A model generated the notes under the pieces. That model was not told the DNA's origin, searched no databases, and was given only the letters and a program-made list of their open reading frames with translations. DNA of 32,785 nucleotides from Methanothrix harundinacea (GTDB taxonomy: Archaea; Halobacteriota; Methanosarcinia; Methanotrichales; Methanotrichaceae), in contig LGFT01000039.1 of the NCBI GenBank assembly GCA_001509375.1, forward strand, positions 1 to 32,785, read 5' to 3'. Within the stretch, counting starts at the first letter, position 1. Each line of letters opens with the position of its first letter. Below are positions 1 through 32,785 of the stretch, in pieces. The translations under genes and the position numbers were made by a program.

Positions 1-264
1 GCCGTCTGCGGAGGCGAGGGCGGCGAGGGGATCTGCGCCGCCAGCTCCAGTGTCCACGAGATCGGCTGGCTATCCTGGCCTTCCGACGAGATCTCGGCGG
101 CGAAGACCGAAGAGCTAGACGAGGCCGAAGAGGAACATGACGAAGGGCCCGGAGCCTGCTCAGGATGGAGCCTCCCGAGCTGGGACTTCGAGGGCGTCGA
201 AAGCAGAGCCGTCATGGCTTGTGAGTTCACCTCTGACGAAGAAGCCTTCTGGCTCGGCCCCTGA
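1..264 (+). CDS. C-terminal part of an unknown acidic, Cys-containing protein (5' partial)
   Basis: Frame 1 is open from the window edge to a TGA at 262-264, giving 87 residues with the start outside the window. Codons favour C or G in the third position, as in neighbouring genes. The peptide is strongly acidic (runs of E and D around residues 46-56) and has cysteines at about residues 3, 12, 59 and 74, with several tryptophans near the end. I do not recognise a family. The region just downstream holds a damaged peptide-modifying radical SAM gene, so a relation to that system is possible, but nothing in the sequence proves it. An opposing minus-strand frame over 160-417 has poorer codon character. 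Confidence 0.45.
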   Translation, partial: AVCGGEGGEGICAASSSVHEIGWLSWPSDEISAAKTEELDEAEEEHDEGPGACSGWSLPSWDFEGVESRAVMACEFTSDEEAFWLGP

Positions 265-393
265 AGGGATTGCCGCGGTGTGGGCAGGTTCGGAGTCTGT
301 CTGAGCTCTCCGGTGATCTCTGCGAGGTCGAGGGCCCAAAAAAAATCGAGAGCCGGAAAAACTATTAGTACCTTGAAGAATACCAAAAAGAGC
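265..393. other. Intergenic spacer with A-rich stretch
   Basis: No convincing gene. An A-rich segment (about 339-390, including a run of eight A residues) could hold the promoter of the radical SAM remnant that follows. Confidence 0.3.
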
Positions 394-434
394 GTGGCTC
401 ATAAAAGGCCCTTTCACGTGATGATCATTCCCAC
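394..434 (+). pseudogene. Detached N-terminal remnant of the radical SAM gene
   Basis: In frame 1 a GTG at 394 begins a peptide that reads MAHKRPFHVMIIPT before running into nonsense. The FHVMIIPT segment resembles the first beta strand that directly precedes the CxxxCxxC motif in methanogen SPASM-type radical SAM enzymes. The remaining gene continues in a different frame from about 420-435, so the cysteine motif and about 60-80 residues between the two parts appear to be missing. The identification as an N-terminal remnant is inferred from this strand pattern. Confidence 0.5.
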
Positions 435-1379
435 GTGGCTCTGGCCTCGATCACCCAGGGCCTCCGACCCGGAAAGATCGCCTTCGCCCTCCAGACGAAC
501 CTCTGGAAGATGACCCCGGAGCTGGCTTCTGTCCTCGCCGATTACCAGATCCCCATCGGATCAAGCCTCGACGGTCCAAAGGACCTAAACGACCTCCAGA
601 GGTCGAAAGGATACTTCGACAAGACGATGGCCGGCTACTCCGTCGCAAAAGATCACGGTCTCTCCGTCCAGTTCATCTGCACCTTCACCTCGTACTCGAT
701 CGACTTCAAGGAAGATATCTTCAACTTCTTTTTAGAGAACGGCCTCACCCTCAAGCTCCATCCCGCCCTCCCATCGTTGAAGAGCGGCGACCCCGATAAG
801 TGGGCCCTGGCTCCCGAAAAATACGGAGAGCTCCTCGTCTATCTGCTGGACAAGTACCTGGAGAACATGGACAGGATCGAGATCAGGAACATCAACGACC
901 TCTGTCGATGCGTCTTCACAGGCCGGGGGACGGTCTGCACTTACGTCGACTGCATGGACGACACCTTCGCGGTGGGCCCCGATGGCAGCATCTACCCATG
1001 CTACCGGTTCGTGGGGATGGACGAGTGGGCGATGGGCCACGTCAGCGACCGCCCGACTCAGGCCGACCTCGCGGGATCAGAGGCTGGAAGACGGATGCAG
1101 GAGTTCAAAGAGCGGGTGGACCAGGAGTGCAAGGGGTGTCGCCACATTCGATACTGTCGGGGCGGATGCCCCTACAACGCCATAGCGCCCTCGGGGGGGG
1201 AGCTATTGGGCGTCGACCCCCACTGCGTCGCATACAAGAGGATCTTCGATGAGATCATCGACCGGTTCAACAAAGAGATGCTCGGCTCCATGGGCCTCTG
1301 CACGCCGCAGCCTCCGGGTTCGGGCGAGAGGGGAAAACCGGGGATGATGGCTCTGATTCAGAAGATAATCTCGGGCTAG
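435..1379 (+). CDS. Radical SAM/SPASM peptide-modifying-type protein lacking its N-terminal cluster motif (probable pseudogene)
   Basis: The longest frame starts at a GTG and encodes 314 residues. The second half carries a SPASM-type auxiliary cluster region: cysteines at residues 157, 159, 168, 173 and 189, then CxxC (232/235), CRGGC (241/245) and a last Cys at 264. Residues 16-110 match the later strands of a radical SAM barrel (QTN, SSLDGP). The sequence resembles methanogen peptide-modifying SPASM enzymes of the CbpB/Mhun_1560 type, which are normally about 370-400 residues. The CxxxCxxC motif that binds the SAM-cleaving 4Fe-4S cluster is absent here and in any frame upstream, while a plausible N-terminal strand lies at 394-434 in another frame. 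An internal deletion is the simplest explanation, so the product should be inactive as a radical SAM enzyme. Confidence 0.75.
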   Translation: MALASITQGLRPGKIAFALQTNLWKMTPELASVLADYQIPIGSSLDGPKDLNDLQRSKGYFDKTMAGYSVAKDHGLSVQFICTFTSYSIDFKEDIFNFFLENGLTLKLHPALPSLKSGDPDKWALAPEKYGELLVYLLDKYLENMDRIEIRNINDLCRCVFTGRGTVCTYVDCMDDTFAVGPDGSIYPCYRFVGMDEWAMGHVSDRPTQADLAGSEAGRRMQEFKERVDQECKGCRHIRYCRGGCPYNAIAPSGGELLGVDPHCVAYKRIFDEIIDRFNKEMLGSMGLCTPQPPGSGERGKPGMMALIQKIISG

Positions 1380-1382
1380 AAA

Positions 1383-1406
1383 CTCTTTTTTTCGAGCATC
1401 TTTTTT
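1383..1406 (+). terminator. Oligo-T terminator of the radical SAM gene
   Basis: Two T runs of seven and six residues, separated by a short spacer, lie directly after the stop codon. This is the usual form of archaeal intrinsic termination. It sits between convergent genes. Confidence 0.5.
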
Positions 1407-2326
1407 CAGAGGATCGTCAGGATCGTGATGATCTCAAGCAAGTATATCGCCACCAGCATGCTTCCCTCAAACCGCGTTATCCTGTTGCCCATGACCATGA
1501 AGCCCAGGAGGAGGCTCATCAGGACGACGACGGGGAGGGTGGCGGAGATGAAGGCCTCGCTCGCAGCGACATCCTGAACCAACGAGACCGACCCTAGGAT
1601 TATCAGGGCGTTGAAGGTGTTGGCTCCCAGGATGTCTCCCATGGCGATGTCGCCCCGGCCGCCCTTGGCTGCGACGATGGCGGTGCTGATCTCGGGGAGG
1701 GAGGTTCCCACCGCGAGGAGGATCACCGCCACCACCGCCTCGGATAATCCCAATGTGACGGAGATCGCCCTGATCGCCTCGACCATGTAGTTTGCGCCCA
1801 CCGAGAGCATGACGATCCCAGCGAGGAAGAGGCCCAGGTACCTAGGCCTGAGCTTCTCGCTTCCCCTCGCCTCGCCCTTTTTGTGCTCAGATATTTCGTG
1901 GCGGATGAAGGATAGGTAGATCGCGATCAGAAAGATCCCCTCGATCCAGGTGATCTTGAAGTCGAGAAAGACGACAAAGACCGCCAGCATTGACGCGAGG
2001 AGGAAGGAGAGGTCCGTCTCCAGGATCTTCCGGTCGATGTATATCCCGTAGAACATCGCCGCGGCGCCGAGGGCGAGGCCGGTGTTCGCCAGGATCGATC
2101 CCAGGACGTTTCCGGCTGCTATCTCGGGCCTCCCCCCGTCGACGAGCATCGCCACAAGAGAGGTCGAAAACTCCGGAAGAGCCGTACCGAAGGCGACGAC
2201 GGTCGCCCCTATCACGAACTCGGATACGCCCAGGACCTTCGCAAAGTGGACGGCGCTCTCGGTGATCGACTTCGCCCCGTAGTAGAGGGCGACCAGGCTC
2301 ACGACGAAAGTCAAAAACTCCAGCAA
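1406..2326 (-). CDS. Sodium/calcium exchanger family protein (CaCA, YrbG-like)
   Basis: A 306-residue polytopic membrane protein with the two inverted alpha-repeats typical of cation/Ca2+ antiporters. Repeat one contains GTALPE followed by GNVLGSILAN (about residues 47-85). Repeat two contains GTSLPE followed by GDILGANTFN (about 205-242). The Glu and Asn/Asp residues in these loops bind the transported cation in the family. A charged loop near residues 145-160 links the halves. The start is a TTG with GGGG eight bases upstream. It is expected to exchange Na+ or H+ for Ca2+ or a similar cation across the cytoplasmic membrane; the exact ions cannot be read from the sequence. The gene is monocistronic and convergent with the radical SAM gene. 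Confidence 0.9.
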   Translation of the reverse strand: MLEFLTFVVSLVALYYGAKSITESAVHFAKVLGVSEFVIGATVVAFGTALPEFSTSLVAMLVDGGRPEIAAGNVLGSILANTGLALGAAAMFYGIYIDRKILETDLSFLLASMLAVFVVFLDFKITWIEGIFLIAIYLSFIRHEISEHKKGEARGSEKLRPRYLGLFLAGIVMLSVGANYMVEAIRAISVTLGLSEAVVAVILLAVGTSLPEISTAIVAAKGGRGDIAMGDILGANTFNALIILGSVSLVQDVAASEAFISATLPVVVLMSLLLGFMVMGNRITRFEGSMLVAIYLLEIITILTIL

Positions 2327-2587
2327 GAATCCAGCCCCTAAAGCCTCTCGTTGGTCCTCATTAATTAATCAATCTGTCTTTTGCTGGCCGAAATATGGCA
2401 TATCCGATCCGAAAAGGCTGAAGAAAGGCAGCGGAAGACGTCTTGTAGGATAGGATATCCCGGGCCCGCAACCGACGATCGAGACAAAACCCCGCCGAAC
2501 CCGGGGAAAACGAGATATACGTCATTGAATAGGTATTTTAATGAGAAGATACAAAGGGATTTCCGGTTAGAGATCGACCAGGGGGTT

Positions 2588-2610
2588 CTCAGGGGCGAAA
2601 GCCCCCTGAG
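2588..2610 (+). promoter_or_regulatory. Hairpin with GAAA tetraloop in the smc leader
   Basis: CTCAGGGGC and GCCCCCTGAG form a nine-pair stem (one bulged C) closed by a GAAA loop, a GNRA-type tetraloop. It lies about 65 bases before the smc start, downstream of AT-rich promoter-like DNA (2361-2376 and 2511-2545). It would be in the 5' leader RNA. A regulatory role is inferred only from position and stability. Confidence 0.4.
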
Positions 2611-2674
2611 ATTTCCGGGACGGGAGATTTATGAGACCTTCCGGACTGGATCGGAGTGGCATAGGTGGTCGAGG

Positions 2675-5600
2675 TTGCACATCAAGGAGATAGAGCTCGT
2701 AAACTTCAAGTCTTTCGGCAGGAAGGTAGTCATACCCCTCCAAAACGATTTCATCGCCATCACAGGCCCCAACGGGAGCGGCAAATCCAACGTCGTCGAC
2801 GCTCTTCTCTTCGCCTTATCCCTCTCGTCCAGCAGGGCGATGAGGGCTGAGAGGCTCCCCGACCTCATTTACCGGGGCGACAACGGCAAAAACCCCGACT
2901 TCGCCCAGGTCACCGTCAAGTTCGACAACTCCGAGAGGACCGTCCCCGTGGACGAAGATGTCGTCAAGATATCGAGGAAGGTCAGGCTGACCAAAAACAA
3001 GTACCAGAGCATCTACTATTTTAACGGCAACCCCTGCACCCAGACAGAGATCCACGACCACCTCTCCCGAGCCGGGATCACTCCCGAGGGTTACAACGTG
3101 GTGATGCAGGGGGACGTCACCAGGATCATCGAGATGTCATCCCTGGAAAGGAGGAGGATCGTCGACGAGATCGCCGGCGTCGCCGAGTTCGATGAGAAGA
3201 AGAAGAAGGCCCTCGAGGAGCTGGAGGTGGTGAGGGAGAGGATCGACCGGGGCGACGTAATCCTGGAGGAGGTCGAATCCCAGCTCGAAAGGCTCTCCGA
3301 GGAGAGGGACAGGGCCCTCGCCTACCAGGCCCAGCGGGAGGAGAAACGTCGCCAGGAGGCCTTCCTGCTTCTGGCTAAGCTGAAGGAGGCGGAGGCTGAC
3401 CTGGCGGAGCTGGAGAGGGAGGGGCTCGATCTCAGGGCGAGAGATGAGGAGATGGCCGAAAGGCTCGACCGGGAGAGGGCGGAGCTCTCTGCCCTGGAAG
3501 GTGAGCTGAAGGAGCTGGCTTCTGAGATCACCTACAAGGGCGAGGACGAGCAGATCGAGGTCAAGAGGCAGATGGTGGAGAGGAAGGGACAGATCGAGGC
3601 CGAGGAGAACAGAATCGAGATGGCCGACGCCGAGATCGTCGATCTGGAGGCAGAGCAGAGGTCCGATTACCTGGAGGCCGACCGGCTTGGCCGGGAGGAA
3701 GAGGCCCTCTCCTCGAAGATCAGAGACGGGTCGATCAGGAAGGCGAGCATCCTCGCCGAGATCGCCGAGAGGGAGGAGGCCTTCGAAGGCTACCGGGAGA
3801 AGATCGCCAGAGCCGACGCCCGCTACGCGGATCTGAGAGATCAGCTCTCTGCAGTCAAGAGAGAGTGGGACGAGGCGAAGTCGAGGGTGGCAGATCTGAT
3901 GCGGGAGAGGGACCGCCACCTCGACGCCGCCAGGAGGAGGTCGGTCGAGGGGGAGGAGGCAGCCTTTGAGATCTCCGAGGCGAAGGAGACGGCCGCCAGC
4001 CTTGATCGGGAGAAGGAGAAAATCCTTCGGGATCAAAAGAATCTTGAAGACAGGATCTCTGCCATCGAGGAGGAGAGGGACGACCTCGACTCCGCGCGGA
4101 TATCGATAAGGCGGGAGATGGCCGCCGTCGAAGAGCGTCTCCAGCGGTACCAGATGGAGAGGGCCCGGGCCGAGGCGACCCTCCGTTCGGCCGGGGAGGG
4201 GTCGGGATACAGCAGGGCCGTGGAGGCGATAAGGTCCGCCATCAGTTCTGGACAATTAGCCGGCCTCTACGGCACGATAGCCGAGCTGGGCGAGGTCGGC
4301 GAGGAGCACGCCACGGCTTTGGAGGTGGCGGCGGGGGCGAGGCTTCAGAGCATCATCGCCGAGACCGATGGGGACGCTGCCAGGGCCATCGAGAGCCTGA
4401 AGAGGTCGAAGGCCGGACGGGCTACCTTCCTCCCCCTCAACAAGATGGCCTCGGGAAGGCCCCCGGCCCCGCCGAACGAGCCTGGGGTCATCGACTACGC
4501 CCTCAACCTTGTCGGGTTCGACCCTCGGTTCCTTCCCGCCTTCTGGCACGTCTTCAGGGAGACCCTGGTGGTCCGTGACCTCTCGACGGCCAGGAGGCTG
4601 ATGGGCCGGTATCGGATGGTGACCCTGGAGGGAGAGCTTGTGGAGAGGGGGGGCGCCATGACCGGGGGCCACTTCAAGTCCAGGCTCAAGTTCGCCGCGG
4701 ACGAGAGGCAGAAGCTGGAGGAGGCGACGAGGAAGGTGGTCGCAGTCCAGGCCGAGAGGGAGGCTCTGATCGAGAGGCTCGATCGGGTCGAAAGCGAGGT
4801 CTCCGCCGTCCGTAGGGAGATGGAGGAGCTGGCCCGGGAGGCGTCCAGGATCGAGATCCGAGCAGAGGAGATCGAGGGCCAGAAGCTCAGGCTCGAACGG
4901 TCCGTCCAGGAGCGGGAGAAGAGGCTCGTCGAGATGAAGGCCGAGGCCGCCGAGGTGATGGAGAAGCTCGACTCCCTCGAACAGGACATCAGGGTGGGAG
5001 AGGCCGAATCGAAGGGCTACGAGGGGCGGGCGAAGACTCTTGAAAAGGATCTCGCGGGCTCGGAGATCCCGGAGCTTTCGGCCCTCGCCGACGGTCTGGA
5101 GTCCGAGATCCGGGGGCTGGAGCGGCGAGTCTCTGAGATCGAGGCCGAGATCACCGGCGATCGGCTCCGCCTTTCGAGCTGCTCGGCCCGGACGGCCGAG
5201 CTTGCCGCAAGAAAGGAGGCCCGGGAGGGGAAGAAGAGGGCCGCCCTCGGGAGAAAGAGCGCGGCGGCCGAACGGGTCGGAGAGTCGAAGCTCGCCCTCC
5301 ATGAACTGGCCCGAAAGGAGAGGGAGATCGAGGAGGAGCTATCAGGCCTGAAGGGAGAAAGAAGCCGGCTCCTCGACAGGACCATGGCCAAGAGCAGAGA
5401 GGTCGACTCCACCGACCGGGAGCTTGAGAGGATCAGGGCAAGGATCGCAGCGGCCGAGGGCGCGGCCCAGGAGATGAGATCGGCCGCAGACGAGCTTCGG
5501 TCCGAGATCGAGGCCTGCGGGATCGACGTCTCCGAGGAGCCCCCCAAAAGCCAGACTATAATCAGAAAGATCAACGCCCTGGAGAGGTCGATGCAGGAGC

Positions 5601-6190
5601 TGGAGCCCGTCAACATGCTGGCCATCGAGGAGTATGACCGGGTCTTCGACCGTCGGGAGACGCTGCGGGACCGTCGGGAGACGCTCCAGAGGGAGAGAGA
5701 AGACCTCCTGGAGAAGCTGGACCGGTACGAGGAGATGAAGCGGGAAGCCTTCATGGCCGCCTTCGACGGAATCAACGAGAACTTCAGGGATACCTTCCAT
5801 CGCCTTTCCGACGGCGAGGGGGAGCTGCTCCTGGAGAACGAGGAGGATCCCCTCGCCGGCGGGATGACCATCAGGGCGCGGCCTGCTCGAAAAGCCTTCC
5901 ACCGGCTGGAGGCGATGTCTGGTGGCGAGAAGAGCCTCACCGCCCTCTCCTTCATCTTCGCGATCCAGAGGTTTAGACCTGCCCCCTTCTACGCCCTGGA
6001 CGAGATTGACATGTTCCTGGACGGGGCCAACGTCGAGAGGGTGGCAAAGCTGATCAAGGGGATCGCCGAGATGGCCCAGTTCATCGTAGTCTCCTTGAGA
6101 AAGCCGATGATCCTGGAGGCAAAGTACGTCGTTGGGGTGACGATGCAAGAGAATAACATATCCACTGTGACGGGGGTGTGTCTCAACTGA
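2675..6190 (+). CDS. smc: Chromosome segregation ATPase SMC
   Basis: An 1171-residue SMC protein, the usual archaeal length. The N-terminal ABC half-domain starts HIKEIELVNFKSFG and has Walker A GPNGSGKS at residues 31-38. Long coiled coils flank a central hinge (about 510-670) that includes a Gly-rich GGAMTGG element. The C-terminal half carries the signature MSGGEKS and Walker B FYALDEID followed by the D-loop region. SMC dimers form rings with the kleisin ScpA and the ScpB subunit and compact and segregate chromosomes. The frame is open back to 2381, but those 98 residues do not resemble SMC. The TTG at 2675, preceded by AGGTGGT at 2663-2669, places the start exactly at the conserved N-terminus. 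It overlaps scpA by 13 bases and heads a five-gene cluster. Confidence 0.96.
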   Translation: MHIKEIELVNFKSFGRKVVIPLQNDFIAITGPNGSGKSNVVDALLFALSLSSSRAMRAERLPDLIYRGDNGKNPDFAQVTVKFDNSERTVPVDEDVVKISRKVRLTKNKYQSIYYFNGNPCTQTEIHDHLSRAGITPEGYNVVMQGDVTRIIEMSSLERRRIVDEIAGVAEFDEKKKKALEELEVVRERIDRGDVILEEVESQLERLSEERDRALAYQAQREEKRRQEAFLLLAKLKEAEADLAELEREGLDLRARDEEMAERLDRERAELSALEGELKELASEITYKGEDEQIEVKRQMVERKGQIEAEENRIEMADAEIVDLEAEQRSDYLEADRLGREEEALSSKIRDGSIRKASILAEIAEREEAFEGYREKIARADARYADLRDQLSAVKREWDEAKSRVADLMRERDRHLDAARRRSVEGEEAAFEISEAKETAASLDREKEKILRDQKNLEDRISAIEEERDDLDSARISIRREMAAVEERLQRYQMERARAEATLRSAGEGSGYSRAVEAIRSAISSGQLAGLYGTIAELGEVGEEHATALEVAAGARLQSIIAETDGDAARAIESLKRSKAGRATFLPLNKMASGRPPAPPNEPGVIDYALNLVGFDPRFLPAFWHVFRETLVVRDLSTARRLMGRYRMVTLEGELVERGGAMTGGHFKSRLKFAADERQKLEEATRKVVAVQAEREALIERLDRVESEVSAVRREMEELAREASRIEIRAEEIEGQKLRLERSVQEREKRLVEMKAEAAEVMEKLDSLEQDIRVGEAESKGYEGRAKTLEKDLAGSEIPELSALADGLESEIRGLERRVSEIEAEITGDRLRLSSCSARTAELAARKEAREGKKRAALGRKSAAAERVGESKLALHELARKEREIEEELSGLKGERSRLLDRTMAKSREVDSTDRELERIRARIAAAEGAAQEMRSAADELRSEIEACGIDVSEEPPKSQTIIRKINALERSMQELEPVNMLAIEEYDRVFDRRETLRDRRETLQREREDLLEKLDRYEEMKREAFMAAFDGINENFRDTFHRLSDGEGELLLENEEDPLAGGMTIRARPARKAFHRLEAMSGGEKSLTALSFIFAIQRFRPAPFYALDEIDMFLDGANVERVAKLIKGIAEMAQFIVVSLRKPMILEAKYVVGVTMQENNISTVTGVCLN

Positions 6191-6900
6191 GCTCCGTCGT
6201 CGAGGCGTTGGACCTCCATGATCCCTTCGGCCTGGATCCTGACCCGGTTCAGGTTCTCTTGGACTTGGCGAGGAAGGGGGAGATCGACCCCTGGGACGTG
6301 GACCTCACCCAGGTGACTGAGAAGTTCCTGGAGAGGATCGAGGCGATGGGGGATAGGGACCTTCCGGCCCTGGGAAGAACCCTTCTCTACGCCAGCATCC
6401 TCCTCCGGATGAAGTCCGACTCCATCGAGGAGGGGGGGGAGGAGCCCGAGGACGATCTCCTCGACGAGTTCGATGACGTAACACCCATCGTCAGGAGGCG
6501 GACCGTCGAGGGCCTCCCCGCTCCGCCGATCCGGAGGAGGACGAGAAGGCCCGTCACCCTGGACGAGCTGATCGCTGAGCTGAAGAGGGCCGAGAAGGTC
6601 GCCGAGAGGAAGGTCGGCAGGGCGAGGGAGATGCCCGAGCCGACGGTCGAGGATGCGATGGAACGGGCCCACGAGGAGGGGATCGAGGAGCGGATACGTT
6701 CCCTCCGAGGGTTGATCTTCGAGAGGCTCGCGGGCAAGGACCGGATCTCCTTCTCCGACCTCGGCGAGAGCGACGTTTTGAACTACGTCTCCCTCCTCTT
6801 CATGGCCGGGAGGAGAGAGATCTGGCTCACCCAAGAGACCCTCTTCGGCGAGCTTTATATAAGCAGGCACCCCGACGGCGAAGGGGTGCCGCTCGCATGA
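6178..6900 (+). CDS. scpA: Segregation and condensation protein A (kleisin)
   Basis: A 240-residue kleisin that bridges the SMC heads. The N-terminal part (LDLHDPFGLDPDPVQVLLDLARKG, split here as LDLHDPFGLD then VQVLLDLA, then IDPWDVDLTQVTEKFLE) is the classic ScpA helix bundle that binds the SMC neck. The segment LLYASILLRMKS at about residues 62-73 is also typical. An acidic and basic linker of about 80 residues leads to a C-terminal winged helix ending with ITLFG-like repeats (WLTQETLFGELYI). The GTG start lies within the end of smc, implying translational coupling. scpB follows after 12 bases. Confidence 0.93.
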   Translation: MSQLSSVVEALDLHDPFGLDPDPVQVLLDLARKGEIDPWDVDLTQVTEKFLERIEAMGDRDLPALGRTLLYASILLRMKSDSIEEGGEEPEDDLLDEFDDVTPIVRRRTVEGLPAPPIRRRTRRPVTLDELIAELKRAEKVAERKVGRAREMPEPTVEDAMERAHEEGIEERIRSLRGLIFERLAGKDRISFSDLGESDVLNYVSLLFMAGRREIWLTQETLFGELYISRHPDGEGVPLA

Positions 6901-6912
6901 GGTGGATCTGAT

Positions 6913-7956
6913 TTGCCATCGGAGGACGAAGACCTGGCGGCAGTGGTGGAGGCCGCCCTCTTCGCGGCCGGAAGGCCCCTCTTGGTCGGGGAGATCGCGG
7001 AGGTGACGGACCTTCCCGCCAGGACCGTCAGGATCGTGGCCGAAGGGCTGGTCCGGGACTATTCTGAGAGAGGGGGCGGGATCGAGGTGAGGGAGTTTGA
7101 GGACCGATTCGTGATGCAGGTCCGATCCTCCATAGCCGACCGAGTGAGCAAGGTCGGCCCCAAGGAGCTGGAGGCTCCCCTCCTGCGAACCCTCGCCATC
7201 ATCGCCTATAACCAGCCGATAGCCCAGAGCGAGCTTGCGAGGCTCCGGGGGAACAAGAGCTATGGCCACGTCAAGGAGCTGGAAGAGCTGGGTTTGATCC
7301 AGGCCGAGAAGGAGGGAAGGACGAAGATCATCACCACCACCAAGAGCTTTGCCGAGTACTTCGGCCTCGACTTCGACGACCCCGACTTTGTCAAGAGGGT
7401 GATGAAGGAGAGAAAGAGGCTCGGGGTCACCCCCATGTACAGAAGCCTGGCCGAGCGGATGGGCCTTGATTTTATCGTTGTCAATCCCTACAATCCCTAC
7501 AAAAACGACATTCAGCTGATGAAGAGGCTCGACCTTCTGGTCATCGCCCCCGGCTACCAGGAGAGGGCGAGAGAGCACTTTTCAGGGGAGCTGATCGAGG
7601 CGTCCATCAGGACCTTCTCTCAATTGAAGGAGAGCATAGATCTGATCGCTGAGAAGGCGGGGAGGGTCGATCCCGAGAAGGCCCAGGACCTCCAAGAGGA
7701 GATCGACTCCCTCCTTGCGGAGTACAGGGAAAGGGCGGCAGGAGCCCGTCCAATAAAGCCCCTCTCGCCGATGATTGAGGAGATCGCTCTGGATCTGGGA
7801 ATCCCGACAGATGAGAACGGGATCTCCGCCGCCCCCGACTATCGGGAGCTTGATGCCGATATCCAGGTTCCAACCCACCAGCCCTACGAGATAGACATCA
7901 TCGAGAGGATCAGGGAGCGGTACGATGCGCTCTTGAAGGGCTTGAAGAACGATTGA
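6913..7956 (+). CDS. scpB: Segregation and condensation protein B with long C-terminal extension
   Basis: The first about 165 residues form two winged-helix domains of the ScpB type: VVEAALFAAGRPLLVGEIAE and, in the second, RTLAIIAYNQPIAQSELARLRG with a KELEELGLI recognition-like helix. ScpB pairs bind the kleisin ScpA. Bacterial ScpB proteins are about 180-220 residues; this one has 347. The extra about 170 residues include a mixed alpha/beta stretch (FIVVNPYNPYKNDI, LLVIAPGY), a helical segment (about 215-280) and an acidic tail. I cannot assign the extension. The TTG start has GAGGTGGA at 6900-6907. It sits in the smc cluster with short gaps on both sides. Confidence 0.9.
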   Translation: MPSEDEDLAAVVEAALFAAGRPLLVGEIAEVTDLPARTVRIVAEGLVRDYSERGGGIEVREFEDRFVMQVRSSIADRVSKVGPKELEAPLLRTLAIIAYNQPIAQSELARLRGNKSYGHVKELEELGLIQAEKEGRTKIITTTKSFAEYFGLDFDDPDFVKRVMKERKRLGVTPMYRSLAERMGLDFIVVNPYNPYKNDIQLMKRLDLLVIAPGYQERAREHFSGELIEASIRTFSQLKESIDLIAEKAGRVDPEKAQDLQEEIDSLLAEYRERAAGARPIKPLSPMIEEIALDLGIPTDENGISAAPDYRELDADIQVPTHQPYEIDIIERIRERYDALLKGLKND

Positions 7957-7979
7957 GGTTGAGGGCGAGGTGGATCAAA

Positions 7980-8375
7980 ATGGTGGACGAGAAAGAAGAG
8001 ATACAGAAGTGTGATCGCTGCGAGCGCGAGTTTCCGGCCGAGGACCTCATCGAGGAGGGCGGGAGTCGGATATGCGAGAACTGCTACATCAATGCCCACG
8101 CGAGGATCAAGGTCTGCGACCCCTGGGCCGTAAGGTCCAAGAAGATCCTGAGGGAGAGGGCGGGGCTCGTCGGATCCGAGGGGCTCACCGATTCCCAGAA
8201 AGAGATCTACGAGTTCATCGTCTCGAAGGGAGGGGCCACAAGAGATGAGATAGCAAAGCGGTTCGACATGCCCCTCGAGGAGCTGGAGAACGAGTTTGCG
8301 ATCCTCCGCCACTGCGAGCTGGTGAAGGGCCAAAAGCGGAATGACGGCGTCTATATCGTCCCCTTCGAGGACTGA
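7980..8375 (+). CDS. Zinc-ribbon / winged-helix protein, conserved archaeal type
   Basis: A 131-residue protein. The N-terminus has CDRC and CENC pairs (about residues 11-14 and 34-37), a likely zinc site, followed by a basic linker. The C-terminal 65 residues form a helix-turn-helix pattern (TDSQKEIYEFIVSKGGATRDEIAKRF, shortened here to its start and KGGATRDEIA). It could bind DNA or another nucleic-acid machine. The frame is open to 7953, but ATG 7980 has GAGGTGG seven bases upstream and removes a basic leader. It is 23 bases after scpB and 22 before the HD gene, so it is probably cotranscribed with the SMC complex genes. No specific function is known to me. Confidence 0.8.
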   Translation: MVDEKEEIQKCDRCEREFPAEDLIEEGGSRICENCYINAHARIKVCDPWAVRSKKILRERAGLVGSEGLTDSQKEIYEFIVSKGGATRDEIAKRFDMPLEELENEFAILRHCELVKGQKRNDGVYIVPFED

Positions 8376-8397
8376 AGACCTCTCAGGGGGACCCAGG

Positions 8398-9219
8398 ATG
8401 GACGAAGAGACCCTAAACGAACTTTCCCTCTGGTTTTCCGAGTACGTTCAGACCTTCAAGTCCGGGGACTTCGAAAAAGACAGAAACATCGTTCTGAAGG
8501 AGGAGCACACCGGCCGCGTCCGCGGCGAGATTCGCGAGATCGGCGAATCCCTCGGCCTCGGCGATGAGGACCTCCGCCTTGCGGAGGCGATGGCCTTATT
8601 TCACGACCTCGGCCGCTTTCCCCAGTACGCCCGGTACGAAACCTTCTCGGACCGGAGATCCTGCGACCACGCCGTCCTCTCCGTCAAAGTCCTCAAGGAA
8701 AACCGGGTCCTCGACGCCCTCGATCCTTTGGAGAAAGACCTCATCCTCAAGCCGATATCATATCACAACCGGGCCGCCCTCCCGGAGGGAGAGTCGGAGC
8801 GGTGTCTCCTCTTCTCAAAGCTCCTCCGCGACGCAGATAAACTGGACATCTGGGCCGTCCTCCTCGATTACTACCAGCGGCGCGAGGAAGGATACCAAAA
8901 CGAGGCTCTAGAATTGGACCTTCCCGACCTTCTGGATATCTCAGAGGATGTCTACAAAGATATCATGGCCGGAGAGATCGTGAAGGCGAAAAATCTCCGA
9001 TCTCTCAACGACTTCAAGCTCCTCCAGGCGAGCTGGGTTTTCGACATAAACTTCTGGCCAGCTCTGTTGGCCGTCAGGGATAGGAGATACCTGGAAAGGA
9101 CCAGGGAGTTTCTTCCAAATTCAGAGGAAATATATCGAATCTTCGACCTCCTCCAATCCCGGCTCGAAGAGAGGATCGAGGCAGAAAGACCCGGCTCGAA
9201 AATCCGGCTCGATGGATGA
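8398..9219 (+). CDS. HD-domain phosphohydrolase-like protein
   Basis: A 273-residue protein with an HD-type metal site: an early His in KEEHTGRV, the paired FHDLGRF (His-Asp) at about residues 68-74, a further His in CDHAVLSVKVL, and the distal Asp in LLRDADKLDIW. HD proteins hydrolyse phosphate esters of nucleotides or second messengers; the substrate here is unknown. The C-terminal helices contain several Trp and Phe residues (SWVFDINFWPALLAV). ATG 8398 has AGGGGG at 8385-8390. It is the last gene of the smc cluster and ends four bases before the convergent GH15 gene. Confidence 0.85.
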   Translation: MDEETLNELSLWFSEYVQTFKSGDFEKDRNIVLKEEHTGRVRGEIREIGESLGLGDEDLRLAEAMALFHDLGRFPQYARYETFSDRRSCDHAVLSVKVLKENRVLDALDPLEKDLILKPISYHNRAALPEGESERCLLFSKLLRDADKLDIWAVLLDYYQRREEGYQNEALELDLPDLLDISEDVYKDIMAGEIVKAKNLRSLNDFKLLQASWVFDINFWPALLAVRDRRYLERTREFLPNSEEIYRIFDLLQSRLEERIEAERPGSKIRLDG

Positions 9220-9222
9220 TTT

Positions 9223-11205
9223 TTAGCCGGTTGGGCTGAGCTCGCAAACCCCGCCTTTTTTTCCGAGAGCTTCAAGAAACTCCAGCACCGCCAGGACGAA
9301 GGCGGCGCAGGACCAAGTCAGGGGCAGAACAGACCTCAGGCTGCCGTCGTCAGCCACCTGCTCGGGGAGGAGGCCCGTCGTGGGGTGGGCGTGATCTGCG
9401 CACCAGCCGATCAGCTCGATGCTTCTCCCGAAATTCCCCACCGCCGCGTGCCATTGGGCGAGCCATAGGGTGCAGATGATCCAGCTGTTCATTCGTCCAC
9501 CGTATCGATCGCCCTCGTACCGGGCGACGCCTCCCGACGGTCGTGACAGCTCTTGCTCGATGGCCTTCTCTGTCCTTTCTATACGGCTGTCTTCGGGAGA
9601 GAGGACCCCGAACCACCAGACGGCAAAGAGGGATGAATCGAGGGCCGGATCGTCGATCGACCGCCGAAATCGGCCGAGCTGATCGTCGTAAAGTTCTCTC
9701 AGAATCGCCTCCCTGACCCGCTCTGCCCCCGCCGACCAGGCCTCATAGAGGTCGTCGTCTCCCAGGGCCCGGGCCAGCTCCGAAGCGCCACAAAGCCCCG
9801 AGTAGACGGTGGAGGCGCTGTAGGTATAGATCCCCTTTCTCTCCTCCCAGAGGTCGAAGCTCGCGGGAGGAAGGCCGGACTCGTCTAGGGTCCGGAGGAG
9901 CCAGCTGGCTGCGGGGGATACGATCGACCCGAAGTACCTCCCCGCGGTCCAGACGTTCCTTGCGACTAGCCAGTTGAAGTAGAGGGCGAACAGTGGGAGG
10001 CCCGTCTCATCGATCTGGATCATGGGGACTGGGTGCCAGGTGCTCCCGAAGTCTCCGGCCGGGGTGTACTTGTGGAGGAAGTATCCCCGATCTGTGATCG
10101 TCTTCGCAAAGAACTGAAAGGCCTCACCGGTGAGGTGGTGGTACCGCGCCCGGTCGAGGGCGATACACGCCCACGCTGCGTCCCGGGGCCAGGAGTAGGT
10201 GTAGAGGTCGGCCCCGAACTGGCGGATCTCAGAGTCAGAAGATGCGATGACGGAGCCGTTCATGTCCATGTGGGCGACGGTGGCCAAAAGGCTTCGATAG
10301 AATATCTTGCGAACCCTCTTCGGCAGCCGGTCCATGAGGGCTGCCTCGGGGAGGACGGATATCCGTTCAAGAAAGGAGTTCCAGAAGTTGAAGGAGGTCT
10401 TGTAGAGGCTCGACTTCTCTCCTCTCTTGAGCCGCCGATGGGAGTTCATCACGGATTTGTAGCTCTTTCCGAAGGCGATCCACAGGTGCACCCTCCTCGA
10501 TTCGTTTGGCCCGAGCCCCGATATCGTCCAACCCAGGGTCGAATCCACGGATCCATGGGCCACGGGGTTTCCGCTGAGGCTGCCCTCCTTCAGGATCTCC
10601 CGCCAGGTTCCTTCAAGCCCCCTCCACTCGGCGGTCCCCGTCGCGAACTGGTCGAAGAGCGGATCGCTCCCGTGGAGGATGTACCTATCGCGCTTATAGT
10701 GGATCAGAACATCTCGGTCCACCACCGCCGTCTCGCCGATCTTGTTCTCCAGGATCCTGTAGTTCTGGTTTGAGAAGAGTCTCAGGTTTCTTCTCGTCTC
10801 CGAGACGTTTTTCACCTCGAAGATCCTTGAGAAGACATTCTCGGAGGGGTGGACTGCGTCAAATATGATGACCTCGACGTCCATCGCCGGATCTCCGAAG
10901 GCCGTCTCGCCGATGTTCGAGATCAGGCCGTGGACGACCCCCCTTTCGTCGGTCTCTGGATCTCCCACCAGAATCGGAGATCCCCCAAGGAAGTCCTGGC
11001 GGAAGCTCGATCTGTATCTCTGGACTGGTCTCCAGCCCTCAAACCAGCTGCATTGGCGAGATCCATCCAGATCGCAGATCCCCGCTCTGACGGCATGGCC
11101 GTGGTTTTCAAGGCCGACGAAGGGGAAGTAGACGTCTCTGATCGTTCCCCTCTCGTCCTCGCAGATCAGGATTCTCCCGTTTCCGAGCACCAGAGGTCTG
11201 GCCAA
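9223..11205 (-). CDS. Glycoside hydrolase family 15 protein (glucoamylase/trehalase-like)
   Basis: A 660-residue protein of the archaeal and bacterial GH15 type. The N-terminal beta-rich domain starts with RPLVLGNGRILICEDERG and GTIRDVYFPFVG. The C-terminal alpha/alpha barrel has YSWPRDAAWA (about residue 335), DLWEERKG with the likely general acid Glu near 452, and LPEQVADDG with the likely general base Glu near 615. Such enzymes release glucose from alpha-glucans or trehalose; cytoplasmic forms may turn over storage polysaccharide. No signal peptide is visible. TTG 11205 has GAGGGG seven bases upstream. A TATA-like element lies at about 11250-11259. Confidence 0.92.
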   Translation of the reverse strand: MARPLVLGNGRILICEDERGTIRDVYFPFVGLENHGHAVRAGICDLDGSRQCSWFEGWRPVQRYRSSFRQDFLGGSPILVGDPETDERGVVHGLISNIGETAFGDPAMDVEVIIFDAVHPSENVFSRIFEVKNVSETRRNLRLFSNQNYRILENKIGETAVVDRDVLIHYKRDRYILHGSDPLFDQFATGTAEWRGLEGTWREILKEGSLSGNPVAHGSVDSTLGWTISGLGPNESRRVHLWIAFGKSYKSVMNSHRRLKRGEKSSLYKTSFNFWNSFLERISVLPEAALMDRLPKRVRKIFYRSLLATVAHMDMNGSVIASSDSEIRQFGADLYTYSWPRDAAWACIALDRARYHHLTGEAFQFFAKTITDRGYFLHKYTPAGDFGSTWHPVPMIQIDETGLPLFALYFNWLVARNVWTAGRYFGSIVSPAASWLLRTLDESGLPPASFDLWEERKGIYTYSASTVYSGLCGASELARALGDDDLYEAWSAGAERVREAILRELYDDQLGRFRRSIDDPALDSSLFAVWWFGVLSPEDSRIERTEKAIEQELSRPSGGVARYEGDRYGGRMNSWIICTLWLAQWHAAVGNFGRSIELIGWCADHAHPTTGLLPEQVADDGSLRSVLPLTWSCAAFVLAVLEFLEALGKKGGVCELSPTG

Positions 11206-11248
11206 TTTGGATCCCCTCGAAAGAGCAATAGGTCGGTTTTGGCGACGT

Positions 11249-11259
11249 TCTTATTTTAA
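11249..11259 (-). promoter_or_regulatory. TATA-box promoter of the GH15 gene
   Basis: Read on the minus strand the element is TTAAAATAAG, 44 bases before the TTG start, in otherwise GC-rich DNA. It predicts a leader of about 20 bases containing the GAGGGG ribosome site. Confidence 0.45.
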
Positions 11260-11282
11260 CCCTGCTCTCTCCGGGAACCTCT

Positions 11283-11447
11283 TTGGGGCGACGATTTCGA
11301 TTTGATGGCGACTTCTATATTGACGTCGATAACGCCCTTTGGATCGTCTTTCCGTACAACGCCACCTCCAGCAGCTACGTCATAAGGAGAGTCCAAGACG
11401 ACGATGCGGGTTATTGCACTTGTGAGGTGACCCAGCGACAGAAATAG
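11283..11447 (+). CDS. Small hypothetical protein or gene fragment
   Basis: A plus-strand frame from TTG 11283 to TAG 11447 gives 54 residues, beginning after a short basic stretch and continuing FDGDFYIDVDNALWIVF and DDDAGYCTCEV. Asp/Tyr-rich content and GTC, GAC and TAC codon use look like real coding sequence. The ribosome site is weak (GGGAA eight bases upstream), and the frame stays open upstream to about 11234, so this may be the end of a decayed larger gene. No family recognised. A hairpin with a T run follows at 11558. Confidence 0.35.
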   Translation: MGRRFRFDGDFYIDVDNALWIVFPYNATSSSYVIRRVQDDDAGYCTCEVTQRQK

Positions 11448-11557
11448 CGGTGAGGACGCGGGAAGGCTCTACGTAGGATGGTGGGAATGCGAAGGAGCAA
11501 GCCCCTGCAAATGTCAGTTTCGTCCAAGGTGGAAATATGGTGCAGTGACCTTTTATA

Positions 11558-11577
11558 GGTCATGGCATGATCTTTTT
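11558..11577 (+). terminator. Hairpin plus T-run
   Basis: GGTCATGGCATGATC is a near-perfect palindrome directly followed by TTTTT. It would terminate plus-strand transcription from the small gene at 11283. It overlaps a TGACC-N7-GGTCA inverted repeat at 11546-11562. Confidence 0.35.
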
Positions 11578-11614
11578 CCTCAAAATACCAACTTACCAAA
11601 ATAACGTAATGATG

Positions 11615-11637
11615 GAGTCCGGCCTTCAGCCGAACTC
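11615..11637 (-). terminator. Hairpin overlapping the stop codon of the giant surface protein gene
   Basis: GAGTCCGGC and GCCGAACTC form nine pairs (one G-U) with a five-base loop that contains the stop codon of the minus-strand gene. T-rich DNA follows on that strand. Confidence 0.4.
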
Positions 11638-14600
11638 CAGCCTGCACTTTAGGGCCGCTTCCACCATGTAGGCCTCCCCGGGGTTCATCGACTCGTTCTT
11701 CTCCAGATGGACCCACCCTCCGTCCCTGTAGGTCCAAAGGAACGCCGATACGACCCCCTCCTTTACCGCTTCGGGGTAGGTGTAGCGCTTGTGATTCGCC
11801 CTTACGGCGACCTCGGAGATCGGAACCGACGCGTTCATGGGAACCCCCACCAGGTTCCACCCCTTCTGCAGCTCTACCATGTAGGGGAGATCCACCGGCT
11901 TTCCTGGAATCTCCAGGGTGAAGCTCTCCTCACCGTCGATGATGTAGCCCATTCCAGGTTTTAGGTCGGTAACGTTGAGCGCATGGTCGTCCTTGATGCT
12001 GTAGTTCCAGCCGTCTCCTGAAAGGGCGAATATCCCCCGGTAGCCTTTCCGATCGAGAGCTTTGGTGACGGAGGGATCTTTAGGGTTCAGGTGGACCGAG
12101 AAGGGGTTCCAGCCAATAGAGACGTTGACGATCTGGACCTCGCCCGGCACCAGCCTGTATTCGACGGTGAAGGTCCTGCTCTCGTTAATGGCCGGGCTCA
12201 AAACTGGCCATACTACCCGCTTCTCTCCGCCGACCAGCTCTTCACCATGCCAGACCACCCTTCCCTTCTCCTTCACCACCACCTCTTCGGCATCTTCGGG
12301 CAGGATCACCTCGCCGATGAGGGCGGGGGGAGCATTCAGGCTGAGATAGCCGTCTGAGGAATCCTTGACGATCCAGTAAATCCAGTCGGAGGACCACTCG
12401 GAGGTGGGTTTGATCGATACAGAAACTTCGTTCGACACGTTTGATTCTGCGACGTTCGAGACCTCCATCTCGTAGGGCAGCTCCGGGGTTTTCGGGATAG
12501 TGGGCCTGAAGGCGGGATCTCCGAAGAGGGCGTAAATGCTCACGGTCTGGTTGAGCATATCTTCGACAGAGACATACCAGGGCAGGTATTCGTCGATCTC
12601 TTCGAGATCGATACCCCCGGTGGCCTGGATCTTCGATATGTAAAGGTTGTTGGCAGCCATCACCGCCTGGCCGATGGTGGCGTTCTCGAATACGAGGGCC
12701 TGATACATCCTTCCTGGGTGATCATCTGATACGAATACCCAGGAATTGGCGCTCGCTCCAAGGTAGTTCACGGCTCCAGCCCTCAGGAAGGCCAAGGCCA
12801 TGGAATCTTCCAGCCTCGTGGGGATGTATATCTCGATCCCATCTCTGTAGGCTAGAACCTGGCCCTTGATCTTGGAGGTTAAGCAGGCAGTGGTGGTGGT
12901 GGTCTGGGGGGCGAGGGTCATCTGCTTTACCTGTTCCTCGTCCATGATCTGATCCATCAGCGCCCACAGGGACAGCTGCCAACCCCAATCGATGCCGTGA
13001 TAATCGAAATAGACTATGCTCTCGCCGCTGTTCATCTTGGAGGAGACCCTCTGGTAGGTCGCCTCCTCCCAGCGGAGGTTTTCAGCGTCCAATCCCGCAG
13101 CCCTCAGGTACTCGCCGATCCGAAGGGGGATCGGAGACTGGGGCCATGTGGGATAGTCGGTGGGCGACGATATCACCAGGGCAGACTCTCTCCATTCTCC
13201 TCCAATCCTGTCGTAGGCCAGGGTTCTTGCCACCATCTGGGATGCGTCGTACGCGCTCAGGCCGATTATCCTCCCAGATGCCACATCTTGGTAGCAGTCG
13301 TCGTCGAGCTGGATCATGTACTCTCTATATATGTCGTACTCAAAGGCCGTCGCCTCTTGCCTCCCTCCCGTGGAGATGAAGGGAAGAGATCCGGGACCAC
13401 CTACCACGATCAAGTACTTCGGCGAAATGTCCAGGTCTTCTACAAGCATCTGGAGGTCCGCCTCCACCTCAGCCGGGTCCAGATCCTGGGGATTCTGGTT
13501 TGCGTCCACCAAGATGCCCCTCCTCGCCCCAGCCATCTGGGCCGAGAGGAGGGAGAGCTTGGGGATCTTGGTGTGGCTGAAGGCCGTCACGTTTATGGGG
13601 GCTGCAGAGGCGACTACCTCCACTGTGAAGTTTTCGGTCCTGTGATCGGGGGCCTCTTCGCCCCTCCAGGTTTCGAGGTTGAAGGTCCAGATCCCCGGTC
13701 TGTTGAAGAGGGCGGTGGTTTTGCACTTCTTTCCTGGATTGCAGTCCGCGAAGGTCTGGCTGCCGATCCACCCGGTGGGGCTGTAGTAATTCAAAACCAC
13801 GTGGTGGGGCTGCCTCGCCACCTCCCAGGATATCTCAGTCCATCCAGGCGAAGTCTTTGCAGGACGAGTTATGTTGATCACGGGACCGTCGTCAATCCCC
13901 TTTTTTCCCTTACCGTTTTCGTCGTTGCCGTCTTCTTCGATGCCGCTATAAGTCACTCTCATCCCGCCGTCGAGGGGCTGAGTCCATCCGGCGTCGAGGG
14001 CGTGGAGTATCACCACCTCCAAGTTCAGAGTGACAAACTCGGAGGGTTCCAGACGGTCGATGGTCCAGTTTAGTTCGGTCCCGTCGAAGAAGGCGCTGTT
14101 GGTGTTCGGCTCCGTGCCGGTTAGGGGGTCGGAAAGATCAACGGATCCAGAGGCTGTGCTCCACCAGACTACAAGCCTCGCTGGCAGGATAAGGTCGGTC
14201 AGAGACAGGTTTTCGAGCTCTTCTTTTCCGCTGTTCTTCAGGGCGACCTTGAGCCGTACGATCTCCCCTTCGCTCTCGGAGGGTATCTCTGTGGGGTTCA
14301 CCTCGACTTCCAGAAGAAGGTTTTCGTCTATCTTCGTTCTCTCAAGCACCGACTTCGGCTTCGGAGCGAGGAGGGATAGGTCGCGAGAGTTGGTGAGGAC
14401 CACCGACTCGGCCTCCTCTCCGCGGGCTCTCATCTCCTGGACCAGAAGCTCGTTGTCGCCTTTGATCACCGTCAGGTTGAGGTCTCCGAGGCGAGCTTGG
14501 ACCTCGTCAGATATGGGTCCGGATGATACCACCGTGGTTGCCCCGAGGCGGATTAGGGCATCTTCAGTGGAGTTGGATAGCCCATCTCCGACGAAGAGGA

Positions 14601-16044
14601 TCGGCCAGTTGAGGTAAGAGGCGATGGCAGCGCCCGTAAGCCCTGCGCTATAGTTGTCCCCCACAAGGACGGCTCCGGGAGACCTTTCCCACCTCGAAGA
14701 GATCTCGGCTGCCATCTCAAAGCTGTCGTTGCCATAGATCCTTGAATCGCACTTCCAGAATACGTCTCCTATGCCCAGGGTCTTGCCCTCCAGCCGTTCC
14801 AGGAGCCATCGGACCGATGGGGATGGGGGCTCCAGCTCCGACCATAGGGGGGTGTAGACTACGTCATACTCGAAGACCATGCCAGAGGCTCCGCCCTCGA
14901 TCAGCTTTTCGATGTAACCGACCGTGCCCGCAACGTTCTGAGTGGATATGGTGTACTCGACATAATCGTCGCTGAGCCGGACGAAGACGGAGGTCTCCGT
15001 CATCTCAGAAGCCACCTTCATGTCCGCTGGAGCGACGGGGCTCACCACCATGAAGTCTGCCAGATCCGATATCTCAGCGAAGTTATACCCCTCGCTCCTA
15101 TCGAAGGGATCCCCGATGGCGACGCCCAGCTTTGCGGGACCCATCTCAGAGGTGATATTTGCGATCTCCTTGACGACCTCCAGGACTTGCTCCTCCTTCC
15201 ACCGGCTCCAAAGCTGGCGGTTGTAGCCGCTGGACCCCACCCTTGAGAGGTCAACGCCCGTATCGTTGTAGAACTCCTCTTTACAGACGTCGCAGAAGCA
15301 GTTATCATCACCCAGGAACCCGAAGTTATATAGTACGACTCCATCGGCGCCGTAATCCTCGATCACCGTCTCGACCCAGTCGTAGAGGAGATCTCTCGCA
15401 TCGGGATCCACGGGACAGAGCCGGTCGGCGACGACGATTCCATCAGAACCGACGGCGATCTGGGCCGATTCGGGATAAAGGTCTTGAGACCCCCCATGAA
15501 CTGAGCCGGATCTGGCGGCCGTTTCCTGCCCCCGGCCCTGGACTAGCAGCTCACCCACCAGAAGGAGGGCAGCATCTCTGTTGCTCGCCGCCAGGACTTC
15601 TTCCTCCGTGATCGCGGAATCGGAGTTTTGGGAAACTTCCAGGGTGGCGGTGACATAGGCTTCGACCCCCTCTTTCTGGGCGGATTCAACCAGACTCTTC
15701 GCGAGGTCTCCCTTGGCATCGATCACCAAGGCCGATACATCCGCTGCGACCATGGCGTGGAGGACTGAGACCGGGCCATAACGTTCGAGATCGGCCTGAC
15801 CTATCCAGCCCAGCCTCTCTCCCGCTTCGACCTCTCTTGGCATTATGAGAAGGGGCCTAGTCTCGACGCCGTCCTCCTTTGACCATATCGCAAGAGGCGT
15901 CGCGGCGACAACATCGTGCCAGTCCTCTCCCCCCACGAGGATCGTCTCTTCCAGGGATTCCGACTTCGTCCCCCTTTCCATCTGGGCTTCGGCGGCGATC
16001 GCGAAGATCGCAAACAACGTCAGGAGCGTCAAAAAGCGTCTCAA
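11626..16044 (-). CDS. Giant secreted multidomain surface protein (barrel-like, CWB2-like and C25 peptidase-like domains)
   Basis: 1472 residues starting with a Sec signal peptide (hydrophobic 4-18, cleavage after AEA). Residues about 60-410 look like a glycosidase-type TIM barrel: ADGVVLYNFGF, then a CFCDVCKEEF cysteine cluster (249-258) as in putative glycosyl hydrolase-like families. Residues about 455-535 resemble cell wall-binding repeat 2 (VLVGDNYSAGLTGAAIA, TTVVSSGPIS). Residues 575-810 are beta-sandwich-like. Residues about 875-1185 resemble the gingipain (C25) peptidase fold: VVGGPGSLPF, a YFDYHG His at 1016, a TTACLTS Cys at 1054, and the closing YALFGDPAFRP. The C-terminus has two GWN repeats (GWNPFSVHLNP, GWNLVGVPMN). 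There is no C-terminal membrane anchor. The TTG start touches the stop of the upstream gene, so the two are one operon. Domain names are by eye. Confidence 0.82.
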   Translation of the reverse strand: MRRFLTLLTLFAIFAIAAEAQMERGTKSESLEETILVGGEDWHDVVAATPLAIWSKEDGVETRPLLIMPREVEAGERLGWIGQADLERYGPVSVLHAMVAADVSALVIDAKGDLAKSLVESAQKEGVEAYVTATLEVSQNSDSAITEEEVLAASNRDAALLLVGELLVQGRGQETAARSGSVHGGSQDLYPESAQIAVGSDGIVVADRLCPVDPDARDLLYDWVETVIEDYGADGVVLYNFGFLGDDNCFCDVCKEEFYNDTGVDLSRVGSSGYNRQLWSRWKEEQVLEVVKEIANITSEMGPAKLGVAIGDPFDRSEGYNFAEISDLADFMVVSPVAPADMKVASEMTETSVFVRLSDDYVEYTISTQNVAGTVGYIEKLIEGGASGMVFEYDVVYTPLWSELEPPSPSVRWLLERLEGKTLGIGDVFWKCDSRIYGNDSFEMAAEISSRWERSPGAVLVGDNYSAGLTGAAIASYLNWPILFVGDGLSNSTEDALIRLGATTVVSSGPISDEVQARLGDLNLTVIKGDNELLVQEMRARGEEAESVVLTNSRDLSLLAPKPKSVLERTKIDENLLLEVEVNPTEIPSESEGEIVRLKVALKNSGKEELENLSLTDLILPARLVVWWSTASGSVDLSDPLTGTEPNTNSAFFDGTELNWTIDRLEPSEFVTLNLEVVILHALDAGWTQPLDGGMRVTYSGIEEDGNDENGKGKKGIDDGPVINITRPAKTSPGWTEISWEVARQPHHVVLNYYSPTGWIGSQTFADCNPGKKCKTTALFNRPGIWTFNLETWRGEEAPDHRTENFTVEVVASAAPINVTAFSHTKIPKLSLLSAQMAGARRGILVDANQNPQDLDPAEVEADLQMLVEDLDISPKYLIVVGGPGSLPFISTGGRQEATAFEYDIYREYMIQLDDDCYQDVASGRIIGLSAYDASQMVARTLAYDRIGGEWRESALVISSPTDYPTWPQSPIPLRIGEYLRAAGLDAENLRWEEATYQRVSSKMNSGESIVYFDYHGIDWGWQLSLWALMDQIMDEEQVKQMTLAPQTTTTTACLTSKIKGQVLAYRDGIEIYIPTRLEDSMALAFLRAGAVNYLGASANSWVFVSDDHPGRMYQALVFENATIGQAVMAANNLYISKIQATGGIDLEEIDEYLPWYVSVEDMLNQTVSIYALFGDPAFRPTIPKTPELPYEMEVSNVAESNVSNEVSVSIKPTSEWSSDWIYWIVKDSSDGYLSLNAPPALIGEVILPEDAEEVVVKEKGRVVWHGEELVGGEKRVVWPVLSPAINESRTFTVEYRLVPGEVQIVNVSIGWNPFSVHLNPKDPSVTKALDRKGYRGIFALSGDGWNYSIKDDHALNVTDLKPGMGYIIDGEESFTLEIPGKPVDLPYMVELQKGWNLVGVPMNASVPISEVAVRANHKRYTYPEAVKEGVVSAFLWTYRDGGWVHLEKNESMNPGEAYMVEAALKCRLEFG

Positions 16045-17649
16045 TTATGTCGCCTCCTCAATGGACAGGCCCGCATCTTTAAGCGCCTCTATCAGGGCCT
16101 GATCGATCCCGCCGCCAAAGATGAGAACTTTGGACAAACCTCTATCCATCATATCTTTCAGCGCGGCCACGCTCGTCTCGGATGGCGGGGAGCTGCAGAT
16201 TATCAGGGGGGCGCTGATCTTCTTCGCCTTCTCGTATGCGGCGAAGGCCACCACCTCGTCAGTTCCTGTCAGGACCACCTCTTCTGTATTTTCAGGCCAC
16301 AAAATCGACGCGAAGAGCCACGAGGTTTCGCAGATGTCATCTCCCCCTATCCTCTCGGTCGGCATCATCTCTTCGATGAGCTTTTCGACGTCGGGGGGGA
16401 CGACCGATTCGTTCCCCAGGATTACCACCTTGGCGAGAGGCAGATCCTCCAGCTCTTCGATGTCACCCTCGTCCAGCTCGCCGCCGGTGAGGGTGATCAC
16501 CGGCACAGTATCGTTAACCCCCTCGGCATAGGACAAAGCCAGGGCTCTATATAGGAGGCCGTCCCCGGTCACGATGGCGAACTTTGTCGTATCCGTAGCA
16601 AAAACCTCCGCTCTCTCAGTGGGCAGGGGGATACCATAGGAATCGTGAAGCACAAGTTCTATCGTGAACCGGCCGGGCCTTGTGGCCATCAAAGTGAACT
16701 CGCCGACCCCTGACTTCGTTTTACCGACCGCGATCACTTGGTTTTGGGGCATTACCAATAGGTCGGGAGGCGCTTCTATCCGGACTGAGATCTTCTCATC
16801 CACGTTTAGTTTGATTTTGATCGATCCTGTGTGGGTTCTATTGACTACCATCAGATCTGGAAGCTCCAGAACAGCTTCATAAGCGCGAATCTCCTGGTTG
16901 ATCTCAATCTCCGCCTCGACGGAGGCGTTCTTCGATGGATCGCTCAAAGAGGTCGCCGATATCTCTATCGTCTGGCGGTCACCCGCCCTCCCTCCTACGA
17001 TATTTAGTTCGAGGACGCGGATCACCCCCGAGGCGAGGGTGAGGTTGCAGGGCAGGTTCATGGGCATTTCTCTGTCGAAGAGGGTGGCCGTCCATCGAGG
17101 GGGAAGGTGGGGCGCGTCCACGGATATGACGTCTTTGAAGAGGCCCGCGTTTCTGACCATCAGCTCGAACTCCGCGGGCTCGTCAGGGTCCGCGGTCGCC
17201 GAAGCCGAACTCGCATCGTTGATGCTGAGGCTGACACCATAGCTCTCCTGCTCGGTGAGCTCGACCTCGAACTCCACCAGAAGCGGCAGCGAGGAGGTAT
17301 CGTCGAAGAAGTAGACGAATCCCGTGTAAGTTCCTGGGTCCATCTCCGGGGGTGAGGAGAAGGTTATATCGACTTTGATCTCCTCATCGTCGTAGATATC
17401 CTCGGACTCTGGGCCGAGCTTCTCAAATTTTGGGATCTCCATGGTGATCAGCTCTTTCGCCCTGCCGGCCACGGGGATCGAGGTGATCTCGAAGATGGGC
17501 GCATCGCCCAGATTCTCGAGGATCAGAGTTCTTTTTGTCACCTCACCAGGGTGGAGTTCCACTTCGAATCTGTCCCTGTCTGCTGTAAGCTCTGCCGCAG
17601 AAACGGCGATCAGCAACATCAGGATGGAGAGGAGTTTTACTAGCTTCAT
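16045..17649 (-). CDS. Secreted surface protein with beta-sandwich and CWB2-like domains
   Basis: 534 residues with a signal peptide (MKLVKLLSILMLLIAVSAA). Residues 20-345 are beta-rich, with NEW1/CARDB-like extracellular repeats (LHPGEVTKRTLILENLG, DPDEPAEFELMVRNAG). Residues about 350-534 are alpha/beta and resemble cell wall-binding repeat 2 domains: KFAIVTGDGLLYRALALSYA, KVVILGNESVVPPDVEKL, EEVVLTGTDEVVAFAAYEKA and KVLIFGGGIDQALIEAL. No membrane anchor is seen. TAA is followed at once by the TTG of the giant protein gene, and the shared domain type suggests the two products work together at the cell envelope. The function is not known. Confidence 0.8.
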   Translation of the reverse strand: MKLVKLLSILMLLIAVSAAELTADRDRFEVELHPGEVTKRTLILENLGDAPIFEITSIPVAGRAKELITMEIPKFEKLGPESEDIYDDEEIKVDITFSSPPEMDPGTYTGFVYFFDDTSSLPLLVEFEVELTEQESYGVSLSINDASSASATADPDEPAEFELMVRNAGLFKDVISVDAPHLPPRWTATLFDREMPMNLPCNLTLASGVIRVLELNIVGGRAGDRQTIEISATSLSDPSKNASVEAEIEINQEIRAYEAVLELPDLMVVNRTHTGSIKIKLNVDEKISVRIEAPPDLLVMPQNQVIAVGKTKSGVGEFTLMATRPGRFTIELVLHDSYGIPLPTERAEVFATDTTKFAIVTGDGLLYRALALSYAEGVNDTVPVITLTGGELDEGDIEELEDLPLAKVVILGNESVVPPDVEKLIEEMMPTERIGGDDICETSWLFASILWPENTEEVVLTGTDEVVAFAAYEKAKKISAPLIICSSPPSETSVAALKDMMDRGLSKVLIFGGGIDQALIEALKDAGLSIEEAT

Positions 17650-17747
17650 CTGGGCACCACTTTCGGTTGATCGCGGAGCGGTGGTATCACGGTTCCGTCT
17701 CCTCGCCTGGGAGTCCGAGCGTTGTATGCCCGCTTCCAGAGAGGCCG

Positions 17748-17790
17748 GTTTCAGTCCTGATCGGCGCCATCTCCCATCGAGGCCTGAAAC
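17748..17790 (-). promoter_or_regulatory. Imperfect hairpin in leader of the surface-protein operon
   Basis: GTTTCAG and CTGAAAC are perfect inverted arms, extended inward by CCT/AGG and GAT/ATC pairs. With the TATA-like element at 17861-17872 the minus-strand transcript would start near 17838, placing this hairpin inside a leader of about 190 bases. Confidence 0.35.
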
Positions 17791-18022
17791 GCCGCAGGAT
17801 GGGAAACGCCGTTGAGACGCGTCTTATTCACGCTTCATGAGAGGGGACCGGTCTGCGAATCAATTATATGCGCAGTTGAGTTAGAAGAATTACGGATGAA
17901 TAAGCTTTGCGGCTCGTTTTCCGATCGAAAGTGATCGATTCGACGAAAAGTCGCCTTTTTTCAGAGAAAAAGCTAAATTTTGAACCCATCGCTTCTGGGC
18001 GTTGATATACAATCATGATAAG

Positions 18023-18030
18023 TTATAAAT
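18023..18030 (+). promoter_or_regulatory. TATA-box promoter of the Trp/Tyr-rich gene
   Basis: TTATAAAT preceded by a purine-rich ATAAG is a good archaeal BRE/TATA pair. Transcription would start near 18052-18056, giving a leader of about 100 bases that contains the anti-Shine-Dalgarno-like element. Confidence 0.5.
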
Positions 18031-18091
18031 GCTGAGCCGTTCATATTGGAGTTGTAAACCATTTATGGGCTATGTGTGCTTATGGAGAGGG

Positions 18092-18103
18092 GGTCACCTC
18101 CTT
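18092..18103 (+). promoter_or_regulatory. Anti-Shine-Dalgarno-like element in the leader
   Basis: GGTCACCTCCTT closely copies the 3' end of archaeal 16S rRNA (GATCACCTCCT). Its CACCTC can pair with GAGGTG in the ribosome site at 18142-18147, 42 bases downstream, or locally with GGAG/GAGG at 18084-18090. The two pairings exclude each other, as in a translational switch. Confidence 0.4.
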
Positions 18104-18153
18104 AAGAAACTCGCAGTCCGCAGAGCCCATGGACTGAAAGTGAGGTGGAATTA

Positions 18154-18852
18154 GTGAAAGAAAAGATGGCAACAGGTTTAGTGCTGGCCTTCGCAGCCGT
18201 TATCTCTTTGGCTGCGATCTCTGCAGCACAGCTGGGAGACCCTTGGACCGGTCCATACTCGACTCCAGATTATGAGTCCTGGACGAGTCCATGGGAAGAT
18301 TATTCGTGGCAATATCAATGGCCGTCCAAATGGGATACGCCTTATAACCCGATGACCGAGCCCGTCCCCGAACCTTCGGGGATGTCCTCCGAAGGTTCGC
18401 ATCCGACTGCTGGGCCCGGCGGCTCGCAGCCTCTGAGCACGCCTTCGGCCTCGACAGGCTCGCCCATTACCTACCTGGACGATGGGGCATCTCTTTCTGA
18501 AAGTGAGGTGAGAGGCCTTCCTGGCGGATCGAGCCTCACGACGCCCGGTGGAGGATCGGGCACGCCTCTGACCTCCTCCGAAAGCCCTGGCGCCCTTTCT
18601 ATCTATTCCGGCGGCGCCCAAGATCGCTTTGGCGGGTATTCTAGCGGTACTCAAGATCGCTTATCTGGTCTTATGAGAGATACCCCAACGGGCGCGAACA
18701 GTGGCAATATTGGGGATACTGGTATCCTGGCTACCACCACGCCTGGTTCGGTGCAGATGCACGAGGGTGGCACCAGATCGCGATCTGGGGAAGCCGCTCA
18801 GGATGGAGCAACCCAATATGGGTCTACGTCTGGTGATCAGAGGCGAATCTGA
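18154..18852 (+). CDS. Secreted Trp/Tyr- and Ser/Gly-rich protein, probably frameshifted
   Basis: As read, 232 residues with a signal peptide (TGLVLAFAAVISLAAISAA), a Trp/Tyr/Pro-rich segment (SWTSPWEDYSWQYQWPSKW) and a long Ser/Gly/Thr/Pro-rich linker that includes a repeated AQDR/TQDR motif. GTG 18154 is preferred over GTG 18145 because TGAGGTGG ends six bases before it. The last about 55 residues are probably out of frame: frame 3 over the same DNA reads a Trp/Tyr-rich sequence like that of the N-terminus, and coding-like sequence returns to the original frame at 18988-19062. The intact gene would thus extend to 19062. No family recognised; an envelope role is inferred from the signal peptide. 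Confidence 0.55.
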   Translation: MKEKMATGLVLAFAAVISLAAISAAQLGDPWTGPYSTPDYESWTSPWEDYSWQYQWPSKWDTPYNPMTEPVPEPSGMSSEGSHPTAGPGGSQPLSTPSASTGSPITYLDDGASLSESEVRGLPGGSSLTTPGGGSGTPLTSSESPGALSIYSGGAQDRFGGYSSGTQDRLSGLMRDTPTGANSGNIGDTGILATTTPGSVQMHEGGTRSRSGEAAQDGATQYGSTSGDQRRI

Positions 18853-19062
18853 CTGACAAGTTTCAGATCACGGTTTTTGCTGGCGGAGTTGAGCTGTTGG
18901 CCGCCAGACGGGGCCCTTACGTGATGGGGGTCCCAGCGACTATTTTTCCCGGCGGCTTTTCCTATTCGATATACTCTTCGATCATGAGGTCAGATCGACG
19001 GAGTCTTCTCAGCCGATCGCCTGATCGACATCTATTTCTGGCGAAAAGGAGAGCCGGGATGA
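18645..19062 (+). pseudogene. Displaced C-terminal part of the Trp/Tyr-rich secreted protein
   Basis: Frame 3 is open from 18645 with one TGA at 18834-18836 and reads in pieces REQWQYWGYWYPGYHHAW, GWHQIAIWGSRSGWSNP, IWVYVW, stop, then LTDKFQITVFAGGVELLA and YVMGVPATIFPGGFSY. From 18988 frame 1 takes over with GQIDGVFSADRLIDIYFW and stops at 19060-19062. Regular beta-strand spacing and matching aromatic content argue that this is real protein sequence. Joining it to the start at 18154 needs one shift near 18645-18690, readthrough of one TGA and a compensating shift near 18985-18990. Confidence 0.5.
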
Positions 19063-19098
19063 TTATGGCGAGGATTTACTCTGAGGCGGGTGGGGCCT

Positions 19099-19569
19099 TT
19101 GGATCGTGAGCGGGCGTATCTGGTGGCCACCCCCTTCAAGAAGCGAGCCAAAAAGAGCCTTAAGATGAGCGACTTCGTCTTCGCCCTCTCTTTGGACCTG
19201 AAGTGGGGCCCTCCAGATAAGGTGCGGGCCCTTCTGCAGGAGGCGGCCGACGAGGGGCTTGTCCGGATAGATGGGGACTACGTCCACGCCACCTTCGACG
19301 ATGACCAGGCCGAGGTTCCCGTGGGGTTTCGGCCCTCAAAGGAGGTGGACCTCTTCGAGAGGGGGGTTCGGCTCATCGTCTCCGCGACGGGGATGGGCAG
19401 AAAAGAGGTGATCTCGATGGTGAACGAGAGGCAAGATTCCCTTCAGGGGCTGGTGAACCTAGATACTGTGGCTCTCCTCGTGGCAAGGGAGATGGGGATA
19501 GATGTGAGAGATCTCGCCCTGGAGGCATATCAGAACCTGGTGGATGAGGGGCTGCAAGATCAAAAGTAA
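19099..19569 (+). CDS. DUF2240 family protein
   Basis: 156 residues of the archaeal DUF2240 family. The N-terminal half is a helix-turn-helix-like region (ATPFKKRAKKSLKMSDFVFA, then a KVRALLQEAADEGLV helix and a VHATFD strand). The C-terminal half is helical (RLIVSATGMGRKEVISMVN, LVAREMGIDV). TTG 19099 is preceded by TGAGGCGG with normal spacing; a GTG at 19090 in the same frame is too close to that site. The function of the family is unknown; its fold suggests nucleic-acid binding. Confidence 0.82.
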   Translation: MDRERAYLVATPFKKRAKKSLKMSDFVFALSLDLKWGPPDKVRALLQEAADEGLVRIDGDYVHATFDDDQAEVPVGFRPSKEVDLFERGVRLIVSATGMGRKEVISMVNERQDSLQGLVNLDTVALLVAREMGIDVRDLALEAYQNLVDEGLQDQK

Positions 19570-19598
19570 AGGTTTTATCTTCAGAATGTCCTTTAATT

Positions 19599-20135
19599 GT
19601 GGGGGTGAGCCGTTTGGTATCTTCAGGATCGCTTCAGGATCAGGGGTTGCGTCGGGCTCTTTATCTGATGCTGTTGATCGGCATTTCTGCGACTGCCGCC
19701 GCAGAGGTGGTCGGGGGCGACGTCGCGCTGGGAGAGCTGTATCGGCTTGAGGAGGGGGTTTTAGTGATCGACTGGTCTCCAGAGATCGAGTTTATCTCCA
19801 ACTTCACTTTAGTGGGCGATAACTCTAGCACGGCAGAGACGGTGAACAACGGCAGCCTCGGCGCTCCTCTCCTTCCAAAAATCGCCTCACAGGGTTCGGG
19901 TCAAGCGTCCGCCTCACCGAGCCTTGCGGAGAGCGGAACGTACGACGGAGCAGCGAGCGATGCCTCCTTGGGCTGGGCTTCCTGGGACCCTCAGACGGGT
20001 GGCAAGGGCCGCCATGCAGAATATGGTCGTAGGGTCACTGATTTGGTGGGGATCTTCTCCATTGAGATGAATATAAAGCTCGGATCGAACTTGAGCTCTA
20101 GTCCCGGAACCGCGGAATGGATCCCCTGCCCCTAG
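19599..20135 (+). CDS. Small secreted or membrane-anchored hypothetical protein
   Basis: 178 residues with a hydrophobic segment at about 20-36 (ALYLMLLIGISATAAA) that looks like a signal peptide with a cleavage site after AAA. A short conserved-looking domain follows (VALGELYRLEEGVLVIDWS), then a Ser/Gly/Ala-rich tail. The likely start is GTG 19599 or GTG 19605. It is 30 bases after the DUF2240 gene and may share its transcript. I do not recognise it. Low-complexity C-terminal sequence lowers confidence in the exact product. Confidence 0.5.
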   Translation: MGVSRLVSSGSLQDQGLRRALYLMLLIGISATAAAEVVGGDVALGELYRLEEGVLVIDWSPEIEFISNFTLVGDNSSTAETVNNGSLGAPLLPKIASQGSGQASASPSLAESGTYDGAASDASLGWASWDPQTGGKGRHAEYGRRVTDLVGIFSIEMNIKLGSNLSSSPGTAEWIPCP

Positions 20136-20170
20136 GTGCAGCTATCCTTCGCTCTTTCATTCAGGTCCGA

Positions 20171-21166
20171 CTATTCTGGCCCTCTCCCGTTCAAACCTTT
20201 CTTCTTCTTCTCTAACTCCTCTTCAGCCAACCTCCGTCTCCGTTTACCGATGGTTGCGCTGAGGTGGGCTCCATAGAGGATTATCGCCCCGCTCAAGTAT
20301 ACCCAGAGCATCAGGACCACCACCGTCCCCAGAGAGCCGTAGACCAGCTGGTGTCGCGCAAGCCCGCTTTCGATATACCACGAAAAGCTCACTTTGCTGA
20401 CCTCCCAGCTTATGGCAGCCACAGAGGCTCCCCATCCTGCTTCTGGCCATCCGACCTCGGCATCGGGCGCCCAGAGGTACAGGAGATAGGCCATGATAAA
20501 GATAAGCAACATGGGAATCAGCTCAGATAACGCCTTAAGATACCAGACCTCGTAGTGGGGTTGAATCCGTGAGATGAGACCGAAGAGTCCGGACAAAATC
20601 AGGGAGAGGATCAGAAGACCCGTGAGAAGGGTTCCGGCCATGGCGAGGCCGATGAGGCGCCATTTCAGTAAGTTTCGCCGGGACGCGCCCTGCCAGGCCC
20701 GGTTGATGTTCCTGCCCAGGGCCGTGAAGACCGATGTGGAGGCCCAAATTAGGCCGAAAATGGCCCCGAACCCCACCGGAACCCTGAGATCCAGAACCTG
20801 CTGGATGTTCTCTCTGAGAATCTCCTGAGCTGGTGGGAAGCTGCCCAGCTCCAGGATCCGGTTCATACTCTCTCTGGCCAGCTCCTCTCCTGGGGGCAAA
20901 AACTCGCCCACCATATTCAAAATCTGGTCTTGAAAATTTTGGTTCTGCAAGAGAGAGCTGCTGACCACCACCAGGATGATCAAAAGCGGGAATAGGGCGA
21001 ATAGGGCGTAGTAGGAGATCGCCGCCGCTGCCTCCATCGCTCGCGCTTCATTGAAGCTTCGAAGAGCATGGATCGATATTCCCAGAGCGCCACGGCTGAA
21101 GTCGTCGGCCCAAAGGTATAAGTCTCTCGCCCTCTCCTCGGCCCCGCGTCCCAATTTGTCGGTCAT
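20171..21166 (-). CDS. YihY/BrkB family membrane protein
   Basis: 331 residues with about six transmembrane segments. The motif AAAISYYALFALFPLLIIL (about residues 46-64) is diagnostic of the YihY/BrkB family. Further family features are GFGAIFGLIWASTSVFTAL and the late YGSLGTVVVLMLWVYLSGAIILYGA, shown here in part as LMLWVYLSG. The C-terminus is a Lys/Arg/Glu-rich cytoplasmic tail. The older label ribonuclease BN is wrong for this family; a transport or envelope role is suspected. ATG 21166 lacks a clear ribosome site. The gene is divergent from the SIMPL-domain gene. Confidence 0.92.
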   Translation of the reverse strand: MTDKLGRGAEERARDLYLWADDFSRGALGISIHALRSFNEARAMEAAAAISYYALFALFPLLIILVVVSSSLLQNQNFQDQILNMVGEFLPPGEELARESMNRILELGSFPPAQEILRENIQQVLDLRVPVGFGAIFGLIWASTSVFTALGRNINRAWQGASRRNLLKWRLIGLAMAGTLLTGLLILSLILSGLFGLISRIQPHYEVWYLKALSELIPMLLIFIMAYLLYLWAPDAEVGWPEAGWGASVAAISWEVSKVSFSWYIESGLARHQLVYGSLGTVVVLMLWVYLSGAIILYGAHLSATIGKRRRRLAEEELEKKKKGLNGRGPE

Positions 21167-21278
21167 AATATTCGTTTTATCCAGGCGATCTCATCCATAT
21201 CTGATCCAACAACGGCTTTTCTCATATCTTTTGGACAGGATGTCTACAATAACTTGGCGCAGTATGATCTATCCCGAC

Positions 21279-21290
21279 CGTTCAATTTAA
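21279..21290 (+). promoter_or_regulatory. TATA-like promoter of the SIMPL-domain gene
   Basis: CAATTTAAGG lies about 40 bases before the ATG at 21325, in the 150-base divergent spacer with the BrkB-type gene. Confidence 0.35.
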
Positions 21291-21324
21291 GGTCTTCTTT
21301 GACCATTACCAACGGGGAATGCTC

Positions 21325-22080
21325 ATGAAGACCATGGCGATTTTATTAAGTCTGACAATTTTGACGCTTTCGGCGGCTGCAGAGGGGGCCTCCACGCTGA
21401 CCGTCGTCGGCGAGGGCGAGGTCGCCGTTCCGGCAGACACAGTCTATGTCACCATCAGCGTGACGACCCACGATGATAACTTGACACTGGCATCCTCGGA
21501 GAATGAAGCGTCCCTGGACAGAACGGTGGAGGCTCTGGTCGGTGTCGGCGTGAAGAGAGAGGACGTACCGTCGGGCCGCGGCATAAGCGTCCAGAGCATC
21601 ACGACCAGGAGCCGAGTATGCAACAACTCCACCTGCGTGATCGTCACCGATAATGCCAGCCTTGTAACGAGTCAGGTGACCATCAGGTTCGACGCCGAAG
21701 ACGGGGCCTTGATCAACAGATCTATCGAGACGGCCAGGGCTGAGGGGGCCGAGGCCGTCATATCCGGATATGCTCTGGAGGACGCCAGCGAGGCGGTGGC
21801 CGAAGCGCGACAAAGGGCCATCGAGGACGCCGAGGATGACGCCGAAGATCTCGCCTCTGCCGCGGGCCTTCATCTCGGAAAGAGGCTGGAGATATTCGAG
21901 CCTTCGCGCCCCGCAGTGCGCCAACAACCTGCCGGCTTCGACCCATTGGATCTCGACACGATGGATATCTTCGATTTCTGGGAGGCGATGATGGGTTCCT
22001 TGAAGGCAGAAACCTCACCCGAGCCTGGCATGTTGGAGGTCAGATCTCAGGTCGTGGTGACCTACGAGGTATCCTCTTGA
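21325..22080 (+). CDS. Secreted SIMPL (DUF541) domain protein
   Basis: 251 residues: signal peptide (MAILLSLTILTLSAAAEG), then a SIMPL domain. Typical features are VVGEGEVAVPADTVYVTISV at the start, the repeated Asn/Glu helix (SENEASLDRTVEAL), VKREDV, and the late AEARQRAIEDAEDDAEDLA followed by AAGLHLGKRLEI. Proteins of this class are periplasmic or extracellular and of uncertain function; some are linked to envelope stress. ATG 21325 is chosen because GGGG at 21314-21317 is seven bases upstream; ATG 21319 is too close. Confidence 0.88.
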   Translation: MKTMAILLSLTILTLSAAAEGASTLTVVGEGEVAVPADTVYVTISVTTHDDNLTLASSENEASLDRTVEALVGVGVKREDVPSGRGISVQSITTRSRVCNNSTCVIVTDNASLVTSQVTIRFDAEDGALINRSIETARAEGAEAVISGYALEDASEAVAEARQRAIEDAEDDAEDLASAAGLHLGKRLEIFEPSRPAVRQQPAGFDPLDLDTMDIFDFWEAMMGSLKAETSPEPGMLEVRSQVVVTYEVSS

Positions 22081-22180
22081 AGGGGTCCCTCCCGAACTGC
22101 GACCTTGGATCTCAAACCTTCTTTTTCTGCCCTCAAATGCCAGCTTTAGACTTTTGTTTGTGCAAAAAGCACTTTTGAAA

Positions 22181-22198
22181 CATAATTTATTTATTCTA
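22181..22198 (+). promoter_or_regulatory. TATA-box region of the bactofilin-like gene
   Basis: CATAATTTATTTATTC lies 20-37 bases before the GTG start in GC-rich surroundings. The spacing fits a leaderless or nearly leaderless transcript. Confidence 0.45.
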
Positions 22199-22217
22199 TA
22201 GCCTCCATTTTAGATGT

Positions 22218-23213
22218 GTGATTCAAGTGAGATGGTTACATGTTCTGCTTCTAATATCGGTCTTCGCCTTATACCCGCCTGCTGATGCGTTGAAGTTTGT
22301 GAGCGGAGATGTCATCTCCATCGACTCGCCGGTGGAGGACGATCTTTTCGCCGGAGGAGACACGGTGTACGTAAACGCTCCGGTAGACAGCGCCATCATC
22401 GCAGGAGGGAGTGTTGACGTAGACGCCCCGATAAAGGGAGACCTGATCGTCTTCGGAGGCAAAGTCGACTTAAACTCCGACGTTGGCGGAAAGATCGTGG
22501 CCGCTGGCGGCAATATCAACCTCCGAGGCGATGTCGAGAGGAACGTGGTGATGGCAGGGGGGACGGTGAGGATCCTATCCTCCTCGGATATAGGGATGGA
22601 CGCTGCCATCTCCGGCGGTGACGTCTACAACGGCGGAAACGTGGCGGGCACCCTCTGGGTAAACGCCGGAAATTTCGAGAATGCTGGGACCGCAGGCGAC
22701 GTGAAGTTCCAGATGTGGGAGGACGACGAGGCTGAAGAGAAGTCGGAGGCCTTCATCTCGACCTTCAGCGTCCTCATGATTCTGGGATTTTTTATCGTTG
22801 GCCTGATTATTCTTAGGCTCTTTCCGGGAGGCGTCTTTGCTGTCGATCGAGAGATAAGGAAATCCCCCCCGCTCAAGGCTCTCTTTGGCTTTGTGCTCAT
22901 CGCAGCTTCGATGATCCTGATCATCATATCGATGATTAGCATCGTGGGTCTGCCCCTGGGTCTTCTCATCTTGACGCTCTTTGTCGTTGCCCTATTGCTT
23001 GCAAACCTATTCGTCTCCTTCAGTCTGGGCAGATGGATCGTATCAACCCTGAACCAAACCCTGGGAGATGTGCCTTGCTTCGTCTTGGGCTATTTGGTCT
23101 TGAGCGCCCTCTTCCTCATTCCTTACGCTGGGCCCATAATTGAGCTGATCTCCATCAGTCTGGGGTTCGGGGCGATGGTCTATGCTCTGAACGAAAGCCG
23201 GAGGGAGATTTAA
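22218..23213 (+). CDS. Polymer-forming (bactofilin-like) membrane protein
   Basis: 331 residues. A signal peptide or first helix (HVLLLISVFALYPPADA) is followed by a beta-helix-like repeat region (about 25-165) with regularly spaced Asp, Gly and Val: SVDVDAPIKGDLIVFGG, KIVAAGGNINLRGDV and NVVMAGGTVRIL. This is the pattern of bactofilin or DUF583 polymer-forming domains. An acidic stretch leads to four or five hydrophobic helices (about 182-325). The combination of an extracytoplasmic beta-helix with a membrane bundle is common in archaeal and bacterial envelope proteins of unknown role. GTG 22218 is probably leaderless. Confidence 0.8.
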   Translation: MIQVRWLHVLLLISVFALYPPADALKFVSGDVISIDSPVEDDLFAGGDTVYVNAPVDSAIIAGGSVDVDAPIKGDLIVFGGKVDLNSDVGGKIVAAGGNINLRGDVERNVVMAGGTVRILSSSDIGMDAAISGGDVYNGGNVAGTLWVNAGNFENAGTAGDVKFQMWEDDEAEEKSEAFISTFSVLMILGFFIVGLIILRLFPGGVFAVDREIRKSPPLKALFGFVLIAASMILIIISMISIVGLPLGLLILTLFVVALLLANLFVSFSLGRWIVSTLNQTLGDVPCFVLGYLVLSALFLIPYAGPIIELISISLGFGAMVYALNESRREI

Positions 23214-23256
23214 TTGGGCGTATTGAACGCCGGGGTGAACGATGGAACTGTTATCT

Positions 23257-23285
23257 GAGGCAGCAGGCAGCGCGAATGCTGCCTC
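23257..23285 (+). terminator. Hairpin between the bactofilin-like gene and ftsZ
   Basis: GAGGCAGC and GCTGCCTC form a perfect eight-pair stem with a 13-base loop, 44 bases after the upstream stop. The T run that follows is weak, so it may be a terminator or a leader structure. Confidence 0.35.
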
Positions 23286-23437
23286 CAAACTTTATGCTGA
23301 AGTAAGATTATCTCGCTCCGAGGTAACAAAAAAGTATTTGGACAGAGGCGATTGACAGATATTCCAAGGCAACTATGAAAAAATCCATATACCAATAAGC
23401 TGCTAGATTCAAGAACGAAGAAGCCCAGGTGATGGAC

Positions 23438-24607
23438 GTGAAGTCGATTATAGATGAAGCTCTAAACAGAGCTGAACTCGAGGGCCGGACAGCTCCTTCG
23501 AGGGTCATGGATGACGACGAAGATCTCGAGAGCCAGAACGCTTCGCCAAGAACCATGGAGAACGACGAAGATCTCGTCTCGGTTCTGGAACAGCTCACTA
23601 CGGTTATCAGGGTAATCGGCTGTGGTGGAGGTGGGTCCAACACCATTGAGCGGCTCGCCGAGACTGGGATCGAGGGCGCTGAGCTTTTTGCCATGAACAC
23701 CGACGCCCAGCATCTTCTCCATATAAATGCGGACAGGCGCGTACTAATCGGGCGGCGCACAACTCGGGGATTGGGGGCGGGAAGCCTGCCCTCCATTGGA
23801 GAGGAGGCCGCCAGAGAGAGCATCGATGAGATCAGGGCCGCGGTGGAGGGGGCTGACATGGTCTTCATCACATGCGGCCTTGGAGGAGGAACGGGGACCG
23901 GGGCCGCTCCTGTCGTTGCTGAGGTTGCTAGGGAGATGGGCGCCCTTACGATCTCTGTGGTGACCCTGCCCTTCGCCGCGGAAGGGGCGATAAGGATGGC
24001 CAACGCCGACGCGGGGCTGAAACGGCTCCGAGAGGTCTCGGACACCGCCATCGTCGTTCCCAATGACCGGTTATTGGAAGTTGTTCCAGATCTGCCCCTC
24101 CAGGCGGCTTTCAAGGTGGCGGACGAGGTGCTGATGAGGTCTGTCAAGGGCATAACGGAGCTTATCACAAGGCCGGGCCTGATAAATTTAGACTTCGCCG
24201 ATGTCAGGACGATAATGTCCAACGGTGGCGTCGCCATGATAGGTCTCGGCGAGGCCGAAGGAGAGATGAAGAGCAAAGATTCTGTGATCAAGGCTTTAAG
24301 AAGCCCCCTTTTGGACGTGGACGTCTCTGGAGCGACCTCGGCGCTGGTCAACGTGGTGGGCGGTTCTAGCATGTCAATATCCGATGCCGAGACTGTGGTG
24401 GAAGAGGTATATGAGAGGATCAATCCAGATGCTCGGATCATTTGGGGAGCTCAAATAGATCCCAGTCTCGATAATACCATCAGGACGATGCTGGTGGTGA
24501 CCGGCGTATCATCCCCTCAGATTCTGGGCAAGGAGGACCTAAAACAGAGCCGGGTAGTCTCCAAGCACGGTATAGACTTTGTCAGAAGAAGGCGGATGGA
24601 TATCTGA
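23438..24607 (+). CDS. ftsZ: Cell division protein FtsZ
   Basis: About 389 residues of archaeal FtsZ. The GTPase has GCGGGGSN near residue 62, NTDAQ near 88, the tubulin signature GGGTGTG at about 149-155 and the T7 catalytic loop [11 protein letters not shown]. It polymerises into the division ring. The N-terminus [13 protein letters not shown] fits archaeal FtsZ if GTG 23438 is used, which has AGGTG six bases upstream; ATG 23432 and GTG 23429 are in frame but overlap that site. Between the N-terminal helix and the GTPase lies a 16-residue near-duplicate segment, MDDDEDL and MENDEDL. The usual archaeal neighbours secE and nusG do not follow. Confidence 0.95.
23492..23587 (+). repeat. 48-bp tandem duplication inside ftsZ
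   Basis: Two copies start at 23492 and 23540. The best-conserved part (23506-23528 against 23554-23576) differs at two of 23 positions. In-frame, it duplicates 16 acidic residues of the N-terminal tail. Confidence 0.7.
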
Positions 24608-24687
24608 CAAAACCCGCCTGGTGCTTCTTGTAGCGGGCCCGCTGCATAAAAAGGAAGGTCGGAGGATATCGGGCCGGTTCCTAAAGG

Positions 24688-25011
24688 TCAGCGGGTGACC
24701 ATAACGAGCCTGGAAAGGCGAGCGTTGGACGGGGTCTCTTCTTGGCTCTGGGTATCGTCCCCCTTTTCAGACGCAATTTTGTGAACGCCATCGTCCACCA
24801 CCAACTCAACCTTCTGCATGTAAAGGAGAGTCTGACCCACACAGGGCATCTCCTTGAAGGTATCTTGGTGAATGTAAATGGTTTTCAGCTTGTGACAGGA
24901 CTGGAGAATCCTATAGATGTCACGGTTTGTGGGCACGAAGGTGATGACTAGCTCCTCGTCACAGGGCATGAGCCGGGCCAGGTCAAACTCCGAGTTTAAG
25001 GTTCGCATCAT
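24688..25011 (-). CDS. DUF1699 family protein
   Basis: 107 residues. The core LVITFVPTNRDIYRILQSC followed by HKLKTIYIHQDTFK and the closing LLYMQKVELV matches the pattern of DUF1699, a small family typical of Methanosarcinales (there LVHLAFRPSN, then KLEAIQIP). The C-terminal 30 residues are polar and variable. ATG 25011 or the adjacent ATG 25008 starts the frame. A minus-strand TATA-like CATATATG lies at 25104-25111. The function is unknown. It is convergent with ftsZ. Confidence 0.7.
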   Translation of the reverse strand: MMRTLNSEFDLARLMPCDEELVITFVPTNRDIYRILQSCHKLKTIYIHQDTFKEMPCVGQTLLYMQKVELVVDDGVHKIASEKGDDTQSQEETPSNARLSRLVMVTR

Positions 25012-25802
25012 CTCCAGACCTCCAGGAATATCCGGGAAAGCTCCTATGGATCTGTGTCGCTGAACTTCCGAATCTCCTTAATGCTTCGAGCAAGTAATCC
25101 CTCATATATGAACCTGTTGATTCAAAATAACTGAGGATTGATGGGGTGCAGATTTATATCGTGACATTGGGTGACATAACGAAAATAGTTTTCCTGGAAA
25201 TTATGCTGGTGCGTCACCTATGGTCAAATTGCGCCGCCAGTCAGTCGAATTCTAGCAAATTCATCTGCTTATATCCGTTCTTTTCTTTCGGGTTTCCCTG
25301 CTGCTCAATGAGTTCCGAACTATTTTTGCAGCAACGCCATCACCGATTGTGCCAATATATCCCCCATCGATCCAAAACTCTCCACTCTAAAATTATTACT
25401 TCGGAAGTGCAGAGGGTCGCGAATACCCCAATCTTTAGGTTGGGGATGAAGTGGACTCTCGCCCGTTTTTCGTGCACCTTTAAATCGATAAAACATTAGT
25501 GGCTGTTCATGGAATCTGAGCAACAAAGACTCGACTATTTCTGAATTCCGGAAAACCGGCCGCACGCTGTTTGATTTTTAATTATGCAGCGGATCTTTAT
25601 TCTCCCACATCCTGCAGGTAGGCTTTTCTATCTGAAACATTTTTATTCCGACGTATTTTGCTGCTCATATTTCATGTAAACCCCATGATCCGATGGCACA
25701 CATGCGGAGAATTAAAAAACAGGTTTATGCTGCTTGACGTTTTCACGGAAACTTTGTACCTATTGCCATACTATCTCAGGTCTGATCTCGTTGATTCTAT
25801 CT
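25012..25802. other. Gene-poor, lower-GC region of about 790 bases
   Basis: Several short frames exist on both strands, but none has the codon bias, length or recognisable sequence of a gene. The only clear element is an IS200/IS605-type end at about 25405-25460. Lower GC than the flanks suggests decayed mobile DNA. Confidence 0.5.
25405..25460 (+). mobile_element. Solitary IS200/IS605-type right end
   Basis: CCCCAA-TCTTTAGG-TTGGGG is a six-pair hairpin followed by ATGAAGTGGA and preceded by GCAGAGGGTCGCGAAT. This layout is that of right ends of IS605/IS1341-type elements in archaea, where it also forms the 3' end of the guide (omega) RNA used by TnpB. No tnpA or tnpB is present upstream, so this is a remnant or a small non-autonomous element. 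Confidence 0.5.
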
Positions 25803-26582
25803 TTAGCCCACCTGCTTTTGAAAGTCTGCCAAGAAATCGGTCAGCAGGACCGGATCGAACGTGGCATGATGAAATTGAACTGCGAACGGCACGAAGAGAT
25901 CATCTTGAACTTGGTGGCGATGGCCGAAATAGAACATGGGTCGGGTGGTCTCAAATCCAGATTCGTGAAGGATCAAACCGGTAAACTGGAGAGCTGGGAG
26001 GTTCCCGATGACGTGATAGACGCTCCAATGGAGCTTATTCGCAAAGGGATCTGACCAGGCTCGAAGCGCCTCTTCTCGGGCCTCTTGGATGGCGGAGTTG
26101 TACCTCGAAGAGAATGAATCCCAATCTGCCCCCGTGATGTCCTTGAGGAGGACAGAGACGAGCCGATCGCCCTTCAGGCCGGACGTGACTGGGAGAAAGA
26201 GCGGCAAATTATCGAAGGCGTACCATACGCCGTCGATCTGCCGCCATGATAGACGAGGATGCTTTTGTATGGTGGCAAGGAGACCCCAGGTGAGATAGGC
26301 GGTAAATGTATCTTCTGGTTCGGCTCGGTCCAGGAAGTCTCGGTGGGCTTTTGTGATGTCCAAGGAGATCGTGATATGCAGGCGGGGCTGTCGCACCATT
26401 TTGGAGTCCGTGAAATATGCCATGGAGGCCCTGTCGTAATTGGAGAGTTTATTCGGGTCGATCACATGTCCAGAGTACTCGAGGAGCATATCCTCGAAAA
26501 CCTCAGGTTCTTTTATGTTGTCATCATCCATGGTTTTTATCCTCAGTCTTTGAGACTGTTCGAGGGTTTTTTTGAACCGCAC
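25803..26582 (-). CDS. Chloramphenicol acetyltransferase-like protein
   Basis: 259 residues with the CAT trimer fold pattern: YFTDSKMVRQPRLHITISLD near the start, YLTWGLLATIQKHPRLSWR (about 93-111), and the active-site motif HHATFDPVLL near 238, which keeps the catalytic His and the structural Asp (HxxxD). The usual DG is DP. CAT-like proteins transfer acyl groups from acyl-CoA, but many homologues in archaea are unlikely to act on chloramphenicol, and the substrate is open. GTG 26582 has GAGAGG eight bases upstream; ATG 26531 is a shorter alternative. It sits beside the IS remnant, so acquisition by transfer is possible. Confidence 0.78.
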   Translation of the reverse strand: MRFKKTLEQSQRLRIKTMDDDNIKEPEVFEDMLLEYSGHVIDPNKLSNYDRASMAYFTDSKMVRQPRLHITISLDITKAHRDFLDRAEPEDTFTAYLTWGLLATIQKHPRLSWRQIDGVWYAFDNLPLFLPVTSGLKGDRLVSVLLKDITGADWDSFSSRYNSAIQEAREEALRAWSDPFANKLHWSVYHVIGNLPALQFTGLILHESGFETTRPMFYFGHRHQVQDDLFVPFAVQFHHATFDPVLLTDFLADFQKQVG

Positions 26583-26646
26583 GTACTTTTCCTCTCAGAT
26601 GTTTACGAGAGAATAGCCTTGAACTTTGGCGTGCTAGCTTTTTGTT

Positions 26647-26850
26647 CTACTCTCCCTTCTTTCCCTTCTCGCTCTTCTCGCCTTTCTCTCGCTTGAACTC
26701 CTCCTTTATCGCCTTGATCATCTCATCGTCTGCCTCCACCACCAGCGCCCCGACGTAGTTGCAATCCTTGCAGTGGTAGACCTTGCCGACGTAGCCTCCG
26801 GTCTCGTAATAGAGCTCGGAGCTCCCGCAGACAGGACAGACCTCGACCAT
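26647..26850 (-). CDS. Small zinc-ribbon protein
   Basis: 67 residues. CPVCGS (Cys 5 and 8) and CKDC (Cys 27 and 30) form a classic zinc ribbon with an intervening YETGGYVGKVYH strand turn, similar to TFIIS/RPB9-type ribbons. The C-terminus is a highly charged Lys/Glu helix. The open frame extends to 27192, but the extra N-terminal part is Arg/Pro/Ser-rich and non-coding in character. ATG 26850 directly follows GGGAG. A TATA-like AATAAAA element lies upstream (about 26895-26905 on the minus strand). Its role may be in transcription or translation; this is not established. Confidence 0.72.
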   Translation of the reverse strand: MVEVCPVCGSSELYYETGGYVGKVYHCKDCNYVGALVVEADDEMIKAIKEEFKREKGEKSEKGKKGE

Positions 26851-27140
26851 CTCCCTTTTCGTTTCCCTCGTTTTCTCAGACGTGGCTATAACTCCCCCTT
26901 TTATTCTTCTCGGCTTATGGGCAGACAGACTTGGGCCGCCGATCGACAAGATCGAGCCGGCGGACGGGCTGCCACGCCATTTTATGCTCATCTTGTCTAT
27001 GTTTAACCTTTGGCTTCGTACAAGAAGACGTTCGGCTGCCAGAGGGGCTTTGCGCCCCCCCCCCGTCACCGGCCCGTTGGACCGGCAGGGACTGGGATAT
27101 GGAGCGAGGACGGCACAAGGTGAAGGGAAGCGGGGCTGAA
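26851..27140. other. Intergenic region with a ten-C tract
   Basis: No gene is supported. It contains the upstream promoter-like element of the zinc-ribbon gene and a homopolymer of ten C residues at 27055-27064. Overlapping frames on both strands are Arg/Pro-rich and look like shadows. Confidence 0.45.
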
Positions 27141-27188
27141 CATTTTTGTCGGCAAAAATAGTTGATCGGTGGACCAGGGTCCACACCG
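27141..27188 (-). terminator. Terminator of aspS
   Basis: On the minus strand the stop of aspS is followed by a strong hairpin (GTGGACC and GGTCCAC with a two-base loop, extended by CGGT/ACCG) and then by ATTTTT. A second small hairpin, TTTTTG-TCGG-CAAAAA, lies at 27143-27158. Confidence 0.55.
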
Positions 27189-27210
27189 GCAAATCCTTGG
27201 AAAACCGAAT

Positions 27211-28515
27211 TTATGGGACGAGCCTTCTTCGATCCCTGGGGAATAGGACGGCGTCGCGGATGTTCTCAAGATCGAGCATTGTGAGGACCACCCTCGCAAG
27301 GCCGAGGCCCCATCCCGCATGAGGCGGCATCCCAAACCGGAAGGTCCTCAGGTAGAACTCGAACCCCTCGGGGTCGAGACCCTGGTTTCTTATCTTCTGG
27401 ACGAGAACCTCGGGGTTGTGGACCCTCTGCGCGCCGCTCGCGAGCTCCATCGAGGGGTGCATCAGGTCGAAGCCCCGGCTGATCTCGGGCCTATCCTCGA
27501 AGGGCTGGGTGTAGTAGGGCTTGATGACGGTGGGCCACTCGGTCATGAAGTAGTGCTCGCCGATGGCAGAGCCTATCGCCTTCTCCGCCTCGGTGTCCAG
27601 GTCGTCTCCCCACTCGATCTCTACGTCCCTCGACTCATTGGCGATCTCCAGGGCCTTGGTGTAAGTCACCCTCTTGAAGGGGGTCTTGGGAACGGCGAGA
27701 TCGACCCCCAGGGCCTCCAGGTCTTTTCTGCCCCTCTCGACCACATCAGCGTAGGCCTTGGCCATCCCGTTCTCCAGGAGGACCATCACATCCTCCTCGT
27801 CGGCGAAGCTGACCTCGACGTCGATGGAGATCGCCTCGTTGAGGTGGCGCCTTGTGTCATGCTCCTCGGCCCTGAAAATGGGCCCGATCTCAAAGACCCT
27901 GTCCAAGCCCGCCGACATCAACATCTGCTTGTAGAGCTGAGGGCTCTGGTTTAGGAAGGCCTCCCTCTCGAAGTAGGTGATGGGAAATAGGGCAGTTCCG
28001 CCCTCAGTGGCCGTAGCTACCACCTTCGGGGTGCAGACCTCGAGAAACCCGTTCTCTGCGAAGAACTCCCTGAAGGATCGGAGGACTTCGCTCTCGATCC
28101 TGAAGACCGCCAGGACCGGGGGCCTCCGGAGGTCGATGAACCTCGAGTCGAGCCTGGTGTCCAGGTCCGCCCCCACCTTTCCGGTGGGATCCATGGGCAG
28201 CGGCGAATCAGCCTCGTTCAGAACTGTGACCTCTGAGGGTATGATCTCATATCCCCGGGGAGCCTTCGGCTCGCTCTTGACCCTCCCCCTTACGAGGAGG
28301 ACGCTCTCTCGGCTGAGGTGCCTCACCCGTTCGAGGAGGTCTTTATCTGTTTTTTTAGCAACCAGTGTCACCTGAGCGAAGCCTTCCCGGTCCCTCAGGA
28401 CGAGAAAGCAGATCCCGCCCAGGTCTCGGACCTCGTGGGCCCAGCCCGCCAGGGTCACCTCTAGGCCATCCATCTCTGGAAGTATATCACCTGAATAATG
28501 AGTTCTGAGGACCAA
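27211..28515 (-). CDS. aspS: Aspartyl-tRNA synthetase, archaeal type
   Basis: 434 residues, the normal length of archaeal class IIb AspRS. The N-terminal OB-fold anticodon-binding domain has [14 protein letters not shown] and a following [16 protein letters not shown]. The catalytic domain has motif 2 [15 protein letters not shown], the flipping-loop region, and motif 3 [15 protein letters not shown] His in GWAHE and the KAPRG segment resemble the non-discriminating enzymes that also charge tRNA-Asn, to be amidated by GatCAB; this reading is inferred. TTG 28515 has GGTGA five bases upstream. A TATA element at 28547-28556 suggests a leader of about ten bases. Confidence 0.95.
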
Positions 28516-28546
28516 ATAACGTCACCGTGGGAAGAATAGGGTTCTG

Positions 28547-28556
28547 ATATAAAAGC
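28547..28556 (-). promoter_or_regulatory. TATA-box promoter of aspS
   Basis: Read on the minus strand it is GCTTTTATATC, about 32-41 bases before the TTG start. The spacing gives a short leader with the GGTGA site. Confidence 0.5.
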
Positions 28557-28692
28557 AGTCCGCAGACCCGGGAGACGCCCCCCCCTGGTGGAGCGAAGCG
28601 CGCCGTCCAACAGGCCCAAATAGGATAAGTCGATCATTAACATAATATTAGGGCAATTTGTCCAGGACAATTGAAAAGGCCGAAAAGCAGCG

Positions 28693-28702
28693 TTAGATAT
28701 AT
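28693..28702 (+). promoter_or_regulatory. TATA-like promoter of the symporter/DUF835 unit
   Basis: TTAGATATAT lies about 40-49 bases before the ATG at 28742. The transcript would start near 28725. Confidence 0.4.
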
Positions 28703-28741
28703 CTGAAAAGAGCCGGTAGTACATCCAGGCCTGTAGTCACC

Positions 28742-28954
28742 ATGACATTATCTCGGAAAGATCTGATGGAGCAAGATGAGTTATTGGTCTTGCTCTTTAT
28801 TCTCGGAAGCGTCCTCCTCAATTGGCCGGTCTTATCGCTGGTTGCAGCAGGAGATGAGCCTCCCTCCTGTTTTTCTATACTAGTCTACATAATCACGGTC
28901 TGGCTTTTGATAATATTCGTTGCTTATCTCTTCGACAGGTGGACCTCGAATTGA
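28742..28954 (+). CDS. Small two-helix membrane protein of the symporter unit
   Basis: 70 residues with two hydrophobic helices (about 14-33, LLVLLFILGSVLLNWPVLSL, and about 45-64, ILVYIITVWLLIIFVAYLF). Small two-helix subunits often precede sodium:solute symporter genes (for example DUF485 and DUF4212 proteins), and their order and overlap here are the same. Its end overlaps the next gene (TTGA), showing translational coupling. ATG 28742 has a weak ribosome site. It is probably a subunit or stabiliser of the large downstream membrane protein. Confidence 0.75.
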   Translation: MTLSRKDLMEQDELLVLLFILGSVLLNWPVLSLVAAGDEPPSCFSILVYIITVWLLIIFVAYLFDRWTSN

Positions 28955-31900
28955 TCAACCCCATTCTTGCCCTGGCCGCAATGGTGTTATATCTGCTCCT
29001 TCTCTTCGGCGTAGCCCATTATGCCGACCGGAAGCGGGATCAGGGCGAGAGCATAGTCTCAAACCCCTACGTCTACGCCCTATCATTCTCGGTGTACGCC
29101 ACTGCCTGGGCCTTCTACGGAAGCGTCGGCAGGGGCGCCACCGAAGGCCTCGGGTTTCTTCCCATCTACCTCGGTCCTTCCCTGGTGATGCTCCTCGGCT
29201 GGACTGTAATAAGAAAGATGATAACAATCTCTAAGGAGCACCGCCTGACTACAATAAGCGATTTCATAAGCTTCCGTTATGGGAGGAGCTATGTAATCGG
29301 GGCCCTCGTCGCCATCGCGATCCTCATAATGATAACCCCTTATGTCGCGCTCCAGCTGATAGCCATCTCTGAGTCCTTGACGATAATAAGCGGGCCGTAT
29401 CACGAGATCCTGGGAGTTAGAAGGCTGATAGTGGCCGTCCTTCTGGGGGTATTTGCGATAATCTTTGGGACGAGACATCTCGACCCACTGGAGCGGCATG
29501 AGGGTTTGATCGCGGTGGTAGCCTTCGAGTCGGTGGTGAAGTTGTTGGCCTTCCTGGTTGCTGGCCTCTACATAACCTACGGCCTCTTCGGCGGTTACAG
29601 CGAAATAGTTAGCGGGATCGCGAGCCATCCGGAGTATTCGGGCCTTCTGAAGGTAGATTACGTCTCCTGGTTCTCTCTATTGGTGATGTCTTCCTTTGCT
29701 ATCCTCTTTCTCCCTCGGCAGTTTCATGTTATGGTGGTGGAGAACTCCGATGAGGAGCACTTGAAGAAGGCGATGTGGCTTTTTCCCCTATACATGCTGC
29801 TCATAAACCTCTTCGTCCCGGCGGTGGCCTGGGGCGGCCTCCTCCTGGGGGCGGGGGGAAGGACGGACATGTTCATGGTCTCTATCCCCATGAATCAGGG
29901 CCAGGAGCTTTTAGCCCTTCTGGTCTTCATCGGGGGCACCTCGGCGGCCACGGCCATGGTACTCGTCTCGGCGGTGACGGTGGGGACGATGATGCTGAAC
30001 GACCTGGAGATGCCCTACATCGTCCGCAAGATCGGCAAGGGACGAGACCTACCGTCTTTGATCCTCTCCCTGAAACGGTTGAACATAATTCTGGTTCTGG
30101 CTCTCGGGTACCTTTACTCTCTTCTGGTGGGCTTTCCCGCCCTCGTGGATATAGGCCTGCTGTCGTTTCTCGCCGCCTGTCAGCTCGCCCCGGCGGCCCT
30201 CGGTGGCCTCTACTGGAAGAAGGGGTGCAGGGTGGGGGCGATGGCGGGGATGGTCGCGGGCTTCCTCATATGGATTTACGCCGCCCTCCTCCCCACCCTC
30301 GTAGATGCTGGATGGGTCTCGGACGATCTGATCGCAAACGGCCCCTTCGGGATCGCTCTCCTCCGCCCTACGGCCCTCTTCGGCCTCCAGCTCGACGTCT
30401 GGACTCACGCCTTTTTCTGGTCGATTCTGGCCAACTTCACCCTCTACGTCCTATTCTCCCTCATCCACGAGCCCACCGATGAGGAGAAGGCCTTAGCCGA
30501 CGGCGTCGTCGACATTTACAAGGTCTCTCCAAGGATCGAGCCCTGCCCGGTTCTTCCCTTTGGTGAGGGCGTGGTGATAAGGGTCGGGACGGTGGACGAG
30601 CTGGAGGGGACGGTGGCTCGTTACATCGGAGCCGAGAGGGCGAAGAACGTCGTCGAGCTGAACCTCGCCGACCTGAATACCACAAGAGACGGGATAGACG
30701 CGAGGCAGCTATTCGAGCTGAGGGACCGGCTCGAGAAGACCCTCACCGGCTCGGTAGGCCCCTCGGCCACCAGGATGATCGTCGAAGAGGAGGTGGCTGT
30801 AAAGCCCGTCGTCGAGCTGATCAAGGGGACGATGCCCCTATATTTCCTCGATCCGGGAAAGGTCTACCTAGTCCAGGAAAAGGCCTACGACGTCTTCACA
30901 GACCAGATAACTCATGGGGTGGAGGGGCTGTGTATAACTTCCAAGGATCCCGAAGAGATCAGGCTGAGATGGAAATTCACAGAGACGCCGATCGTCAGGC
31001 TCAGCCATGAGAAGGGCAGGGGGGAGAGGTACATAGCTCCCAACAACCTCCCTCTCCTCTTCATAACCATAAAGTCCTTCGTGGAGAGCAGCAAAAATAG
31101 CATAATCCTCTTGGACAGCCTGGAAGAGCTGATCGAGGAGAACGCCTCCCTAGTCCCCGAGTCGGAGATCCTCGACTTCGTCCACGCCCTCGAGGACCTC
31201 TCCGGGAAGGGCCGGACGAGGCTTGTGATCCAGGCAAGGCCTGAGTTCGTGAACAAAAAGCTGACCTCTGATATCACCGAGACCCAGCAGCTCATATTCC
31301 TCTTGGGTCCCCTTTCAGCTTATCTCTTCAAGGCATTTGCGGCCTCCTTTTTGAAGAGGCTCGATGAGCCAGCGAAGATTGCGGTTCAAAGGAAGATCTC
31401 CGAGTTGCTGGAGGCGAGCAAGCCCTTGTCTCCACCGGGGAGGGAAGATGAGGACGCAGCTTGCGACCCGGAGATGCGCGAGATCGAGGAGCCTCGATGG
31501 GGCGGGTTGAAGGTCGACTCAAAATCGAGGATGAGCCGCGGGGAGTTTTTCGCAGCTTTGAGGCGGCTTGCGAAGGCGATCGGAGAGTATGATCCGAGCT
31601 TCGACCTCTCTGGTGCCGCAAAACCCTTGATGGCAAAATACGGCCTGAACCCCATTGAGCTCCGGCTCACACCCGGGACCACCTACGTCATCGAGGAAGA
31701 TAAGCCTGTAAAGAGCCTCAGGGCCTTCAGCGACCTCGTCAACCGTGGGGTGGAGGGTCTTTGCATAAGCAGGTACCACCCCGAAAAGCTGATGGATAGG
31801 TACGGCCTATCCCCAAAGAGGGTTATCTGGCTCACTCAGTCGGCGGGGATCGGTCCTCAGTACAGGCACGTCGATCCCACCAACTTCCCAAGGCTCTCCG

Positions 31901-32145
31901 GAATGATCTCCGACTTCCTCTCCAAAGCAGAGGAGCCCCTCATTCTGTTGGAGGGTCTCGGCTACCTCATAACTCAGAGCAACTACGAGTCTGTGTTGAG
32001 GTTCATCCAGTCTCAGAGGGACGAGGTCGCCCTCAAGAAAGGGATATTGATAATCCACATTGACCCTCTCGCTCTGGACACCAAAGAGAGGCACCGGCTG
32101 GAGAGCGAGATGGAGATTCTCGAGGTCGAAGACGAGAAATCATAA
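28951..32145 (+). CDS. Sodium:solute symporter-like sensor fused to STAC-like and two DUF835 domains
   Basis: About 1064 residues. Residues 1-500 are a thirteen-helix SLC5/SSS-type domain that most resembles the sensor part of CbrA/PutP-like histidine kinases: YALSFSVYATAWAFYGSVGR, GLGFLPIYLGP and TTISDFISFRYG. Residues about 540-620 look like a STAC linker (ERAKNVVEL, LTGSVGPSATRMIV). Instead of a histidine kinase, two DUF835 domains follow: about 633-790 (VYLVQEKAYDVF, GVEGLCITSKDPEEI, SIILLDSLEELI) and about 906-1055 (TYVIEEDKPVKSL, GVEGLCISRYHPEKL, PLILLEGLGYLI). No H-box or ATP-binding N-box is seen. It probably senses or imports a solute and passes the signal through DUF835. TTG 28951 has AGGTGG eight bases upstream; GTG 28939 is an alternative. 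Confidence 0.85.
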   Translation: MINPILALAAMVLYLLLLFGVAHYADRKRDQGESIVSNPYVYALSFSVYATAWAFYGSVGRGATEGLGFLPIYLGPSLVMLLGWTVIRKMITISKEHRLTTISDFISFRYGRSYVIGALVAIAILIMITPYVALQLIAISESLTIISGPYHEILGVRRLIVAVLLGVFAIIFGTRHLDPLERHEGLIAVVAFESVVKLLAFLVAGLYITYGLFGGYSEIVSGIASHPEYSGLLKVDYVSWFSLLVMSSFAILFLPRQFHVMVVENSDEEHLKKAMWLFPLYMLLINLFVPAVAWGGLLLGAGGRTDMFMVSIPMNQGQELLALLVFIGGTSAATAMVLVSAVTVGTMMLNDLEMPYIVRKIGKGRDLPSLILSLKRLNIILVLALGYLYSLLVGFPALVDIGLLSFLAACQLAPAALGGLYWKKGCRVGAMAGMVAGFLIWIYAALLPTLVDAGWVSDDLIANGPFGIALLRPTALFGLQLDVWTHAFFWSILANFTLYVLFSLIHEPTDEEKALADGVVDIYKVSPRIEPCPVLPFGEGVVIRVGTVDELEGTVARYIGAERAKNVVELNLADLNTTRDGIDARQLFELRDRLEKTLTGSVGPSATRMIVEEEVAVKPVVELIKGTMPLYFLDPGKVYLVQEKAYDVFTDQITHGVEGLCITSKDPEEIRLRWKFTETPIVRLSHEKGRGERYIAPNNLPLLFITIKSFVESSKNSIILLDSLEELIEENASLVPESEILDFVHALEDLSGKGRTRLVIQARPEFVNKKLTSDITETQQLIFLLGPLSAYLFKAFAASFLKRLDEPAKIAVQRKISELLEASKPLSPPGREDEDAACDPEMREIEEPRWGGLKVDSKSRMSRGEFFAALRRLAKAIGEYDPSFDLSGAAKPLMAKYGLNPIELRLTPGTTYVIEEDKPVKSLRAFSDLVNRGVEGLCISRYHPEKLMDRYGLSPKRVIWLTQSAGIGPQYRHVDPTNFPRLSGMISDFLSKAEEPLILLEGLGYLITQSNYESVLRFIQSQRDEVALKKGILIIHIDPLALDTKERHRLESEMEILEVEDEKS

Positions 32146-32169
32146 ATAACTGGTAATAGGTGACTTTCC

Positions 32170-32424
32170 GTGGTTCAAGTGGAGATCATAATCTTGGGGT
32201 TGTTGCTGCTATTGGCGATCTACGTCGCTTTCAGCCTGATAATGAAGTCCGCCAAGTTCCTGGCCGTGAACACCCTATTCGGCCTGATCATCCTGTACCT
32301 CGCCAACGTCATCGGTGGCCTTTCGATCCCCTACAGCCTGCCGGTGCTTCTGATCTGTGCGATCCTGGGGGCCCCGGGAGCGATCGCTGTCATCATCCTG
32401 AACCTCTTCGGTCTGGCGTTCTGA
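32170..32424 (+). CDS. BofA-like small membrane protein
   Basis: 84 residues with two or three hydrophobic helices. The segment KFLAVNTLFGLIILYLANVI followed by LPVLLICAILGAPGAIAVIIL matches the archaeal branch of the pro-sigmaK processing inhibitor BofA family, whose role outside Bacillus is unknown. GTG 32170 has AGGTGA seven bases upstream. It is 24 bases after the DUF835 fusion gene, so the three genes 28742-32424 look like one operon. Confidence 0.78.
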   Translation: MVQVEIIILGLLLLLAIYVAFSLIMKSAKFLAVNTLFGLIILYLANVIGGLSIPYSLPVLLICAILGAPGAIAVIILNLFGLAF

Positions 32425-32439
32425 AGGCCGGAGTTCGTC

Positions 32440-32785
32440 TCAGGGGCTTTGGCGAGGGAGCAGTGATGGAGATACTTTCATTCTGTCCCTCATGCTCGGT
32501 CCTGCGAGGACGATAGGATCGAACTCCTTCGACTCCCCCATCGGATCTATCCCGTTCTCATCGCACACTTGAATGAACTCGTCTCGATTCTCTCCGTCCA
32601 GAACCCGGCTATGCCAGCCTCCGTCGAGACGATCGGACTTCAACTTGATCATTATCACAAACCCCTCCTCGATCATATTCGTCAGGATCTCTGCAGGGTC
32701 TTTGTGCCAGAGGGGCAGAAGGAGCTGGATTTTGAGCTTCTGGCAGACTTCCACCAGACGGTTTCGCCGATGGTTCGATCTGATG
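32440..32785 (-). CDS. Dph6-type diphthine-ammonia ligase family protein (5' partial)
   Basis: 115 visible residues, open to the window edge. RLVEVCQKLKIQLLLPLWHK, then an EILTNMIEEGF helix, GGWHSRVLD and the closing GESKEFDPIVLAG match the C-terminal half of the adenine nucleotide alpha-hydrolase-like family of Dph6 (MJ0570 type), which makes the amide of diphthamide on translation elongation factor 2. The N-terminal ATP-binding domain lies outside. After MRDRMKV the protein stops about 15 residues later, without the usual final strands, so the C-terminus may be shortened. It is convergent with the BofA-like gene with a 15-base gap. Confidence 0.82.
   Translation of the reverse strand, partial: IRSNHRRNRLVEVCQKLKIQLLLPLWHKDPAEILTNMIEEGFVIMIKLKSDRLDGGWHSRVLDGENRDEFIQVCDENGIDPMGESKEFDPIVLAGPSMRDRMKVSPSLLPRQSP

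Follow-up and report, generated by a model that had tools for sequence, protein, structure and literature searches.

The window analysed here, a stretch of 32,785 nucleotides from Methanothrix harundinacea that makes up one entire contig of a 2.38 Mb genome (completeness 97.5%), encodes a protein in which the SLC5-STAC front end of CbrA-type sensor kinases is joined to two DUF835 domains. This fusion is real and conserved, and apparently undescribed so far; no description of an SLC5-STAC-DUF835 fusion was found in the literature searched. In our preferred reading, to which we assign a probability of roughly 0.6, it is a CbrX-CbrA-type transceptor of bacterial origin that was acquired by an ancestor of the Methanotrichaceae and rewired to archaeal KaiC-type signalling. 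The three open reading frames of the original prediction (70, 1068 and 84 aa) were all confirmed at their positions and are listed in Table 1, together with the domains of the fusion and the remains of a lost upstream gene.

Table 1. Features of the fusion locus, in window coordinates.
Feature	Position	Strand	Remarks
kaiC 3'-end fossil	28682..28737	+	K-A-A-L-D-I-S-E-K, frameshift, V-H-P-G-L-stop
GATATATC, within former kaiC codons	28696..28703	+	noticed by eye; nearly unchanged in 9/9 genomes of the genus
cbrX-like gene, 70 aa	28742..28954	+	two predicted membrane helices, N-W-P ... W motif; 30/30 loci
SLC5-STAC-DUF835-DUF835 fusion gene	28939..32145	+	1068 aa, GTG start
SLC5/SSS transporter domain, residues 16-510	28984..30468	+	phmmer to 10ED; pocket and lysine alignment (K201)
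STAC domain, residues 546-624	30574..30810	+	10ED alignment; IGxxxA motif; four modelled helices
DUF835 domain 1, residues 646-774	30874..31260	+	51.9 bits; no P-loop
Helical spacer, fast-evolving, residues 791-904	31309..31650	+	43% mean identity, dN/dS 0.24-0.33
DUF835 domain 2, residues 922-1058	31702..32112	+	127.6 bits; KaiC/RecA fold, no P-loop
BofA-like small membrane protein, 84 aa	32170..32424	+	GTG start; 39.7 bits; conserved neighbour

The CbrA-type front end claimed for this protein is borne out by a phmmer alignment of residues 16-617 (E 3.6e-82) with 10ED, the cryo-EM structure of the CbrX-CbrA SLC5-STAC of Pseudomonas. The likeness thus runs over 600 residues and reaches the STAC domain of 10ED; the Pfam SSF match to the transporter part is marginal (26.2 bits, cut-off 22.8). 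The signature of STAC, given as LGPx(x)A (PMC4834066), is kept in the form (L/I)Gx3A with the proline mostly lost, and reads IGxxxA in most Methanotrichaceae members. Four helices are predicted in the STAC region (pLDDT about 60-78) by a full-length AlphaFold model that has a pLDDT of 45 and a membrane part too poor for use. Among the histidine-pocket residues of CbrA named with the 10ED structure (PMC13022988), Y51, W55, A56, F71, Y75 and F406 are identical in the aligned fusion, and CbrA S53 and F248 are replaced by T55 and S251, respectively. The lysine occupying the former sodium site (Na2) of CbrA, K196, corresponds to K201 of the fusion and was found in all sequences aligned, which points to proton-type, sodium-independent coupling of the SLC5 domain. 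The ligand cannot be read off the pocket, since its residues are common to histidine, pyruvate and other sensors; those of the fusion, for example, are also present in the pyruvate sensor RpuS, bar a few changes. Identification of the ligand via the pocket was therefore dropped.

The C-terminal part of the protein is not a kinase. DUF835 (PF05763) matched twice (51.9 and 127.6 bits, gathering cut-off 33.1), and searches of Pfam and NCBIfam found no kinase, ATPase or PAS domain in the fusion; the DHp and CA kinase domains are likewise absent by the HisKA and HATPase models, which the same search recovered in the bacterial relatives L007, L008 and L058. The replacement of the kinase by two DUF835 domains, as originally predicted, is thereby upheld. 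A degenerate kinase core in residues 620-1060, the finding that would have told against it, is ruled out by these searches together with an AF2 model and Foldseek; the stretch also includes the fast-evolving helical spacer (about 791-904). The second DUF835 domain was modelled from 12 sequences (pLDDT 82, pTM 0.81), and the top Foldseek matches of the model are KaiC CI and RecA (E 1.5e-5, TM about 0.55). An NCBIfam FlaH match to the fusion protein (1.9e-6) falls below its cut-off. Neither DUF835 domain contains a P-loop (Walker A, GxxxxGK(S/T)) in 26 full-length relatives, and profile comparison of DUF835 with the neighbouring KaiC (hhalign, with shallow and more diverse alignments) gave no signal. 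DUF835 has been listed as an inactivated KaiC-like domain, iKaiC (PMC5847659), and the modelled fold agrees with that listing of an inactivated KaiC/RecA-type domain. The description of DUF835 in the original prediction as a poorly understood archaeal signalling domain was thus incomplete, because this listing means that the domain is not a blank.

Elsewhere in the phylum DUF835 forms the C-terminal end of REC, PAS and GAF proteins, and in one family a putative helix-turn-helix follows it. The archaeal REC-PAS-DUF835 and HAMP-PAS-DUF835 proteins (iKaiC; PMC5847659) share with the fusion a C-terminal DUF835 of inactivated KaiC fold, but have soluble or HAMP/PAS inputs, no transporter and, in those compared, a single DUF835. 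In two HAMP-PAS-DUF835 proteins (L151, L152) the C-terminus reads as a helix-turn-helix, suggesting that DUF835 may be tied directly to DNA binding in proteins of this type. Some Methanotrichaceae genera also encode a DUF835 protein of 242 aa that stands alone and carries a cysteine-rich insert (L158 in G013); it was not found in the genome of the window.

The fusion gene is preceded by a small gene that overlaps it by 16 nt. In all 30 Methanotrichaceae loci examined, the fusion gene is overlapped or directly adjoined by an ORF of 68-71 aa that shows the N-W-P ... W pattern. For the 70-aa ORF dN is about 0.14-0.26 against a dS of 0.64-1.45, a pattern without counterpart in the other frames, and these codon statistics show the ORF to be translated. 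Similar ORFs stand ahead of the SLC5-STAC kinase in 18 of 19 Nitrospirota loci and ahead of SLC5-STAC kinases in Paracoccus and Cupriavidus, as well as ahead of a CbrA-like kinase in Amphritea; the P and W are common to the Methanotrichaceae peptide and these bacterial CbrX-like ORFs. A search for direct sequence homology to CbrX of Pseudomonas detected none, and comparison of the CbrX-like profile with the PDB returned weak, chance-like matches to monocarboxylate transporters, with 10ED not among them. The peptide is identified as resembling CbrX from where its gene lies, how long it is, its pattern of two helices and the intermediate forms in bacteria. In P. putida the cbrX and cbrA genes overlap by 17 nt and are translationally coupled (PMC6591292), an arrangement closely matched here, and the two-helix subunit coupled by overlap that had been predicted is accordingly retained, as a CbrX-like peptide. 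In the Pseudomonas complex the STAC of CbrA docks beneath SLC5, to which CbrX attaches, the CbrX hairpin contacting TM3 and TM8 of CbrA (PMC13022988). On Paracoccus plasmids (L058, L060), where a small overlapping ORF precedes the SLC5-STAC kinase, the kinase gene is grouped with genes for a nucleotidyltransferase-substrate-binding-domain protein and an exonuclease-domain protein.

The fusion is present in 37/37 Methanotrichaceae genomes searched, complete ones included, with 56-88% identity, and is split across two contigs in one of the 37; the relatives that bear names, Methanothrix and Candidatus Methanocrinis natronophilus, identify the family as Methanotrichaceae. When 394 genomes were drawn evenly across the phylum, 15 matched at E <= 1e-30; every match fell within Methanotrichaceae, and nothing comparable turned up outside this family. 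The lack of the fusion in relatives, which the original prediction had linked to a chimera, is therefore not what is observed, and an assembly artefact is ruled out. Purifying selection acts on the SLC5, STAC and both DUF835 domains (dN/dS 0.02-0.19), and the spacer between the DUF835 domains is the least constrained part (dN/dS 0.24-0.33, mean identity 43%). That the gene is a functionless, decaying remnant, for which the decay of an adjoining kaiC gene in the genus of the window might be quoted, or else a chimera, is contradicted by the occurrence in all 37 genomes and by the constraint on its domains, and we consider such an explanation practically excluded.

The closest SLC5-STAC relatives found outside the Methanotrichaceae (45% identity; L007, L008) belong to Nitrospirota and have the arrangement SLC5-STAC-PAS-HisKA-HATPase; their kinase gene is flanked by a CbrX-like ORF on its 5' side and a gene for an NtrC-type regulator on its 3' side. 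Unlike the fusion, they possess an active-type kinase output. The archaeal fusions form one clade (98*) when placed in a tree alongside SLC5-STAC sequences of Nitrospirota and proteobacteria, and the same tree singles out no donor lineage. The likeness to CbrA and CbrX, combined with KaiC-like DUF835 domains that lack a P-loop, suggests that the module was acquired and its kinase exchanged: a bacterial cbrX-cbrA-type pair was likely acquired once, with the kinase apparently swapped for tandem DUF835.

A connection to KaiC is also seen in the gene neighbourhood. Directly upstream of the cbrX-like gene, 15/30 loci carry a gene for an active-type ATPase of the KaiC family (PF06745, 149 bits), N-terminally truncated in one of them (L021); the locus lacks this gene in 9/9 genomes of the genus to which the window belongs and in several other genomes. 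The window retains a fossil of its 3' end, whose stop codon sits where kaiC ends in other genera; local DNA alignment of the fossil with the kaiC 3' end of L020 scores 52, compared with a maximum of 36 over 300 shuffles, and more readable remnants are present at L011, L012 and L036. This upstream gene of the relatives, decayed in the present genus, was missed in the original prediction, leaving its account of the locus incomplete. The octamer GATATATC may today be a candidate TATA box, although this is a guess. Given the genes at half of the loci and the remnants at others, KaiC is an old neighbour of the fusion; given its loss from the locus across the genus of the window, where the window genome encodes elsewhere only a distant KaiC (30% identity), it is not obligatory. 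A plausible view is that KaiC is a partner of the KaiC-like DUF835 domains, yet a dispensable one. In the upstream KaiC proteins of L019-L035 the catalytic-glutamate position varies by genus (SEPP versus GGPP or GHPE), as if ATPase activity were being lost in some genera.

The several losses of kaiC without loss of the fusion, and the fact that its two domains are the sole DUF835 found in the window genome, would fit a pure receptor, in which SLC5 binds its solute without transport and the tandem DUF835 domains recruit some non-KaiC partner. The transport residues are intact in the alignment, which argues against this explanation, and we regard it as quite improbable.

In the transceptor that we prefer, the SLC5 domain would bind a small solute and probably move it together with protons, with the cbrX-like peptide packed on the SLC5 domain. 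The STAC bundle beneath the transporter would read the conformation of SLC5, so that solute binding shifts STAC, and this shift would alter the assembly of the DUF835 domains with each other, with KaiC-type ATPases or with other partners. The DUF835 output would thus substitute for histidine-to-aspartate phosphotransfer. An unlikely alternative is that SLC5 is a proton-coupled importer gated by its STAC-DUF835 tail according to the cytoplasmic state, with no outward signal. Retention of the Na2-site lysine and the pocket, the strong constraint on SLC5 and the lack of a cognate regulator gene adjoining the fusion would suit such a regulated transporter, as would the histidine transport by CbrA attributed to PMC7096432 in PMC13022988. 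Close homologues of the fusion are nevertheless sensor kinases, DUF835 is elsewhere the C-terminal part of PAS and REC signalling proteins, and CbrA truncated to remove the kinase part gives no growth on histidine (PMC13022988).

Several known systems resemble the fusion in part. CbrX-CbrA shares the SLC5-STAC unit, the Na2-site lysine and the overlapping upstream peptide gene, but the fusion lacks the PAS, DHp and CA domains and an adjoining response regulator, and differs at the position of the pocket residue F248. The acetate and pyruvate sensors CrbS (MxtR) and RpuS (PMC5715377, PMC9100948) have an SLC5-STAC front, with a largely identical pocket in RpuS, but are hybrid kinases with LuxR-type regulators and no DUF835. 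A transporter fold also serves as sensor input in the Amt-fused ammonium sensor kinase (PMC5764959), where the transporter is unrelated and the output is a histidine kinase. The fusion was predicted to be a new signal-transduction design, and is better described as a variant of the SLC5-STAC transceptors with a KaiC-like output. One proposal sees signalling in archaea as combining parts from bacteria with a native system based on KaiC (PMC5847659); the fusion is a concrete case, with a bacterial input and its peptide, an archaeal output and an active-type KaiC gene that adjoins in many relatives. DUF835 thereby gains a defined and testable input, and the STAC adaptor is, by implication, paired with a non-kinase output. 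If the transceptor reading is true, the acetate-consuming Methanotrichaceae have spliced a bacterial receptor module to the KaiC signalling network of archaea, which would be a likely way of connecting a sensor borrowed from bacteria to that network.

Indirect evidence makes acetate, or else a related short carboxylate, our favoured ligand: acs occurs in the sequence fetched around 3 of the 19 Nitrospirota SLC5-STAC kinase loci, CrbS, itself an SLC5-STAC kinase, regulates acs and actP (PMC5715377), and acetate is the substrate of Methanothrix (PMC3426162). No acetate genes occur among the neighbours of the archaeal fusion genes, and the AceP-type acetate permease encoded in the window genome counts against an acetate ligand. 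The AceP gene of strain Mx is reported to be impaired (PMC10598746); this strain retains the fusion (L004). We would put forward only tentatively the wider idea of a transceptor class that signals via assembly of KaiC-type proteins rather than by phosphotransfer, and that senses acetate in acetate-consuming methanogens.

Of the two small membrane partners originally proposed, the two-helix peptide stands and the case for the BofA-like protein is weaker. The latter matches BofA (PF07441; 39.7 bits, cut-off 26.1) but scores under the stricter cut-off of NCBIfam spore_BofA. Its gene lies immediately 3' of the fusion in 25/28 testable loci and is single-copy; it also occurs in fusion-free Methanosarcinaceae, and is unlinked to the fusion in the Methanotrichaceae genera g6 and g10. 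The protein is therefore a conserved neighbour and not a shown subunit, and its candidacy as a dedicated subunit is unsupported.

Beyond it, a partial Dph6-like diphthine-ammonia ligase (PF01902, 63.9 bits; 32440-32754 on the minus strand) heads into the contig end, and in many relatives, too, a gene on the minus strand comes after the locus. Elsewhere the window contains a complete condensin set, with adjoining genes for SMC (1269 aa), ScpA and ScpB (2381-7956), and, on the minus strand (11626-16044), a gene for a 1472-aa protein that combines a C25 (gingipain-family) peptidase domain with a CWB2 cell-wall-binding repeat.
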